DNA of 64,000 bases from Carboxylicivirga sp. M1479. GTDB taxonomy: Bacteria > Bacteroidota > Bacteroidia > Bacteroidales > Marinilabiliaceae. The DNA lies in contig NZ_VKDE01000018.1 in NCBI RefSeq assembly GCF_007097485.1, positions 1 through 64,000 on the forward strand, in the 5' to 3' direction. Position 1 is the stretch's first letter. Every line of letters begins with the position of its first letter. Both the position numbers and the translations under genes were made by a program. The notes under the pieces are model-generated. The model saw only the letters and a program-made list of their open reading frames with translations, was not told where the DNA came from and ran no database searches. Of this stretch, positions 1 to 64,000 are shown piece by piece.

Positions 1-260
1 TTAGATTTTATCTATCTGTTTATTAAAGTTAATGCAGCAGATGGAGCTTTTTGCCTAAGTTAAAAATCACGTTTGACTCCTAATTGGTTTTCTCATATTT
101 AGGTATTCCACAAACTAACGATGTGTTTATATTTTGCTTTTTATTACCACTTGGAACTCGCCAAATTAATCATACTTCTGTGTGAGAAATAATTATCATG
201 GCTCGTTTCATCATCTGTTATTTAATATTAATTGAGTCCTGCACATACAAATTGCTTGTC

Positions 261-1385
261 TTATTCCCATCTTAATTCGTCGAAAACCTTAAGCAATTGT
301 TGTGTAAACTCATCGTTTTTAAAGCGCATATTCTTGCTATCCCATATACGGCGGGTTTGTATGCCACAACTGGCAATTCCATGATCTTTTAATGTATCCA
401 ACAAGCACTTGACAAATTCCAAATTCTGTTCCTGTGTCCATTCTCCATATTTCCAGTAGTTGGGTTCCCATCGATCGACCCAAAACTCGATACCGGTTTT
501 ATTACTCCAGTTAATTGCATGCATAAGGGCATCTTTGGGTGCTTCGTCATTATTCAGCAGTTGATGTTTCAAGTCGTTAAGGCTGTATTCATTCCATACA
601 CCATAGTCTTCCCAATGACCAATACCATAGCCCATCATACCCGATACCATATAATACTCTTCATCAGGGTTTGAGCTGTTTCCGTCATAAGGTAAATCCA
701 GATCTTCGAAGGCAAAATTACCGGCCCTGAACCACATTCTATAGGATATGATGCGTTTGGGGTTGCTCTCCCGAAAGATTTTAGTGAGATCGTCATAAAA
801 ACGGTTTGTACTGTCGTTCAGGCTAATTAAATGCGAAGAATCCTGCGTATCTTTAAATTGATCATACAAATAATCCCACCCCTGAAAATGTATGGTCGGG
901 CACATTGCCAATAAATAGTCTTTATCTTTTAAGGCAGTGCATAGCTGCCTCCAACTTTTAAAGTATTTATTTTTAGCTGCTTGCCCCATATAGTAACGTT
1001 CTTCCTTTAGCAGGCAGTCATATTGCAAACAAACCGCCATGTCGCGACTGGTAAGTTCATCGATGATTGTTGATACAAAATCCACTGCTTTTGAATCCAA
1101 AAGATGGGTATGCGGATCGATCATTTCCCTGGCCTGCAGGTGTAGGCGACCACCGGTAATACCTCTGGATTTTAAGGAATCAAGTAATTGCGGCTCAAAA
1201 GAAACATCAGCAAAGCCTGTATGCTTTGGAGGAATATTAAATATCATCCAATTGCCATTACCCATCTTCTGCAACCATTCTTTAGGGGTGATTGGTTGTT
1301 TTTCAATGTCTTGCTGACACCCAAAGCTTACTAACAGGATAAAAACAAGCATTGAGGCACTATGTTTTAAGTTATCAACATTCAT
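261..1385 (-). CDS. Lipoprotein, TIM-barrel glycoside-hydrolase-like (GH5-like)
   Basis: The 374-residue protein starts with a signal peptide ending in a lipobox-like LVSFGC, so it should be a surface or periplasmic lipoprotein. The body has the feel of a clan GH-A (GH5-like) barrel: an early beta-strand with GITGGRLHLQ, mid-protein aromatic segments, and a late strand GIEFWVDRWEPNYW that could carry an acid residue. A canonical NEP motif was not found, so the exact family and substrate are open. It lies 80 nt downstream of susD on the same strand and is probably co-transcribed as the enzyme or glycan-binding member of this locus. The GH5-like assignment is inferred from the look of the sequence. 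Confidence 0.55.
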   Translation of the reverse strand: MNVDNLKHSASMLVFILLVSFGCQQDIEKQPITPKEWLQKMGNGNWMIFNIPPKHTGFADVSFEPQLLDSLKSRGITGGRLHLQAREMIDPHTHLLDSKAVDFVSTIIDELTSRDMAVCLQYDCLLKEERYYMGQAAKNKYFKSWRQLCTALKDKDYLLAMCPTIHFQGWDYLYDQFKDTQDSSHLISLNDSTNRFYDDLTKIFRESNPKRIISYRMWFRAGNFAFEDLDLPYDGNSSNPDEEYYMVSGMMGYGIGHWEDYGVWNEYSLNDLKHQLLNNDEAPKDALMHAINWSNKTGIEFWVDRWEPNYWKYGEWTQEQNLEFVKCLLDTLKDHGIASCGIQTRRIWDSKNMRFKNDEFTQQLLKVFDELRWE

Positions 1386-1465
1386 GCTGTCGATTTAATT
1401 TATTATGTATAAATATTTGAGGATACCCTAAAACAAGTTCCGGCATCCTCATTATTTAATTCCTA

Positions 1466-2995
1466 TTAATAACCCTGATTTTGATCACTCACGTTGATGG
1501 AGTCATTCGCGGCTATCTCTAAACTGGGAATCGGATAATACATATTGCGCTCAAATACACCATGTTTAACGATTTTACGTCCATAGGTATTGTCGTCTTC
1601 CTTAAAGGTTCTGAATTTGTCCCAACCTTTTCTAACAAGGTCAAAGAATAGGTGCTGTTCGGCAGTCAACTCAAAACGTCGTTCATTCCACACCTTCTCC
1701 CTAAAACCGGCTTTATCAAGCGTACGTTCCCAGTTGGCCGGTTCCAAACGAGTTGTTCCATTGGCATTTCTTGCCCTGTTTAATACCTCGTCAATAGCAT
1801 TATAAGCATCATCCGTAGGACCATTTACTTCATTTTCAGCTTCGGCAAACATTAATAACACATCCGCATATCGAATCACAATAAAATTATTATCTCCAGC
1901 CGCATTATCGGGTGCCTCAGGGTCTTTCCATTTGGCAATATAAGGCCATGCGCCAGAGTTCTTGTTATAGCCATCTGTAGGATAAACAGGCGTTAGTTTA
2001 TTTTTATTGACATCCAAATACTCAGCCGTAAAGGTGACATCAATCCGGTAATCACCCGGGTAAAGGTTGGCAAAATCGTCGTAGTTCTTTTGGGTACATG
2101 TGCAGCGTCCCCAACCGCCATTTTTTGCTGACCAGCCACTTCCACTTGGATTAAAAAGTTTCGAATAAGCCGAACCTGTTTCCAATCCACGCATAAATTG
2201 GACTTCAAAAATTGCTTCCCCTGTGTTTTTAGTTAACCATAGATCAGCAAAATCAGGCGCTAAGCTATAACCACCATTGGTCATTACCCATTGTGCCATA
2301 TCACGGGCCTGAACCCAATAAGGTGAGTTTTCATCATTGCCGGCCAATGTGATATAAACTTTAGCCAACACTGCTGCTGCTGCACCCTTTGTGACCCTGC
2401 CTATATTTATAGGCTCATCTGGCAAAAACTCTAAGGCATATTGTAAATCAGGCATTATCACTTTGTCATACAAGGCTTCTCCCGAGCTTACATCTACATA
2501 AGCATTATCAAGAGAGGTTGTTGGCTCTAGCTTTAAAGGCCCTTTGGTAAACATACGTACCACCATAAAATAGGACCATGCACGTAAGAAGCGGGCTTCA
2601 GCCATGATGGCATTCTTCTTTTCCTCAGATGCCGCATCTCCCATCTTCATAGTATTGCTAAGCAGATCATTGGTGCTGTCAATCGTCTTATACAAGTATT
2701 GCCAGACTTCAGCAATATCTTTATGTAAACTGGTATAATTACCGCCAATAAAATCGTGCGTCGATTTTCGTTTATTGAATGCTCCCGAATTGTACAACAA
2801 CATTTCGATGGTTTTTTGACGATACACATCAGCTACCGTTGAATAAACACCCGTTATTGCTAAGTCCAGATCCGCTTCTTTGGTAAAGAAGTTATTGCTC
2901 GTTTTCATGTCAAATACTTCTTCGGTTAAAAAGTCGGTACAACCGGCACTCACCAACAGTATTACTGACATGATATATACTAATATCTTTTTCAT
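1466..2995 (-). CDS. SusD/RagB family glycan-binding outer-membrane lipoprotein
   Basis: The 509-residue protein has a lipoprotein signal with lipobox LLVSAGC followed by TDFLTEEVFD, typical of SusD. The N-terminal half carries the helical repeats with the family motif AEARFLRAWSYFMVVRMF near residue 130. The C-terminal part contains FIVIRYADVLLMFAEAENEV and the WNERRFELTAEQHLFFDLVRKGW block that closes the family. SusD proteins cap the SusC porin and bind oligosaccharides outside the cell. The gene follows susC after 74 nt, so the two form the usual pair. The substrate cannot be read from the sequence. Confidence 0.96.
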   Translation of the reverse strand: MKKILVYIMSVILLVSAGCTDFLTEEVFDMKTSNNFFTKEADLDLAITGVYSTVADVYRQKTIEMLLYNSGAFNKRKSTHDFIGGNYTSLHKDIAEVWQYLYKTIDSTNDLLSNTMKMGDAASEEKKNAIMAEARFLRAWSYFMVVRMFTKGPLKLEPTTSLDNAYVDVSSGEALYDKVIMPDLQYALEFLPDEPINIGRVTKGAAAAVLAKVYITLAGNDENSPYWVQARDMAQWVMTNGGYSLAPDFADLWLTKNTGEAIFEVQFMRGLETGSAYSKLFNPSGSGWSAKNGGWGRCTCTQKNYDDFANLYPGDYRIDVTFTAEYLDVNKNKLTPVYPTDGYNKNSGAWPYIAKWKDPEAPDNAAGDNNFIVIRYADVLLMFAEAENEVNGPTDDAYNAIDEVLNRARNANGTTRLEPANWERTLDKAGFREKVWNERRFELTAEQHLFFDLVRKGWDKFRTFKEDDNTYGRKIVKHGVFERNMYYPIPSLEIAANDSINVSDQNQGY

Positions 2996-3069
2996 TTGTT
3001 TAATTTTTTGTCATTGCCACATTTAACGTTTGGGTGTTGGAACCCCTCGTTTCAATTCAATAATTACAA

Positions 3070-6000
3070 TTAAAGCGTTAGTCGTAAGCTAAAAATAACT
3101 GATTGAGCCATTGGGTATGAATTACGATCAATTCCAATTGCATCATTTGCATCGCCATGAATGTTTGTTTCAGGATTATACCAGCTGTAATCAGTTAAGG
3201 TAAATAAGTTCGTTCCTGTTACAGAAACATTTAACTGTTTTAACCATTGTATTTTTTGCACCGGCACATTGTAAGCCAGTGAAACATTTTGTAAACGCAA
3301 ATAGCTACCATCCTCAATAAGTCTGTCAGAAGCTTTTAATTCATTCAAGGATTGTTCCGGTTGCAAACGCGGGTAGTAGTTAGATGTTCCTTCGCCTGTC
3401 CAGGCTTTTTTATATGCATCAACAATCACATTTGTACCTGGAGCTGCAACTTTAGTCATTCGCTGAAGGTTATGGTTGAACACATCTACCCCTTGTACCC
3501 CCTGGAAGAAGGCATTTAAAGTAAAACCTTTGTATGTAAAAGTACTATTGATACCGTATGTAAAATCAGGATTAGGGTTACCAATGATTGTCTTATCTTT
3601 TTCATTCACAACACCATCTCCATTCAAATCAACATATTTAATATCTCCTGCTGAAACGCGATCATCTTCAAACTGGTAAAAGTTTCCTGTTCCCTCAGCA
3701 ACAGCATGGGCATTAAGTGCATCAACTTCTTCCTGAGTCTGGAATAAACCATCCGTTTTATAACCCCAAAATAAACCAATGGCTTCACCTTCAATAAAGG
3801 TATTTACCGGTTCGTTTAAGCCTCCTAATGTCTTGCCCCAGTATTGCGAATAACCATAATCGGACTCCGGCAGACCTAAATTAGAGATCTTGTTACGATA
3901 AAGGGAAAAGTTACCTCCAAGATCCCATTTAAATGCACCGTCCATTACTCTGGCATTTAACTCCACATCAACACCCCTGTTCTGTATTTCGCCCATATTG
4001 GTCCAGGCTGTCGTGAAACCTGAAGTCAACGGTATATTACGTTTTATTAATAAATCCTTTGATAATTTTTCATAAACATCAACAGATGCCATAAAGCGAT
4101 TTTCAAATAGGCCAATATCAATACCGGCATTGAGCTGCTCTGAAATTTCCCAGGTGATATCTTTCTCAAAATCACTAAGTAAATATCCACTATGTGATAC
4201 ACCACCATAAGGATAGATGGCACCGCCATACTGCGATAAGGTAGAATATGGTGGCAGACCCTGGTTACCAACTTGCCCCCAACCCAATCTTAATTTTAAA
4301 TTGGAAATGGTAGAATTATCCTTTAAAAAGTTCTCTTGTGATATTCGCCATGCAACGGAGGCTGAAGGAAAAAATCCGAACTTTTTACTTTCTGAAAATT
4401 TTGATGAACCATCGTAACGACCTGTAACAGTAAGTAAATACCGATCTTTGTAATTATAATTCATCCTTGCCAATACAGAAAATAGGGTCGATTGTACCTT
4501 GTCAAAGTCAGCTGGCGTGAAAATACTGGCATTTTCCAATCCCCAATAGGTAAGATCATCATCCGAAAATCCATCACCCCTTACTTTAAAATACTCCTTT
4601 TGGGCTTTGCTTGTTTCTGTACCGGCCACTCCTGAAAATACATGGTCTTTATTGATATTAAATTTAAAGTGCATCAAATTATTCCAAGTATATGTTAGCT
4701 GCTCGCTGGTTGAATAACCTGCCCTGCCTTGGCCTTCCACCATTGGTAGTGTTGATGGCCAATATTGTGCCTTTTTATTGAAGGCATAATTAAGTCCGAA
4801 CTTACTTTGGAATGTCAACCATTTGAATATTTCATAATCAATCGACATGTTTCCCCTTAAGGTGTTTGTAGTTGGGTGTGATACATATTCATTCACAAAC
4901 GATAAAGGGTTGGGTGACTCAATAAGTTCCGGATCAATATAGTCATCACCATCATAATCATTAGCATTTGGCACCGGTGACTTTGACAACATCCAGCTGG
5001 TAGCTGTCCATGAAGTGTTCTGAGAGTCTCCACTCGTTGATGTTCCTTGTCCACTGGCATGTGTATAAGCAATCTGACTTCTGGTTTTTAAACGCTCATT
5101 TAACTTCAAATCATATTTTCCGCTAAATGAGTAGCGATCAAGAGATGAGTTTAACATGATTCCCTCACTCTGAGCTACACCAAGTGACACATAGTAGTTA
5201 CTTAACTCATTGGCTCCGCTAATCCCAATATTATGCTCATGTGAAAAAGCCGTACGTAAAAGTTCATCCTGCCAGTTATAGCCCACTACATCCTCAGGCA
5301 ATGGCAAACCATCTTCTTCACCATTGTAAGGCGGATTGGCTTCATCCCCCTGAACTTCAGCACGGGCCAGCTCCCAGTCGTTTAAGTACTGTGCATACTC
5401 CTGTGGAGACAATACGTCAATATGTTTTGCTGCTTGTGATAAAGAAATGGATGAACTGTAGGTAATTTCACTTTTACCTTTTTTTCCGCTTTTAGTGGTA
5501 ATTAATATTACCCCATTACTGGCTCTTGAACCGTAGATGGCTGTTGCCGATGCATCTTTTAATATTTCAATATTAGCAATATCGTTAGGATTTAAACTAA
5601 TTAAAGGACTAATGCCAACTGAAGAAGTTTCTCCCATTGAACTTGGTGTATTCACGTCAATGTCAAAAGGAATACCATCAATCACATACAATGGCTGATT
5701 GGATACACTCAATGAACTGACTCCGCGAATGCGAACATTTACATTGGCACCTGGTTCTGACGAAGCGGTGGATACATGTACGCCACTGGTACGTCCTTGT
5801 AGTAATTTATCAACGGAGGCTCCTGCCGCATTATTCTCAAACAGTTTAACCGAGGATACACTTCCGGTCAAGTCACTCTTTCGCATTTCGCCATAACCAA
5901 CAACAACGACTTCTTCCAGGTCTAACATTTCAGACTTCAGCACCACGTTAATGGTTGATTGTACGCCGACTGTTTTTTCAACGGTCTCAAAACCTATAAA

Positions 6001-6210
6001 GGAAAAAACAAGGGTAGTTCCTTCTTCAACCTCAATAGTATAGGCACCACTCATATCTGTAATCACACCTTGAGTGGTGCCTTTCACTGTAATATTAACT
6101 CCTGGAATTGTTTCCCCGCTAGTATCAGTTACAATTCCATTAATTTGCTTTTGCGCAAATGCTTGGAAGCATCCCAATAGCACCGTTAATAAAATGATAG
6201 TTTTTTTCAT
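3070..6210 (-). CDS. SusC/RagA family TonB-dependent outer-membrane transporter
   Basis: About 1046 residues. A signal peptide (MKKTIILLTVLLGCFQAFAQ) is followed by a carboxypeptidase-regulatory-like domain (INGIVTDTSGETIPGV), the SusC signature LEEVVVVGYGEMRKSDLTGSV, a plug domain with IRGVSSL and a long barrel ending FSLRLTL. It imports oligosaccharides captured by the SusD partner using TonB energy. I chose the ATG at 6210 over the upstream in-frame ATG at 6258 because the signal peptide starts there and a TAnnTTTG box lies between the two (6244-6251), which would put the upstream ATG outside the transcript. It is divergent from the hybrid regulator at 6496. Confidence 0.96.
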   Translation of the reverse strand: MKKTIILLTVLLGCFQAFAQKQINGIVTDTSGETIPGVNITVKGTTQGVITDMSGAYTIEVEEGTTLVFSFIGFETVEKTVGVQSTINVVLKSEMLDLEEVVVVGYGEMRKSDLTGSVSSVKLFENNAAGASVDKLLQGRTSGVHVSTASSEPGANVNVRIRGVSSLSVSNQPLYVIDGIPFDIDVNTPSSMGETSSVGISPLISLNPNDIANIEILKDASATAIYGSRASNGVILITTKSGKKGKSEITYSSSISLSQAAKHIDVLSPQEYAQYLNDWELARAEVQGDEANPPYNGEEDGLPLPEDVVGYNWQDELLRTAFSHEHNIGISGANELSNYYVSLGVAQSEGIMLNSSLDRYSFSGKYDLKLNERLKTRSQIAYTHASGQGTSTSGDSQNTSWTATSWMLSKSPVPNANDYDGDDYIDPELIESPNPLSFVNEYVSHPTTNTLRGNMSIDYEIFKWLTFQSKFGLNYAFNKKAQYWPSTLPMVEGQGRAGYSTSEQLTYTWNNLMHFKFNINKDHVFSGVAGTETSKAQKEYFKVRGDGFSDDDLTYWGLENASIFTPADFDKVQSTLFSVLARMNYNYKDRYLLTVTGRYDGSSKFSESKKFGFFPSASVAWRISQENFLKDNSTISNLKLRLGWGQVGNQGLPPYSTLSQYGGAIYPYGGVSHSGYLLSDFEKDITWEISEQLNAGIDIGLFENRFMASVDVYEKLSKDLLIKRNIPLTSGFTTAWTNMGEIQNRGVDVELNARVMDGAFKWDLGGNFSLYRNKISNLGLPESDYGYSQYWGKTLGGLNEPVNTFIEGEAIGLFWGYKTDGLFQTQEEVDALNAHAVAEGTGNFYQFEDDRVSAGDIKYVDLNGDGVVNEKDKTIIGNPNPDFTYGINSTFTYKGFTLNAFFQGVQGVDVFNHNLQRMTKVAAPGTNVIVDAYKKAWTGEGTSNYYPRLQPEQSLNELKASDRLIEDGSYLRLQNVSLAYNVPVQKIQWLKQLNVSVTGTNLFTLTDYSWYNPETNIHGDANDAIGIDRNSYPMAQSVIFSLRLTL

Positions 6211-6243
6211 AGAACGAATTTCATTTATAATTAAAATATGGTC

Positions 6244-6251
6244 CAAAATTA
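6244..6251 (-). promoter_or_regulatory. Candidate -7 box for susC (TAATTTTG)
   Basis: Reads TAATTTTG on the minus strand, matching the Bacteroidota -7 consensus TAnnTTTG. It lies about 35 nt upstream of the chosen susC start and would give a short leader of roughly 27 nt. I see no convincing -33 TTTG at the right distance, which would fit a promoter that depends on an activator such as the neighbouring hybrid regulator. Confidence 0.45.
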
Positions 6252-6468
6252 AAGTCAATCATCCCACTGGTAGTTTTAAATGCGTTCGTAATGGTTTTTA
6301 AACGGTTCATAATACGACATAATTGAACGGGTAACCTGAGTCCTACGATAAGAGTCGCCATCACAAACAATTGCATTTCTGAACATTAAGAGACCTCAGC
6401 ATAACTAATTCATCATTTCCATCTTTAAAGCTGAAAATTACACACGGCGACCGTTTGATTTTATTATT

Positions 6469-6476
6469 TATCTTTG
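6469..6476 (+). promoter_or_regulatory. Candidate -7 box for the hybrid regulator (TATCTTTG)
   Basis: TATCTTTG fits TAnnTTTG and lies 20 nt before the ATG at 6496. The nearest TTTG (6454-6457) is only 11 nt upstream, too close for a normal -33 element, so only the -7 part is supported. Confidence 0.35.
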
Positions 6477-6495
6477 ACGCATATACCAGACAGTC

Positions 6496-9400
6496 ATGAA
6501 AAAGTTATTGCTGTACATAATTGTACTGTTCTTTTTATTTTCAAAAGTAACAGGTAATACTAAAAACCTGTCATTACAGGATGGCATTTCAGGCAGCCGC
6601 ATTTATTCTATTATTGAAGATAAGAACGGCATCATCTATTTAAGCACAAATAATGGGATTGACAGATACAATGGCAGTGATTTTGAGCATTACAAGTTCT
6701 ACGATGATCGTTATAGCCAAACAGTATTCGGTAGATGCATGCATTACAATAAAAACAAGCATGTTTTGTGGATTGGTACTCAAGCTGGATTATATGAATT
6801 TGACTTTGAATCCGATAAAATAATAAGAGTTAAGTGCGAATCACAGGAATTACAAAAATTGAATATTCGCACCATCCGGACAGATAATAATGGTCGTCTA
6901 TGGCTTGGTGCACGAAGAGGTTTATTTATAAAGAATAATGATACGATCATCAAGGTATCTGAAATCAGCAGAGAAATAAATTCAATTGACTTTATTAATA
7001 ACAAAACCGCTGTAGTAGGAACTTCAAGAGGCTGCTATAAAGTTAACACTGAAACATTAATGGTTAGTTTCCTGAACTTATTGACCGATACAACTAATGA
7101 TTTCCGCAACGAACATTTCACGCTTGTTCGGAAAGACAAGCAAAACAGACTTTGGTTGTGCTCGGTAGAGAACGGACTTGCCGTTTATGATATCACCAAA
7201 GGTTCGATGATAGAGCTGCCCAAAGCAACTCAACAATTAATCCCGAAAGGAACTACCATAAAACAAATCATCAACCATTCTAACAATAACGTTTTAATTG
7301 CAACCGACGGAACGGGAGTTTATGAACTCAATGACCAATTGATGTTGCAACAACATTTGAGGCATGACGAAGATGATCCGAGTACCATTGGTAGCAACGC
7401 GATCTATAATATGCTAATTGACTCTAACTATCGCCTTTGGTTAACAAGCTATGGAGGAGGCATTTCAATTATTGATCCTAACCGAATAACCATTGGTCAT
7501 CTATCGCATCAATACAACGAAAAAAAATCACTTGGGAATAACTATGTGAGAGAAATTATTGAGGATGAACAACAACGACTTTGGTTTGGAACGCGCAAGG
7601 GGATAAGCATTTATAATAAATCAACAAAAAAATGGAATCATATTTACAATAAGTCCCTTAAAAACAAGAATCTTGGCAGTAACACCATTCTGTCTATGTG
7701 CCAGATAGCACCAAATGAAGTTTGGGTCAGTAGTTATGGTGGAGGCATCAACGTGATTAATACCAAAACGTTAGAAGTTTCTGCTTTATACAACAGAAAA
7801 GCGTTGTTAAGAACAATTGGTTCACCACATATTTTTTCAATTCATAGGGACTCACATGATGACATATGGTTAGCTGTCGCAAATGAGCCGCTCTGCAAAT
7901 ATGACAGAAAACGTAAAACAATAAAAAAATACCCGGTTAAAGACGTTAAAAGTATTTATGAAATGAATGAAGGGCTCCTGATATTGGGCTCAAATAACAC
8001 TTTTGGCACTTTTAACATCGGCAGCGGGCAATATAAGTCATACACCATTGACAAGGAAGATGATGTGCGAAACGTATACACAATCATTAATTGTTTTCAT
8101 AAAATTAACGAACAGGAAGTCTTTATAGGTACATCAGATGGCTTAAAAATTTTCAACGTGGAGACCAAGGCAATTGAGCATTTTGGTTCTCATATGGGGT
8201 TTATTTCCAATGACATCCGCTCAATTTTAAAAGATAAAGATGGTGTTTTCTGGATTGGAACAACAAATGGGATATCGCAATTGAATATCATTAATGATGA
8301 GATAACCAATTTTATAGCCCCTGATGAAGTTAAACTAACAGAGGCATTGCCTGGGGCCTCTCTGTATAGCAAAAACGATACTATGTATTTTGGAGGCATT
8401 AACGGAGCAACCTACTTTTCCAAAGATGAGTTTAGAAAAAGCATTATTCCTCCAAATCTACATTTCAGCAATTTTAGAATATTGAATAAACTTATAAGGC
8501 CGGCAGTAAGTGGTAGTGTTTTGACAAAACACATTAACATGACCGATACGGTTACACTGAAAGCCAATCAAAACTCGTTCGCTGTTTCTTTCTATGGCTT
8601 AAACTACACCAACCCTCATAAAAATCGCTATACGTGGAAACTAGATGGTTTTCAAGAAGAATGGGGCGAATCTACACAAATAACTACGGCAAACTACACC
8701 AATATTCCACCGGGTGAATATGTTTTAAAGATAAAGTCGACGAATATTCCCAATACATGGAATGGCACTGAAAGAAACCTGCACATCATTATTGAACCGC
8801 CAATATGGCTAACTCCATGGGCATATCTTCTCTATTCGATCATGGTGATACTTCTGATGTATGGCATTCTTCGTTTAAATAAGGTTCGATATATGCAGAA
8901 ACACTCAAAGGAAAAAATCGACTTTTTTGTTCAGTTTGCACACGACTTACGAACTTCTCTAACTCTAATCACTTCTCCTCTTTCAATCATTTCTGAAAAC
9001 AATAATCTTGAGAAACGGGATAGAGAAATGCTTGAATTATCAAGAAGTAACTTACAAAAGCTGACTGCACGTTTTAACCAATTGTTGGATTTCCAGAAAG
9101 CTGACATTAACAAGCTTCAACCCCATATTGAAAAACATAACCTAATAGATCACCTTAACGAAACAATTGAAAATTTTCGCCCTGCCATTAACAATAAAGA
9201 GTTAACACTAAAACTGGAAAATTTTGATAATGAGATTCTGGTGTACTATGATCGTAACAAGTTAGACAAAGCCTTATTGAACCTATTATCAAATGCTATT
9301 AAATACACACCTGAAAAAGGCAGTTTAACAGTGCGGTGCTTTCTCGACAAGAAACACTGGCACATCACAATAACCGACACGGGTATTGGTATCCCCAAAG

Positions 9401-10455
9401 TCCAACAAAGGTACATTTTCAATGAGTATTACAGAGGCAGCAATGCCATCAATTCTACTGAGAATGGAAGCGGAGTAGGATTATTATTGGTAAAAAAAAT
9501 AGTGGAGCTTCACAAGGGAAAAATTACATTTAAGAGCGTAGAGAACATTGGTACAAGTTTTACCATCCAAATACCCTATGCATTAGAAAAACAGGCCACA
9601 GAAACATCTCAAATTGAAAGTTCTAACACATCTATTCTCCCTGTTACTACATTACATGAAGAAAACGCTCCAAGTCAAGCTGGGAAATCAGGGAAGCAAA
9701 TTAAAATACTGATCGTTGAAGATAATAAAGAATTAAGAAGCTATTTAATTGAAGCCTTTAATAACGAATACATTACCTATGATGCATCAAATGGGAAAGA
9801 GGCTTTAGAGATTATTAAAAAACAGCATCCTGCACTTATTATTTCTGATGTCATGATGCCTGTTATGGACGGAACCACCCTGACTCAAAAAATAAAAAGC
9901 GATCTTGAAACATGCCACATCCCGGTAATTTTACTAACTGCCTTAACGGATACAACATTTAAAAAAGCCGGTTACAAAATTGGTGCAGACGACTATATTG
10001 AAAAGCCATTTGACATTTCCCTGTTAAAAGTTAGGGTTGAAAACCTGATAACCGGACGTGACCGACTTAAAAATAAGTTTACCAGCTTTGTTGAATTTAA
10101 GGAGAGTGAAGTAACGTATGAAAATAAATTGGACAATGATTTCATTAAAAAAGCTATTCAATTTGTGAATGACAATATGATTAATGAAAAATTATCAGTT
10201 GTGGAGCTGAGTAAGGAATTATGCGTCAGTCGCCCTGTATTATATCGTAAAATTAAAGCACTGACTGATCAGTCTCCCCAGGAATTTATAAATCTACTCA
10301 AACTTAAAAAAGCCGCGGATATACTTAAAAGTCAACAATTATCAATCAGTGAAACTGCTTTTCTCACCGGCTTTGCCAATCCCAAACATTTCAGTACCAA
10401 TTTTAAAAAACAATTTGGCATGAGTCCAAGCCAGTTTATTAAACGTGATAAATAG
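6496..10455 (+). CDS. Hybrid two-component system sensor/regulator (HTCS) of the SusCD locus
   Basis: A 1319-residue one-protein signalling system. In order: signal peptide (1-20), a periplasmic beta-propeller of two-component-regulator repeats (about 25-690, recurring LWIGT/LWLTSYGGG strands), a Y_Y_Y domain (about 695-770), one membrane helix (about 775-797), a histidine kinase with H816 in FAHDLRTSLTLI, an ATPase domain with NLLSNAIKYTP, DTGIGIP and GSGVGLLLVKKI, a receiver with D1118 in ISDVMMPVMDG and the EKPF loop, and a C-terminal AraC-type DNA-binding domain. HTCS proteins bind a specific oligosaccharide and activate the adjacent glycan locus, here the divergent susC-susD-261 operon. 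Confidence 0.97.
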   Translation: MKKLLLYIIVLFFLFSKVTGNTKNLSLQDGISGSRIYSIIEDKNGIIYLSTNNGIDRYNGSDFEHYKFYDDRYSQTVFGRCMHYNKNKHVLWIGTQAGLYEFDFESDKIIRVKCESQELQKLNIRTIRTDNNGRLWLGARRGLFIKNNDTIIKVSEISREINSIDFINNKTAVVGTSRGCYKVNTETLMVSFLNLLTDTTNDFRNEHFTLVRKDKQNRLWLCSVENGLAVYDITKGSMIELPKATQQLIPKGTTIKQIINHSNNNVLIATDGTGVYELNDQLMLQQHLRHDEDDPSTIGSNAIYNMLIDSNYRLWLTSYGGGISIIDPNRITIGHLSHQYNEKKSLGNNYVREIIEDEQQRLWFGTRKGISIYNKSTKKWNHIYNKSLKNKNLGSNTILSMCQIAPNEVWVSSYGGGINVINTKTLEVSALYNRKALLRTIGSPHIFSIHRDSHDDIWLAVANEPLCKYDRKRKTIKKYPVKDVKSIYEMNEGLLILGSNNTFGTFNIGSGQYKSYTIDKEDDVRNVYTIINCFHKINEQEVFIGTSDGLKIFNVETKAIEHFGSHMGFISNDIRSILKDKDGVFWIGTTNGISQLNIINDEITNFIAPDEVKLTEALPGASLYSKNDTMYFGGINGATYFSKDEFRKSIIPPNLHFSNFRILNKLIRPAVSGSVLTKHINMTDTVTLKANQNSFAVSFYGLNYTNPHKNRYTWKLDGFQEEWGESTQITTANYTNIPPGEYVLKIKSTNIPNTWNGTERNLHIIIEPPIWLTPWAYLLYSIMVILLMYGILRLNKVRYMQKHSKEKIDFFVQFAHDLRTSLTLITSPLSIISENNNLEKRDREMLELSRSNLQKLTARFNQLLDFQKADINKLQPHIEKHNLIDHLNETIENFRPAINNKELTLKLENFDNEILVYYDRNKLDKALLNLLSNAIKYTPEKGSLTVRCFLDKKHWHITITDTGIGIPKVQQRYIFNEYYRGSNAINSTENGSGVGLLLVKKIVELHKGKITFKSVENIGTSFTIQIPYALEKQATETSQIESSNTSILPVTTLHEENAPSQAGKSGKQIKILIVEDNKELRSYLIEAFNNEYITYDASNGKEALEIIKKQHPALIISDVMMPVMDGTTLTQKIKSDLETCHIPVILLTALTDTTFKKAGYKIGADDYIEKPFDISLLKVRVENLITGRDRLKNKFTSFVEFKESEVTYENKLDNDFIKKAIQFVNDNMINEKLSVVELSKELCVSRPVLYRKIKALTDQSPQEFINLLKLKKAADILKSQQLSISETAFLTGFANPKHFSTNFKKQFGMSPSQFIKRDK

Positions 10456-11125
10456 GGCTAAATGCAAGTAAACCTAAACATTTGTCATTGGTCAACTCTG
10501 AGGTGAGTGGACTTGATTTACTTATCTTTGCTATTAGAGGCGAAATTAATACCGATGTAAAGCTGTTCAGAAATTCTCAAAATACCTGAATTTATTTACA
10601 CTACATTTACAACGTATTTTTCATAACATCCTGACATCTTGCATTTAGAAAATTCTGTATCGGCAAGTGAGTTTGAAGGGTAGAAATCCAAGTGTTTAGT
10701 GTGTGTTATTGTGTTTTGCTGACTAAATGGGAACAGTTGATAAAGACCGTAAAAACAAATAAAACTATGAGATTCATAAACGCAATTATACCCGCTCGGC
10801 GAAGTCTGTAACTTCATTGTTTATAACAGGTAGTTTGCAACTACTATCACAATAACGAGAATTGCTTTTCAGTATATCTTCCTGAAATTGTTCAAAACTT
10901 TTTTATGCTTATAACTTTTTTTTAAACCGAATAAAACAGACCAACTGGTCAAGACTTCTTTGATGCAATAGTAATAACTAAACCTCCTATCTTAATCATA
11001 AGATTTCTATACTCTTCATTTAGAACAAAAACAAATAACTGTTTATAGCCGTTTGCATAAAATTAACTTTGCAGAAATATCTATTTTAGACAACTTAATA
11101 CCTCAATCACAAAATATTAATACAC
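10456..11125 (+). other. 670-nt gap between the HTCS and purF-like genes, mostly featureless
   Basis: AT-rich with no convincing coding frame, tRNA or long repeat. The only site I would mark is the possible promoter close to the downstream gene. A TATCTTTG near 10524 resembles a -7 box but no gene follows it within 600 nt. Confidence 0.5.
11042..11071 (+). promoter_or_regulatory. Candidate promoter of the PurF-like gene
   Basis: TAACTTTG at 11064-11071 matches the Bacteroidota -7 consensus, with an imperfect -33-like TTTA at 11042-11045, 18 nt upstream. Predicted transcription start near 11078 would give a leader of about 48 nt. Confidence 0.45.
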
Positions 11126-12532
11126 ATGAGTGGATTCTTTGGCAGCATCTCTAAAAGTGACTGCGTAACAGATGTTTTTTATGGGACCGATTATCATTCT
11201 CATTTAGGAACCAAACGAGCCGGGGTGGCATTTTTCAACCGTGAAAAAGGCTTTCAACGCGCTATTCATAGCCTTGAAGATGGTTATTTCAGAAATAAAT
11301 TTGAAAAGGACATTGAAGACTTTGATGGTACAAGCGGCATTGGTGTTATCTCCGATACAGAGGCACAACCTATTATTGTTACTTCGCACCTTGGTCGGTT
11401 TGCTGTGGCTACAGTTTCTAAAATTGTCAATATTGACGAGTTGGAAGAGCGTTTTATTAAACAACACCGTACCTTCTCTGAAACGAGCCAAAGTAGCATT
11501 AATGCAACCGAGTTAGTGGCCATGCTAATTGCCGAAGGCAAGACCTTTAAAGAGGGAATCGAGAATGTATACAACAGCATCAAAGGGTCATGCTCAATGC
11601 TCGTTATGACCGAGGATAGTCTACTGGTTGCCAGAGATAAACTCGGCCGTACTCCTATCATTTTAGGTAAAAAAGATGGAGCTTATGCCGCTTCATTTGA
11701 AACCTGTGCCTTCTCCAATCTCGATTATGAGATTGATAAATACCTGGGACCAGGTGAAATTGTGAAGATCACTGCCGATGGCTACCAACAGCTACGCCAA
11801 CCTAATGAAAAGATGCAGGTTTGCTCATTTTTATGGGTTTACTATGGTTATCCACCATCGTTTTACGAAGGTATTAATGTTGACGAGAGCCGTTACCGTT
11901 GTGGAGCTGCACTGGCAAATAGAAACGGTACTGATGCTGATTTTTGTGCCGGCATACCAGACTCCGGTGTAGGTCATGCTATGGGATATAGCCATGCCAC
12001 CGGTATTCCATTAAAGCGTCCTTACTCGAAATACACACCAACATGGCCTCGTAGTTTTATGCCACAAAGTCAGAAGACCCGAGATTTAGTAGCAAAGATG
12101 AAGCTATTGCCTAACAAAGCATTGATTGAAGGTGGGCGTGGTATTTTCCTTGATGATTCGATTGTACGCGGAACACAGCTAAAAGACAATGTACAGGACT
12201 TGCATAAAGCAGGTATTAAGGAAGTGCATGTGCGCATCGCCTGTCCTCCATTAACTTATCCTTGTGAATTCTTAAACTTTAGCCGCTCACGCTCCAACAT
12301 GGATCTAGCTACCATTAAAGCAGCCAGCAAATTGGAAGGCAAAGAAGATGTGGATATGAAGGAATACTCTGATTGCGATTCTGACAAATACAAAGCCATG
12401 GTGGAAGAAATTCGAGAAACGTTGGATTTAACATCACTTAAGTTCCAAAGACTCGATGACTTGATAGAAGCTATTGGCTTATCTAAAGAGAAGTTGTGCA
12501 CCCATTGCTGGGATGGCTCAAGCTATTTTTAA
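11126..12532 (+). CDS. PurF-like amidophosphoribosyltransferase homologue lacking the N-terminal Cys nucleophile
   Basis: The 468-residue protein aligns along its length with glutamine PRPP amidotransferases, the first step of purine synthesis. The phosphoribosyltransferase half is intact: PRPP loop FLDDSIVRGTQ with D343 and D344, and IPDSGVGHAMGY. Cysteines matching the iron-sulfur ligands of the Bacillus-type enzyme also seem present (VCSFLW, TYPCEF and the terminal CTHC). The glutaminase half begins MSGFFGSIS where active enzymes begin MCGI/MCGV, so Ser occupies the place of the catalytic Cys. The next Cys (C13) is past the first strand and a cleaved propeptide seems unlikely. It may use free ammonia, pair with another glutaminase, or be regulatory. 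The symbol purF is withheld for that reason. Confidence 0.88.
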   Translation: MSGFFGSISKSDCVTDVFYGTDYHSHLGTKRAGVAFFNREKGFQRAIHSLEDGYFRNKFEKDIEDFDGTSGIGVISDTEAQPIIVTSHLGRFAVATVSKIVNIDELEERFIKQHRTFSETSQSSINATELVAMLIAEGKTFKEGIENVYNSIKGSCSMLVMTEDSLLVARDKLGRTPIILGKKDGAYAASFETCAFSNLDYEIDKYLGPGEIVKITADGYQQLRQPNEKMQVCSFLWVYYGYPPSFYEGINVDESRYRCGAALANRNGTDADFCAGIPDSGVGHAMGYSHATGIPLKRPYSKYTPTWPRSFMPQSQKTRDLVAKMKLLPNKALIEGGRGIFLDDSIVRGTQLKDNVQDLHKAGIKEVHVRIACPPLTYPCEFLNFSRSRSNMDLATIKAASKLEGKEDVDMKEYSDCDSDKYKAMVEEIRETLDLTSLKFQRLDDLIEAIGLSKEKLCTHCWDGSSYF

Positions 12533-12540
12533 AGCTAAAA

Positions 12541-12890
12541 TAATGTGAGTTCAATGAAAGGAACAGACTAACTCTTCGTATAACTCCAATAAATCACACC
12601 CGAAAGGTCGTCACGTATTAGGATAGGTCGCAGGTCTATTTTAAAATATAAAGTTCTTTAATGAGCTGAAAGGTCGACACATGATAAATATGCTTGATAT
12701 TATTTTTATGTGTCGGGCCTACAGCCCTCATTATGATGTTTGGATTTTCCAACAGGCCTTTGGGCTGTGCTACTGCGCATTGCCCTTTGAGGCCTTTTGG
12801 TGCGGAATCTGAAAATTTCTGGTTTGAAAAGGAGATAAATACAAGATTTTGTTTGATAATAATTGTAATTCTTACATCGAACTCACATTA
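12541..12890. mobile_element. 350-bp MITE-like element with inverted termini
   Basis: The perfect 12-bp inverted pair TAATGTGAGTTC (12541-12552) and GAACTCACATTA (12879-12890) bounds a 350-bp non-coding stretch that begins 8 nt after the PurF-like stop codon. The pairing continues inward for about 8 more bases with two mismatches. Inside are a GACACAT/ATGTGTC pair (12676-12682, 12708-12714), a short GGGC-loop-GCCC hairpin just after it, and an imperfect AGGCCT/GGGC hairpin near 12750-12802. No transposase frame is present. The structure suggests a non-autonomous mobile element, perhaps with a REP-like hairpin nested in it. No clear target duplication was found. Confidence 0.55.
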
Positions 12891-12919
12891 CTTACCCAAT
12901 TATCCCGTCGTTGGCCTCT

Positions 12920-13140
12920 AGGGAATGCCTTACCCACCCTCTTGAATCCGATTTTTACCCGATTGGCCGCTTTCATAAGCTGATTGACTGCATTATCCAA
13001 TCTGTTGATTTCATTTTCTCGCCCAATTGGCGGGTTTTTCTGCCATTTGAGAAACTTATTTGGCTTTTTGAGATACATATTTAATCGATTGACGCTGTTT
13101 ATTGCTACAAAAGATAAGGTAAAGACCCTATGGACTGCTC
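12920..13140 (-). repeat. Degenerate 21-nt (heptad) repeat array
   Basis: Read on the minus strand, successive 21-nt units encode seven-residue units such as INRLDNA, VNQLMKA, ANRVKIG, FKRVGKA and VNRLNMY. The match between units is partial, so this is an old or diverged minisatellite. An open frame of about 98 codons runs through it on the minus strand from a TTG, but there is no good start or ribosome-binding signal and the opposite strand is open too. I annotate it as a repeat and not as a gene. A clearer array with the same 21-nt period but other residues lies at 49.7-50.1 kb. Confidence 0.55.
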
Positions 13141-13204
13141 TGGTAGGCCCCGGGGCTAATGAAATCAAGGCTCCTGCTCCAGTAATTATGCAAGCTTGTC
13201 GGCA

Positions 13205-13316
13205 ATGTTATACCGATTAGTTAATGACCTTAGTGTTACATTTGCTTTGCATTTAACGCTGTCATTAATATATCGGCATTATACCAAGCGCTAATTCCAT
13301 AATCAAAATGGTATAA
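13205..13316. repeat. Nested inverted repeats (two adjoining hairpins)
   Basis: The segment at 13205-13228, containing TACCGATTAGTTAATGAC, pairs imperfectly with 13261-13279 (GTCATTAATATATCGGCAT). A second stem TTATACCA (13279-13286) / TGGTATAA (13309-13316) follows at once. No protein is encoded. It could be a REP- or MITE-type element or part of a structured RNA. Confidence 0.5.
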
Positions 13317-13453
13317 CAGTAGGTCCATCATATATTCGGTGTAAGTATTCAGTAGTTCATAAGTAGGGAATTGGCTTACTATAAGTAATGTGTGTATAGT
13401 GCAATGATGTAGATACTACTGTCATTAAGCTTATAAAATTTGAAATAACTACA

Positions 13454-13515
13454 AATTAATTTCGTATCATCTTCGATATAAATTCGAAATTACTCGAAGG
13501 TGATATAAATTAATT
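13454..13515. repeat. Long palindrome with 22-bp arms
   Basis: The left arm 13454-13476 and right arm 13494-13515 are near-perfect reverse complements (outer AATTAATT, inner CTTCGA/TCGAAG) around a 17-nt loop. There is no T-run and no gene end close by, so it is not an obvious terminator. It sits in a gene-free stretch between the repeats and the small gene at 13881. Confidence 0.6.
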
Positions 13516-13743
13516 ATAGAGATGTTTCGTATTAAAAATGTTTTATGCCTGCTTTATGGTAGCATTATATATGTATAGGAAGTGGAGTATCTATAACTGG
13601 TGTTTGGGAGGACAAGCTAATGTTAGTTTCTAAATAGGAGATATAATTCGGAATATCACTGAAATAAAGCATGCAAGTAACAGACGCAAGCATCTTCCAA
13701 ATTTTATATTGATGCAGAATTGAAAGGAATAACAATTATAAGC

Positions 13744-13772
13744 TTTGGCTTAAAATAATTGAACTACTTTTG
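13744..13772 (+). promoter_or_regulatory. Candidate promoter TTTG-N17-TACTTTTG
   Basis: A -33 TTTG at 13744-13747 and a -7 TACTTTTG at 13765-13772 are separated by 17 nt, close to the spacing known for Bacteroidota promoters. The start of transcription would be near 13779, giving a leader of about 100 nt before the ATG at 13881 that includes the whole conserved leader block. Confidence 0.55.
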
Positions 13773-13809
13773 CTGCTATATAAATGCCTTATGAAACGAG
13801 TCATACGAG

Positions 13810-13888
13810 TTGCTTCACACACAGGAGTAAGATTAATTTTGGCGAGTTCCATATGGCAATTGAAAGCAAATTATAAACACATGAAAAG
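13810..13888 (+). promoter_or_regulatory. Conserved 5' leader, copy A
   Basis: This 79-nt block aligns without gaps to 62162-62240 with about 15 mismatches (roughly 80 percent identity). In both copies it contains ACACACAGGAGT, then GGCGAGTT, TGGCAA and AAATTATAA, and ends across the ATG of the following gene. Mismatches do not favour third codon positions in the two frames I tested, so conservation looks like RNA- or DNA-level constraint. It is probably a 5' untranslated regulatory element or translation-enhancing leader. Confidence 0.6.
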
Positions 13889-14213
13889 TATAAATAGAAG
13901 AACAGAAAAACCATCGGCAGAGGCGAAAGCACTTTCTCTTTATTTGATGGCTTTTAAATCGACCGATTCGGCGTGTAAAGAGCAGTCAAAACGCATGAAA
14001 CGTTTGTGGGACATCGTGCTTGAAAACGATGCTCGCATGAAAGACTATGTGAAAGAGGTGCAGAAGTTGCTAGCGGTGCATGGTGGTTATGAAAAAGTTG
14101 TGGAAAAAACAGTTAAGCATTTTGTTGAAAAAACAGGCGAATGGAAATTGAAGGGCGACGACAAGTTTTGTGTCGATGCTCAGCGTGTTGCAGATGACTT
14201 AAAGAAGAAGTAA
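13881..14213 (+). CDS. Small charged helical protein of unknown function
   Basis: About 110 residues, rich in Lys and Glu and almost surely all-helical, with no signal peptide or membrane segment. I do not recognise the family. An in-frame start at 13770 would add 37 residues, but that extension translates the conserved leader block and overlaps the predicted promoter, so the ATG at 13881 is preferred. The gene stands alone, ends in a strong terminator, and shares its leader with the VOC gene at 62233, which suggests common post-transcriptional control. Confidence 0.7.
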   Translation: MKSINRRTEKPSAEAKALSLYLMAFKSTDSACKEQSKRMKRLWDIVLENDARMKDYVKEVQKLLAVHGGYEKVVEKTVKHFVEKTGEWKLKGDDKFCVDAQRVADDLKKK

Positions 14214-14221
14214 ATAGCACA

Positions 14222-14252
14222 GGTACTGATGAATTATCAGTACCTTTTTTTT
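14222..14252 (+). terminator. Rho-independent terminator
   Basis: A perfect 9-bp stem GGTACTGAT / ATCAGTACC with a 5-nt loop is followed by eight T residues. It starts 9 nt after the stop of the small gene. Confidence 0.92.
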
Positions 14253-14365
14253 GCTTCATAGGCTAGTAGATGAGGCGATTTCTTCCAAACAATAGCTAGT
14301 TGTATTGGCATACGCCAAGCCTCATTCTAACTTGTATTAGGCAACTGCAAGCATGCATCCTAAGC

Positions 14366-15574
14366 CTACATGCCCGCCTTTAGAAAAATTACAAACAAAG
14401 TTATTGACACAATTAAATTCAATACAAAAGCGATATAGGCTATTCTGAGGTAGATGTATTTTTTATTCAGTACTTTCCCCAGAAAAAACAAATCGCGAGT
14501 AAGGCTTTTGTATAGGTAGCTTTTGTCCTTCAGCACTTCTTCCATACCCCATTCAAAGTCATCTTGACTCATACGATGGAAATTGCCAAAAAAAGCAAGA
14601 TTACCCTTTTTGTTTTTAACATCTTCCCGTGTCATTATTCCATGGGTAGTGCGTGGTATGGTTGACACCATGGCCAAAATAATAGTAATAACGCACAAGA
14701 ATAGTAGAACGGATGCTGGGATAAATAGGCCTTGATAGGCAGCAAAATTTGGGAATAGGGTAGAGAGCACAATTGATATAATAATAGCATTAACGCTAAT
14801 AATAGTATTGGCTTTATTATCGGCAATTTGACTTAGGCTGATGTGGTTGGGCAGAGTTACCCTAAATAAGGTTTCTATGCCTTTATCTGGTTTTTCAGTT
14901 GTGCTTTTGCTTTTCTGATTTTTCTCTTTGTCTTTCTTGTCTTTTTTCAAGCTGTCAATAGCATCCTCCAGTTTTACGATGTCGCGCTTAGCTAGTTCTT
15001 CCAGTCTTTTAATATTCTTTAGCTTTCCCTTAGTAAAGTTCTTGAGGGCATATTCGGTGTAATATTGATGTTGATTTAAGAACTCGATACACTCTTGAAC
15101 CCATTGCTGAGGACTTAGCTCGCGCATTGCTTTTTGCTCATAATACAAATTAGTAAAAGCTTGCTTGAGGTATTTATTACTCTGTAAATGCGAAAGATCG
15201 GCATCAATAATTATCTGCTCAAGCAAATCACTAGGCTGATGATTGTGTTGAGTGGCTAATATTAAACGTTTAACGGTTTCTAATTTTGCTTTTTCATAAC
15301 CCTCAGACTTTAGTAATTCTTCGGCATAACAGGCGCTTTCTGTTTCGTGTTCTTTTCTGTTGCAATGAAAACATGAATCGTGGAAGATGGCTGCCAGCTG
15401 TATTTGTTCCAGTTCGTCATCACCTACTTCGGGCGTTGCATTGGCAATTTCGCTTGCATTGATCAGCACATTATTAATATGTTCCCAGTTATGGTAAAAC
15501 AAATCACTTTGCTTATTCTTATCAATTTTGTCCTTTACAATGTTTAAACAGGTGTTTACTATATCCATCATCAT
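14366..15574 (-). CDS. HD-domain phosphohydrolase fused to a Pycsar-effector-like (PycTM/DUF5706) membrane domain
   Basis: In 402 residues two parts are visible. Residues 1-200 form an HD metal-dependent phosphohydrolase: YHNWEH (H28, H32), FHD (H65, D66) and IDAD (D124/D126). After a Lys/Glu-rich linker (about 205-235) comes a membrane domain with LSQIADNKANTIISVN, then hydrophobic helices near 265-285, 290-315 and 375-398. The AD-x-KAN-x-VN signature is that of the family named after PycTM, the membrane effector of pyrimidine cyclic-nucleotide (Pycsar) phage defence. No cyclase gene is nearby. As last gene of the Ppk1 operon (16 nt after the phosphoesterase) it may hydrolyse or sense a nucleotide at the inner membrane. 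Confidence 0.85.
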   Translation of the reverse strand: MMMDIVNTCLNIVKDKIDKNKQSDLFYHNWEHINNVLINASEIANATPEVGDDELEQIQLAAIFHDSCFHCNRKEHETESACYAEELLKSEGYEKAKLETVKRLILATQHNHQPSDLLEQIIIDADLSHLQSNKYLKQAFTNLYYEQKAMRELSPQQWVQECIEFLNQHQYYTEYALKNFTKGKLKNIKRLEELAKRDIVKLEDAIDSLKKDKKDKEKNQKSKSTTEKPDKGIETLFRVTLPNHISLSQIADNKANTIISVNAIIISIVLSTLFPNFAAYQGLFIPASVLLFLCVITIILAMVSTIPRTTHGIMTREDVKNKKGNLAFFGNFHRMSQDDFEWGMEEVLKDKSYLYKSLTRDLFFLGKVLNKKYIYLRIAYIAFVLNLIVSITLFVIFLKAGM

Positions 15575-15590
15575 GATCTACTGTTATATT

Positions 15591-18500
15591 CTAAAATAAA
15601 AAACTGGTTCCTACTACAAAGAGTTCGTCGTTTTCCGATATGGAAAAAGTGCCTTTCAGCATAAAAGCATCAAGTATGCTAATAAATGTGCCAAAACCGT
15701 ATGAGTGATGCCACTTGTCATCTATGCCATCGGCCTGCCACATGCGTATAAGGTCAAAATGCCCTAACAAACCCCAGTCAAACGGAGCAATGTAATTTGG
15801 CACCCGTAAAAGGCTCATTCTTACATCAACATTCTGATAAAAGAAAGCTTTTGATGAAAAGCGATTACGCCTAACCCCTCTAAAGTTTTTTATGCCATCA
15901 ACAAAATTAGACTGGTAAAATGCATATGAACCAAAGTTATTGACATAGCCCGAACGCAAGGCCAGGGTCGTCTGTTTGGATGAGATATTAAGAGGCTGAT
16001 AAAAGCTTAATGCTGTATTTAAATGCAAATATTCAACATGATTGTTGTTGATGCTGTGATTCCAAAGTAAGCGAGTATAAAATTTAATACCTCTATATGG
16101 ATGAATGACATTGCTTAGATTTTCATACTTGTATTCCACTGCAGGAGCCAGGTAATTCTGACTTTGTGTTTGCCAACTATCTCCCACAAAGGTAGGGAGT
16201 TCTTCAAAGTTAATGTGCAGGTATAAAAGGCCAAATCGTAATTGTCTTGTTTGATCGTCAGACCTCAATTTAAGGTTGAGGTTAAGATGATAATCATTCA
16301 TTTTTACATTGTATTCATCACTGTCAAAATCAATGTCCGTATAGTCGGTGTCACCGTAGTATTGGTATACATCGGGTAGGTTTATGCGTACATTACCTTC
16401 CAGATTAAAATTGCCCACTAGCTTGGTGTAGTCAAAGTTATAATAGAGGTTTAGTCCATTGATGTTAAAGGCGTAATTGGCCAGTGCCTTGTGGTAATAT
16501 TTATATGGTTCTTTCTTAAAACCGTGCTTAGTATATTTAAAACCTGGTCCGATATAAAAGCCATCATCGGCATTATAGCCCAAGGAAGCCAAGGGCAAGA
16601 GCTTGTCGTATTTAAAGGCTTTGCGGTCGTAGTCATAGGCTTCACTATCCTTAACCGTTTTGAGTTTTGTGTCTGCGCCACCAATAACTTTGTTCTTACC
16701 TTTCGAATCGTACACCAAGGTGTGTTTTTTTAAGCCTTTAACCACTGAGTTATCTTCAATTTTATCTTCTTTAGGACCAGCAATTATTCTTACCAAAACA
16801 CTTTTATCGCAAACGCCCTTTAGCTGATATTCGTCTTCTCCATCTAAGCCATAGAGTTGTACTTCTTGTGTTTCATCTGCATTAAATACACGGTGGTAAT
16901 AGCGTTTCTTTTTTACTTTTTTACCCTTTTTACGTGGGTAAATATTTAGTTCTAACGAAGCACCTTCATGGCGAATTATCTCAAAATAATCGTCACCCAA
17001 AGTACCAGGTATGCTGACTGTTTTGGCAAGAATATCATAGTATTGTTCTGCTAGTTGCGGCAATTGATCACGCCTTGCCTTTAGTGTCGATATTATTTTA
17101 TCCCCATTAACAGCGAATGCCTCAGGCGGTAATGCATGTATTGATTTTTCGATGCTTTCATCACTCAAATTTGCTTTTAACTCTTCGGCATTTCGTAACC
17201 AATCACTTTTTGATGCTTCGATTAAAAAGGCACGATCAAAATAACGAGCGTTAAAGTTTAATCCTGCAATGTCTCGCACTTCGGAGTCAAAAGACTGGAA
17301 TTTTCTCATTAACCATTTACGGTTAACAATGGATGGTAATACGCCGTCAAATGTAAAATAAGCCTGGTCACGATCGCGAGGGATGGCTCTGTAAATTACT
17401 TTATCATTGGTTTTAAAGGTAGCCCACCTCCACTGGTCGTCGTGCCTATCCCAGTCGCCAATTGTCATGTCAAATAGGCGTGCCTTTAAATTGTAGTTCT
17501 TATCCACCACATGATCGTATTCGGCTTGCATTTTTCGAATGGCATCGGTGTAGCTTCTTACCTTTTCAGAATTACCAAACGATGGAGCATCAGACATGTC
17601 GCCATCAGGTCGTTCTTCAAACAAGCAAAACATACCCCCGAATTCATCCAGGTAATCGCCCAGTATCGAATCTTTGGGTACATAAACCAAGCGCGGATTA
17701 CTGTGGTAAACACCTGCAGCCTTGGATAGCTCAGGAATACTAACTGCCCCATAAGGATGAGAACCTGCCATGCCATCGTAAATCACATCTTGAGCAATAG
17801 TACCACGTAATTCTTTCTCAACCAGAAAACGGGTGTTCTTCTTAACGCCACGCAAGGTGTATTCTTTGCCATCGGCTCCCTCCATTCGCAAGGAAATGGT
17901 CTGTTGACCGCCACCTTTTTTTATGGGATTCAGGCCACCTTTTTCGTAATGAATATCTAAATAGGGAACTTTTAGAGGGGTGGTCCACAGGTCGCGGTTG
18001 AGGTCTCCCTGAAAAAAACGTTTGAATGCTGATGCTGCCAGAGTAGAGTCAGGAACAACCTGAGCCCATTGGTTTTTATAGGATTTTTTGCTGACTGGAG
18101 CATTCATCTTTGTGACAACTGGCTTCTTTTTAAAGAGCATCTTTCTAAAGGCCATTAAAGCCGAGTTATCACTAGGGTTGATGGTGTAAAATTCAAGCCA
18201 TAGTTCACCATTTTTGTAATATAAAAGGCGAGAGTAGCCTCGTTGTTCCGATCCAAATCCGAGGTGGATGTTGTTTTTGATGTAGGATGTTTTGCTGCCG
18301 CTACCACTTATAATGTGATGTATGTTTTCCTTATGATGATACTGAAGGTTGTGTTCATGGCCTGCTGTATAAACAATATCTTCATACTCTTTGAGCGCCT
18401 CACTAATTTGAAAGACCATATCGTTATAAACAGGGTGTGCCAGGTCTTGGTTATGGCCTATGAACTTGCGATAACCTGGGTAAATACTGCCGATAATGGG

Positions 18501-19277
18501 CAGTGGGAGGTAAGCCGACTCATTGATATGGGTCAATGGAAACAGATGATCTTTAAATTGAAAATACCCACCATGCGTACCATTACTGTACAAAGGGTGG
18601 TGGCCTGCAACAATAATGTGTTGGTGCCGGTACTTTTTAAGCAAATCTTTGAACAGTACCATCAGTTCAGCCTCATTTCGGCATTGACAATCATCCTTTA
18701 AACCACTTGATTTTTCAAAGGGGTGGAGCCACCATTGGGTATCGATAATAATCATTACCAAGCCTGGACTTAGTTTTACAACTTCAGGACCAGGGCAACC
18801 ATTGCTAGGCAGAAAAACTTCTTTTCTGTCGAGGTAGTTTTCAATGTATTTTTCTTGCCTTTTAACGGCTTTCAAACCTCCCTTGTCGTATTTTTTCCAA
18901 TCGTGGTTACCCGTGAGGAAAACCACATCTCCTTCAAAATCTTTGACAATGTCAAGTTGTGCATTTAGCCTTATCTCATCCTCCGCTCGGTGTTCACTTT
19001 TCTTTTTACGTAGTCCTTTGGGGTATATGTTATCACCTAAAAAGACAACACCTGTGTTTTTTTTATCACTAGCCTGTAGCTGAAGATGCAACTTGCTTAA
19101 TACAGGCATGGAGTTGGTTGTGTCATCTCCCGCATCGCCAATTAAATAAAGAGAGTACAATAATTCGGTATTGGTAGGTAAATCTGGTGTCTGCTCAGTA
19201 CTCTGGGCGTAGGCCTGGCCCAATACCAGAGGTAAAATGCTTAAAAGTGATAATAAACCGATCTTTATTAAGCTCAT
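15591..19277 (-). CDS. Calcineurin-like metallophosphoesterase with C-terminal Omp85-type barrel
   Basis: A 1228-residue exported protein (signal peptide 1-25). Residues about 42-370 carry the metallophosphoesterase motifs GDAGD, GDNIYPKG, GNHDWKK, AGHHPLYSNG and AGHEHN. A middle region (about 440-720) has IGDWDRHDDQWRW near 610 and PRDRDQAYF, which recall the DRH catalytic loop and metal-binding site of HipA/FAM20/CotH-like kinases; this is only a motif-level impression. The last 350 residues look like a surface-antigen/Omp85 beta-barrel ending in a terminal Phe. The phosphoesterase would thus be anchored at the outer membrane. The ATG overlaps the previous stop by 4 nt. Confidence 0.85.
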   Translation of the reverse strand: MSLIKIGLLSLLSILPLVLGQAYAQSTEQTPDLPTNTELLYSLYLIGDAGDDTTNSMPVLSKLHLQLQASDKKNTGVVFLGDNIYPKGLRKKKSEHRAEDEIRLNAQLDIVKDFEGDVVFLTGNHDWKKYDKGGLKAVKRQEKYIENYLDRKEVFLPSNGCPGPEVVKLSPGLVMIIIDTQWWLHPFEKSSGLKDDCQCRNEAELMVLFKDLLKKYRHQHIIVAGHHPLYSNGTHGGYFQFKDHLFPLTHINESAYLPLPIIGSIYPGYRKFIGHNQDLAHPVYNDMVFQISEALKEYEDIVYTAGHEHNLQYHHKENIHHIISGSGSKTSYIKNNIHLGFGSEQRGYSRLLYYKNGELWLEFYTINPSDNSALMAFRKMLFKKKPVVTKMNAPVSKKSYKNQWAQVVPDSTLAASAFKRFFQGDLNRDLWTTPLKVPYLDIHYEKGGLNPIKKGGGQQTISLRMEGADGKEYTLRGVKKNTRFLVEKELRGTIAQDVIYDGMAGSHPYGAVSIPELSKAAGVYHSNPRLVYVPKDSILGDYLDEFGGMFCLFEERPDGDMSDAPSFGNSEKVRSYTDAIRKMQAEYDHVVDKNYNLKARLFDMTIGDWDRHDDQWRWATFKTNDKVIYRAIPRDRDQAYFTFDGVLPSIVNRKWLMRKFQSFDSEVRDIAGLNFNARYFDRAFLIEASKSDWLRNAEELKANLSDESIEKSIHALPPEAFAVNGDKIISTLKARRDQLPQLAEQYYDILAKTVSIPGTLGDDYFEIIRHEGASLELNIYPRKKGKKVKKKRYYHRVFNADETQEVQLYGLDGEDEYQLKGVCDKSVLVRIIAGPKEDKIEDNSVVKGLKKHTLVYDSKGKNKVIGGADTKLKTVKDSEAYDYDRKAFKYDKLLPLASLGYNADDGFYIGPGFKYTKHGFKKEPYKYYHKALANYAFNINGLNLYYNFDYTKLVGNFNLEGNVRINLPDVYQYYGDTDYTDIDFDSDEYNVKMNDYHLNLNLKLRSDDQTRQLRFGLLYLHINFEELPTFVGDSWQTQSQNYLAPAVEYKYENLSNVIHPYRGIKFYTRLLWNHSINNNHVEYLHLNTALSFYQPLNISSKQTTLALRSGYVNNFGSYAFYQSNFVDGIKNFRGVRRNRFSSKAFFYQNVDVRMSLLRVPNYIAPFDWGLLGHFDLIRMWQADGIDDKWHHSYGFGTFISILDAFMLKGTFSISENDELFVVGTSFLF

Positions 19278-20062
19278 TTAATAAATTTTAGCAAGGTTGG
19301 GTACTTGATTTTCTTCTCATTGCTGATGAATAAGTCTCCGTTTGGTGCGAATGTTATGCCTTCGGGCTGATTAAAAATATCTTTAAATAGAGGTCTTTTT
19401 TGCAGTATTTCTCCTGCTGAGGATAAGATAAGCAACATTTTAGCCGTTGAACTTAATAGATAAATATTACCATCGGGATGAATGGCAATGGCCGAGGGGG
19501 AGAATAGTTTAGAGACCTTGTCTTTTGGAATTTTAAAAGCTGGATGTTTGGCATAGCTCATTGATCGTAAACTGAACTCATAAATTCTGATATAATCGTT
19601 TTTGTCTTTATCACCATGTGTTTTACATGCTACCAGCAATCGCTTATTCTCTTTATCCATGCATAAGCCTTCAAAATCAAAACCCTTACTATTCTTAAAA
19701 TCATATGTTTTCGTCTTATCCTTTTTGCGCTTAATCAAGGTAATATCGCCATTGCTTTTAAGTACATAGATATCATTTTTATTAGCTGTTACGCCCTCAT
19801 AATCGCCTTTTTTTCCAAAACGATAGGTATCGGTTATTTGTCCGTTGTTGCTATTCAAATAGTATAGTATGCCTTCTTCATCCTGCACAGCTAATATGAT
19901 TGAATCGCTATAGTAGTGCAGGCCTGAGATCTCATTTAGCTCACTATCCAAACGAAATCCCTCTGTGGGAACGTGGAGCTTATAGGTATTCGCCTGATTA
20001 GTTTCGCAGGCATTTAAACCCAGTAACATTGCCAATATACCGTATGATAATAATCGCACCAT
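19274..20062 (-). CDS. SdiA-regulated family beta-propeller lipoprotein
   Basis: The 262-residue protein has a lipoprotein signal (GLNAC near residue 19) and then propeller-like repeats: LNEISGLHYYSDSIILAVQDEEG, GDYEGVTANKNDIYVLKSNG, KGFDFEGLCMD and NQPEGITFAPNGDLFISNE. These phrases are typical of the SdiA-regulated/esterase-like phytase superfamily of propellers, whose members may bind phosphate-rich ligands. It lies 6 nt after ppk1 and overlaps the phosphoesterase start, so it is firmly part of this operon. A role in sensing or handling phosphorylated ligands in the envelope is an inference from context. Confidence 0.82.
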   Translation of the reverse strand: MVRLLSYGILAMLLGLNACETNQANTYKLHVPTEGFRLDSELNEISGLHYYSDSIILAVQDEEGILYYLNSNNGQITDTYRFGKKGDYEGVTANKNDIYVLKSNGDITLIKRKKDKTKTYDFKNSKGFDFEGLCMDKENKRLLVACKTHGDKDKNDYIRIYEFSLRSMSYAKHPAFKIPKDKVSKLFSPSAIAIHPDGNIYLLSSTAKMLLILSSAGEILQKRPLFKDIFNQPEGITFAPNGDLFISNEKKIKYPTLLKFIK

Positions 20063-20068
20063 ATTTTA

Positions 20069-22090
20069 TTACTTTGAAAATGCTGTTTGCTGCATTAATT
20101 CTTTTACAAATATAAACATCATCTCTTGCGATGATTTACTGTTGTTACCTTTCAGGTATTGATTGTTATTAACATTATCATTTATTCTGCCCTTTTTGCT
20201 GTCGGCCAATTGTGTTTTTATTTGTTTTAGCAGAAACGATTGAATGTTTGAGTCCCATATTGGAAAACACACCTCAATGCGGCCCGATAAGTTACGTGTC
20301 ATCCAATCGGCCGAAGCAAGATATACTTTGGGGTTTCCGCCATTGTTAAAATGGTATATTCGTGTATGTTCTAAATACTGGTCAACCACACTAACAATGG
20401 TAATATTTTGTTGTTGTTTTTCTGTGAGAGGCGTGTAACAGCAAATACCCCTAACCACCAGTTTGATTTTGACACCAGCATCTGCCGTTTCTCGTAAATG
20501 ATCGATCATTGATAGGTCTTCGAGGCTGTTAACTTTTATGTGTACAAGGCCTTCTACACCTTGCTTTGCCAAACGTATTTCCTTGTCTAGCAAATCAGCT
20601 AAACTTTGACGTAGGGTAAATGGAGCAACCAATAAGTGATGGAATTTGGGATTACTGGTTTCTTTTTTCATATACCTGAACACCTCATTGAGCTCCGTTG
20701 TGAAACGCATATCGGCTGTTAGTACTCCATGGTCAGCATATATTTTAGCCGTTTTCTCATTCAGGTTTCCAGTTCCCAGGTAGGCATAAACAGCACTGCC
20801 TGTATTTTCCTTTCGATGTATGGTAAATGTTTTGGCGTGTACTTTAAGTTTGTTAAGGCCAAACTTAACTTTGGCACCTGCCTCCTTTAATCGTTCGCCC
20901 CAATAAATATTTGATACCTCGTCAAAGCGTGCCTGAACCTCAGCCAGTACAAATACATGCTTACCTTTTTGCGCCGCCAGTTCCAGTGCTTTACAAATGT
21001 CCGATGAATCGTTGACTCGGTAGAGGGTAATGTTAATTTCGGTCACATCGGGATCTTCAGCTGCCATCATCAAAAAGCGCGACACATAGTTAAAGTCCTG
21101 GTAAGGGTAACTTAGAAATACATCTTGTTGCTGTATTTCATCAAACCAATTATTTGACTCATCCAAGCGAGTGCAAGGTACTTGTGCTTGATGTGAAAAA
21201 TAAAGGTGCATTTTGTCCTTAAACTCAGGAAAAGTGAAAAAGTCGTAATAACTGTGGTATTTGCCACCAGGAATCAAACTTGTCATGTCCAGGTTCATCT
21301 GCTTCCTCAGCTTGTTGATGTATTTAAAAGGAATATCTTCGTTAAATAACAGGCGGCTGGGAAGTCCTGTCTCTCGCTTTTTCAAACTCTTTTTAATTTT
21401 ATGCACAATGTCAGCATCCTGCTCATCATCAATGTATAATTCCGCATCGCGCGATATTTTAACCGCATATGCCTTTGCATTAACGCCCACAAAATGTTTG
21501 AGGTTATACCGAAAGATATCGTCCAATTGAATTATCCGTGTTCCTTTTTTATCATTATGAAGTGTAATAAAACGCCCCCATTTTTCATAGTCCATCTCCA
21601 ATAAATATGTTTTTTGCCTATCTAAAATATAGAGGTAAATCGCCTGGTTCTTAAGTTCAACATCTGGTTCATTAGTGATATCAATCAGCGAGAAATCTTC
21701 TTTTATGTGTTGTTGAAAATATTGTTCGGCTAACTGTTGATCTTGATCATTGAGTTTATCAAATAAGAAGTGAATGCCTTCATGTGACATGGCGGGCAAT
21801 AGCAAATGATAAAAGAGCTCGCCTAGCTTTTCTTGTTGCTTACTAACGATGCTATTAATTTCCTGAAGTATAAAGGAGGGGCGATAAGCGTACTTGTTTT
21901 TCTTATCGCCTTTATATTTTTGAGAGAAGCGGAGACTAGCCACTCGCACTTTATAAAATTCTTCGAGGTTGGATGAGTAGATGGCAATAAATTTGAGGCG
22001 TTCCAAAAGAGGGATATCAGGGTTTTCAACTTCCTGTAGTATACGCTCATTAAAAGCTAACCAACTGATGTCGCGATCAATGTATTTCAT
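20069..22090 (-). CDS. ppk1: Polyphosphate kinase 1
   Basis: At 673 residues it has the normal length of Ppk1, which reversibly polymerises the gamma-phosphate of ATP into polyphosphate. The N-terminal signature YIDRDISWLAFNERILQE is diagnostic. The middle head domain has LFNEDIPFKYINKLR. The two phospholipase-D-like catalytic domains carry the HAKTF motif (VHAKTFTIHR, the expected phospho-His), GTGNLNEKTAKIYADHG, and later EHTRIYHF. It is gene two of the operon, 34 nt after the GAF-domain gene. Confidence 0.97.
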   Translation of the reverse strand: MKYIDRDISWLAFNERILQEVENPDIPLLERLKFIAIYSSNLEEFYKVRVASLRFSQKYKGDKKNKYAYRPSFILQEINSIVSKQQEKLGELFYHLLLPAMSHEGIHFLFDKLNDQDQQLAEQYFQQHIKEDFSLIDITNEPDVELKNQAIYLYILDRQKTYLLEMDYEKWGRFITLHNDKKGTRIIQLDDIFRYNLKHFVGVNAKAYAVKISRDAELYIDDEQDADIVHKIKKSLKKRETGLPSRLLFNEDIPFKYINKLRKQMNLDMTSLIPGGKYHSYYDFFTFPEFKDKMHLYFSHQAQVPCTRLDESNNWFDEIQQQDVFLSYPYQDFNYVSRFLMMAAEDPDVTEINITLYRVNDSSDICKALELAAQKGKHVFVLAEVQARFDEVSNIYWGERLKEAGAKVKFGLNKLKVHAKTFTIHRKENTGSAVYAYLGTGNLNEKTAKIYADHGVLTADMRFTTELNEVFRYMKKETSNPKFHHLLVAPFTLRQSLADLLDKEIRLAKQGVEGLVHIKVNSLEDLSMIDHLRETADAGVKIKLVVRGICCYTPLTEKQQQNITIVSVVDQYLEHTRIYHFNNGGNPKVYLASADWMTRNLSGRIEVCFPIWDSNIQSFLLKQIKTQLADSKKGRINDNVNNNQYLKGNNSKSSQEMMFIFVKELMQQTAFSK

Positions 22091-22124
22091 AGATTATAAA
22101 GATTATAACTCTTGCCTCAATTTT

Positions 22125-24497
22125 TTAAATAATGTCTTCCAGGGCATCTGTATTGTTGAAGTTAATCTCGACCCTTAGCGCTCTTAAGCCCGAGGCTCCT
22201 TTCAGATCCTCCAACTCTAAGTCTTCAACCGTTTCATGAAGATAGTTCTTCGAAATAAGATAATCAATGTATCGGCTATACTCTGTTATTTCGTTTGAGT
22301 GCGAATAGATGATGGCAATTTTACCCACCTGAGTTAAGCGCTCGTTGCTTCCTTTAATCAAGGCTTTATCTATGCGTTTTTTAGTTATCTCGTAACGTAT
22401 ATTGTACGCTCCTGCAACATCAAATTTCTTTTCATCCAGCCTAAAGGCGATGCTCAAGGGCTTGGTATGTACCAATATAAGTTGTGTAATATCTAGCTTA
22501 GTTGTAAGTGATGCTTGTAAGTTATGTACCGCACGTGCCACCTTAACCTTTAGTAGAAGTTGCCATAAACGCATGTTGTTAAGGTAGAGTTCACTGTATT
22601 TAAGCCCCCTAACCATTGATTGACCAATGTAAGCATTGTACTCTATGCCATCAGTTCGGTATTTTTCAAAGTAATGAGGGAATACTTTTTGAGCTTTCTT
22701 TTGTTCATCATCAATGATTTCTGATACCTTGTCGTTTATCAAAGTCAGGCTTTCTTCAAATTGCTTTCGCCTTTTGTATAAAACGTTTAACTCAGTGTCC
22801 AGACTGTTAAAATATTGCTTCACAGGCTCGTTGGCGCCTTTGTAAGTATCTTTTAAAAGAATAAGAATAGGGTTTATTTCTTTAGTAAGGAAATCGATGA
22901 TACTTACTTCATCACCAGCTTTGAGTCCGGCTTTTACAGTGTCAAGATGTTGTTTAATTTTGTAGCTTAAATTATTAAGCAATGGAATGCCTGTTTCCTT
23001 TACTTCATTTTTTACTATGATTAAAGCAAGTTCTAGTTGCTCAGATAGGTCTGCCTGAATGGCTTCGTTGCGAATTACCGACGAAGCCCTAATGTCTGAA
23101 GCACCATAAAGGGGCACCACATCCTTAAATAAAATAGGTTCATTACTTACTGCATCACCGTGTGGTTGATTGAGTTGTTGAGCCGCAATTTCTCTGAAGC
23201 GCCACTCAACGGTAGGATGAATAGCGGTATACTCTTTTTGGATAACAGCCCTTACCTTGTCGCTCCAATCATCTCTTGATCGTTTTAGAGCCAAGGCAAA
23301 TATTGGAAATAACTCATACAAGAGTTTTATTTGCAAGGTATTTAATTCATTGGCTTTGTAGCAAGCGAATTCTAACATGCCCACCACTTCATCGTCGAGC
23401 AATAATGGTACAACGGCATGACTACGAATGCCTTTTTTTAGAAAAGCATCCACAACAGAGTTTCTCTCTATTGACTCAAGGTCGCCTGTTAATATTATTT
23501 GCTTTTCTCTATATGCCCTCTCATATACCGAACCTTCGTATTCCGAACAGCTCAATTCACTTTGTGGAATAATGGTGTTCCAGATGTAGTTCTGGTTAAG
23601 TGTCGATTCAAAATCCTGATTGGCTGCAAAACCGAATTCAACATTGGGTTTCTCCATTAATGCCCTTACCCGCTCCAGTATTTTATTGAATCCATTCTTG
23701 GTTAAAAAGGTTTCTTTTTCCAACAAATCCGACTTCAGCTCTGAGATAACATAGCTTCTGGTTACATCAAACTGGTTGAACTTTAGAAGTCCAGTAAATT
23801 CGTATTTGCTGAGGGGTATTTTGCTATTCCAATAGTCTAAATCATTCTCTTTATCCAGTAAATCTTTAATGTCTTCAGATGAAAAATCAGGAACATCACC
23901 CAGTCGCTTTACCCGTAAGAAGCGTGTGTCAATTTTAACATTAAAGAATTTAACCGATTGATTATCTTGATTTGTGACCTTAAAGGTAAATGGCATTTGT
24001 TGAGGTAAATCCATGCCATATTCCTTTTGCATGATGATCAGGAATGATTGATACAGCATCGATATGAGCATTTTATCCTTTTTAATATCCTTACTGATGT
24101 CCAAAGTTTTATTATCTCCCATAAATACTTCCTGGTATAAAGGAGTCGAATAAATGGGCTCAAAACGAAAAGGCATATGCACTGCGGCATATTCCATATC
24201 GCTTGCCATTGGGTTAATCATAAAGGATATCATTTGCTCCAGCAAATCATTGTGAGGTTCTAAGTCTGATAAGTTCTCAATAACAGATTTAAATATTGGA
24301 GTCTTATCCACTTTAAGCAATACCTCTTTGGCCATACTTTTCATCGGATGAGACTTTTTATTGCTTATTTGTTTTATCTCTTCAATTAAATACTCAAAGC
24401 TGAGCGAAGTTTTAAACGGTATTTTATTTAAATGGCAATTGATTGTATTGCGTTCTTGATTCATCATATCCCTAGGTTTACAAGGCAAGTTAGACAT
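22125..24497 (-). CDS. Large GAF-domain cytoplasmic protein, first gene of the Ppk1 operon
   Basis: The 790-residue soluble protein has a GAF-like domain about residues 270-400, with SHAVVPLLLDDEVVGMLEFAC as its core and an ELSCSEYEGSVYERAYREKQII segment before it. The flanks are mostly helical and unfamiliar to me. There is no kinase, cyclase or DNA-binding domain. GAF domains bind small ligands such as cyclic nucleotides, and the gene heads the operon 34 nt before ppk1, so it could sense a nucleotide and adjust Ppk1 or the downstream membrane proteins. The ATG at 24497 gives the longest form; ATGs at 24467 and 24464 are equally possible. Confidence 0.72.
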   Translation of the reverse strand: MSNLPCKPRDMMNQERNTINCHLNKIPFKTSLSFEYLIEEIKQISNKKSHPMKSMAKEVLLKVDKTPIFKSVIENLSDLEPHNDLLEQMISFMINPMASDMEYAAVHMPFRFEPIYSTPLYQEVFMGDNKTLDISKDIKKDKMLISMLYQSFLIIMQKEYGMDLPQQMPFTFKVTNQDNQSVKFFNVKIDTRFLRVKRLGDVPDFSSEDIKDLLDKENDLDYWNSKIPLSKYEFTGLLKFNQFDVTRSYVISELKSDLLEKETFLTKNGFNKILERVRALMEKPNVEFGFAANQDFESTLNQNYIWNTIIPQSELSCSEYEGSVYERAYREKQIILTGDLESIERNSVVDAFLKKGIRSHAVVPLLLDDEVVGMLEFACYKANELNTLQIKLLYELFPIFALALKRSRDDWSDKVRAVIQKEYTAIHPTVEWRFREIAAQQLNQPHGDAVSNEPILFKDVVPLYGASDIRASSVIRNEAIQADLSEQLELALIIVKNEVKETGIPLLNNLSYKIKQHLDTVKAGLKAGDEVSIIDFLTKEINPILILLKDTYKGANEPVKQYFNSLDTELNVLYKRRKQFEESLTLINDKVSEIIDDEQKKAQKVFPHYFEKYRTDGIEYNAYIGQSMVRGLKYSELYLNNMRLWQLLLKVKVARAVHNLQASLTTKLDITQLILVHTKPLSIAFRLDEKKFDVAGAYNIRYEITKKRIDKALIKGSNERLTQVGKIAIIYSHSNEITEYSRYIDYLISKNYLHETVEDLELEDLKGASGLRALRVEINFNNTDALEDII

Positions 24498-24985
24498 TCA
24501 CCCAGCTTGGATACATTTAAATTGTACCGAAGAGGAAATTACAGTTCTAAGACTGCAGAATTACAGAATGAACAAAACCACCTATTGATATAACATCCTA
24601 GTTATTTTAATGTTTGATGTATTATCATATGTAATTGGCGAGATAGAGTTATAGCCAATAAATTGTATGAAAAGAGAAGAGCTCACACGCACATGATGAT
24701 AATTAGCCACGTGAGATTTGTAAGACCATTTAGTGAATGGTTTAAGAACAATAGCGTCCGAACGTTTTGTTTCAATGTTTATTGTTTATTTCAAACGGCC
24801 TCAGCTGGTGAGCCAAAAAGCAAGGTTGAATTATTCAGTTTTGTTTATTCTTAATGGTCTTCATGAAGAGCTTCGCAATTTGACGGTTAAAAATTGATTT
24901 CTGTTTGAGACTTTTAGAGGTGCGGAAAAAGGCGAGTTTAATCAATTTCAGTCAATCAGACGTAGTCCTTTTGAGTAAAGCGGGT
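24498..24985. other. Gene-free stretch upstream of the Ppk1 operon
   Basis: No supported coding frame, hairpin or promoter box stands out. A 63-codon frame on the plus strand (24663-24854) has no recognisable content. The promoter of the Ppk1 operon must lie here on the minus strand, but I found no TAnnTTTG at a sensible position. Confidence 0.4.
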
Positions 24986-25099
24986 GTAGCCTTGATGTTT
25001 TTTCCTTAGTTTTTGTCATTAAGAACATCGGAACAATAAAGAATTGAGTATTCTTAATTGTTTCAGCATACAGTCGGGCTTGGGCGAAGCGCCAATTTA
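24986..25099 (-). repeat. Partial copy of the dispersed ~200-nt palindromic repeat
   Basis: The first 40 nt (GTAGCCTTGATGTTTTTTCC and beyond) match the reverse complement of the 51.1-kb copy almost base for base. The last 20 nt (TTGGGCGAAGCGCCAATT) match its outer end. Between them lies about 48 nt of unrelated sequence. The larger inner half of the full element is missing, so this is a decayed or rearranged copy. Confidence 0.6.
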
Positions 25100-25140
25100 A
25101 TTAGAACAATAAAAATATAAGTTTATACTTAAAGATCCTT

Positions 25141-25911
25141 TTATAAAGGGATATTGATATCGATTTCTTTACGAAGTTTGTTTTTATCCAACAAGCGTTT
25201 TTTGGTAATGAGGTACATCAGTCCACTAAACTTTCTTGCGCCGTAAGGGCACACATCAATACAGCGTGTGCAGGCAATACATGTTTTCTTACAAGTTTTC
25301 TTAGGGTTGCTTTTGTCAATAGCGCCAACAGGACATGCCTGAACACATCTGCCGCAAAAGTTACAATTTGAATTGGTTTTTGCTACCAAGGGAACATGTC
25401 CCTGTGGCCGTAGGTTTTTGTTGTCAGATTGTTGTTGATGGCCTCCATTCATAATACGAGAATGCATCACGCTTTTCCTCCCAAATTGTTCAGCTTTATC
25501 CAAATCATTCTGATCTGGTCGCCCTTGGCCTAACTCGGGAAACAAGGAGTGGCGCGCAACAAAAGCACCACTGCTTATGGGTATAAAACCAGCTTCAACA
25601 CTTATGTTGCTTAGTTCATTCAGTGTATCTTCGTAATGGCAGTTACCATACGCACAACTTATTATTGCGCGAGCTCCATTACCATTAATTTGTGAAATAA
25701 ACTTGGTAGCAAGGGCTGGAACGCGACCCGAGAATGCTGGAACGCCGATAACGGCAATGTCCGTACTTGATAGTTCAATGCTTTTGTTTAAGCCTTGGGT
25801 AATATCATAAGTAATAAAGTCCTTATCAATACCACTGGCTATTGCTTCAACTATTTTTTTTGTTGAACGGGCAGGACTAAAAAAGATGGCGATTACTTTT
25901 CTATTAAGCAT
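25141..25911 (-). CDS. EFR1-type flavodoxin/ferredoxin fusion protein
   Basis: In 256 residues the N-terminal two thirds form a flavodoxin-like domain that starts VIAIFFSPARSTKKIVEAIA, where the FMN-phosphate loop is expected. The C-terminal third has two 4Fe-4S clusters: CNFCGRCVQACPVGAI and CIACTRCIDVCPYGAR. This order is that of the EFR1 family of electron-transfer proteins, which are small cytoplasmic redox carriers of anaerobes. It is monocistronic, with a candidate -7 box TATTTTTG at 25973-25980 on the same strand. Confidence 0.9.
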   Translation of the reverse strand: MLNRKVIAIFFSPARSTKKIVEAIASGIDKDFITYDITQGLNKSIELSSTDIAVIGVPAFSGRVPALATKFISQINGNGARAIISCAYGNCHYEDTLNELSNISVEAGFIPISSGAFVARHSLFPELGQGRPDQNDLDKAEQFGRKSVMHSRIMNGGHQQQSDNKNLRPQGHVPLVAKTNSNCNFCGRCVQACPVGAIDKSNPKKTCKKTCIACTRCIDVCPYGARKFSGLMYLITKKRLLDKNKLRKEIDINIPL

Positions 25912-25972
25912 TACTATTGGGCCTTTTTGTTGTTTAGCTTTATTAAGTACACCTTATGGATGCAAAAATAGA

Positions 25973-25980
25973 GCTAATTG
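25973..25980 (-). promoter_or_regulatory. Candidate -7 box of the flavodoxin/ferredoxin gene
   Basis: Reads TATTTTTG on the minus strand and lies about 60 nt upstream of the ATG. There is no clear -33 TTTG at 17-20 nt. Confidence 0.4.
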
Positions 25981-26492
25981 GTACCTCTAAAATTGACCAA
26001 AGTCATGCTTGTGGTATGTTACAAAACAGCTTGGGTTAAAAGTTGGTAAAATTGTATAATACTCTTAAATTATTGATTCATATTCTGAGAAATGATCATG
26101 CCTTATTTAAATAAATCAGCATTGGTCAATTGTTACCAAAAGTAAATTGTAGCATGCCATTATTTGCTACATGTATCGAATATTTATTAATGGCGTTGCA
26201 TTGAGCAATTTGACGACTCGTGTATGGTTATTTAGTTAAATTGATTTACATGTATGATCATTGTAGGAGTACTACTTCTTAAACAAAACTGTTGTGAACA
26301 AGCAGTTGCACATTTTATGTGAGTGTCAACAACCAGTTTAAGCCCAATTTGGTGAATATTTGAAGAGTTTTGCATATTATGGGATAAAATTTTTAAAATA
26401 AGTGACTGTTACGTTTTGGAACGTAAGCATAAGGGAGTTGCTATGTGGGTATTATTGTAATTTGTATAAATCACATCAATTATATTTATCTA

Positions 26493-26500
26493 TAATTTTG
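26493..26500 (+). promoter_or_regulatory. Candidate -7 box of the TonB receptor/YfiR-kinase operon
   Basis: TAATTTTG fits TAnnTTTG and lies 64 nt before the ATG at 26564. It supports that ATG over the in-frame GTG at 26402, which would be upstream of the transcript. No -33 element was found. The rest of the 25912-26492 gap holds only small hairpins (GTAGCA/TGCTAC at 26149-26170; TTGGT/ACCAA near 26122-26139). Confidence 0.4.
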
Positions 26501-26563
26501 ATACTTAGTTATTTTTTTCTTTATTCGAATGTCTTAATATTTTATCTTGAACAATTTTTGAGA

Positions 26564-28885
26564 ATGAGAAAACAAACGCTTGATAAGCGGCTATTGGTGG
26601 GGGGTGCGATTGATATTGTTATAAATATATGGCCGTTAAGATTTTTGTTTGCATTACTATTCATCACATATACTGCGAAAATTAGTGGTCAGGATTCCTT
26701 GGGTATAAAGCCTACCTATCAATATTCATTACTGGAGCTGTCGCAATTAAAGACCATTACCGGATCTATTAAAGAAGTCAAAGTCAATAAGTCACCTTCA
26801 AATATAACTGTTGTCACTGCCAAGATGATAGAAGACAGGGGGTATCAAACGCTGGTTGATATTTGTCAGGACATTCCTGGGTTTGATTTTATGCTTTATA
26901 ATGAAGGCAATGGAGAATACCCAACTCACAGTATGAATCGAGGCATAGGAGAGGTCGGGAATTCGGAGATATTGGTAATGGTAGATGGCATTATTCAAAA
27001 CAATATTAGTTTTAACTGGTCCTCTTTATGGACCTTTGAAAACATGCTCATTGATATTGAGCGAATAGAGATTGTACATGGACCTGGTTCTGTTATTTAT
27101 GGTGCACAAGCATTAACGGGAATCATCCACTTTATCACCAAGTCCAACCAAGAAAGGATAATCGTTAAGCCATTCTTTGGTTCATATAAAACACGCGGTG
27201 CCGATGTGTTGGTAGGGACTAAAATTGGTGAGTCGGCCCATTTTTCTTTAGCATTACATACCTTGTATTCAGATGGAGATAAAGGTTTAAATCGTTATGA
27301 TCCTGGTGAGTACTTTAAAGAGAAAAGATACCCTGTTTACTTTACTAAAGATTATAATTACGATGGTGATTTACTGTACAATCAACCCAATACGTCGTAT
27401 GGTGGTAAAGCTATTCCCGAGGGTTTCAACACAAGTCAAACTAGTTTTGCTATAAGAAGTAAGTTGCAACTAAAAAAGTCAACTTTGGGCTTTTTCTACA
27501 ATGATTATTTACGTGGTTACGGGCCTACCATTGTATCGTACGAATATGACTTAACAGATAAGGAGAATACAACGCATTATAGAACTTTTCATGCATATTT
27601 TAATAACAATGCGCCATTATCTGACAAGCTGCAACTAAATTCATCAGTCGTATTCAGGGGTACTAACATAATTCCTGATGGTGGATTTAAATATTTATAC
27701 CGATTCCCAAATCTGCGAAAAAGTTATGGAGCATATGCTTACCAAGGTTATATAGAGGAACGTCTGGATTGGAATGTCAATGAAAGAAATGATTTTTCTC
27801 TAGGTCTCAAAGCCAGTTTAAGTCGAAAAAGTGATCGGGTGGTTTCATTAGGTGATTATCCAAGCAATAAATACTCAACATCATCATCGTGGGATGAAGC
27901 GGTTAAGGATGATGGCAGCCTAAATGTTCCAAAAGCTTATCCGGTTTTTAATGTTAGTGAAGTTGCTTTGTTTGGTTTGTGGAATAAACAATGGAAGCAA
28001 TTAAGTTATTCCTTAGGATTACGTTATGATTATAGTTCTGAATTTGGTAATATTTTTAATCCGCGGATGACATTTGATTATCATCCATCAGATTATTTTG
28101 GAACTAAATTATTATTTGGTAAGGCATTCAGGCAGCCAAGTATTTTTGAATTGGTGAATGAGTTTAGAGGTAACCCAAATCTTATTCCCGAAAAAATTTA
28201 TACCTCTGAATTACAATTGCGAAGTCTCCTTTTTAATGAGAAATTATCTCTAAAAACGAACTTTTATTTATCTGTAATTGATGATCGCATTGGTAAGGTT
28301 AATGACCCCACATCTTTATCAGGCGAGCGATTCGAAAATATTGAACGAATGACGATAACAGGAATGTCTTTCGATTTAAATCGTCAATTACATAAGTACA
28401 TTCGGTATAATGTCAATTATAACTTTATCGTTGGCCTTGATAACAATGAAATTTACACCATTAATCGAACAGCAAAACATAAATTAAATGCTGGGCTTAA
28501 TACTGTTTTATTTAAAGAAAGAATTATTGGTGATATGCGCATGAATTGGGTTGGTAAACGAAAAGCACCAGATGAAAATGTTTGGATAAATACTTATGAA
28601 GGTGGATATGCACCATCCTATTTAAAATTTAATATGGCACTATCTTATAAGTTATCACCCAACCTAAAATTTCAGTTCGTCGTGAACAATCTTTTTGATG
28701 AACAGTTTTACGGTATTGGACGAGAGACCGGATCGGCCTTCGCGGATGATTATCATCATGAGTCAAATATAAATCCTGATGGTTTAATTCCGGCATACCA
28801 CCCACAACCAGGTAGAACATTTTTAATTAATATTACTTGGGAACAACCATCGAATATGATTACTAAAGCATGGGATAAAATCTAA
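26564..28885 (+). CDS. TonB-dependent outer-membrane receptor
   Basis: About 773 residues from the chosen ATG. An atypically long hydrophobic signal region (LRFLFALLFITYTAKISGQ near 30-45) precedes a plug domain: SPSNITVVTAKMIEDRGYQTLVDICQDIPGF, then VMVDGI and IEIVHGPGSVIYGAQALTGIIHFIT. The barrel follows with FGKAFRQPSIFEL and NLFDEQFYGIGRETG. It lacks the SusC N-terminal extension, so it resembles vitamin, siderophore or metal receptors. The neighbour 39 nt downstream is a YfiR-domain histidine kinase, so the two are probably co-expressed. The ligand cannot be told. Confidence 0.92.
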   Translation: MRKQTLDKRLLVGGAIDIVINIWPLRFLFALLFITYTAKISGQDSLGIKPTYQYSLLELSQLKTITGSIKEVKVNKSPSNITVVTAKMIEDRGYQTLVDICQDIPGFDFMLYNEGNGEYPTHSMNRGIGEVGNSEILVMVDGIIQNNISFNWSSLWTFENMLIDIERIEIVHGPGSVIYGAQALTGIIHFITKSNQERIIVKPFFGSYKTRGADVLVGTKIGESAHFSLALHTLYSDGDKGLNRYDPGEYFKEKRYPVYFTKDYNYDGDLLYNQPNTSYGGKAIPEGFNTSQTSFAIRSKLQLKKSTLGFFYNDYLRGYGPTIVSYEYDLTDKENTTHYRTFHAYFNNNAPLSDKLQLNSSVVFRGTNIIPDGGFKYLYRFPNLRKSYGAYAYQGYIEERLDWNVNERNDFSLGLKASLSRKSDRVVSLGDYPSNKYSTSSSWDEAVKDDGSLNVPKAYPVFNVSEVALFGLWNKQWKQLSYSLGLRYDYSSEFGNIFNPRMTFDYHPSDYFGTKLLFGKAFRQPSIFELVNEFRGNPNLIPEKIYTSELQLRSLLFNEKLSLKTNFYLSVIDDRIGKVNDPTSLSGERFENIERMTITGMSFDLNRQLHKYIRYNVNYNFIVGLDNNEIYTINRTAKHKLNAGLNTVLFKERIIGDMRMNWVGKRKAPDENVWINTYEGGYAPSYLKFNMALSYKLSPNLKFQFVVNNLFDEQFYGIGRETGSAFADDYHHESNINPDGLIPAYHPQPGRTFLINITWEQPSNMITKAWDKI

Positions 28886-28924
28886 AACATTACATTTACA
28901 ATACCAAAGTCAATAATCTATTAA

Positions 28925-30721
28925 ATGAATAAGGAGCAGTTTCGCCACATAGCCATAGTTTTACAGCTGTTGATAGTGACTGCCTTTAGTGATGTTCAGG
29001 CTCAACAAGTTGAGCGGTCAGAACTTATTGGTGCTTACATTTATAATTTCGCCCGCCTTTCGTCTTCAGATTTGCAAAAAGAAAAGTCAAGCTACAACAT
29101 TGTATTGATAAGTGAAGAGCCATCACTCATAACTGAGCTTAGAGCGCTTGAATCGAGTTTAAAAATCAATGATAAGGAAATTAAAATCTTTGTAGCCGAC
29201 GAAATAGAAGAGGAATATAAGCAAAGCTGTTTGATCGTAATTGGAGAAGACAAGCAGAAATTATACGATGAAGTTTTTGATAAGACCAAGGATTATGGTA
29301 CGCTGCTGGTGAGCATAAATAATCCGAATCCCCGGAATATTCTTTTTAATATTTATGATACACCAGATGGTAATCTTTTGTTTGAGATTAATAAAGGAAA
29401 TATATACGAGCGCAAGATCGGGATCAAAAGTGAGATTGAATTGATGGGTGGAACGGAGATCGATGTTAAAGAACTATACCTTCAAGCACAAAGCAAGCTT
29501 GTAGAATCCGAGAAGCAGCTAAATACTCTAAAATCAGTAATTGATAGCACAAATTCGATCATTGTGCGATCTGAGAAGGAAATTGAAAATTATAAAGGTG
29601 AGATTGAAGCATACAAAGAGGAAATGAAGCAGCAAAAGCTTCTATATGAACAACAATTTGAAAGAAGTAAAAACCTTTCGGATAAACTTATTGAACAAAA
29701 AAAAGAAGTTTCAGAAAGCAAAGTTTACTTGGGAGATATACAGGATAGTTTACATGCATTAAAACTAGAGTTGAATGCATCGAATGATGAAATTTATAAT
29801 AACAGGCAGATACTTAGTCGTCAGCGTGAAGCTATGAATACTAAAGAACTTACTCTGCAAGAGAAGAATAAGGTTATCAGCCAGCAAAAGAATACAGTAA
29901 TTTCGTTTATTATTGGTTTTGTCGTTGCGTTCATTATTTTAGTTCTTCTTTATCGAAGTGAAAAGCAAAAGCGACAACAGAACAAACTTCTTGCTAAGCA
30001 AAAACAGCAACTTGAGAAGCTAAATAGTACAAAAGATAAGTTATTTCGAATTATCTCACATGATTTATTGAGCCCATTTTCTGGTATGTTGGGTATTGCC
30101 AATATTCTGAATGTTAGTTATGGTGAATTGAATGAGAGCGAACGGAAAGAATACATTGAATTGATCAATGGAGAGATGGAGAATTATTTAAAACTCCTCA
30201 ATAATTTGCTGGAATGGTCCAGGTTACAAACGAATGATATTCAATTCTCGCCATCTGTTTGGAAGCTAATAGATGTCATTAAAACAGAAACAGATAATGT
30301 TAACATGAGTGCCTCTCATAAAGACATATCTATTTTATTTGATGATGATATGGAATACATGGTAAAAGCAGACAAAAACATGGTTTCTATTATGTTGAGA
30401 AACTTACTGATGAACGCAGTTAAATATAGTGACAAAGGCAGTATTGTTAAAATAAAGTGTCATGTATCAGGTAATGCAAATCCGAATTTAACCACCGTTT
30501 CTATTATAGATGAAGGAATTGGTTTTGACAAGCAAAATTTGGAGCTTGCATTAGATAATGGGGTTATGGCATCTAAACCTGGAACAATTGGTGAAAAAGG
30601 AACGGGACTTGGCTTGTTTCTATGTAATGAGTTTGCCGAAAAACATGGTTATAAATTAAAAGTAGAAACCGAGGTGGGGATTGGTAGTAAAATTAGTTTC
30701 TCCTTAGACTCAGTCTCCTAG
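28925..30721 (+). CDS. YfiR-domain (DUF4154) sensor histidine kinase
   Basis: A 598-residue membrane kinase. After a signal peptide (about 1-26) comes a YfiR-like domain (about 30-180) with AYIYNFARLSS, IVLISEEP and LLFEINKGNIYERKIGI, then a long coiled coil (about 185-318), a membrane helix near 322-342 and a kinase core with H379 in RIISHDLLSPFSGMLG, LLRNLLMNAVKYSDKG (N box), DEGIGFD and GEKGTGLGLFLC. The periplasmic YfiR part usually reports on redox or envelope state. No response regulator lies beside it. It follows the TonB receptor gene closely and may sense the result of its transport. Confidence 0.9.
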   Translation: MNKEQFRHIAIVLQLLIVTAFSDVQAQQVERSELIGAYIYNFARLSSSDLQKEKSSYNIVLISEEPSLITELRALESSLKINDKEIKIFVADEIEEEYKQSCLIVIGEDKQKLYDEVFDKTKDYGTLLVSINNPNPRNILFNIYDTPDGNLLFEINKGNIYERKIGIKSEIELMGGTEIDVKELYLQAQSKLVESEKQLNTLKSVIDSTNSIIVRSEKEIENYKGEIEAYKEEMKQQKLLYEQQFERSKNLSDKLIEQKKEVSESKVYLGDIQDSLHALKLELNASNDEIYNNRQILSRQREAMNTKELTLQEKNKVISQQKNTVISFIIGFVVAFIILVLLYRSEKQKRQQNKLLAKQKQQLEKLNSTKDKLFRIISHDLLSPFSGMLGIANILNVSYGELNESERKEYIELINGEMENYLKLLNNLLEWSRLQTNDIQFSPSVWKLIDVIKTETDNVNMSASHKDISILFDDDMEYMVKADKNMVSIMLRNLLMNAVKYSDKGSIVKIKCHVSGNANPNLTTVSIIDEGIGFDKQNLELALDNGVMASKPGTIGEKGTGLGLFLCNEFAEKHGYKLKVETEVGIGSKISFSLDSVS

Positions 30722-30888
30722 TTCGATGTGGGTAAGTGCTGGTTTTTTTGATATTCTTTACATCTGTAGTTAATCGGTTTGTTAAGTACAAAAATAGAAA
30801 ACGAGTGTTTTTTAGTCTTTTAAAAGTGATATAATCTCTTATTTTTTGAATTATAGAACGCCTTTTTACGTAATTGATTTTATAAATA

Positions 30889-31842
30889 ATGATTACAAGT
30901 ACATTCATACCTGTTTTTAAAGCAGTACTTTCCATATTTCTTATTGCCATCGCTAGCGGCATTATGGTACGTCGTCAAATAATAAAACAAAGCGACATTC
31001 AAAGCATGTCCCACATTACCATTGTAATTTTACTGCCTTGTCTATTCTTTGCCAAGATAATTAGTAGTTTCGATCCATCTGGTTTTGTGTATTGGTGGGT
31101 GCTTCCTTTGGTGGCCTTCGTTATGATAGGAGTAGCTTTGGGAATAGCTTATCTGCTTTTTTATAAACAACGCAAACAGAAGAAAGCCATTATGGCTGTT
31201 GCTTCGTTCATGAATGCCAATTATATGGTGTTGCCTATTGCCATTATGCTCTATTCTGTTGAGTTGGATGAGTTTTTGACCTATTGTTTCATGTTTATTT
31301 TAGGTGTTAGCACAGCTTTGTGGAGCATTGGTAAATACATGGTGACCTCGGGTGAAAACGAGTCCATAAAAATGAAAGAGATTGTTAACCCGCCTTTAAT
31401 AGCAAGTCTTGGATCTATACTTATTGTGTTATTGGGGCTGGAAAATTATATTCCATCAGCGATTATGATACCCGTCGATTTTCTGGGGCAGGCCGCCATT
31501 CCTATTGCGACCATTGTGCTGGGAGCGACGCTTGGTTCTATTTCAGTTCGACACTTACCACCCTTCTCCGACGTTATTAAGGTGGTGGGAATTAAACTAT
31601 TTCTAATGCCTGCTTTGGTAATCGCACTTTTATATTGGACTCAGTGGCTTCATGACTATCCCTTAATTGCCGATTTATTAGTGTTGCAGGCTTCTGTTGC
31701 GCCAGCCACATTGCTCATTGTTCAGGTTCGTAAATATGGTGGTAATGCGCAAGAAGTAGGTAGTATGATGCTGATCAATTACATTATTTGCCTCCTTACA
31801 ATTCCTGGCTGGCTAACTATCTGGCGAATGTTAATAGCATAA
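30889..31842 (+). CDS. AEC (auxin efflux carrier) family transporter
   Basis: The 317-residue protein is made of about ten hydrophobic helices arranged as two repeats, with the family hallmarks GIMVRRQIIKQSDIQSMSHI near the start and a late VLQASVAPATLLIVQVRKYGG. AEC permeases export or exchange small organic acids and related compounds. It lies 167 nt after the kinase gene in the same direction, without an obvious terminator between, so joint transcription is possible but unproven. Confidence 0.9.
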   Translation: MITSTFIPVFKAVLSIFLIAIASGIMVRRQIIKQSDIQSMSHITIVILLPCLFFAKIISSFDPSGFVYWWVLPLVAFVMIGVALGIAYLLFYKQRKQKKAIMAVASFMNANYMVLPIAIMLYSVELDEFLTYCFMFILGVSTALWSIGKYMVTSGENESIKMKEIVNPPLIASLGSILIVLLGLENYIPSAIMIPVDFLGQAAIPIATIVLGATLGSISVRHLPPFSDVIKVVGIKLFLMPALVIALLYWTQWLHDYPLIADLLVLQASVAPATLLIVQVRKYGGNAQEVGSMMLINYIICLLTIPGWLTIWRMLIA

Positions 31843-32082
31843 TTGCTCTTGCTATGGTTTAAAAGCTTATCCATTTAACGGAACAATATGTACGGGTCAA
31901 ACATCAAAAAATCACTTGGGTCTTATGGAGTAAATTTTTGATCAAATATGATTTAGGTAGTCATACCTGCTAAAGAATATTTGAGCCTATTAAAATAGCT
32001 TATTCAACGTTATGTCCTCAAACAGAAAAATCATGGTATTCTCAAAATCATTTGCTCAAAACCTTGAGTATTGGTGTTTCTA

Positions 32083-32290
32083 TGGGAGCTGGTTGTACCC
32101 GCGTCGTGTCGTAGTCGATACATCATCGTGTCTTCATCGGCAACGCGCGTAAGCGATAAAGATCCGAAGAAGACCCAACGAAGCCCCAAAGCAGGTACGA
32201 TGCAGTCCCAAAGCTCAATGCATGAACACTCATGTGTGAAGCGATGGCCGAACTAAGTTATTCCCGAATAGGAGTGTCTGCTTTTTTTTA
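32083..32290 (+). ncRNA. Candidate structured non-coding RNA (GC-rich island)
   Basis: A stretch of about 190 nt is clearly more GC-rich than its AT-rich surroundings, has no recognised protein, and ends in a run of eight T residues (32282-32289). Short complementary pieces can be seen, for example ACAC/GTGT around 32229-32240, and ACACTC with GAGTGT just before the T-run. A 61-codon frame crosses it but resembles no protein I know. The strand is inferred from the T-run. I could not match it to 6S, tmRNA, SRP or RNase P RNA. Confidence 0.35.
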
Positions 32291-32307
32291 TTGGTGAAGA
32301 AAAAAAT

Positions 32308-32958
32308 CTAATCTATACGTATCGGATGATTAATCCAATCATGGTTAAATGCCCTATATCGAATTCTTTGTAATTGTTCTTTGCTATATTGCTTATAATA
32401 CTTAGTAGGTTCACCTGACTTGGTAATGACTAGAGAAACTAAATCAGGTAAATTTTTACGTAACAAAAAATCGCGTATGTACTTTAAAGGGTAAGCGATG
32501 TTTGTTCCCAATTCAAGATCACTCTCTTGATTAAGCTGCTTAAAGTTGATGGTTTCCTGTTTAAATGCAGCACAGCTTAATACCGGTAATATTCTTTCAG
32601 CCAAACTGTGATTGGTGTCATCATCATAAACAGTTAAAGAGTCGTTATCACGCTTTTTATTGTCAATAGCTTTGAGGCACTGTAAGGTAGCTGTGTAGTT
32701 AATGTTTGTGGCATTAAAATTTCTGATAATACTTTCTAACATGTGTTTGGCCACGTGGTATGGCCAATTTTTATTGTCGCAAACATGCACAGGCCAGTGG
32801 GCTACATTTTTAAAAAGGGTTCTTTGCTGATGAAAATCGACATGGTAATCCACAGCCCAGGTTATTTCCTCTTCCGTTAACGCCTTAATATCACTTTTAA
32901 GATTATACGGATTTTTATAAGTAAAGGTGTTCCACCCGTTTTTTTGCCAGTCAAACAT
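32308..32958 (-). CDS. Hypothetical cytoplasmic protein
   Basis: A 216-residue protein rich in aromatic residues and His, with no signal peptide or membrane segment. Visible features are a start MFDWQKNGWNTFTY, the segment YHVDFHQQRTLFKNVAHWPVH, and a C-terminal RYRAFNHDWINHPIRID. I do not recognise the family and make no functional call. It stands alone on the minus strand between the GC-rich island and the sulfatase gene. Confidence 0.75.
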   Translation of the reverse strand: MFDWQKNGWNTFTYKNPYNLKSDIKALTEEEITWAVDYHVDFHQQRTLFKNVAHWPVHVCDNKNWPYHVAKHMLESIIRNFNATNINYTATLQCLKAIDNKKRDNDSLTVYDDDTNHSLAERILPVLSCAAFKQETINFKQLNQESDLELGTNIAYPLKYIRDFLLRKNLPDLVSLVITKSGEPTKYYKQYSKEQLQRIRYRAFNHDWINHPIRID

Positions 32959-33166
32959 GTGCTTTGAGTCTGCTTATTTCTATTTAAAAACAAAGGTAAG
33001 TAGTTTTCATTAACCACCTATAATGTGTGGCATCGAGATGGCTCTTTTTTAGCACTAAATTATCTCATTATATCACAATCTTATCATTTATTTCAAAATG
33101 TAAGGAGTGTTAGATACTATTGCCAATAGATTATTAAATACTTCTCAAATCAATAAAAAATAAAAC

Positions 33167-34624
33167 ATGCTAAAATTTTCAAGGGTACTATTTTCCCTTA
33201 TTGCTTTGTTCAGTTTAAATGCTTGTAACATTGAGTTAGATAATCAATCATCAGAAACCAAACAGCCCAATATTCTGTGGATATATGTAGAGGACTTAAG
33301 CCCGGATTTTGCTTGTTATGGCAATTCTATTGTTAATACGCCCAATGTTGATGCTTTGGCAAAGCAAGGTATAATGTACACCAATATGCACATGCCAGCA
33401 GCTGTGTGTTCTGCTGTGCGGTCTGGAATTATTACTGGATTAATGCCAACTACGATTGGTCTTCATAATCACCATAGTAGTCGTGATTTAGCATCGGCTA
33501 TATTTTTACCTGATTCGATAAAAACCATCCCTGAGATATTTAAAGAACATGGTTATTACACTTTTAATCATGGTAAGGATGATTATAACTTTTGGTATGA
33601 ACGTCGCAACCTTTATTCCGGTGCGTTCAGATCCATTGGTATGTATGGCATGCAAGGTTTAAAAAACGATTGGAAAGCTCGCAAGGAAGGGCAGCCATTT
33701 TTTGGACAGATTCAATTATACGGTAATAAGCATATTTACAATTCGAAATTTAAAAGTAAGGTTATTCGTCCTATTGATCCTGCTAAGATTGAAGTTCCAC
33801 CCTATTACCCCGATTCAGCATTTGTTCGACAGGATATGGCTGATCACCTGGAATGTATTGAGTTAACTGATCGCGAGGTGGGAGATATAATAACGCGATT
33901 AAAAGAAGATGGTCTTTTGGAAAATACTTACATCTTCTTTTTCTCTGATCATGGCATGCGTTTATGGCGTCATAAACAGTTTTTGTATGATGCTGGCACC
34001 AAGGTGCCATTTGTTTTGGCTTATTATGGTAATAATGGAGTGCTTCAAAAAGGAACAGTAAATAATGACTTGATGAGTGGACTGGATATTGGTACTACAA
34101 CTTTAGGATTAGCCAATATTGATATTCCTAACTATACCGAAGGTCAGGATTTTCTTTCAGACAATTACCAAGCACGTGATCATGTGATTTCGGTACGTGA
34201 TCGCTGTGATTTTACCATAGATAGAATTCGTTCTATTCGTACGAAACAATTCAGATACATACGTAATTATTTTCCAGATAGGCCTTATATGCAGCCTAAC
34301 TATCGAGATGAATGGATAATAACACAACGCATGAGATATTTATCTAATGCAGGTCAATTAAATAGTAGTGCCGCCTCATTCTGGAGTGAGGAAAGGCCTT
34401 CTGAAGAACTTTATGATGTCAATGCCGACCCACACCAGATAAATAATTTGGCTAACAACCCTGACTATGCCATCCAATTAAATGAATTGCGAACAAGACT
34501 GGAAGAGTGGGTGCTTAGTACTGATGACAAAGGACAATATCCAGAAGGTGATGCTGGACTAAAATTTATGTATCAACGTTGGTCGGAGCAGTGTGTAAAT
34601 CCTGAATATGATAAGTTTAAATAA
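33167..34624 (+). CDS. Family S1 sulfatase lipoprotein
   Basis: The 485-residue protein has a lipoprotein signal (FSLNAC) and an alkaline-phosphatase-fold sulfatase domain. NILWIYVEDLSPDFACYG supplies the metal aspartates. The motif C81-S-A-V-R85 (AAVCSAVRSG) fits C-x-(P/A)-x-R, whose Cys must be converted to formylglycine by a maturase not in this window. FFSDHGMRLWRHKQ carries the further Asp-His metal ligands. It removes sulfate esters from glycans. A beta-mannosidase follows 121 nt downstream, suggesting joint action on a sulfated or mannose-containing polysaccharide. Confidence 0.93.
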   Translation: MLKFSRVLFSLIALFSLNACNIELDNQSSETKQPNILWIYVEDLSPDFACYGNSIVNTPNVDALAKQGIMYTNMHMPAAVCSAVRSGIITGLMPTTIGLHNHHSSRDLASAIFLPDSIKTIPEIFKEHGYYTFNHGKDDYNFWYERRNLYSGAFRSIGMYGMQGLKNDWKARKEGQPFFGQIQLYGNKHIYNSKFKSKVIRPIDPAKIEVPPYYPDSAFVRQDMADHLECIELTDREVGDIITRLKEDGLLENTYIFFFSDHGMRLWRHKQFLYDAGTKVPFVLAYYGNNGVLQKGTVNNDLMSGLDIGTTTLGLANIDIPNYTEGQDFLSDNYQARDHVISVRDRCDFTIDRIRSIRTKQFRYIRNYFPDRPYMQPNYRDEWIITQRMRYLSNAGQLNSSAASFWSEERPSEELYDVNADPHQINNLANNPDYAIQLNELRTRLEEWVLSTDDKGQYPEGDAGLKFMYQRWSEQCVNPEYDKFK

Positions 34625-34744
34625 GAAGAATTCTTGAAATTAATCTTAGAAAATAAAATGTCTGCAGCACCAATTAAGCTGTTAGCAAAAAAGTTTATCT
34701 TATAAAACAAAAAAATAATACGAATTAATAAAAATTGAATCAAG

Positions 34745-37291
34745 ATGGTATCAATACTCCGAGTGCTAATTCCCCTGCTTGCTTTGGTCATTTTAAATGC
34801 TTGTAACACAACATTGGGCGATAAAAAGCCAATTCATGTGTCGCTAAACTCTTGTGAATGGACATTTTCAGAAACTGATAGTCTACAGAAATTACCTGCA
34901 ACAGTTCCTGGGTCTGTTCATATGGACTTACTCAATAATGGAAAAATTAATGATCCTTATTTTGGCGATAATGAAAAAGATCTGCAATGGATTGGCGAAC
35001 GTAACTGGACTTATCAAACAACATTTCAGGTTGATGAGCAGGTGTTAGCTCAGCCTTGTATTGAATTACACTTTGATGGTTTAGATACGTATGCCGAAGT
35101 ACTGCTTAATGGAGAACAGGTATTGCTGGCTAACAATTATTTTAGAGCATGGAAAGTTGATGTTAAAAACAAATTAAAGTCAGGTATTAATACTTTAGAT
35201 GTTCGTTTTACCAGCTCGGTAACAAACAACAAAGCTTTAAGAGCTGATGATTCAATTGAACTTTTTGACGATTACGTTTATACGCGTAAGCCTGCATTTC
35301 ACGATGGATGGGATTGGGGGCCTGTTTATATAACTGCTGGTATTTGGCGTCCTGTATACTTAAAGGCCTGGTCAAGTGGTAAAATTAAGGATACGCACAT
35401 TGTACAGGAGCGTGTAAGTAAAGAATTAGCCGTATGTAAGGCTGTTGTTGAGCTTGAGGCTCATGAAGCGGGCGAAGCAAAACTAACAATTAGCAGTGAA
35501 GTAGCTGACTTGAACAAGACGCTGGAGGTGACGCTAGATAAAGGAATAAATTCGATTGAGATCCCTTTTGAAATTGAAAAACCTAAGTTGTGGTGGTCAC
35601 GAGGATTGGGAGAGGCACATCTTTATACTGTTACGACCCAACTAAGCAGCGGCAATGCTTTGCTTGATGATGATGAAACAGTGATTGGTATTCGTGATTT
35701 AAAATTGGTGCAGAACCCTGATTCAAAAGGAGCTTCTTTTCATTTTGAGTTAAATGGAATTCCTGTTTTTGCCAAAGGTGCTAACTACATTCCGCAGGAA
35801 AGCTTCCAAAGTAGAGTTGATTCTCTTGATTACCAAACAGTGATACAGCATGCTATCGATGCTAATATGAATATGCTAAGAGTTTGGGGTGGCGGCTTTT
35901 ATGAAGAAGATTACTTCTATGATTTATGTGATCAAAATGGACTGCTTGTGTGGCAGGATTTTATGTTTGCCTGTAGCATGTACCCTGGAGAAACCGACTA
36001 CCTCGAGAATGTAAAGCAAGAGGCGATTGAAAATGTTATCCGCCTGCGTAATCATCCATCTTTAGCCCTTTGGTGTGGTAATAACGAGAACTATATTGGA
36101 TGGCAAGACTGGCGTTGGTCAAACCGCTATTCAAAGGAGGATTCGGCATCTGTGTGGCACGATTATGAGGCTTTGTTCGACGAGTTATTACCTGAAGTAG
36201 TAAAGCAATACGATGCTGATAAAGCGTACTGGCCATCATCGCCAAAATATGGTTGGGGTTACCCGGTAAACATCGATGGAGATGTTCACTTGTGGGCTGT
36301 TTGGCATGCGCAAGATCCTTTTGAAGTATTTTTAGAGGAAGAAAATATTGGTCGCTTTATGAGTGAATATGGCTTTCAGTCTCTTCCTGAAATGAAAACT
36401 ATTAAAGCTTTTACTGATGTAGCTGATCGTGCCATTGATTCGGATGTGATGAAGAGTCATCAAAAGCATCGTGTAGGATACCCGGTTATTGATAAATATA
36501 TTAAGCGTGATTATAACTGGCCCAAGGATTTTGAGTCATATGTGTATGTGAGTCAGTTGTTACAAGCCAAAGGCATTAAGATGGCTGTTGAGGCTCACCG
36601 TCGTGCCATGCCATTTTGCATGGGAACGCTTTATTGGCAGTTGAATGATTGTTGGCCTGTCGCATCATGGTCATCGGTTGATTACTATAACCGTTGGAAA
36701 GCATTACATTACAAAGTTCGTGATGCCTATGCACAAGTGATGGTGTCAACCCAAACGAACAACGATAAACTTGATATTTATGTCGTGTCGGATCGTATTG
36801 AAGAATCTACAGGTACTTTAAGTATCATTGTCAATGATTTTACAGGACAGCGCATTTGGAGTGAAGAGCTTGAGGTGGCAATACCTGTTAATACCAGTGA
36901 GGTGTTGGTATCACCATTAATAAGTAAGTTATTGGCCAATCACCAAGAAAACGAGTTGGTGGTGAATGTGGTTTTGAGGGATGATGAGATGGTATTGGCT
37001 CAAAACGAACATTATTTTGTTGCTCCAAAAGATTTGAATCTTAAAAATGTAGATGTGGCTTATACGCTCGAGCGATTAAACGATACGGAGCTAAAAATTA
37101 AGCTGTCGACCGATTATTTGGCTAAAGACCTGTGTTTATCATTCTCAAATTTGGATGGGCATTTTTCAAATAATTATTTCGACCTCTTGCCAGGTAATCA
37201 AAGAGAGATAATTTTTAAAAGCAATACAATATTATCTGCTAATGTTGATACTTATGAATTGTCGACTAAGTCTTTAGTAGATAGTTACTAA
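34745..37291 (+). CDS. Glycoside hydrolase family 2 beta-mannosidase lipoprotein
   Basis: The 848-residue protein has a lipoprotein signal (LVILNAC) and the GH2 layout of a sugar-binding jelly-roll (WIGERNWTYQTTF), an immunoglobulin-like domain, and a TIM barrel. Acid/base E448 lies in WCGNNENYIGW and the nucleophile E541 in FMSEYGFQSLP. The motif FHDGWDWGP is typical of beta-mannosidases, which release terminal mannose from the non-reducing end of oligosaccharides. It would act outside the cytoplasm together with the sulfatase upstream. A terminator follows 46 nt after the stop. Confidence 0.93.
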   Translation: MVSILRVLIPLLALVILNACNTTLGDKKPIHVSLNSCEWTFSETDSLQKLPATVPGSVHMDLLNNGKINDPYFGDNEKDLQWIGERNWTYQTTFQVDEQVLAQPCIELHFDGLDTYAEVLLNGEQVLLANNYFRAWKVDVKNKLKSGINTLDVRFTSSVTNNKALRADDSIELFDDYVYTRKPAFHDGWDWGPVYITAGIWRPVYLKAWSSGKIKDTHIVQERVSKELAVCKAVVELEAHEAGEAKLTISSEVADLNKTLEVTLDKGINSIEIPFEIEKPKLWWSRGLGEAHLYTVTTQLSSGNALLDDDETVIGIRDLKLVQNPDSKGASFHFELNGIPVFAKGANYIPQESFQSRVDSLDYQTVIQHAIDANMNMLRVWGGGFYEEDYFYDLCDQNGLLVWQDFMFACSMYPGETDYLENVKQEAIENVIRLRNHPSLALWCGNNENYIGWQDWRWSNRYSKEDSASVWHDYEALFDELLPEVVKQYDADKAYWPSSPKYGWGYPVNIDGDVHLWAVWHAQDPFEVFLEEENIGRFMSEYGFQSLPEMKTIKAFTDVADRAIDSDVMKSHQKHRVGYPVIDKYIKRDYNWPKDFESYVYVSQLLQAKGIKMAVEAHRRAMPFCMGTLYWQLNDCWPVASWSSVDYYNRWKALHYKVRDAYAQVMVSTQTNNDKLDIYVVSDRIEESTGTLSIIVNDFTGQRIWSEELEVAIPVNTSEVLVSPLISKLLANHQENELVVNVVLRDDEMVLAQNEHYFVAPKDLNLKNVDVAYTLERLNDTELKIKLSTDYLAKDLCLSFSNLDGHFSNNYFDLLPGNQREIIFKSNTILSANVDTYELSTKSLVDSY

Positions 37292-37336
37292 GCCAATTTG
37301 TAAGTTAGTTTCTTTTATAGATTTGAATTTAATTTT

Positions 37337-37372
37337 AACCATGGTGGATAAGGATTTGCCATGGTTTTTTTT
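37337..37372 (+). terminator. Rho-independent terminator after the GH2 gene
   Basis: AACCATGG (37337-37344) and CCATGGTT (37359-37366) form an 8-bp stem with a 14-nt loop, followed by a run of T. It separates the glycan genes from the cobalamin transcript. Confidence 0.85.
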
Positions 37373-37408
37373 ATCCAGTAGTTGTCAGAATATAAAAAAC
37401 ACTATATT

Positions 37409-37592
37409 TGCCGACGAAAATGGTGAGTCAAAACCAACCTATTCGGGTTTTGATGATAAAGAGGGAATCCGGTGTAATTCCGGGACTGTACCCGCAGCTG
37501 TAAGCTCCATAACTTCATTGCAAAAGGTCACTGTTAGTTTCATCTAATGGGAAGGCGCAATCTGGAGGGAGTAAGTCAGAAAACCTGCCATG
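37409..37592 (+). promoter_or_regulatory. Cobalamin (B12) riboswitch
   Basis: The conserved B12-element is clear in order: GAGGGAATCCGGTGTAATTC, then CCGGGACTGTACCCGCAGCTG (B12 box region), a CACTG, GGGAAGGCG, and GGAGGGAGTAAGTCAGAAAACCTGCC near the 3' end. It lies about 260 nt upstream of the first gene of a complete corrin pathway. Binding of adenosylcobalamin is expected to turn the operon off. The hairpin at 37789-37828 is a likely expression platform. Confidence 0.96.
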
Positions 37593-37788
37593 TAACAAAT
37601 ACATTATTAATCAAAGCTTTCGGGTTTAAAAGTTTGATGCATATGAAAAAGCATTCCATATTTTGGGATAGCCAGGAACAAGTGCTATCTGCCGTTTTTA
37701 AGAGTTTGTTAAAAAGCATACCCATTCGGTGTGTTCATAATCTGCATTTCAGTTTTTTAAGCTAGAGACTTTATAATTTCCACTTATA
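37593..37788 (+). other. Untranslated stretch between the riboswitch and its putative terminator
   Basis: This part of the leader holds a short open frame (ATG near 37643, about 41 codons, ending 37765) that begins MKKHSIFWDSQEQVL. It matches no protein I know, so I do not call it a gene. The distance from the aptamer to the first gene is unusually long. Confidence 0.35.
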
Positions 37789-37828
37789 AAGCCAATCGTT
37801 GTGACTTGTTTTCAAGTTCTGGCTTTTT
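37789..37828 (+). terminator. Likely riboswitch expression-platform terminator
   Basis: AAGCCA pairs with TGGCTT, enclosing an inner GACTTG-TTTT-CAAGTTC hairpin, and TTTTT follows at once. It lies 25 nt before the ATG of the first cobalamin gene. Such a position suits premature termination in the presence of cobalamin; the antiterminator pairing was not worked out. Confidence 0.65.
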
Positions 37829-37852
37829 GCTTTGTATGATTAAATTTTTGCG

Positions 37853-38458
37853 ATGAATTATTATCCGATTCATATCGATATACAAAATCAAGCTTGCTTG
37901 GTTGTTGGTGGTGGTCGAATTGCCGAACGAAAAGTGATGAAACTGAATGAGGCAGGTGCTGCCATAACTGTTATTTCCAAAGATTTAACACCGGCTCTTG
38001 TTCAGCTAGTTTAGCAATCAAACGTGACCTACCTAAAGCGTTGTTACGAAAGTAATGATGTAAAAGGCTTTTTTCTGGTGTTCGCCGCTACCAATAACTC
38101 ACAAGTTAACCGGCAAGTATGTGCTGAAGCGAAACAATATGGTGCAATGGTCAATAGCCTTAATGGCGTTGAGGAAGGTAATTTTATATTGCCAGCAAGC
38201 TGCTCGGTAGGAGATTTAAACTTAGGCATTACAACGCAGGGGCAGTCTCCTGCCTTATCGGCTCAATTACGTCGGTATTTTAGTGCGAAAATTACTGCTA
38301 TTACTGAGTCTCAGATAGAGGCAGTGGCCAATGCACGTTTGGAAATGTTAAGCTCATCAGAGGCTGATAAAGAAAGTAAACGACAGCAGATGCAAGTGAT
38401 GATTGATGAAATCATTCAGACTATTGAAAAAACACAAGTGAACCTAAACGATCTATAA
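37853..38458 (+). pseudogene. Precorrin-2 dehydrogenase (siroheme synthase N-terminal type) with an in-frame amber codon
   Basis: The continuous frame encodes a normal 201-residue precorrin-2 dehydrogenase except that codon 54 is TAG (38012-38014). Before it lies the NAD-binding start MNYYPIHIDIQNQACLVVGGGR; after it FFLVFAATNNSQVN and EGNFILPASCSVGDLNLGITT continue in the same frame. The enzyme oxidises precorrin-2 to sirohydrochlorin. The stop either inactivates it, is read through, or is a sequencing error; a GTG at 38024 could restart translation but would omit the GGGR motif. All other genes of the operon are intact. First gene after the riboswitch, 3 nt before cobA. Confidence 0.85.
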
Positions 38459-38461
38459 CTT

Positions 38462-39244
38462 ATGAAGTTCCAAAGCGGAAAAGTATATTTGGTAGGTGCT
38501 GGTCCTGGCGACGCCGAATTAATCACAGTCAAAGCCTTGCGCGTCTTACAACAGGCCGATGTTGTGCTCTACGACTACCTGGTTAATAAATCCTTGCTTG
38601 AGCATTGTCCCGATAATTGCCAGTATTTATATGTTGGCAAAAAGAAAGATAAGCACACTTACCCCCAAGAGGAGTTGAACCAATTATTGGTAGAGTATGC
38701 CCAAAAAGGTAAAACCATTGTTCGGTTAAAAGGTGGGGATCCTTTTGTATTCGGGCGCGGTGTGGAAGAGATTCAACAATTAATACTGAATAATATTGAT
38801 TATGAGGTGATACCAGGTGTTACTTCTGGTGTAGCGGTTCCTGCTTATATGGGAATTCCTGTTACGGCGCGCCATGTTGCCTCATCAGTCACATTTGTAA
38901 CCGGGCATCCGGCTTCAAGTGGTCAGGAAAAAGTTAGTTGGCAAGCATTGGCCAAAGCATCAGATACCATTGTGGTGTATATGGGAGTTAGCAATGCTGC
39001 TCACATTGCCAATGAGTTGAACCGAGGTGGAAAAACAGAAGATACGCCAGTAGCCCTTATTCGATGGGGTACTTATCCGCAGCAAGAGATGCTGAAATCT
39101 AATATCAAAAACATTGGCAAGGATATGCAGGAAGCTAACTTTAGGCCACCTGCCTTAATGGTGATTGGTGAAGTAGTTAATTTTTCAGATCAACTACAAT
39201 CGATTACACAATCTGACAATACAAAAAATCTGATACATGCATAA
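38462..39244 (+). CDS. cobA: Uroporphyrinogen-III C-methyltransferase
   Basis: The 260-residue enzyme transfers two methyl groups from S-adenosylmethionine to uroporphyrinogen III, making precorrin-2, the branch point to cobalamin and siroheme. The start VYLVGAGPGDAELITVKA, the RLKGGDPFVFGRGVEE block and VIPGVTSGVAVPAYMGIPVT are characteristic of this methyltransferase class. It overlaps cbiX by 8 nt. No uroporphyrinogen-III synthase domain is fused to it. Confidence 0.96.
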   Translation: MKFQSGKVYLVGAGPGDAELITVKALRVLQQADVVLYDYLVNKSLLEHCPDNCQYLYVGKKKDKHTYPQEELNQLLVEYAQKGKTIVRLKGGDPFVFGRGVEEIQQLILNNIDYEVIPGVTSGVAVPAYMGIPVTARHVASSVTFVTGHPASSGQEKVSWQALAKASDTIVVYMGVSNAAHIANELNRGGKTEDTPVALIRWGTYPQQEMLKSNIKNIGKDMQEANFRPPALMVIGEVVNFSDQLQSITQSDNTKNLIHA

Positions 39245-40091
39245 AAAAGGCGTATTACTATGTGGCCATGGCACACGCGTAAAACAAGGCGAAGAAGCAT
39301 TTATTGCTTATGCCAGGCGTTTTGCTGCTATGTTACCTGAATATGAGGTAGAAGCTGGATTTTTAGAGCTTTCGGAACCTGATTTTGAAAAAGGCGTAAA
39401 GAACCTGATTGAACGTGGGATAGAGGAAATAATAGCTTTGCCTGTGTTTTTATTTACTGGTGTTCATATACAAAAGGATATACCGTGCATCTTATTCCAG
39501 CTGCAGAGAAAATATAATGTACGTATTCAGCTGGCATCTTACATTGGCGATTGTGATGACATGGTGATGCTATCCAATGAATTGGTGTCACAAGTTGCAT
39601 CCGAAATTAAAGGGCAAGAAAAAGAAACTTTGTTCTTCGGATTGGGAGTAGGTGCATCAAAAGCAGCAGCCAATGGCGATTTGGCCCGTCTAACACGTTT
39701 GGTACAAGAATCTAATAATTTTTCTTTTTCAATAAATGGCTTTTGTAGTCGAATGACCTATCCATCGGTAGGTGAGGCTTTAACTATTAGTGAGCGATTG
39801 GATTATAAAAATATTGTTGTGCTGCCATATGTCTTCTTTCCAGGTGTATACATGGATAAGGCTTTGGCTTTACTGGACGCATTCAAATCAAAGCATCCTG
39901 ATAAAAGGGTTTTGGTAACCTCTTTGTTAAGTGAGTCATCTGCTTTAAGTAAGATATTGATGAAACGCTTGCACAGCATCGAAGAGGGCGAAGCGGATTT
40001 AATAAGTCGCGTAGATAAGGAAACGCTTGAAAATTATGAACCGCACCACCACCATCATCATGGACATGCGTGCAATGGTCATCATCATTAA
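39237..40091 (+). CDS. cbiX: Sirohydrochlorin cobaltochelatase, CbiX type, with a His-rich tail
   Basis: A 284-residue two-domain CbiX. The first half starts VLLCGHGTRVKQGEEAF, with the metal-binding His of the chelatase family, and contains LPVFLFTGVHIQKDIP. The second half repeats the fold with FFGLGVGASKAA in place of a clear second GHG motif, and VLPYVFFPGVYMDKA. It inserts cobalt into sirohydrochlorin. The C terminus is PHHHHHHGHACNGHHH, a natural metal-binding tail of ten His in sixteen residues, as known for other CbiX proteins and thought to hold or deliver cobalt. Confidence 0.94.
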   Translation: MHKKGVLLCGHGTRVKQGEEAFIAYARRFAAMLPEYEVEAGFLELSEPDFEKGVKNLIERGIEEIIALPVFLFTGVHIQKDIPCILFQLQRKYNVRIQLASYIGDCDDMVMLSNELVSQVASEIKGQEKETLFFGLGVGASKAAANGDLARLTRLVQESNNFSFSINGFCSRMTYPSVGEALTISERLDYKNIVVLPYVFFPGVYMDKALALLDAFKSKHPDKRVLVTSLLSESSALSKILMKRLHSIEEGEADLISRVDKETLENYEPHHHHHHGHACNGHHH

Positions 40092-40099
40092 ATAAAACA

Positions 40100-40801
40100 A
40101 TGGAGAAAGGAAGCATATATGGCGTGGCACTTGGACCAGGTGACCCTGAGCTAATTACTTTAAAAGCACTCAAATGCCTGCAAAGGGTGGATGTAATTTT
40201 TTACCCTACAACGCTTAATAGCAAAGGGCAAAAAAGCAGTATGGCCATGCGTGTGTTGAAATATTTGGAACTGGATGAAGCGAAGCTCAGGCCTGTTGAA
40301 GTGGCTATGAAATATGACCGCACAGAGGTTAATCGCACCTACCATCATTTGGCAAATGAGTGTATTACTCTCTGCAAGCAGGGCAAAAATGTAGCTGTTG
40401 TTAGTGAGGGCGATATATCGTTTTACAGCACTTTTGCCTATCTCATTGATGACATTAAGCAAGCACAGCTTAATTACGAAATGATACCAGGAGTACCTGC
40501 CTTTATTTTGGGAGGTTCTTTGGGTAAACTACCGGTTTGTACTCAAAATGACAAAGTATTGGTACTACCGCAAGTGGATGATGAGGCTGCTTTAGCCCGA
40601 TATACGCAAGAGAATGAAACGGTGGTGCTAATGAAAGTGTCGAAGGTTAAAAAGTGGATTGCTTCATTTATTGAGGCTCAGCAACTGAGTTTTTTTTATG
40701 GCGAATACATGGGAACAGACAAAGAGTTCACTTGTAATTCCATTGCACTTTTGAAAGAGCGTCGTATTCCTTATTTCTCAATCATTATTATAAAAAGGTA
40801 A
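40100..40801 (+). CDS. cbiL: Precorrin-2/cobalt-factor II C20-methyltransferase
   Basis: About 233 residues from the ATG at 40100 (8 nt after the cbiX stop); the upstream in-frame ATG at 40070 lies within cbiX. The start IYGVALGPGDPELITLKALK and IFYPTTLNSKGQKSSMA with VVSEGDISFYSTFAYL are diagnostic of CbiL/CobI. It adds the C20 methyl group to cobalt-factor II. Confidence 0.95.
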   Translation: MEKGSIYGVALGPGDPELITLKALKCLQRVDVIFYPTTLNSKGQKSSMAMRVLKYLELDEAKLRPVEVAMKYDRTEVNRTYHHLANECITLCKQGKNVAVVSEGDISFYSTFAYLIDDIKQAQLNYEMIPGVPAFILGGSLGKLPVCTQNDKVLVLPQVDDEAALARYTQENETVVLMKVSKVKKWIASFIEAQQLSFFYGEYMGTDKEFTCNSIALLKERRIPYFSIIIIKR

Positions 40802-40803
40802 GC

Positions 40804-42195
40804 ATGGGTAATATAAAAGTAGTTGGTCTAGGGCCAGGTAATCCAAATATGTTTTTAAATCCTGCCGTTGATGCCATAAAACAGGCGGATGTTATTATCG
40901 GGTATAAATATTATTTCCAATTTATTCAAAGCTATCTGCAAGAGGGTACGGATTGTATTGATACCGGCATGCGTCAAGAGGTAGAAAGGGCAAAAATTGC
41001 CTTTGAACAGGCAGAGGCGGGGCATCGTGTTGTGGTCATAAGTTCAGGCGATGCTGGTATATACGGCATGGCATCTCTCATACTAGAAATGGCAGATAAA
41101 CGTTCAACCAACATACCTGTAGAGGTAGTGCCTGGCATTTCGGCATTTCAAGCTGCTGCAGCTAAGTTGGGTGCACCCTTAAGTCACGATTTTGTGATTC
41201 TTTCCTTATCGGATCTACTAACGCCTTGGAACTTGATTGAGAAAAGGATGAAGGCTGCAGCCTATGGCGATTTTGTTACCGTGCTTTATAATCCACGGAG
41301 TAAAAAACGCTATTGGCAAATTTACCGACTACAGGAATTGTTTTTAAAGGAACGAGAAGCCTCTACGCCTCTAGCCATTGTAAGGCAGGTTGAACGAGAA
41401 GAGGAAGAAATTACCTTAACTACTTTAGGCGAATTTAACCCTGAGATTGTGGATATGTTTTCGATTGTTGTGATAGGTAACTCTCAGAGCTATGTCGCCA
41501 ATAATCGCTTTATAACACCCCGTGGTTATTATTCAAAATACGAACAGGAGGGAGCACCAGGGCCACTGATCATGCAAGAAAGCTTCCGTACTATTGCAGC
41601 TAGTCTGTCTGATTTAGATATATCCAATGAAGAAAAATGGGTGATGATGCATTGCATTCATACATCGGCAGATTTTGAGATGAAAAACTTGCTACGTGTG
41701 CAAAATAATGCTGTTGAACGCATCAATAATTACCTTGTACAAGGAGGTACCATCATAACCGATGTGACCATGGTTCAAAGTGGTATTCGAAAAAAAGCCT
41801 GTGAGCGTTATGGCATTAACATCAAATGTTATCTGCACGATGAACGTACAGTAGAATTGGCTAAGCAACAGAATATCACACGCACCCAAGCCGGTATTCG
41901 CCTGGCAGTGGAAGAGCACCCCGATGCGCTCTACGTATTTGGGAATGCGCCAACCGCTTTAATCGAGTTGACGGAACAAATGAGAAAGCAGAAACTGATG
42001 CCTGCAGGAATTGTGGGGGCACCCGTTGGCTTTGTCAATGTGGAGGAATCGAAACACCGCTTGCTAAGTTTTGCCAACTTACCTTTTATTAGTATTGCTG
42101 GTCGTAAAGGAGGTTCAAACCTGGCAGCAACCATTGTTAATGCTGTATTAAGTCGTGATGAAGCCATTAATTTAACTCCCGGTCGCGATGTGTAG
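40804..42195 (+). CDS. CbiH-CbiC fusion: C17-methyltransferase and precorrin-8X methylmutase
   Basis: In 463 residues, positions 1-240 are CbiH/CobJ (IKVVGLGPGNPNMF, ISSGDAGIYGMASL, VPGISAFQAAAAKLGAPLSHDF), which causes ring contraction with C17 methylation. Positions about 250-463 are CbiC/CobH (RTIAASLSDLDISNEEKW, MHCIHTSADFEMKNLL, GFVNVEESKHRL), which moves the C11 methyl group to C12. The two steps are not consecutive in the pathway, so the fusion serves co-expression or assembly more than direct transfer. It overlaps the next gene by 8 nt. Confidence 0.94.
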   Translation: MGNIKVVGLGPGNPNMFLNPAVDAIKQADVIIGYKYYFQFIQSYLQEGTDCIDTGMRQEVERAKIAFEQAEAGHRVVVISSGDAGIYGMASLILEMADKRSTNIPVEVVPGISAFQAAAAKLGAPLSHDFVILSLSDLLTPWNLIEKRMKAAAYGDFVTVLYNPRSKKRYWQIYRLQELFLKEREASTPLAIVRQVEREEEEITLTTLGEFNPEIVDMFSIVVIGNSQSYVANNRFITPRGYYSKYEQEGAPGPLIMQESFRTIAASLSDLDISNEEKWVMMHCIHTSADFEMKNLLRVQNNAVERINNYLVQGGTIITDVTMVQSGIRKKACERYGINIKCYLHDERTVELAKQQNITRTQAGIRLAVEEHPDALYVFGNAPTALIELTEQMRKQKLMPAGIVGAPVGFVNVEESKHRLLSFANLPFISIAGRKGGSNLAATIVNAVLSRDEAINLTPGRDV

Positions 42196-43387
42196 TTTTC
42201 ATGTGATAGGTATTTCCGATGAGTCTCTTCCGGTTTTCAACAAGGAGGTGCAGGAACTGATGGCGTCTGCCTCCTATTTCTCTGGAGGTGCAAGGCACTT
42301 TGAATTGGTACAGGATTTATTACCACTCGATTACCAGTGGATAGATGTTGAAGTGCCTTTGGCAAAAACTTTTACCCATTATGAGGCAATAGCAGAGCCT
42401 ATTATTGTTTTTGCTTCGGGCGATCCCTTGTTTTTTGGTTTGGCTAACACGCTTAAACGAGAGTTTCCAAGTGCCGCAATGAATGTGTACCCAAGCTTCA
42501 ATAGCTTGCAAATGTTAGCCCACGCCTGCTTATTGCCCTATGGACATATGAGCATTACTACCTTAACAGGACGTCCTTGGGTGAATATCGATCAGGAATT
42601 GATTAAAGGAAAAGCATTGATTGGTGTGTTAACCGATAAGAAAAAAACGCCCGCAGCCATTGCTAAGCGTATGTTGGCGGCAGGAATCAACAACTATTGT
42701 GCCTACCTGGGAGAGCGCATGGGTGGCGAACGTCAAAGGGTTCAAAAGCTGAGCATAGAGCAGTTAAGTAGTGTTGACGCTCAAATGCCTAACTGTTTAA
42801 TACTTGAGAAAACAGGAGATTTTAAGCGTAGCATTGGCATACCCGAAGAAGAGATGCACCACTTGGCAGGTCGGCCAAAGATGATGACCAAGCGGAGTAT
42901 ACGTTTGATGTCTTTATCCATATTAAAACTAGATGCTGCAAAGGTAATGTGGGATATTGGTTTTTGCACGGGTTCTGTTTCCATTGAAGCCAAGCAGATG
43001 GCGCCTCATGTGGATGTTTATGCCATTGAGAAACGGGAAGAATCTCGTGATTTGATGACTAAGAATCAACAAAAGTATAGAGTACCAGGCATCAATCATT
43101 CGATAGGTGATTTTTTTGAAATGGACCTTTCACTGTGGCCTGAGCCTGATCGGGTCTTTATTGGAGGTCATGGCGGTCGTTTAGAATTAATGTTACAGAA
43201 GCTGGATGCTGTTTTACAAACTGATGGAATCATTGTATTTAACGCGGTAAGCAGTGAAACAGAAAAGATATTTAGGGAAGTAACAACCCGCCTGGGGTAT
43301 GGGATTAGTGATTCGATGATCTTACAGCAAGATGCGCACAACCCAGTCAATATTTTACAGGCAAGTAAACACAAAAGAAATGAGTAA
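42188..43387 (+). CDS. CbiE-CbiT fusion: precorrin-6B C5,C15-methyltransferase (decarboxylating)
   Basis: The 399-residue protein joins a CbiE tetrapyrrole methylase (about 1-195, with FASGDPLFFGLANTL and TTLTGRP) to a CbiT Rossmann methyltransferase (about 220-399, with MWDIGFCTGSVSIEAKQ and DRVFIGGHGGRLELML). Together they methylate C5 and C15 and decarboxylate ring C, as CobL does. The ATG overlaps the end of the CbiHC gene; the stop overlaps the next start. Confidence 0.94.
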   Translation: MCSFHVIGISDESLPVFNKEVQELMASASYFSGGARHFELVQDLLPLDYQWIDVEVPLAKTFTHYEAIAEPIIVFASGDPLFFGLANTLKREFPSAAMNVYPSFNSLQMLAHACLLPYGHMSITTLTGRPWVNIDQELIKGKALIGVLTDKKKTPAAIAKRMLAAGINNYCAYLGERMGGERQRVQKLSIEQLSSVDAQMPNCLILEKTGDFKRSIGIPEEEMHHLAGRPKMMTKRSIRLMSLSILKLDAAKVMWDIGFCTGSVSIEAKQMAPHVDVYAIEKREESRDLMTKNQQKYRVPGINHSIGDFFEMDLSLWPEPDRVFIGGHGGRLELMLQKLDAVLQTDGIIVFNAVSSETEKIFREVTTRLGYGISDSMILQQDAHNPVNILQASKHKRNE

Positions 43388-45248
43388 AAGCCACATTAAT
43401 CTAGTTCCTACGAATACAGATATGAGTAAACAGGCAATCCTAATTAATAACAGCAATGCTTATCCACTTGCTTCGCTTTTACAGCAAGAGTTGGGTGGGC
43501 AGATATATTCCACTGCTGGGTATGCAGGAACGGAGAAGATTACATCCATTCAAAGCTTCTTGCAAGGTTCGTTCTCGCAGTTGGATCAATTAATTTTTAT
43601 TGGTTCACTGGGTATTACAGTACGTTCCATCGCAGGTTTTATACAAAGCAAACAATGCGATCCCGCCGTCATTAACCTCGATTTGAACGGCCGATTTATT
43701 CAGCCGGTTGTATCGGGTCATAAAGGAGGTGCCAATGCATTGGCCGAACGTATTGCACGCATAACAGGAGGCCATGCGGTTATCACAACCGCTAGCGACA
43801 CATTGGACTTGTGGGCTTTGGATATTATAGGTAAGGCTTATGCCTGGACGAATGAGTATGTCAATATCAATGAGAATGAGTTGATTTCTAAATTTGTGAA
43901 TGGCGCTAAAACAGCTCTAGTACTAGAAACAAAGGATGCTGGAACGCAGTTTTTGGAGCACAGTTTACCATCTTTTGTTGATTGTTATCATCAAATGAGT
44001 GAGGTAAATGAAGATGATTATGAGCTTTTAATAGTTGTGTCTCCGCACCTTACTCAGCTTAAAAAACCTACTCTATTCTTTCGCCCCAAATGTTTGGTTG
44101 TAGGCACGGGTTCACAAAAAGGGGTAAACAATACTTTTTATCAAAAGGGCATTGAAACAATTTTTCAAGAGGAATCCCTAAGCATTCAGTCTATTCGCTC
44201 CATCCATTCGGTGGACGTCAAAAAAGAGGAACAGGCTTTTATTGATTTAGCAAGCACCTTGTCAGTGCCATTTCAAACGCATAGTGCCGAGGATCTTAAT
44301 CGAGTAGCTGATCACTTGGAAGTATCAGAAGCAGCACTCAATGCTACTGGTGCTCAAAATGTTTCTGAGGCATCGGCACTAGTCGGATCTAAAAATCATC
44401 ACTTGTTATTGAACAAGACCAAGGGCTGCGACGAGCAAGGCAAGCATTTTACATTGGCTATTGCCATGGATTTGGGCCAGGAACGAATCGGGCAGGTGTA
44501 TATTGTTGGGGCAGGTCCTGGAGATCCAGAACTGGTTTCGGTCAAAGGCAAACGGTTATTGCAAGCTGCCGATCTTATATTGTATGCTGGTAGTTTGGTG
44601 CCCGGGCAACTTACTCACTATGCCAAAGAGGGCTGTGTAGTGCGCAACTCAGCACAAATGGATTTGGAGGAACAGTTCAAGTGCATGAAAGATGTGTATG
44701 ATGCAAGTGGTTTAGTAGTGCGCTTACATACGGGCGACCCATGTATCTATGGTGCTATTCAAGAGCAGATGAATTTTTTCGATGCTCATCAAATTCCCTA
44801 TGAAATTATACCTGGGATATCCTCATTTCAGGCTGCCGCCGCTCGTTTGCAATCACAGTTTACCATTCCGGAGCGCATTCAAACAATTATCCTTACACGA
44901 GGCGAAGGACGAACGCCAATGCCACCCCGCGAAAAGCTTTCGGAGTTGGCCAAGTTCCAGAGTACCATTTGCTTGTTTTTGAGCGTTACCTTAATTGAAG
45001 ATATGCAGCGTCAGCTTTTGGAGGGTTATCCTCCTGAAACACCTATTGCCGTGTGTTATAAGCTTACATGGAAAGAGGAAAAGATATGGCGTGGCCAGTT
45101 GAAAGATTTGGTGACGATTGTGAAAGATAATAAACTGACTTTAACCGTGATGATTGTTGTAGGTGAAGCGATAGATAATCGTGAAAATCGTTCAAAACTA
45201 TACGACCCAAAGTTCACGCATTTATTCCGTACAGCTACTAATGATTAA
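43380..45248 (+). CDS. CbiG-CbiF fusion: cobalt-precorrin-5A hydrolase and C11-methyltransferase
   Basis: About 622 residues from the ATG at 43380, which overlaps the previous gene by 8 nt; an ATG at 43423 is an alternative. The N-terminal 350 residues are CbiG (LIFIGSLGITVRSIAGF, SGHKGGANALAERIA, CLVVGTGSQKGV), which opens the lactone. The C-terminal 260 are CbiF/CobM (VYIVGAGPGDPELVSVKGKR, LHTGDPCIYGAIQEQM, LTRGEGRTPMP), which methylates C11 in the preceding step. The fusion joins consecutive reactions. Confidence 0.94.
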   Translation: MSKSHINLVPTNTDMSKQAILINNSNAYPLASLLQQELGGQIYSTAGYAGTEKITSIQSFLQGSFSQLDQLIFIGSLGITVRSIAGFIQSKQCDPAVINLDLNGRFIQPVVSGHKGGANALAERIARITGGHAVITTASDTLDLWALDIIGKAYAWTNEYVNINENELISKFVNGAKTALVLETKDAGTQFLEHSLPSFVDCYHQMSEVNEDDYELLIVVSPHLTQLKKPTLFFRPKCLVVGTGSQKGVNNTFYQKGIETIFQEESLSIQSIRSIHSVDVKKEEQAFIDLASTLSVPFQTHSAEDLNRVADHLEVSEAALNATGAQNVSEASALVGSKNHHLLLNKTKGCDEQGKHFTLAIAMDLGQERIGQVYIVGAGPGDPELVSVKGKRLLQAADLILYAGSLVPGQLTHYAKEGCVVRNSAQMDLEEQFKCMKDVYDASGLVVRLHTGDPCIYGAIQEQMNFFDAHQIPYEIIPGISSFQAAAARLQSQFTIPERIQTIILTRGEGRTPMPPREKLSELAKFQSTICLFLSVTLIEDMQRQLLEGYPPETPIAVCYKLTWKEEKIWRGQLKDLVTIVKDNKLTLTVMIVVGEAIDNRENRSKLYDPKFTHLFRTATND

Positions 45249-47073
45249 GGCCACCAACATATTACTGTTTGGTGGAACCACCGAAGGGAAAGCAACGGCC
45301 AATTGGTTGAATGATATGGGATTTAAGTTCTATTATTCTACCAAAACACCCAGCTCTTTTGTTGTGCCCCAAGGCTCCACGTCCATTGTAGGTGCTTTAT
45401 CAACTGAGGAAATGATAAAGTTATGTGTCAATAACAGCATCGAAGTTATCATTGATGCAGCGCATCCGTATGCCACAGAATTGCACCATACCATTGCTGA
45501 GTGTGCCCAACAATGCGGCATGCCAACAGTGCGTGTTGAACGCCAATTGACCGATGTCGAAGATGATGAGCATGTTGTGCGTGTGGCATCACTGGAAGAG
45601 ATGCAGCGTTTTGTTAAAGAGGGATCTTATCAACGTGTTTTATCGCTCTTAGGTGTTAAAAGTATTGCCTACCTGCATGAGCATTTAGTTGACTTAAATA
45701 CTTGGTATCGGATTTTGGACCGGGAGTTGTCGTGGAATGAAGCTTTGCGTTGTGGCGTATCGAAAATTCAGCTTATTGCCTCATCAGCATTTGAAAACCT
45801 TGATGATGCTAAGGAGTTAATTGCGTCTAAGGGAATTGAGGTGCTATTAACCAAAGATAGTGGTTACAATGGTTTGTTTGATCAGAAAGTGGAGTTGGCA
45901 AAATTTTTTAATATTCCTCTGGTGGTACTAGAGCGTCCTGCCTTACCCAATTATACAGCAATAGTCAAGCACCGAGCCGAATTGAAAAAAGTCATGAGCA
46001 GTCATTTTACATTGCCCAATAAGCAATTGGCTCATGGTTATACAACTGGTACATGTGCTACCATTTGTAGCAAAGCGGCAGCCAGTTATCTATTAAGTGG
46101 TATAAAACCATCTTCCGAAACCATTTATTTGCCCGATGGAGAAGCTGTGACCATGCAGATTCATACTTCTGCGTGTGATGATCAATCGGCTTTTGCTACA
46201 GTCATTAAAAATAGTGGTGACGACCCTGATTTAACAGATGGTATGGTCATTGGCAGTAAAGTAAGCCTTCGAAAGGGCGATGATATTCAATTTGTGCAAG
46301 GAGAGGGAGTCGGAATTGTACGTTTAGCTGGTTTAGGATTACCTATTGGCGAGCCCGCCATTAATGCGGTGCCGAGGGATATGATACGCAGCGTATTAAA
46401 CGAATTGATAGAGGAGTACGAGCTAGATAATGGTTTTGATGTTTCTGTTTTTATACCACAAGGCAAACGCTTGGCTAAAAACACCTTTAATCCACGCTTG
46501 GGCGTTGAGGGTGGATTGTCCATTATTGGCAGTACAGGGCGTATTAAGCCATTTTCTTCTGAAGCTTACATAGCGACCATACACCGTCAGCTGGGACTTG
46601 TGCTAAAGAATAATATAAAGCATGTGGTGATGAATTCGGGTGGACGAAGCGAAGGGTATCTTAAGCAATATTTCGGCGCATTGCCCAATTATGCTTTTGT
46701 GCAGTATGGTAATTATATTGGTGAGGCCCTGAAGATAGCTGCCAACACAGGTATTTCCAAAGTAAGCATGGGTATTATGACAGGTAAAGCCGTTAAGTTG
46801 GCCGATGGTCATTTGGATACGCATAGTCGCGAAGTAGTGATGAATAAAGAGTTTTTGGTGCAATTGGCTATTGATTGCCAATACTCTTCATTACAGATTG
46901 AGAAGGTTCGCAGCATACGCATGGCTCGTGAATTAGAAAGCATATTTCCATTTAGCATAGATGAACCATTTTTTTATCAGCTAAAAAAGCGTTGCCACAA
47001 CACTTGTCAAACACTCATGCAAAGCACAGAGCTTGAGCTTTTATTAATTAGTAATAAGGGACACATCATCTAA
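45241..47073 (+). CDS. CbiJ-CbiD fusion: precorrin-6A reductase and C1-methyltransferase
   Basis: About 610 residues from the ATG at 45241, overlapping the previous gene by 8 nt. Residues 1-250 are CbiJ/CobK (ILLFGGTTEGKATANWL, VIIDAAHPYATELHHTIAEC, LLTKDSGYNG). Residues about 260-610 are CbiD (HGYTTGTCATICSKAAASY, IKNSGDDPDLTDG, GIMTGKAVKLADGH), the cobalt-precorrin-5B C1-methyltransferase of the anaerobic route. The presence of CbiD, CbiG and CbiX marks the pathway as oxygen-independent. Confidence 0.94.
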   Translation: MIKATNILLFGGTTEGKATANWLNDMGFKFYYSTKTPSSFVVPQGSTSIVGALSTEEMIKLCVNNSIEVIIDAAHPYATELHHTIAECAQQCGMPTVRVERQLTDVEDDEHVVRVASLEEMQRFVKEGSYQRVLSLLGVKSIAYLHEHLVDLNTWYRILDRELSWNEALRCGVSKIQLIASSAFENLDDAKELIASKGIEVLLTKDSGYNGLFDQKVELAKFFNIPLVVLERPALPNYTAIVKHRAELKKVMSSHFTLPNKQLAHGYTTGTCATICSKAAASYLLSGIKPSSETIYLPDGEAVTMQIHTSACDDQSAFATVIKNSGDDPDLTDGMVIGSKVSLRKGDDIQFVQGEGVGIVRLAGLGLPIGEPAINAVPRDMIRSVLNELIEEYELDNGFDVSVFIPQGKRLAKNTFNPRLGVEGGLSIIGSTGRIKPFSSEAYIATIHRQLGLVLKNNIKHVVMNSGGRSEGYLKQYFGALPNYAFVQYGNYIGEALKIAANTGISKVSMGIMTGKAVKLADGHLDTHSREVVMNKEFLVQLAIDCQYSSLQIEKVRSIRMARELESIFPFSIDEPFFYQLKKRCHNTCQTLMQSTELELLLISNKGHII

Positions 47074-47085
47074 AAATACTTGGTA

Positions 47086-47850
47086 ATGACAAAAAAGAAT
47101 CTGTATGTATTGCTTCTCGTATTATTGCCTACTCAGGCTTATAGTATGCACATTATGGAGGGATATTTACCCTTGCAGTGGTCGGTGATTTGGAGCTTAG
47201 CTTTTGTGCCATTTTTTTTGCTGGGCTTACGCAGCATGAAGCGTTTAGTGGCGCTAGCACCTGAAAAACGTATGGTGTTGGCCATGGTAGTAGCTTTTGC
47301 CTTTGTGTTATCATCTCTTAAATTACCATCAGTAACAGGAAGTAGTTCACATGCCACCGGTATGGGCTTCGGAGCAGCCCTGGTAGGGCCTGCTAGCATG
47401 TCGGTTGTTGGTACCATAGTTTTGGTGTTTCAGGTGTTTTTACTGGCTCATGGCGGACTAACAACTTTGGGAGCCAATGCTTTTGCCATGGCTTTTGTTG
47501 GGCCTATTGTTACTTATTTAGTGTATCGAGGAATGAAAAAGACAGGAGTGTCATTACGTGTTGCTTTGTTTCTTGGAGCTTTCCTGGGCAACCTGTCTAC
47601 TTATCTGGTGACCTCTATTCAGCTGGCTCTTGCTCATCCCGATGAGGCGAGTGGATTTATGGGAGCTTTCGGAAAATTCATTGGTGTTTTTGGAATTACT
47701 CAAATACCAGTTGCCATTGTAGAGGGTTTACTAACGGTTGTGGTGGTAAATATACTGGTGAGTAACGATTTTATTAAGGAAAATGATTTGTTTTCAATCA
47801 AGGGCTTGAGGCTCTTTAAATCAAAAGTATCTGCACATGGAACGAAATAG
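47086..47850 (+). CDS. cbiM: Cobalt ECF transporter, substrate-binding membrane subunit CbiM
   Basis: About 254 residues from the ATG at 47086. A signal-like start is followed by [11 protein letters not shown], whose M-H-I-M-E-G segment becomes the new N terminus and binds the metal ion in this family. Several membrane helices follow, with the conserved [21 protein letters not shown]. It is the specificity subunit of the CbiMNQO cobalt importer and supplies cobalt for the chelatase encoded upstream. Confidence 0.96.
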
Positions 47851-48136
47851 ACGCTTAAAAAGACAAAATTACTACCTGTTGCTTTTGGTCTTAATCATAC
47901 CTGTTGTGAGTTTGTTTCTTGGCGGTAATTCTGAATTTGGAGGAGCCGATGGTATGGTCGTGGAGCTAATTGATGAAGCTGATCGATACACGCCTTGGTT
48001 TGATAATGTGTGGGCACCGCCAGGTGGAGAAACGGAAAGTCTGTTATTTTCGTTGCAAGCCGCGATTGGTGCAGGTGTACTGTTTTACTTTATTGGCTAC
48101 ATCAAAGGAAAAAGAGCGGCTGCGAATGACAAATAG
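47837..48136 (+). CDS. cbiN: Cobalt transporter accessory subunit CbiN
   Basis: The 99-residue protein has two membrane helices (about 10-30 and 70-90) around a short periplasmic loop with [15 protein letters not shown] and [20 protein letters not shown], both typical of CbiN. It helps CbiM load cobalt. It overlaps cbiM by 14 nt and cbiQ by 11 nt. Confidence 0.94.
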
Positions 48137-48884
48137 TGAACATATAGCTTATCGTATGGTTAGTGGCACAGCAGAGAAATTACTGTTCTTCTGCATGGGC
48201 ATGCTCATTGTACTAACATGTTCAAGATGGAGTATTCAACTATTTATTCTTGTTGGTGGCGTGACTAGTGTAGTGCGAGCTGTATATAAAAGGTCCTTAT
48301 CATGGCGCTTATTGCTACTGGCCATTTCATTTGTTGTGCTGGGCAGTTTGGTGTTAATGCTGGTGGTGGGACATAAGAATATTGATGCCTGGTGGCAAAT
48401 AGAATGTTTTGGTTTGTGGTGGAGTATTACTTACAATAGCTTCTGGTATGCTCTTCAATTGGCTTGCCGTGCTGTCAATAGTATACTATTTATTCAGTTG
48501 TTATCTGTTAATATTTCCTTGGCCGAAGCCATAACGACTGCACGTAAATTAAAAGTGCCCAACAGCTTGCTTGAGTTGGTGTTACTATCATACAGGTATT
48601 TATTTGTTTTAAAAGAAACGGCCCATGTAGTGCGCCTGGCACAGAATCAGCGCTTGGGCTATATCTCTTTTCGAAATAGTTTGCGCTCAACGGGCCTATT
48701 ACTTTCAATGGTATTTATTAAAAGTTTACGTTTCTCCATGCAAAATTTCCAGTCCATGCAGGTAAGAGGGTACGGAGGCTTTACCCATCAAAGCGAAGAG
48801 TGGCACCCAAGTTCATTCCTTGGCATATTGCTAATTACTGTTTCAGCAATCATCCTTTTTTGTGTTGAATTTTTTAAATTTTAG
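48126..48884 (+). CDS. cbiQ: Cobalt ECF transporter membrane subunit CbiQ
   Basis: About 252 residues. I chose the ATG at 48126, overlapping cbiN by 11 nt, over the far upstream in-frame start at 47970 that lies inside cbiN. Membrane helices are followed by the coupling motif with RAVNSILFIQLLSVNISLAEA and, near the end, SMQVRGYGGF, the Ala/Arg-Gly signature of ECF T-subunits that contacts the ATPase. Confidence 0.93.
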   Translation: MTNSEHIAYRMVSGTAEKLLFFCMGMLIVLTCSRWSIQLFILVGGVTSVVRAVYKRSLSWRLLLLAISFVVLGSLVLMLVVGHKNIDAWWQIECFGLWWSITYNSFWYALQLACRAVNSILFIQLLSVNISLAEAITTARKLKVPNSLLELVLLSYRYLFVLKETAHVVRLAQNQRLGYISFRNSLRSTGLLLSMVFIKSLRFSMQNFQSMQVRGYGGFTHQSEEWHPSSFLGILLITVSAIILFCVEFFKF

Positions 48885-48887
48885 CCA

Positions 48888-49646
48888 ATGACTTTACTTC
48901 AATTAGATCAGGTTAATTACGCTTATTCATCTGAGGCTGTTGGCTTGGATAATGTTTCGTTTACACTGGAGAAAGGCAGTAAGGTAGCCTTGATGGGAGC
49001 GAACGGATCAGGCAAATCAACACTTTTTCAAACTTTGGCTGGCATATTAAAACCCCAACACGGCCATTATCTTTTATTGAATAAGGTGTTTAGGTATTGC
49101 CGCAAGTACCGTAGACAATTGAGCCAAACCATCGGATATGTATTTCAAGATCCAGATGTTCAAGTAGTGGCCACGCACGTATATGATGATGTGGCTTACG
49201 GCCTTCGTAACAAAGGGATGAAAGAGCATGAAATTAAGCCACGTGTTGAGGCTTATCTGGATTTGGTAGGTATCAGTGATCTGAAAGACAAGGCTATTCA
49301 TACACTCAGTTACGGACAAAAAAAACAGGTGGCGCTGGCTGGTGTATTGGTGATGGAGCCCCAAATTATTTTGCTGGACGAGCCCTTTGCCTGGCTCGAT
49401 TATCCACAGTCGTGTCGTTTGCGTGCTTTGCTGAATGACTTACATCAACAGGGCCTAACCATAGTGGTGAGTACGCACGATTCTCAATTTGCTAATGAAT
49501 GGGCTGAACGTATTTTGGTGATGAAAAAAGGGCAATTAGCTGTTGATTCATCAGGGAATGAGTTGTTTAATGATGATGAATTAGTAGCTGAAATGTTGAT
49601 AGCACCTGTTTCTGTAAGGGAGAGAGAGAGCTGTCATCTCGTTTAA
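48888..49646 (+). CDS. cbiO: Cobalt ECF transporter ATPase CbiO
   Basis: The 252-residue ABC ATPase has Walker A GANGSGKST, Q-loop YVFQDPDVQV, signature LSYGQKKQVALAGVL, Walker B IILLDEPFAWLD and the switch His in VVSTHDSQFA. It powers cobalt uptake with CbiM, CbiN and CbiQ. It is the last gene of the riboswitch-controlled run; the heptad-repeat array begins about 35 nt beyond its stop. Confidence 0.96.
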   Translation: MTLLQLDQVNYAYSSEAVGLDNVSFTLEKGSKVALMGANGSGKSTLFQTLAGILKPQHGHYLLLNKVFRYCRKYRRQLSQTIGYVFQDPDVQVVATHVYDDVAYGLRNKGMKEHEIKPRVEAYLDLVGISDLKDKAIHTLSYGQKKQVALAGVLVMEPQIILLDEPFAWLDYPQSCRLRALLNDLHQQGLTIVVSTHDSQFANEWAERILVMKKGQLAVDSSGNELFNDDELVAEMLIAPVSVRERESCHLV

Positions 49647-49659
49647 TAATTTTTCTACA

Positions 49660-50101
49660 TTACAACCTAGGTACTTTTGCGCTCTGCGGAGGTATTTTTA
49701 TGTTATCCGAAACTAGCTCCAAGTTCTTTGGCGATGCTGCCGTATTGTTGGGCAATGTTGCCACGTCGTTCGGCGGTAGCTCCATGCTTTGCGGCGGTAC
49801 TTCTACGTCATCCGAAACCAGTTTCAAGGTCTTTGGCGATGCCGCCGTATTGTTCGGCAGTGCTGCCGCATCGTTCGGCGGTAGCTCCATGCTTTGCGGC
49901 GGTACTTCTATGTTATCCGAAACCAGTTTCAAGGTCTTTGGCGATGCCGCCGCATTGTTCGGCAGTATCGTCGAATCGTACGGAGATATCTCTAAGCTCT
50001 TCAGCGGTACCTCTATGTCTTCCGAAACTACCTCCAAATTATTTAGCGATACCTCTACATCGTTCAGTAGTGTCTCCACGGTAATCGCATTTAATTTTTA
50101 A
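49660..50101. repeat. Heptad-encoding tandem repeat (21-nt sub-period, 105-nt period)
   Basis: Units of 21 nt recur throughout and group into a 105-nt higher-order unit; for example TCCATGCTTT occurs at 49781 and again at 49886, and a TCCGAAAC phrase recurs at the same spacing. Because 21 is a multiple of three, long frames stay open on both strands: plus 49700-50101 (heptads such as KVFGDAA, VLFGSAA, ASFGGSS, MLCGGTS) and minus 49660-50079 (heptads such as IEVPPQS, MELPPND, TAASPKT). The plus ATG at 49700 has GGAGG 7 nt before it, but that piece also aligns with the repeat unit. Neither strand can be proved coding. Confidence 0.85.
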
Positions 50102-50114
50102 TTTTGTTTTACCT

Positions 50115-50140
50115 TGCGTTATACCGACATAAGCAACGCA
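50115..50140. repeat. Hairpin TGCGTT/AACGCA beside the heptad array
   Basis: A 6-bp perfect stem (50115-50120 with 50135-50140) whose 14-nt loop begins ATACCGA. It starts 14 nt after the end of the heptad array. Confidence 0.4.
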
Positions 50141-50147
50141 GTTTGGG

Positions 50148-50232
50148 ACCCATTGACATAAACGGAGGTGAGAAAAATTTGATACCAAGCTGTCAATTAT
50201 TAAATTTTTCCCGTAGTGATGTCATAATGGGT
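50148..50232. repeat. 85-nt imperfect palindrome
   Basis: The outer arms ACCCATTGACAT (50148-50159) and ATGTCATAATGGGT (50219-50232) are complementary with a 2-nt bulge. The inner arms GAAAAATTT (50172-50180) and AAATTTTTC (50202-50210) are perfect complements. No coding frame crosses it. It resembles a small MITE or a structured RNA. Confidence 0.55.
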
Positions 50233-50263
50233 AAACGAGTGCTTTAGTCGGCGGCCTTTTTCT

Positions 50264-50292
50264 CCCCTTTTTGGGCTGAAGGCAAAAAGGGG
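50264..50292. terminator. Possible bidirectional terminator hairpin
   Basis: CCCCTTTTT (50264-50272) pairs perfectly with AAAAAGGGG (50284-50292) around an 11-nt loop. It lies between two convergent transcripts (cbiO and the YjjG-type gene). The T-tracts are within the stem, so a terminator role is only likely. It could equally be one more palindromic repeat. Confidence 0.4.
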
Positions 50293-50385
50293 AAGCCTCA
50301 ACGGCTTGAGTTGAAAAAATAATAATCTCTCAAATGGGATTGCCGTGGTAGTGTCTCTTAATCATTTAAAACTACCCCTAAAGGA

Positions 50386-51078
50386 CTATAGAAAATTCAA
50401 TAACTCTGATAAGTCTTTGATGACATAGGTAATGTCAATATCATGCTTTACCTCTCGTGTATTAAAATACACCTGATCAATACCAGCTTTTTGAGCGCCT
50501 TTTATATCTGCTTCCAAGCTGTCACCAATAACCAAACATTCCTTTTTACTGGCGTGACAACTTTTAACAGCATAGTCAAAAAAGTAGGTATTGGGCTTTT
50601 GTACGCCAATGAGTTCTGAGATGTATATTTTATCAAAGAAAGGACGCAATCCGCTGTTATCAAGCTTTTTGTTTTGGACCTCTTTAAAACCATTGGTGAT
50701 GATGTGCATTTCGTAGTTTTCCTTCAGCTGCTCAAGTACCTCAATCGTATTAGGAAACAGGCGTGTTTGGGTAGCGCTAATGCTGAGATAATCCTGAGCA
50801 AATTGTTGGGCCACATTGATATCATCAAAACCAACTTCGGTAAATGGTAAGTGAAAACGCTGTACGTTTAATACGCTTTTCTTCACTCTTCCTCGTCGAT
50901 ACTGCGCCCACAAGTGTAAATTATGCACTTCGTACTTCGCATGGAAGTCTTCGTAGTCAGTAAAAAAACGCGATAACTGATAGGTATCAAACATCTCGCG
51001 TAAAGTGGCCTCTGAGTTGGCCTCAAAATCCCATAATGTATGGTCTAAATCAAATAGCAGATGCTTGTATTTCTTCAT
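50386..51078 (-). CDS. YjjG-type HAD phosphatase (noncanonical pyrimidine nucleotidase)
   Basis: The 230-residue HAD enzyme has motif I LLFDLDHTLWDFE with the nucleophile Asp, motif II IITNGF, a Lys in KPNTYFFDYAVK and motif III LVIGDSLEADIKGAQKAGID. Length and order fit the YjjG/YfnB group, which dephosphorylates pyrimidine and noncanonical nucleoside monophosphates. It stands on the minus strand with the dispersed repeat just upstream. Confidence 0.9.
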   Translation of the reverse strand: MKKYKHLLFDLDHTLWDFEANSEATLREMFDTYQLSRFFTDYEDFHAKYEVHNLHLWAQYRRGRVKKSVLNVQRFHLPFTEVGFDDINVAQQFAQDYLSISATQTRLFPNTIEVLEQLKENYEMHIITNGFKEVQNKKLDNSGLRPFFDKIYISELIGVQKPNTYFFDYAVKSCHASKKECLVIGDSLEADIKGAQKAGIDQVYFNTREVKHDIDITYVIKDLSELLNFL

Positions 51079-51119
51079 TATTTCAACTGTTTACAGTGTT
51101 GTCCTAATTAAATCAATCA

Positions 51120-51318
51120 ATTGGGCTATCCGCCCAAACTGGACTTACTTTTTGTTCTTGATCACAAAAACTAAGGAAAAAAGATCAAGGCTACTTTTTA
51201 AATATCTTTCTTATTTATCTTAAACTTAAGTGCGGCTGGGTGATCTTCGAACAAGTTCTCAGCTTCCCAGTCTTTCTAAAGTTTTCTATAAAAAGTAAGC
51301 TATTTAAAAGAGAGGCCA
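51120..51318 (+). repeat. Dispersed ~200-nt palindromic repeat, copy 1
   Basis: This segment aligns almost without gaps to the reverse complement of 57281-57482. It opens with a TTGGGC/GCCCAA hairpin, then TCAAGGCT, TTTAAATATCTTT, TTAAGTGCGG, a central stem CTGGG/CCCAG, TCTTTCTAAAG, TATTTAAA and GAGAGGCCA. It lies between the minus-strand lipoprotein gene and the YjjG-type gene and has no coding frame. Confidence 0.75.
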
Positions 51319-51423
51319 CAATGCAAGACACTTAAAAGAACCCAAGCTTAGAATAACTACATATAAACAATCTAATATTAATCAGTTACGTTCATATTGG
51401 TTTACAATTCCCTACGAACTTCT

Positions 51424-52305
51424 TTATTTACTCACTTGTACTACCAAATGCCTTGACATGCTCCAGAAATTCTCCTTGTCGGTTATCTTCATCAACATAG
51501 CGCCATTACTGCCCAATTCCATGGTGTACGACGATGATGGGTGGTTCGAAAGGACTTTTGCCTTAGGCATATACAGGTTTAAAGAATCTAACTCGCGATA
51601 GTCGATGGTAGAGAAATAGTCTTGTGAGAAACCTTCTGATAGGAGTTTGGACTTTTTAAGAAATCCGTCGCTACTTAATATACCTTCGTTTCTCAGTTCC
51701 TTTTTAGTGCCAAACACATAATAGGCTCGGTATAGCTTTTCAATGGTCTCATTCAGCTCCTGTTGGGTGGCATGTTTAACTCCTTCCAAGGAGTCAACCA
51801 CTAGCTGCAGTCCTTCAATGGTAAAGTTTAAGTCAGCTATTTGTAAGCTCTGACTTTCCAATTTTTTCTGAAGCTTAATGATTTCTACTGTTTTTGTTTT
51901 TAACTGTGAATTCAATCGCTTTACCAACTTACTTAGGTTGGTGTTATTGGTGCTCGAATTGGCTAATTGTGCTTCCAGCTTCGATATCTGCTCCTTGTTT
52001 TGCACCATCAACTCGTATATAACTTTTATATCACGATTAATGCGTTTTTCCAATGCTTCGCCACCAGCTTCATTGTTAGCTACATTAAGGGTTATAAGGT
52101 TTTCTTTTTCTTTAATCTTTTGCAAGTTATCATCTACTTCCAGAAGCGTTGCCACCAGGCTATTCATCTGTATGTCCTTGTCCATCGATATTTGTTTTAG
52201 CGAATCGATCAAACCATCTTGATTAACGACAATGGTAGTAGGTTCTTGTTGCTGTTGGCAGCTGATAGTTGCTAATATAATGCTGATAAATAATAAATAT
52301 CTCAT
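51424..52305 (-). CDS. Coiled-coil lipoprotein of unknown function
   Basis: The 293-residue protein has a lipoprotein signal (ILATISC at residues 10-16) followed by a poly-Gln stretch. Residues about 30-200 are a long coiled coil rich in Leu, Lys, Glu and Asn. The last 90 residues form a small domain with AYYVFGTKKELRNEGIL, SSYTMELGSNGAMLMKITDKENFWSMSRHLVVQV. Proteins with this layout are common in Bacteroidota but I know no function. It is probably envelope-associated. Confidence 0.75.
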   Translation of the reverse strand: MRYLLFISIILATISCQQQQEPTTIVVNQDGLIDSLKQISMDKDIQMNSLVATLLEVDDNLQKIKEKENLITLNVANNEAGGEALEKRINRDIKVIYELMVQNKEQISKLEAQLANSSTNNTNLSKLVKRLNSQLKTKTVEIIKLQKKLESQSLQIADLNFTIEGLQLVVDSLEGVKHATQQELNETIEKLYRAYYVFGTKKELRNEGILSSDGFLKKSKLLSEGFSQDYFSTIDYRELDSLNLYMPKAKVLSNHPSSSYTMELGSNGAMLMKITDKENFWSMSRHLVVQVSK

Positions 52306-52363
52306 GAGTATGGTGTTGTGAATAATGTCTTAGATTTTTTGCAATGCTTGTGTTTAGTTCGCG

Positions 52364-53083
52364 CTAATTATCTTTTTGATATTTGCTTTCGTGTTTCTTT
52401 TTCTTCTTTTCTTCCACTTTACCTTCTACAATCAGCACAATTTCTCCTTTAACTGTTTTGGCTGAAAAATGTTGAATCAATTCCTCCAATGTACCTTGTT
52501 TGTTTTCTTCGTACAGCTTACTTATCTCCCTCGAAACAGATGCTTTTCTATCACTACCAAAGTACTCGGCTAACTGACCAAGCGTTTTTACTAAACGAAA
52601 GGGCGATTCGTAAAAAATCATTGTTCTCGATTCTGTTGCTAGCGATTCCATTTTTGTTTTACGTCCCTTCTTCTGGGGTAAAAACCCTTCAAAACAAAAA
52701 CGGTCGTTGGGTAAGCCTGAGTTAACCAATGCAGGCACAAACGCTGTTGGTCCTGGCAAACACTCCACTGCAACATCTTCTTCCAGACATTTTTTTACCA
52801 AAAGATAACCAGGGTCGGATATGGCAGGCGTACCAGCATCGGATACTAAAGCGGCGGTTTCTCCTGCTTTTATGCGTTGCGACACTTTATCAACCGAAGT
52901 GTGCTCGTTAAACTTATGGTGAGAAATCATGCTGGTTGATATCTCCAAATGTTTTAGTAAAAAACCAGTTGTGCGTGTGTCTTCAGCTAATATAAAGTCC
53001 ACTTCTTTTAAGATGCGAACGGCACGTAAAGTGATGTCTTCAAGGTTGCCAATAGGGGTTGGCACCACATATAATTTACTCAT
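52364..53083 (-). CDS. rsmI: 16S rRNA 2'-O-ribose C1402 methyltransferase
   Basis: The 239-residue enzyme belongs to the tetrapyrrole-methylase fold. The start LYVVPTPIGNLEDITLRAVRIL, ILAEDTRTTGFLLKHL, LVSDAGTPAISDPGYLL and CLPGPTAFVPALVNSGLP are diagnostic of RsmI. It methylates the ribose of C1402 in 16S rRNA at the decoding centre. Its ATG overlaps the stop of the gene before it by one base, so the two are translationally coupled. Confidence 0.96.
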   Translation of the reverse strand: MSKLYVVPTPIGNLEDITLRAVRILKEVDFILAEDTRTTGFLLKHLEISTSMISHHKFNEHTSVDKVSQRIKAGETAALVSDAGTPAISDPGYLLVKKCLEEDVAVECLPGPTAFVPALVNSGLPNDRFCFEGFLPQKKGRKTKMESLATESRTMIFYESPFRLVKTLGQLAEYFGSDRKASVSREISKLYEENKQGTLEELIQHFSAKTVKGEIVLIVEGKVEEKKKKKHESKYQKDN

Positions 53084-54012
53084 TATATAAATCTTCTCTT
53101 AATGCTGTTGAAAAATGATTCGGTCGCCTGGTTGTCATCGCTCCAATTGTAATTGGCCTTTAAAAATTCTTTGGCCGACTGGTATGAATCCATGGCATTT
53201 ATTTGCTCCAGTGTCTGATTAAATAAATCGGCTTTGTTGTTAAATAACTCACGCTGATAATAAAAACGATCGTTCAAACCAAAGGCTTTACGAACATCGT
53301 CAACGGGTTTACCTATTTGACGTACATCTTGAACTTCTTCTTTTTGAGTAGCTAATTTATCGTTAACTGATGAGTTGTCTTTGTTGATGACTTCGCCTAG
53401 TACATTGGGTTTGTTGTTAACGCTTGCTTTTGGCTTTGAGCTGCCTTTATGACTGGTATTTGATACTGCAGCCGGTTTTTTATCTTTACTCTCAGAAACT
53501 GTATCCTGCTTATCATTTACCCTTTCATCAGCTTCATTGGCCACGTCTTGCTCACTTATGCTTATTTCCTCACTGACAGAACTTACTTCTTCTGGCGTTG
53601 TGTCTGTTTCTTTATCGCTTGAGATGATCTCATCTATAACCGAGGTTTTTTCAATAGTGGGGGTAATTTGCTTTTCCTCTATTTGATTGGTTTCAACAAG
53701 AGGGGCATTTGCTTCAATATTGGATTCGGCTTTAACAAATTCACTTGATGATTCTGCTATGGCTCTATTATCTTTTGTACTTGAAGTATTTGTTATTTCA
53801 GATGTTAAGGATGACTCACTGATTGGATTATTCGTTTTTTGAACATTAAGTTGTTCCAACAATGATAACTCCTCGTTAATGTTTGCTATTTTAGTGCGAG
53901 TTAAATTGATAAAAGCTGAGTTAAGTTCTTCTTTACCTTTAAAGCTGTTAACCAGGTTGTGAACTTCTTTAATGTCATTGAGAATTATATTGATGAGTGC
54001 TTCTTTTTCCAT
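53083..54012 (-). CDS. Acidic low-complexity cytoplasmic protein of unknown function
   Basis: About 309 residues from the ATG at 54012. An N-terminal helical part (1-65) is followed by a long, probably disordered Ser/Glu/Thr-rich stretch (65-215) and a compact C-terminal part (about 225-309) with VRKAFGLNDRFYYQRELFNN and EFLKANYNWSDDN. The upstream ATG at 54039 is unlikely because a TAACTTTG -7 box ends only 3 nt before it. Similar C-terminal regions recur next to rsmI or tdk in Bacteroidota as far as I recall. Function is unknown. Confidence 0.78.
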   Translation of the reverse strand: MEKEALINIILNDIKEVHNLVNSFKGKEELNSAFINLTRTKIANINEELSLLEQLNVQKTNNPISESSLTSEITNTSSTKDNRAIAESSSEFVKAESNIEANAPLVETNQIEEKQITPTIEKTSVIDEIISSDKETDTTPEEVSSVSEEISISEQDVANEADERVNDKQDTVSESKDKKPAAVSNTSHKGSSKPKASVNNKPNVLGEVINKDNSSVNDKLATQKEEVQDVRQIGKPVDDVRKAFGLNDRFYYQRELFNNKADLFNQTLEQINAMDSYQSAKEFLKANYNWSDDNQATESFFNSIKRRFI

Positions 54013-54041
54013 AATAAGTGCGTGGCTTTTAACATACATGA

Positions 54042-54049
54042 CAAAGTTA
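54042..54049 (-). promoter_or_regulatory. Candidate -7 box (TAACTTTG) of the 53083-54012/rsmI operon
   Basis: TAACTTTG on the minus strand, 30 nt upstream of the ATG at 54012. A start about 7 nt downstream leaves a leader of roughly 22 nt. It decides the start codon, since the ATG at 54039 would lie at or before the transcription start. Confidence 0.5.
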
Positions 54050-54081
54050 ACGATTGCAATTTAAAAAACGGGTTACGATAA

Positions 54082-54657
54082 ATGTTTCTTGAAAATAAGG
54101 CCAATAGGGATTCTCAAAAAGGATGGATTGAAGTGATTGTGGGTTCAATGTTCTCGGGTAAAACCGAAGAGCTGTTGAGACGATTAAAACGCGCAAAAAT
54201 AGCACAGCAAAAAGTGGAAATTTTTAAGCCAATGGTTGATGTTCGCTATAGTGAAACGGAAGTGGTGTCGCACGATGATAATGCTATTCGTTCTACGCCT
54301 GTAGAATCATCGGGTAATATATTGTTGCTTAGCGGTAACGTTAATGTGGTGGGTATAGACGAAGCACAGTTTTTTGATAAAGGTTTGGCCGAAGTGTGCC
54401 ATCAATTGGCCAACCAGGGCATCAGAGTAATTGTGGCTGGATTGGATATGGATTTTCAAGGTAAGCCTTTTGGTCCTATTCCATCCTTATTAGCCACGGC
54501 TGAATATGTGACCAAGGTACATGCCATTTGCATGCGTTGTGGCGATTTAGCCCAATTTTCGCACCGTTTATCGGATGAAGAGAAATTAGTGCTTCTGGGA
54601 GAAAAAGGGGAGTATGAGCCGCTTTGTCGCTGTTGTTTTACCAAAGCCAACTGTTAG
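54082..54657 (+). CDS. tdk: Thymidine kinase
   Basis: The 191-residue type-II thymidine kinase has a P-loop [25 protein letters not shown] (Walker B and lasso region), [14 protein letters not shown] and zinc-binding cysteines CMRCGD with CRCC near the C terminus. It phosphorylates thymidine for salvage. It is followed within 2 nt by murF-alr. Confidence 0.97.
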
Positions 54658-54659
54658 TT

Positions 54660-57113
54660 ATGATTTATACGATACAACAATTAGCCGCTTGGTCCAATGC
54701 TGAGCTTAGGGGTATTGGAACTTTAGAGATTGAGCGCTTGGTATATGATAGCCGTAAGACTATCATCCCTGAAAAAACGGTATTTGTGGCCATAAAAAGT
54801 TCAAGTAACAATGGGCACGACTATATTTATGAATTGTACCAAAAGGGCGTGCGCTGTTTTATTGTAGAGAGTGATCAGTCAATTGATTACGGCTATTACT
54901 CAGAAGCAGGCTTTGTTGTGTGTGATAATTCAAATGATTGTTTGCAGAAGATTGCTGCTGAAATACGCCAGTCTTTTAACATCCCTTTTATTGCTATAAC
55001 AGGTAGTAATGGTAAAACGATCGTTAAGGAGTGGTTAAACAAAGTTCTGGAATCTAATCATAAAACAGGTCGTTCGCCACGAAGCTACAATAGTCAGATT
55101 GGTGTGCCCTTATCCATATGGATGTTAGCTAAGGATATTGATTATGCCATTGTTGAAGCAGGTATTTCGCAGCCAGGTGAAATGGAACGCATTGCGCATT
55201 GCATTAAGCCTACCCATGGTGTATTGACTAATTTGGGACAGGCACATCAGGAGAATTTCCAAAGTTTGCAGCAAAAATTGGATGAAAAATTGTTGTTGTT
55301 TCAATCGGCTCATACCATTTTTTATCATGGCGATAATGAATTGGTAAACGCAAGTGTAACAAAACAATATGCTCATAAGAAACTACTGAGTTGTGGGTAT
55401 AAGTCCCATAATTCGCTACAACTTCTAGTAGTTAAAAAGGAAGAGTCAGGTTCTACATTGGAGCTTTTGTGGCAGCAAACAAAATTTTCAATAACCGTAC
55501 CTTTTCACGATGAAATATCCTTTGATAATGTTCTGTTGGTAATACTGTGTGCATTGGATTTGGGCATGACAGTTGAACAGTTGAGAAGAGAATTATTGTT
55601 GTTGGCTCCCATGGCCATGCGACTGGAGCAGAAGGAGGGCATCAATAATTGCTTGTTAATTGATGATGGCTACAGTGCCGATTTAACATCACTTGAGTTG
55701 GCACTTGACTCCTTAAACCAGATGGGTTCCAAACGTGGTTTATCTAAGACACTCATACTATCAGATATTGTGCAAAGTGGTAAAACTACTCACGAATGGT
55801 ATCAAAGTGTGGTAAAGCTGTTGGAGGAGAAAGGTGTTTCAAAACTAATTGGTATTGGTCCGCAACTGCATAGCGTGATGAAAGGTGAGAATGCCTTTGA
55901 AAGTACCGATGCTTTTTTGCGAGAGTTTGATGGAAATAGTTTTCAGAGTGAGGCCATTTTAATTAAAGGAGCCCGTCAGTTTACCTTTGAGCAGATATCA
56001 GCCGTTTTGGAATTGCAGCGGCACAAAACAGTTATGGAAATCAATTTAAATGCACTGGCGCATAATGTTAAGTACTTCCGTTCAAAGTTGTTGCCTGAAA
56101 CTAAGTTGCTGGCTATGGTAAAAGCCTTTAGTTACGGAACAGGGTCCTTTGAAATTGCTAATCTGTTAGCGCATCAAAAGGTCGACTATCTAGGGGTAGC
56201 TTTTGCTGATGAGGGCATAGAGTTGCGTAAGGCGGGTATCACATTACCGATTATTGTGATGAACCCAGAGTTAAACAGTTTCCCTCTAATGCTTGATTAT
56301 GAACTGGAACCTGAGGTGTATAGCTTTGAGGTGCTTGATGCCTATTTAAAAGCGGTACAACGACAAGGTTACAGTAGAGTACCCATACATATTAAGGTGG
56401 ATACTGGCATGAATCGATTGGGTTTTTTACCCGATGAACTCAGTCGACTGCTTGAGGTATTAAAGCAATCATCAGATTTATATGTCAGCAGTGTGTTTAC
56501 TCATTTGGCAGGAAGCGATGAGGCAGTGCACGATAAGTTCACAAGCCAGCAGTTAAGTCGTTTTAACGCAGCGTGTTCGCAGTTAAACAATGGATTAGGA
56601 TATTCATTTATTCGACATGCTCTAAACTCAGCAGGTATTGAGCGATTTGTTGATCAACAAATGGATATGGTTCGCCTAGGGATTGGTATGTATGGAGTAT
56701 CGGCTCTGGCAGATGAAAACCTACAGCAAGTCACTACCTTAAGATCTTATGTGTCGCAGTTGAAAACAGTTAAAGCTGGCGAAACAGTTGGATATAGCAG
56801 AAAAGGTAAGTACGCCAAAGATATGCTTATAGGCGTTATTCCTATTGGTTATGCCGATGGGTTTAACCGACAGCTGAGCAATGGAGTGGGACATGTTATA
56901 ATCAATGGACGAAAAGCATCTGTGGTTGGCAATGTTTGCATGGATATGTGTATGGTTGATGTGAGCAACATTCCTGTTAAAGAGGGCGATGAAGTGGAAG
57001 TGTTTGGTAGCCACTTAACGATATCTGCCTTAGCAAAAACACTTAAAACAATTCCATACGAAATCCTAACCAGTATTAGCAGACGTGTAAAGCGTGTGTA
57101 TGTGATGGAATAA
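54660..57113 (+). CDS. MurF-Alr bifunctional protein (UDP-MurNAc-tripeptide:D-Ala-D-Ala ligase / alanine racemase)
   Basis: About 817 residues from the ATG at 54660; the earlier in-frame start at 54624 lies within tdk. Residues 1-450 are a Mur ligase with the ATP loop ITGSNGKTIVKEWL and SYNSQIGVPLS. Residues about 455-817 are alanine racemase, with the pyridoxal-phosphate Lys in MVKAFSYGTG, HIKVDTGMNRLGF, and the second-base Tyr region VGYSRKGKY. Each makes a piece of the peptidoglycan stem. The Mur part shows no acidic anomaly that I can see. This fusion is known in Bacteroidota. Confidence 0.95.
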   Translation: MIYTIQQLAAWSNAELRGIGTLEIERLVYDSRKTIIPEKTVFVAIKSSSNNGHDYIYELYQKGVRCFIVESDQSIDYGYYSEAGFVVCDNSNDCLQKIAAEIRQSFNIPFIAITGSNGKTIVKEWLNKVLESNHKTGRSPRSYNSQIGVPLSIWMLAKDIDYAIVEAGISQPGEMERIAHCIKPTHGVLTNLGQAHQENFQSLQQKLDEKLLLFQSAHTIFYHGDNELVNASVTKQYAHKKLLSCGYKSHNSLQLLVVKKEESGSTLELLWQQTKFSITVPFHDEISFDNVLLVILCALDLGMTVEQLRRELLLLAPMAMRLEQKEGINNCLLIDDGYSADLTSLELALDSLNQMGSKRGLSKTLILSDIVQSGKTTHEWYQSVVKLLEEKGVSKLIGIGPQLHSVMKGENAFESTDAFLREFDGNSFQSEAILIKGARQFTFEQISAVLELQRHKTVMEINLNALAHNVKYFRSKLLPETKLLAMVKAFSYGTGSFEIANLLAHQKVDYLGVAFADEGIELRKAGITLPIIVMNPELNSFPLMLDYELEPEVYSFEVLDAYLKAVQRQGYSRVPIHIKVDTGMNRLGFLPDELSRLLEVLKQSSDLYVSSVFTHLAGSDEAVHDKFTSQQLSRFNAACSQLNNGLGYSFIRHALNSAGIERFVDQQMDMVRLGIGMYGVSALADENLQQVTTLRSYVSQLKTVKAGETVGYSRKGKYAKDMLIGVIPIGYADGFNRQLSNGVGHVIINGRKASVVGNVCMDMCMVDVSNIPVKEGDEVEVFGSHLTISALAKTLKTIPYEILTSISRRVKRVYVME

Positions 57114-57250
57114 TAACTGAGTTCGTCGATAAATTTTCATGTTTAGTTTATAACGTCCGAAAAATTATTGATGTACGGTATATGTCTTGTTCTATCTCGG
57201 CCTCAGCCAGAGAATATAAAAAGGGGATTGAAATAACGATACTTTGCTTT

Positions 57251-57293
57251 AGAGAGGTTTATTTTAGGTGTTATGCATGATGGCCTCTCTTTT
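57251..57293 (+). terminator. Rho-independent terminator after murF-alr
   Basis: AGAGAGG (57251-57257) and CCTCTCT (57284-57290) form a stem with a 26-nt loop and are followed by a short T-run. The right arm is also the outer end of the dispersed repeat copy 2, so the repeat has probably been recruited to complete the terminator. Confidence 0.55.
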
Positions 57294-57482
57294 AAATAAC
57301 TTTAGTTTTCTCGAAAGCTTTAGAAAGACCGAGAAGTTCCGAACTTGATTCGGAAATCCCTCGGCCGCACTTAAGATTGAGATAAATAAGAAAGTTATTT
57401 AAAAAGCAGCCTTGAATTTCTTTGCTTGCGTTTCTTGCTTCAAGGCAAGAAATGAAGTCGGGTTTGGGCAGAAAACCCAATA
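57281..57482 (-). repeat. Dispersed ~200-nt palindromic repeat, copy 2 (inverted)
   Basis: Reverse complement of the 51.1-kb element, about 75 percent identical by eye. The perfect 13-bp pair TTTAAATAACTTT / AAAGTTATTTAAA (57291-57303 and about 57392-57404) encloses the central stem CCGAG/CTCGG and an inner CCGAA/TTCGG hairpin. Against copy 1 the central stem differs by paired changes that keep base pairing. It fills most of the gap before the MMPL gene. Confidence 0.75.
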
Positions 57483-57558
57483 GTTAAAAAATGGCCACTT
57501 TCAAGGCTTTATAATGGAAGATTTGTATTTATAAAGCTTACTTTTGCATGAATTTTTA

Positions 57559-59937
57559 ATGACATCGTACAAAGTGGATAAAGAGGCAGTTAATCACATC
57601 ATCATAAAATACAGAGTTGCATTACTTTCCGTTATAATTGGCATAACGCTTTTTATGGGATACAATGCTCAGAAAGTCGAGTTGGACTACGAGTTGGCAC
57701 AAATGCTGCCCGAAACAGATTCAACCTATATTCAATACAACGAATTTAAAGAACTATTTGGAGAAGATGCCCGCCTGATATTACTGGCGGTAAAAGATTC
57801 GAGCATTCTGGAGCTGGACAAGTTTCAAGCTTACTATCAACTGAATCAATCCATAAAAGATATAACTGTCCAGTTTAATGGAGCAGATTACAAGGGTGTT
57901 AAGTCCGTTATGTCGCTTTGTAATTTACAAGGGCTGGAATATAATAAGGCAGATGCCACCATTGGTAATAAACCTTACTTTGCCACTGCGCCACAAACGC
58001 AACACGAATTAGACTCTACCATTCGTGTATTAACTGCCAATCAGTTTTATAACAACCTGGTATTTAGTCAAAGCGACAGTACCTTTGTTACTTTAATGTC
58101 GGTTAGCTTACAAAACGAAATTGTTAATTCAAAAAGTCGTATTGAGCTGGTGAAGCATCTGGTAGAAGCCTCTAGTGCTTTTACCGAAGAAACAGGTATT
58201 GATATACATTACTCAGGCCTGCCTTATATTCGCACGCACGTAATGTCAAAAGTGAGAGGCGAATTAAGTATGTTTATTGCCTTGGCAGCCTTGGTACTCG
58301 CCGTAATTCTATACATTATTTTCCGATCGTTCAAAGTCGTTTTAACATCCATACTTATTGTTGGAATATCTGTTGTGTGGGTTTTTGGCTTTATAGCGCT
58401 ATTTGGTTTTAAAATTACCATTTTAACAGGTTTAATACCGCCACTTATTATTGTTATTGGCATCCCCAATATTATTTTTCTGTTGAATAAGTACCATCAG
58501 GAGTGTGCTTCTCATGGAAAAGCCTCACGCGCTTTAGAAGTTACCATTAGTAAAATAGGAGGGGTTATATTTTTGACTAACCTTACAACAGCTGCTGGTT
58601 TTGCAACCTTTCTGGTAACAAGTTCATCACTATTGGTTGAATTTGGAGTTATTGCCTCTATCAATATCATGTGCTTGTTTTTAATCTCGGTCACGGTTTT
58701 TCCTATTGCCTTAAGTTTTCAAAAGAAGCCATCGGGAAAATACACCAAGCATTTGGAAAATAAGTTTTTAAACAGGGCGATTAAATGGCTTATTCTTCAT
58801 ACCATCAATTATCGAAACAGAGTATACCTTGGTTCTGCCATATTGGTGCTTTTTAGTTTGGGCGGGATGAGTATGATACAAACGGCAGGAAATGTGGTTG
58901 ATGATATTCCACATGATGACGATGTATACCAGGATCTGTTATTTTTTGAGAAAGAGTATAAAGGTGTTTTACCCTTTGAAATTATTATCGATACCAAAGA
59001 AGAAAATGGTGTGTTTAATAATGGAGCCAAGGCTTTGTATAAAATGCACCGTCTGGATAAATTAATTCAACGAGATGATAATTTTAGTCCCTATTTCACT
59101 AAACCAATATCCTTGGTAGATGGGCTAAAATATATTTATCAAACCTTTAAGGGAGGAGATGCAAAGTTTTATGCATTGCCAAGGCCAAGTGAGTTAAACA
59201 AGCTAAAGAAACTTAAGGGTGAAGGTGTTGATAACAATGCTTCCTTTGCTGCTTTTATTGATTCTACCAATCAAATAGCACGGATGACAGTGATGATGGC
59301 TAATGTTAATACACTGCAAATAAGTGATATTAAAGATAGCTTGCGTGTTGAGGTTGATAAAATATTTCCTCCCGCGGAATACAATGTAAGCTTTACAGGC
59401 ACTAGTTTGGTCTTTCTTGAGGGAACAAATTTTCTGGTGCGTAACCTGTTTATGAGTTTGGGAATTGCTATCATCTTAATATCTGTGTTCATCGCGCTAA
59501 TGTTTAAATCTCTACGCACGGCTCTCATATCCATATTGCCCAATGTTATTCCTTTATTATTTACAGCTGGTATCATGGGCTACTTTGGTATTCAAATTAA
59601 GCCATCAACCATATTGGTTTTTAGTATAGCATTTGGTATTTCGGTAGATGACAGTATTCATTATCTAGCTAAATACCGTCAGGAGCTGGCTGCCCATCGT
59701 GGGCGTATTAAATTCTCCGTTATTGAAGCAATCAAAGGTTCTGGCGTGAGCATGATCTATACATCCATCGTATTGTTTTTTGGATTTTCCATATTCACAG
59801 CATCTAGCTTTGGTGGAACTATCGCTCTTGGTTTGTTGGTGTCCTTAACTCTTTTGGTTGCCATGCTAACCAACCTCATATTATTGCCAGCTATGCTCAT
59901 GTCTTTAGATAAGGCCAAATTGAAGAAAAAGAAATGA
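57559..59937 (+). CDS. MMPL/RND family transporter
   Basis: About 792 residues with twelve expected membrane helices: one near the N terminus, a large extracytoplasmic domain (about 45-225), five helices with GLIPPLIIVIGIPNIIFLLNKY, a second extracytoplasmic domain and the final cluster with FSIAFGISVDDSIHYLAKYRQEL, the Asp-rich proton-relay helix. MMPL-type proteins export lipids or other hydrophobic compounds using the proton gradient. The next gene is an acyltransferase overlapping by 4 nt, which favours a lipid. The ATG at 57559 is preferred over a TTG at 57544. Confidence 0.92.
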   Translation: MTSYKVDKEAVNHIIIKYRVALLSVIIGITLFMGYNAQKVELDYELAQMLPETDSTYIQYNEFKELFGEDARLILLAVKDSSILELDKFQAYYQLNQSIKDITVQFNGADYKGVKSVMSLCNLQGLEYNKADATIGNKPYFATAPQTQHELDSTIRVLTANQFYNNLVFSQSDSTFVTLMSVSLQNEIVNSKSRIELVKHLVEASSAFTEETGIDIHYSGLPYIRTHVMSKVRGELSMFIALAALVLAVILYIIFRSFKVVLTSILIVGISVVWVFGFIALFGFKITILTGLIPPLIIVIGIPNIIFLLNKYHQECASHGKASRALEVTISKIGGVIFLTNLTTAAGFATFLVTSSSLLVEFGVIASINIMCLFLISVTVFPIALSFQKKPSGKYTKHLENKFLNRAIKWLILHTINYRNRVYLGSAILVLFSLGGMSMIQTAGNVVDDIPHDDDVYQDLLFFEKEYKGVLPFEIIIDTKEENGVFNNGAKALYKMHRLDKLIQRDDNFSPYFTKPISLVDGLKYIYQTFKGGDAKFYALPRPSELNKLKKLKGEGVDNNASFAAFIDSTNQIARMTVMMANVNTLQISDIKDSLRVEVDKIFPPAEYNVSFTGTSLVFLEGTNFLVRNLFMSLGIAIILISVFIALMFKSLRTALISILPNVIPLLFTAGIMGYFGIQIKPSTILVFSIAFGISVDDSIHYLAKYRQELAAHRGRIKFSVIEAIKGSGVSMIYTSIVLFFGFSIFTASSFGGTIALGLLVSLTLLVAMLTNLILLPAMLMSLDKAKLKKKK

Positions 59938-61226
59938 TTTATTATCTGCTTAAATACACAATGATGTTTGTGCTAAGGTTGTACTTTAAGAAAGTAAGCT
60001 TTAGCAATAAATCAAATTATCCCTCATCGGGGCCAGTTATATTGGCTGCCATGCACCCTAATTCGTTCATCGATGACATGACCTTAGGAGCATTTACCAA
60101 GCGACAACTTACGTTTTTAGCTCGGGGCGATGTTTTTAACTCGAAGTTCAAGCGCTTTTTATTGGGGCAAATGTTTGTTTCCCCCATTTACCGCGCCATG
60201 GATAATGTTAAGGACGTAAAGAAGAATATTGAAGCATTGGATATGTATTCCCAAAAACTGCGTCGTGGTAAGGTCATATTAATCCATTCTGAAGGAATTT
60301 GTGTTGTAGAGAAAAGGGTTCGTAAAATGCGTAAAGGTACTGCCCGTATTGCTTTTGGAGCCGAAGAGCAGAGCGATTTTAAGCTTGGAGTTAAAGTGGT
60401 GCCAGTTTCGATGAATTATAGCAATGCGCCCAAAATACGTGAGCGCGTAATGATTGACTTTGGGGAGCCCATTGAATTGAAGAAATATGAAGCTCTTTAT
60501 AAGGAAAATTCGGCCAAAGCAATGCTTGAGTTTAATAATGAGTTGTATGCTGCTTTGGTAAGCAAGTCCATTCATGTTAAACCCAAAGAGGCAGATAAGG
60601 TAGCGGATGTTTGTCTGGAAATAACAGTAAATGATAAGCCACCTAAGGCTTTACCTATTTATGATGAGGATGAAGCGCATTTGACCGCTGAGAAAAAAGT
60701 GAGCGATCGAATAAATCATCTTTTTGAAAATGAGAATGAGCAATATAAGAACCTAGAACAATTGACCAATCAGTATTCGTCTGCTTTACAGGCCAATAAT
60801 TTAAATGATGCATCAGTTGTTAAGAGTAAGAATGGTGTGTTGAAATCTATCGCATTGGCGCTGCTACTGCCATTATACTCACTTGCATATATTCTCAATG
60901 TTCTACCCGTATTTTTAGGTAGGCGTTTGGCCGATAAGGTTGTAAAGACACCTGAGTTTTACGGATCAGTTTATGTTGGAGCCTCTTGGATGTTAGGTTT
61001 ATTATATTACTTGCTTATAATAATTTTGGTTAATGTGTTATCGCCTTTTTCTGGATGCTTAGTTGTTTTTTGCATGGCTTTTACTGGCTTTTGGTCAGTT
61101 TTATTGCGCGATCAATATTTGAGCTATTTAAGTAAATCGAGGGCAAGTAAAGTGTTTAATCAAGTACCTCAGTTGCAAAACGAATTACTATCGCTTAGAG
61201 AGCAGATTAAACAAATACTGGCTTAG
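59934..61226 (+). CDS. Lysophospholipid acyltransferase (PlsC-like) with C-terminal membrane part
   Basis: In 430 residues the N-terminal 230 hold the acyltransferase fold: PVILAAMHPNSFIDDMTLGA gives the catalytic His and Asp with H-x5-D spacing as in the HPNxxxD subgroup, and HSEGICVVEKRVRKMRKGTARIAF the second block. Residues about 300-395 hold three or four membrane helices. It probably transfers fatty acyl groups to a glycerolipid precursor. Coupling with the MMPL gene (ATGA overlap) suggests it makes or remodels the lipid that is then moved. Confidence 0.88.
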   Translation: MIYYLLKYTMMFVLRLYFKKVSFSNKSNYPSSGPVILAAMHPNSFIDDMTLGAFTKRQLTFLARGDVFNSKFKRFLLGQMFVSPIYRAMDNVKDVKKNIEALDMYSQKLRRGKVILIHSEGICVVEKRVRKMRKGTARIAFGAEEQSDFKLGVKVVPVSMNYSNAPKIRERVMIDFGEPIELKKYEALYKENSAKAMLEFNNELYAALVSKSIHVKPKEADKVADVCLEITVNDKPPKALPIYDEDEAHLTAEKKVSDRINHLFENENEQYKNLEQLTNQYSSALQANNLNDASVVKSKNGVLKSIALALLLPLYSLAYILNVLPVFLGRRLADKVVKTPEFYGSVYVGASWMLGLLYYLLIIILVNVLSPFSGCLVVFCMAFTGFWSVLLRDQYLSYLSKSRASKVFNQVPQLQNELLSLREQIKQILA

Positions 61227-61296
61227 ATAGTTAAGTTGTCTGTTGAAGAGAGAAATGAGTGTGATTAAACCTCTGATGAATTAACACTTTTTGTAC

Positions 61297-62094
61297 ATGA
61301 AGAATTTGAAGAACAAAGTGGTTTGGATTACTGGAGCGTCATCTGGTATTGGAGAAGCATTGGCATACGAAATGGCTAGGCAAGGTGCTCGCTTGGTTTT
61401 AACGGCTCGTAACAAACAAAAGCTAAATGAGGTAAAGCTCAACTGTGAAAAATTATCAGCTGAATGCTTTGTGTATGAGGCCGATTTATTTGAGGTTTCG
61501 GGTTTTAATAATTTAGTTGAAAGTGTACTAAAGCAAGTTGGTGTTATTGATGTTTTGATTAACAATGCAGGCATGAGCCAACGATCATTGGCAAAGGATA
61601 CACCAATTGATAACGACAGAAAGATTATGGAGCTTAATTACTTTAGTGTTGTGGCTCTTACTAAATTGGTACTACCGCACATGCTACAGCAAGGAAGTGG
61701 TCATGTGGTGGCAGTCAGCAGTATTGTTGGTAAATTTGGTTTCCCATTGCGATCAGCTTATGCTGCTTCTAAGCATGCTATTCAAGGTTTTTTCGAATCT
61801 TTAGATGCTGAGTTGTCGGCACACAATATTAATGTAACCATTGTTTCTCCAGGTCGTATCCAAACCAATATATCAAAACATGCCTTGTTGGCAGATGGAA
61901 CAGCCAATGGTGTGATGGATCCAGGTCAGGAAACTGGTTTGTCAAGTGAAAAATGTGCGGCCGTGATTGTTAAGGCCATAAAAAATGACAAGAAAGATAT
62001 ATTGGTAGGTAAGAAAGAATTATTAATGGTGTATATTCACAAATTCTTACCATTCTTATATCGTTCAATGACAAAGAAAATTGATCACACATAA
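61297..62094 (+). CDS. Short-chain dehydrogenase/reductase (SDR)
   Basis: About 265 residues from the ATG at 61297. The Rossmann motif GASSGIG follows VVWIT, NNAGMS comes at about 90, and the active-site triad is seen as S (VSSIVG) with YAASK. The segment SPGRIQTNISKHAL is typical of the classical SDR group near DHRS7-like proteins. It reduces or oxidises an alcohol or ketone with a nicotinamide cofactor; the substrate is unknown. Confidence 0.93.
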   Translation: MKNLKNKVVWITGASSGIGEALAYEMARQGARLVLTARNKQKLNEVKLNCEKLSAECFVYEADLFEVSGFNNLVESVLKQVGVIDVLINNAGMSQRSLAKDTPIDNDRKIMELNYFSVVALTKLVLPHMLQQGSGHVVAVSSIVGKFGFPLRSAYAASKHAIQGFFESLDAELSAHNINVTIVSPGRIQTNISKHALLADGTANGVMDPGQETGLSSEKCAAVIVKAIKNDKKDILVGKKELLMVYIHKFLPFLYRSMTKKIDHT

Positions 62095-62161
62095 AGCTTG
62101 GTAGGGTATTTAATCGTTGATACACAGATAAGATGCACAGTGAATGCAATGAGCCGTTTGA

Positions 62162-62240
62162 TTACTTAACACACAGGAGTATGATTGCTTATGGCGAGTT
62201 GCATGTGGCAAAAGAAAGTAAATTATAATCGCATGAGAAA
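62162..62240 (+). promoter_or_regulatory. Conserved 5' leader, copy B
   Basis: Partner of 13810-13888: the same 79 positions with no gap, the ATG of the following gene being at the same offset (71 nt) in each. Here the block also contains a potential 15-codon frame (ATG 62181 to TAA 62226-62228) whose end, ending ESKL-stop, is kept in copy A, although A lacks the ATG. Mismatches show no third-position bias, so an RNA-level role is more likely. Confidence 0.6.
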
Positions 62241-63291
62241 AACAATAGCGGGAATTCAGCAGGTGGGAGTTGGAGTGAAAGATGCTAAAGAAGCATGGGC
62301 ATGGTACCGAAAGCATTTTGGTATGGATATTAATGTTTTTGAAGATACTGCTGTAGCTGAACTGATGTTGCCACATACCGATGGAAAAACGCGTGAACGA
62401 TATGCCGCACTTGCCTTAAATATGGAAGGTGGTGGCGGTTTTGAAATATGGCAGCATACTGGCATTGAACCTAAGGTAGCAGCTTTTGAATTAAACCTTG
62501 GCGATTATGGTATATTTATTACAAAAATTAAAACGACCAATATTGAACAAGCCTATGCTACTCATCAAAAAAGTGGATTAGATATTCAAGGCGAGTTAGC
62601 TGTTGACCCTGTGGGTAATAAGCATTATTACTTAAAAGATCCGTACAATAATTTGTTTGAAATTGTGCAGGAAGATTTTTGCTATAAGAAACAAAAATCG
62701 GTGACAGGTGGTGTATTCGGTTGTGTGATTGGAGTCAGTGATATTGAAAGTGCGTTTAAAGTATACCGCGATATATTGCAGTACGATGAGGTGGTTTACG
62801 ATGTAACCGACACCTTTGATGATTACAAGTGCTTAGCCAGTGGAGGACAAAAATTCAGAAGAGTATTGTTAAAGCATGCACAGCCACGTACGGGTAGTTT
62901 CTGCAAAATATACGGACCAACACAGATTGAGTTGGTTCAAGCACTGGATCGTGAGCCGCAAAAGATATTTAAAGATAGAATCTGGGGAGAACTAGGTTTT
63001 ATTCATCTCTGTTTTGATATTATTGGCATGGATCTACTGCGCAAAGAGTGCAAGGAGAAAGATTTTGCCTTTACCGTTGATAGCGCCGATAGTTTTGATA
63101 TGGGTGTAGCAGCTGGACATTTCGCCTATATTGAAGATCCTGACGGTACCTTAATTGAATTTGTGGAGACTCATAAACTGCCTATTGTTGAGAAATTGGG
63201 TTGGTACATGAATTTAAAAGGTCGTAATCCTAAAAAAGGACTTCCTAAGTGGATGATAAACACTTTGGCATTTAGTCGTATTAAGGATTAA
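62233..63291 (+). CDS. Two-domain VOC (glyoxalase/dioxygenase superfamily) protein
   Basis: About 352 residues from the ATG at 62233. Two vicinal-oxygen-chelate domains are visible: residues 5-150 (IQQVGVGVKDAKEAWAWYRKHFGM ... YYLKDPYNNLFEIVQ) and 160-325 (GVFGCVIGVSDIESAFKVYRDIL ... FAYIEDPDGTLIEFVETHKLP). His and Glu ligands for a metal appear at the expected places in the second half (HLCFDI, EF). Such two-module proteins include extradiol-type dioxygenases and isomerases. The in-frame TTG at 62185 would translate the shared leader and is not preferred. Confidence 0.86.
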   Translation: MRKTIAGIQQVGVGVKDAKEAWAWYRKHFGMDINVFEDTAVAELMLPHTDGKTRERYAALALNMEGGGGFEIWQHTGIEPKVAAFELNLGDYGIFITKIKTTNIEQAYATHQKSGLDIQGELAVDPVGNKHYYLKDPYNNLFEIVQEDFCYKKQKSVTGGVFGCVIGVSDIESAFKVYRDILQYDEVVYDVTDTFDDYKCLASGGQKFRRVLLKHAQPRTGSFCKIYGPTQIELVQALDREPQKIFKDRIWGELGFIHLCFDIIGMDLLRKECKEKDFAFTVDSADSFDMGVAAGHFAYIEDPDGTLIEFVETHKLPIVEKLGWYMNLKGRNPKKGLPKWMINTLAFSRIKD

Positions 63292-63320
63292 TTTGATATA
63301 AATAGTTGATAACATATAAT

Positions 63321-63357
63321 AAAACCTGTGACTTAAATTCGCAGGTTTTTGTTTTTA
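63321..63357 (+). terminator. Rho-independent terminator after the VOC gene
   Basis: AAAACCTG pairs with CAGGTTTT around a 13-nt loop and is followed by a T-rich tail. It separates the VOC gene from the convergent AraC gene. Confidence 0.82.
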
Positions 63358-63410
63358 ATAGTCTCCTGCAATCAAAAACTAAAACATATCTGCATATTCA
63401 CAATATTAGC

Positions 63411-64000
63411 TCAGATGTTTTTGTAACGTGCATAAAACTCTCGAGGGGTTTCTCCTTTGATTGCTTTAAACTGTCGGTTAAAAAGCGATTGACTGTTAAA
63501 ACCACACTGGTTGCTAATTTGTGACATTGTTAAATCAGAATCAATAAGTAACTCACAGGCATGGCCTATTCTTATGTCTGTTAGGTACTGGTGAAATGTT
63601 TTTGTTGTTTTAACTTTAAAAAAACGACAAAAGGCCGTTTTGCTCATATTAGCAATGGTGGCTATCTCATCAAGCTGAATGTTTTTTTTAAAATTATGAA
63701 GGGTATATTCAAATACTTTTCCTAGTTTCTCCGAATTCTTATCGCTGAAGTTTTTCTTATACACACCTTTAATAACCGTCGATAAATCCTCAGAGTCAGT
63801 AAGCAGATGTAGAATGTTCAAAAGGGAAGATATGCGCATTACGCCGTTTAAATTAACAATACGCCACATTTCCGATACCACTTTATCCTTGGTTCTTCCG
63901 CTTATCTTAATTCCTTTTAAACTATTGCTCAATACTTTATTAATATCCTTTAACTCGGGTAGGTTAAAAAAAACATCACCAAAAACATTGTGTTTAAATT
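63411..64000 (-). CDS. AraC family transcriptional regulator (5' end beyond the window)
   Basis: The frame is open to the window edge, so only about 195 C-terminal residues are seen. The C terminus holds the two AraC helix-turn-helix motifs: LDEIATIANMSKTAFCRFFKVKTTKTFHQYL and MSQISNQCGFNSQSLFNRQFKAIKGETPREFY. The visible N-terminal part (FGDVFFNLPELKDINKVL and the following helices) matches the end of the cupin-type sensor domain of Bacteroidota AraC regulators. The first Met in the window (63932) is probably internal. Targets are unknown. Confidence 0.93.
   Translation of the reverse strand, partial: FKHNVFGDVFFNLPELKDINKVLSNSLKGIKISGRTKDKVVSEMWRIVNLNGVMRISSLLNILHLLTDSEDLSTVIKGVYKKNFSDKNSEKLGKVFEYTLHNFKKNIQLDEIATIANMSKTAFCRFFKVKTTKTFHQYLTDIRIGHACELLIDSDLTMSQISNQCGFNSQSLFNRQFKAIKGETPREFYARYKNI

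Follow-up and report, generated by a model that had tools for sequence, protein, structure and literature searches.

A PycTM protein and a predicted outer-membrane phosphatase-kinase share a conserved gene neighbourhood in Bacteroidota

Comparison with Pycsar and other described systems

Pycsar is a sporadic defence gene pair composed of a PycC cyclase (class III, pyrimidine-type) and a neighbouring PycTM or PycTIR effector, with cCMP or cUMP as the signal and abortive infection as the response to phage. Within a 64,000-nt stretch of DNA from Carboxylicivirga sp. M1479 (the window, meaning the whole stretch analysed), we studied a five-gene operon that shares the PycTM domain with Pycsar and whose counterparts in other lineages include PycC-type cyclases. 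Unlike Pycsar, the operon has no recognised cyclase, its PycTM domain is fused to an HD domain, its partner is a predicted outer-membrane phosphatase-kinase, and the locus is conserved in many families. By Pfam and PADLOC alike, the HD-PycTM protein carries an effector of the type that Pycsar calls for (PycTM or PycTIR). Because none of the operon's five proteins gave a PF00211 or PycC match in those searches, we did not file the operon as Pycsar.

Several described proteins resemble individual members of the operon. The HD family of HD-PycTM also occurs fused to class III cyclases (L236, L237 and L240), with two such proteins in its own genome (32% and 31% identical) and another located elsewhere; unlike HD-PycTM, these fusions are single proteins that lack PycTM and lie outside this locus. 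The operon's outer-membrane protein has a predicted fold and DRH/DxD residues in common with the CtkA/HipA-like, PI4KII, CotH and Fam20C kinases, but differs from them in being joined to a phosphatase and a barrel and in being predicted to be extracytoplasmic. Its putative C-terminal barrel shows similarity to the Omp85 proteins BamA, TamA and PlpD, with phosphatase and kinase parts in place of POTRA or patatin; a word search of an Omp85 survey (PMC4104836) found neither "phosphatase" nor "phosphoesterase" in its text. The operon's polyphosphate kinase is, like described PPK1 proteins, full-length and above the equivalog cut-off, but it is a divergent second copy inside an operon. Neither the five-gene set nor a phosphatase-kinase-barrel protein was described in the literature searched, a scope beyond which most subscription papers lay.

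The five genes and their products

The ORF listing places the five genes consecutively on the minus strand, with intergenic gaps of 34, 6, -4 and 16 nt from the GAF protein through PPK1, the propeller and the phosphoesterase/barrel protein to HD-PycTM. A gap of 643 nt lies upstream of the GAF gene. These coordinates bore out the five-gene row and the gaps given in the first-pass annotation, and Pfam together with a family profile agreed with its domain assignments (PPK1, GAF, SdiA-regulated propeller, phosphoesterase, HD and PycTM). On the basis of this spacing, we predict that the genes are likely a single transcript. None of the nine terminator-like sites fell within the gaps between the five genes; both these sites (9 against 7.9 expected) and promoter-like sites (33 against 36.3) occurred at chance level, and two of the latter lie directly upstream of PPK1 (22129-22093).

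HD-PycTM (402 aa, 14366..15574, minus strand) is a predicted inner-membrane protein with three hydrophobic segments. Its HD domain (residues 30-126, 15197..15487, minus strand) matches PF01966 at 8.5e-6, and conservation analysis showed that H28, H65-D66 and D124 are kept among relatives. The PycTM (Pycsar effector) domain (residues 282-384, 14423..14731, minus strand) matches PF18967 at 3.8e-28, with 98.4 bits against a cut-off of 27.2, and the PADLOC PycTM model at 7.5e-17; it is the only PycTM in the genome to exceed the Pfam cut-off. HD and PycTM are encoded by separate, adjoining genes at three other loci (L192, L201 and L204). Some lineages have PycTM without HD, which counts against our main reading.

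The outer-membrane protein (1228 aa, 15591..19277, minus strand) begins with a signal-peptide-like hydrophobic N-terminus, and its family was found in 115 of 296 sampled Bacteroidota genomes. Named a phosphoesterase in the first-pass annotation, it is, as profiles and structural modelling have it, a tripartite protein that joins a purple-acid-phosphatase-like domain, a predicted kinase fold and an Omp85-like barrel. The phosphatase domain, of calcineurin type (about residues 36-385, 18123..19172, minus strand), was recognised with a profile of 26 relatives, which matched tartrate-resistant purple acid phosphatase (TRAP5) among PDB sequences at 1.2e-11. Profile similarity is here accompanied by the metal-site motifs of the purple acid phosphatases, which are invariant or nearly so across the 26 relatives; among 134 long relatives, a set in which some genomes are counted twice, GDxG was present in 122, GNHD in 125 and GHEH in 82. 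The same profile matched BamA at 4.5e-8, in line with a putative Omp85/BamA-like barrel (about residues 967-1228, 15594..16379, minus strand). This part also gave the sole Pfam match of the whole protein (PF01103, 0.0023, 17.9 bits, below the cut-off of 24) and an NCBIfam match below its cut-off (NF047779, 9.5e-14), and neither collection returned a POTRA match.

Between these parts, residues 395-880 (16638..18095, minus strand) comprise the kinase stretch and a subsequent beta-rich part, which AlphaFold2 modelled with a pLDDT of 92.9 and a pTM of 0.91. The model is predicted to include an atypical kinase fold of the CtkA/PI4KII/CotH/Fam20C class: the top Foldseek matches were the kinases CtkA, PI4KII and CotH, at a probability of 1.00, with a moderate TM-score against CtkA (0.52 by target, 0.33 by query, rmsd 7.9). 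The strongest sequence-profile match of the stretch had an E value of 0.018. It contains the motif DWDRHDDQW ... PRDRD, and K86, E160, D216, R217, H218, D241 and D243 (numbered within the modelled stretch) are invariant in a 62-sequence alignment. By analogy, the invariant Lys, Glu, DRH Asp and DxD would be the catalytic residues of the putative kinase; PI3K-like kinases have Asn where this stretch has Gln. ATP is scarce outside the cytoplasm, which puts the phosphate donor of the predicted kinase in question. The predicted kinase fold had been invisible to the first-pass annotation.

Upstream lies the SdiA-regulated or phytase-like beta-propeller (262 aa, 19274..20062, minus strand; PF06977 at 1.4e-13, PF13449 at 1.3e-8). 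Its N-terminus is lipobox-like (LNAC), and a lipobox pattern was present in 24 of 53 SDI relatives and 22 of 29 SDI2 relatives. PPK1 (673 aa, 20069..22090, minus strand) is full-length, with all four Pfam PPK1 domains and a TIGR03705 score of 616.9 bits against a cut-off of 465.85; the genome's other copy is at G000:C24:11796-13775. A dedicated PPK1 clade for the locus was considered and rejected. On a rapidly built tree with 58 PPK1s, membership of the locus (38 sequences) took 7 changes against 16.9 when shuffled, so that it is clustered yet does not form a single clade, and the window's PPK1 and two others sit on long branches.

The first gene encodes the GAF protein (790 aa, 22125..24497, minus strand), which has an N-terminal domain of unknown kind, a GAF domain (residues 315-404, 23286..23555, minus strand; PF13185, GAF_2, 5.7e-8, above cut-off) and a C-terminal region, at about residues 430-790, that is strongly conserved. 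This last part may be a divergent nucleotide-cyclase-like domain. D468 and D616 are invariant among 30 relatives, and Foldseek with the structure model (pLDDT 79.6) returned 6fht as the best match (3.1e-7) and sGC at 8e-5, in a result where phytochrome and other GAF proteins predominate and aligned ranges are not given. Sequence methods did not support a cyclase: Pfam found no PF00211 in the 30 relatives, hhalign against a cyclase gave 0.6% probability, level with unrelated controls, and a PDB profile search recovered GAF-type and other chains with zero cyclases. The case for a cyclase consists of structural hints only, which sequence methods did not back. The model matched nothing in a viral structure library at E <= 0.001, and a peptide-pattern search of the genome contigs with this protein likewise found nothing.

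Linkage and cyclases across Bacteroidota

Across the sample of 296 Bacteroidota genomes, relatives of HD-PycTM (for which a match by HD or PycTM alone could suffice) and of the outer-membrane protein lie within 10 kb of each other in 84 of the 96 genomes entered with both. This linkage is far above chance and extends over many families; a chance neighbourhood was ruled out on these grounds, and the condition that the first-pass annotation had named as refuting, a neighbourhood confined to this genome or its close relatives, did not hold. The GAF family is present in 60 genomes, once as a fragment (G128, excluded from the linkage count), and wherever the GAF protein is complete (59 genomes), relatives of both HD-PycTM and the outer-membrane protein are present, in 59 of 59 cases. 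The count covers 120 of 131 genomes for HD-PycTM and 56 of 269 for PPK, which makes the figure for PPK linkage a minimum.

We also examined 80 named loci for which the outer-membrane protein was the sole selection criterion; they are the best 80 of at least 585. PycTM occurred in 57 of these and HD in 53. Among the 50 that exceed 22 kb, drawn from the same best 80 of at least 585, PycTM was present in 45 and HD in 42, with PPK1 in 18, GAF in 15 and a class III cyclase in 15. The core is therefore HD-PycTM plus the outer-membrane protein, with PPK1 and GAF optional, and the idea of five genes as one fixed set did not survive these counts. The complete set does recur in Dyadobacter, Chitinophaga and further genomes. 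Gene order and strand differ among loci, and short overlaps or touching genes were seen again in other lineages.

In those lineages, all 10 class III cyclases tested at the locus match PF00211, and 8 of 8 match PycC models. A second set of 109 loci, from which we dropped proteins below 780 aa, flanks below 5.5 kb and duplicates, includes GAF-centred regions and 40 regions selected for linkage, so its GAF and PycTM counts are inflated; across it, 25 of 31 cyclase genes directly adjoin a locus gene. Together with the cyclase-HD fusions, these cyclases lend evidence to the nucleotide part of the earlier suggestion that a nucleotide or polyphosphate signal is at work. Fusions of the HD family with YitT and TPR proteins, in which there is no cyclase, show that its partner need not be one; they count against our main reading.

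GAF and cyclase genes did not occur together at any locus, either in the named set (GAF 15 and cyclase 24 of the best 80 of at least 585, one cyclase label, L187, being weak and perhaps TPR only) or in the larger one (GAF 46 and cyclase 27 of 109; Fisher p 2.9e-8). Mutual exclusion was nevertheless rejected: no more than one pair was informative in an independent-pairs test, and descent accounts for the pattern equally well. In addition, two genomes (G249 and G271) encode a cyclase within the locus and the GAF protein elsewhere, and in L034 a GAF gene outside the locus has a cyclase close by. Other phosphatases, PAP2 (PF01569) and histidine phosphatase (PF00300), recur at the locus. Eighteen GAF-orphan regions, chosen to lack MPE, HD-PycTM, PPK and SDI and thus a fair control for cyclase, histidine phosphatase and PAP2 only, contained one cyclase, no histidine phosphatase and one weak PAP2.

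Possible roles of the locus

In many Bacteroidota, this conserved neighbourhood probably represents an as yet uncharacterised circuit, for signalling or for phosphate, that spans the cell envelope. A phosphate-scavenging and storage island is possible, if doubtful: the outer-membrane phosphatase and the propeller would free phosphate bound in organic compounds, PPK1 would store it as polyphosphate, and HD-PycTM would act as a regulator or transporter. The several kinds of phosphatase at the locus, the propeller's match to the phytase-like PF13449 and the presence of PPK1 in 18 of the 50 long loci fit such an island, which nevertheless leaves PycTM, the cyclases (15 of 50) and the kinase domain unexplained. 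Moreover, most loci lack PPK1, and a phosphate-starvation table for F. johnsoniae (PMC8115612), a selection in which the gene was not mapped to a locus tag, lists no Omp85-type phosphatase. That the genes are merely near each other, with no common function, would suit the variable order and strand and the coming and going of PPK1 and GAF; we regard it as highly improbable, given that the linkage outlasts rearrangement in many families and short overlaps recur.

We also consider it improbable that the locus is a true Pycsar defence, in which infection would raise a cyclic nucleotide and PycTM would break the inner membrane and kill the cell, the remaining genes being accessory. The PycTM matches in Pfam and PADLOC and the PycC-type cyclases of other lineages speak for it. 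Against it stand gene company conserved in many families, a single above-cut-off PycTM in the genome, a fused HD domain that would destroy the signal, and the lack of any recurrent defence gene among clustered neighbours, insofar as these were identified. In the window, PADLOC matches among the nine flanking proteins came solely from one hybrid sensor kinase; the defence-gene enrichment that the first-pass annotation had raised was therefore not seen there. An outer-membrane biogenesis factor, with an Omp85-like protein that assembles or modifies envelope components, lipid or glycan as the target of its phosphatase and kinase, and nucleotide proteins that only regulate, would accord with a barrel related to BamA and with PAP2 lipid phosphatases in 14 of the 109 loci. 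It seems unlikely in view of the missing POTRA matches, and a word search of a Bacteroidota BAM paper (PMC12611786) found neither "phosphatase" nor "kinase" in its text.

The reading that we put forward, tentatively and with all of its functions inferred, is that the operon encodes an envelope circuit, conserved in Bacteroidota, with a Pycsar-type signalling pair as its basis: a Pycsar-like nucleotide module coupled to envelope phospho-chemistry and probably not an abortive defence. A cytoplasmic sensor, the GAF protein here and a class III cyclase in other lineages, would make or control a cyclic mononucleotide, which the HD domain of HD-PycTM would hydrolyse or sense, setting the state of the PycTM membrane part. 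That state would be linked, either directly or by way of phosphate status, with the outer-membrane enzyme, whose phosphatase domain would remove phosphate from an envelope substrate and whose kinase domain would add it, assisted by the propeller. PPK1, or a histidine phosphatase in other lineages, would connect the circuit to phosphate or polyphosphate, and the whole would serve as a homeostatic second-messenger relay, not a suicide device. A bolder version, which we think rather unlikely, would be phylum-wide trans-envelope phospho-signalling, with the GAF protein as a new divergent cyclase, HD-PycTM as a self-limiting cyclic-nucleotide-gated device, and the outer-membrane protein as a kinase-phosphatase pair of a new class, which puts phosphate on envelope molecules and takes it off again, perhaps fed by polyphosphate through the operon's PPK1 and not by ATP.

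If our reading is true, PycTM, at present classed among phage-defence effectors, would also be part of a conserved, housekeeping-like Bacteroidota locus, and Pycsar annotations made automatically in this phylum would consequently mislead. An outer-membrane phosphatase and kinase in one protein would represent an envelope enzyme of a new kind, and would raise a testable question: what donates phosphate beyond the cytoplasm.

Gene content and conservation of the five-gene operon

The five genes that the first-pass annotation read as one operon all lie on the minus strand: a GAF protein (24497-22125), polyphosphate kinase PPK1 (22090-20069), an SdiA-regulated propeller (20062-19274), a phosphoesterase with an outer-membrane barrel (19277-15591), and the inner-membrane protein HD-PycTM (15574-14366). 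The genes and their domains stood when the five proteins were checked against Pfam, NCBIfam and PADLOC; the gaps measure 34, 6, -4 and 16 nt, and no terminator-like sites were found within them. Two promoter-like sites lie immediately upstream of PPK1; across the window scan, promoter-like and terminator-like consensus matches both occurred at chance level. On the plus strand, an 11-pair stem followed by T7 (14221-14245), downstream of an open reading frame at 13770-14213 and 120 nt beyond the HD-PycTM gene end, is likely the terminator of that convergent gene. At 25141-25911, on the operon strand and 643 nt upstream of the GAF gene, lies the gene for a flavodoxin-like protein that carries two 4Fe-4S motifs.

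The association extends beyond this genome, as the idea of a common system had implied. Among 296 sampled Bacteroidota genomes, 131 carried relatives of HD-PycTM, 115 the phosphoesterase, 269 PPK1 and 60 the GAF protein (one as a fragment; 38 of 140 genera). Among the matches listed, HD-PycTM and phosphoesterase relatives lay no more than 10 kb apart in 84 of the 96 genomes having both, and relatives of both were present in each of the 59 genomes whose GAF protein is full. By rough estimate, chance would yield about one linked case or fewer across the sample for a 10-kb neighbourhood in multi-megabase genomes. The GAF protein was linked to HD-PycTM in 41 and to the phosphoesterase in 42 of these 59 genomes, and its gene was solitary in 18 of 59 GAF-centred regions. 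For PPK1, the matches listed place it near HD-PycTM in at least 21 genomes and near the phosphoesterase in at least 20.

The full five-gene set was found at loci L042, L108, L109, L110 and L078/L111 (the L111 outer-membrane protein lacks the phosphatase part), and Dyadobacter contributes two such loci and Chitinophaga three; a stricter 8-kb rule gave 8 of 109 loci, a set partly GAF-centred or picked for linkage. All five genes are co-directional in Dyadobacter fermentans. Gene order and strand vary across loci while the gene company is retained. In many GAF-centred regions the GAF gene is followed by HD-PycTM, which lies on the opposite strand, then by the phosphoesterase and another SdiA-like propeller, the second of its kind.

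A phosphoesterase-profile scan supplied 80 named loci (the best 80 of at least 585, many on short contigs), including Larkinella, Pontibacter, Hymenobacter, Pedobacter, Tenacibaculum, Algoriphagus, Chitinophaga, Ekhidna, Balneola and Rhodothermales. PycTM was present in 57 of these best 80 and HD in 53. The 50 loci longer than 22 kb contained PycTM (45), HD (42), propeller (24), PPK1 (18), GAF (15), class III cyclase (15), histidine phosphatase (9) and PAP2 (5). At L192, L201 and L204, HD and PycTM are separate adjoining genes beside PPK1 and a cyclase; at L098-L102 the PycTM gene lacks HD, and a cyclase-TPR protein (checked at L102) lies between it and the phosphoesterase.

The second PPK1 of this genome is on another contig. 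A dedicated clade of locus PPK1s was rejected, as the tree clusters them but in more than one clade. In several regions a gene lying between HD-PycTM and PPK1 encodes a histidine phosphatase (PF00300, as checked for one member), and since PPK1 acts via phosphohistidine, this enzyme may act on PPK1. Another recurrent neighbour, of 350 aa (L074:14474-15526; 11 loci), has by eye a kinase-like PIDFDQQC motif and no Pfam match at E <= 0.001.

The outer-membrane protein

Behind a hydrophobic, signal-peptide-like N-terminus, the family profile identified two further parts: a domain resembling purple acid phosphatases (TRAP5, 1.2e-11) and a predicted barrel with similarity to BamA. The stretch between them had no family match in Pfam or NCBIfam; its largely invariant motif, DWDRHDDQW...PRDRD, suggests an atypical kinase. 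An AlphaFold2 model of residues 395-880 (pLDDT 92.9) had CtkA, PI4KII, CotH kinase and Golgi casein kinase as its best PDB structure matches, at moderate TM-scores (CtkA 0.52 by target, rmsd 7.9). CtkA was also the best PDB sequence for the family profile (E = 0.018); the alignment falls on the DRH motif. Relatives include predicted kinase plus barrel without phosphatase, and phosphatase alone, so the domains are modular. Among 134 long relatives, GNHD was retained in 125, D-x-DRH-x-x-QW in 133, GHEH in 82 and the strict form of the second kinase pattern in 91.

Cyclases, the HD family and the GAF protein

All 10 locus cyclases tested matched PF00211, and all 8 tested matched PADLOC PycC models (best values 1e-27 to about 4e-5). 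Two of the five PF00211 matches in this genome are proteins that fuse a class III cyclase catalytic domain with a C-terminal HD domain of the HD-PycTM family: L236:628-2034 (G000:C60:29427-30833; 468 aa), with 32% identity over 194 residues, and L237:266-2080 (G000:C120:34865-36679; 604 aa), with 31% over 162 residues. Another genome encodes a third such fusion (L240:1067-2275). Cyclases are not the only partners of this HD family: it is also found joined to a YitT membrane protein that has DUF2179 (L238:1686-3146, L239:953-2410) and as the C-terminal part of long TPR proteins (L241:2599-5241, L242:887-3466). HD-PycTM retains the HD metal ligands, and its profile matched small HD hydrolases (4.3e-8) and type III-D Cas10 (1.8e-4) in the PDB, with non-significant values for cGMP phosphodiesterases (0.07-0.09).

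The C-terminal 360 residues of the GAF protein are strongly conserved. Its model, built from 13 sequences (pLDDT 79.6, pTM 0.55), matched in Foldseek a phytochrome-regulated adenylate cyclase first, DosP and human soluble guanylate cyclase next, and then mainly phytochromes. Soluble guanylate cyclase is not known to contain a GAF domain, and its match, reported without aligned ranges, hints at the non-GAF part of the model. Class III cyclases have two metal-site motifs and an Asn/Arg motif, which DIRxSS, TDG and FDVxGAYN respectively resemble. Sequence methods found no link between the GAF protein and cyclases. GAF and cyclase co-occurred in none of the 80 named loci (the best 80 of at least 585), a non-overlap for which descent accounts as well as replacement does. 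That the GAF protein is itself a cyclase is a tentative reading, with the balance slightly against it. In one genome group an NA37 nucleoid-associated protein (L068:4529-5587; 10 loci) is encoded directly upstream of the GAF gene, and in some genomes a second, cytoplasmic-type calcineurin phosphoesterase (L062:4965-5921; 5 loci; Metallophos_2 match under its cut-off) adjoins it.

A proposed envelope relay

From the parts and their linkage we favour a Pycsar-like, non-suicidal relay, putative in every signal, direction and substrate. A cyclase or GAF sensor would produce a cyclic nucleotide, which would act on HD-PycTM in the inner membrane; the outer-membrane phosphatase-kinase would be a further member, and PPK1 the relay's link to phosphate. 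The main rival is that the locus is a phosphate-acquisition island, against which a Flavobacterium johnsoniae phosphate-starvation table, itself a selection, names no such protein (PMC8115612). Anti-phage defence is less likely, because a hybrid sensor kinase was the only one of 9 flanking window proteins with PADLOC matches; the defence-gene enrichment that the first-pass annotation had raised did not appear among them.

A literature search of limited coverage found no published description of the gene set or of the tripartite outer-membrane protein, and a word search of an Omp85 survey found "phosphatase" absent from its text (PMC4104836). Within that coverage the predicted kinase architecture of the protein is new, as is the conserved envelope setting in which the locus places parts of the type found in Pycsar (PMC11224242).
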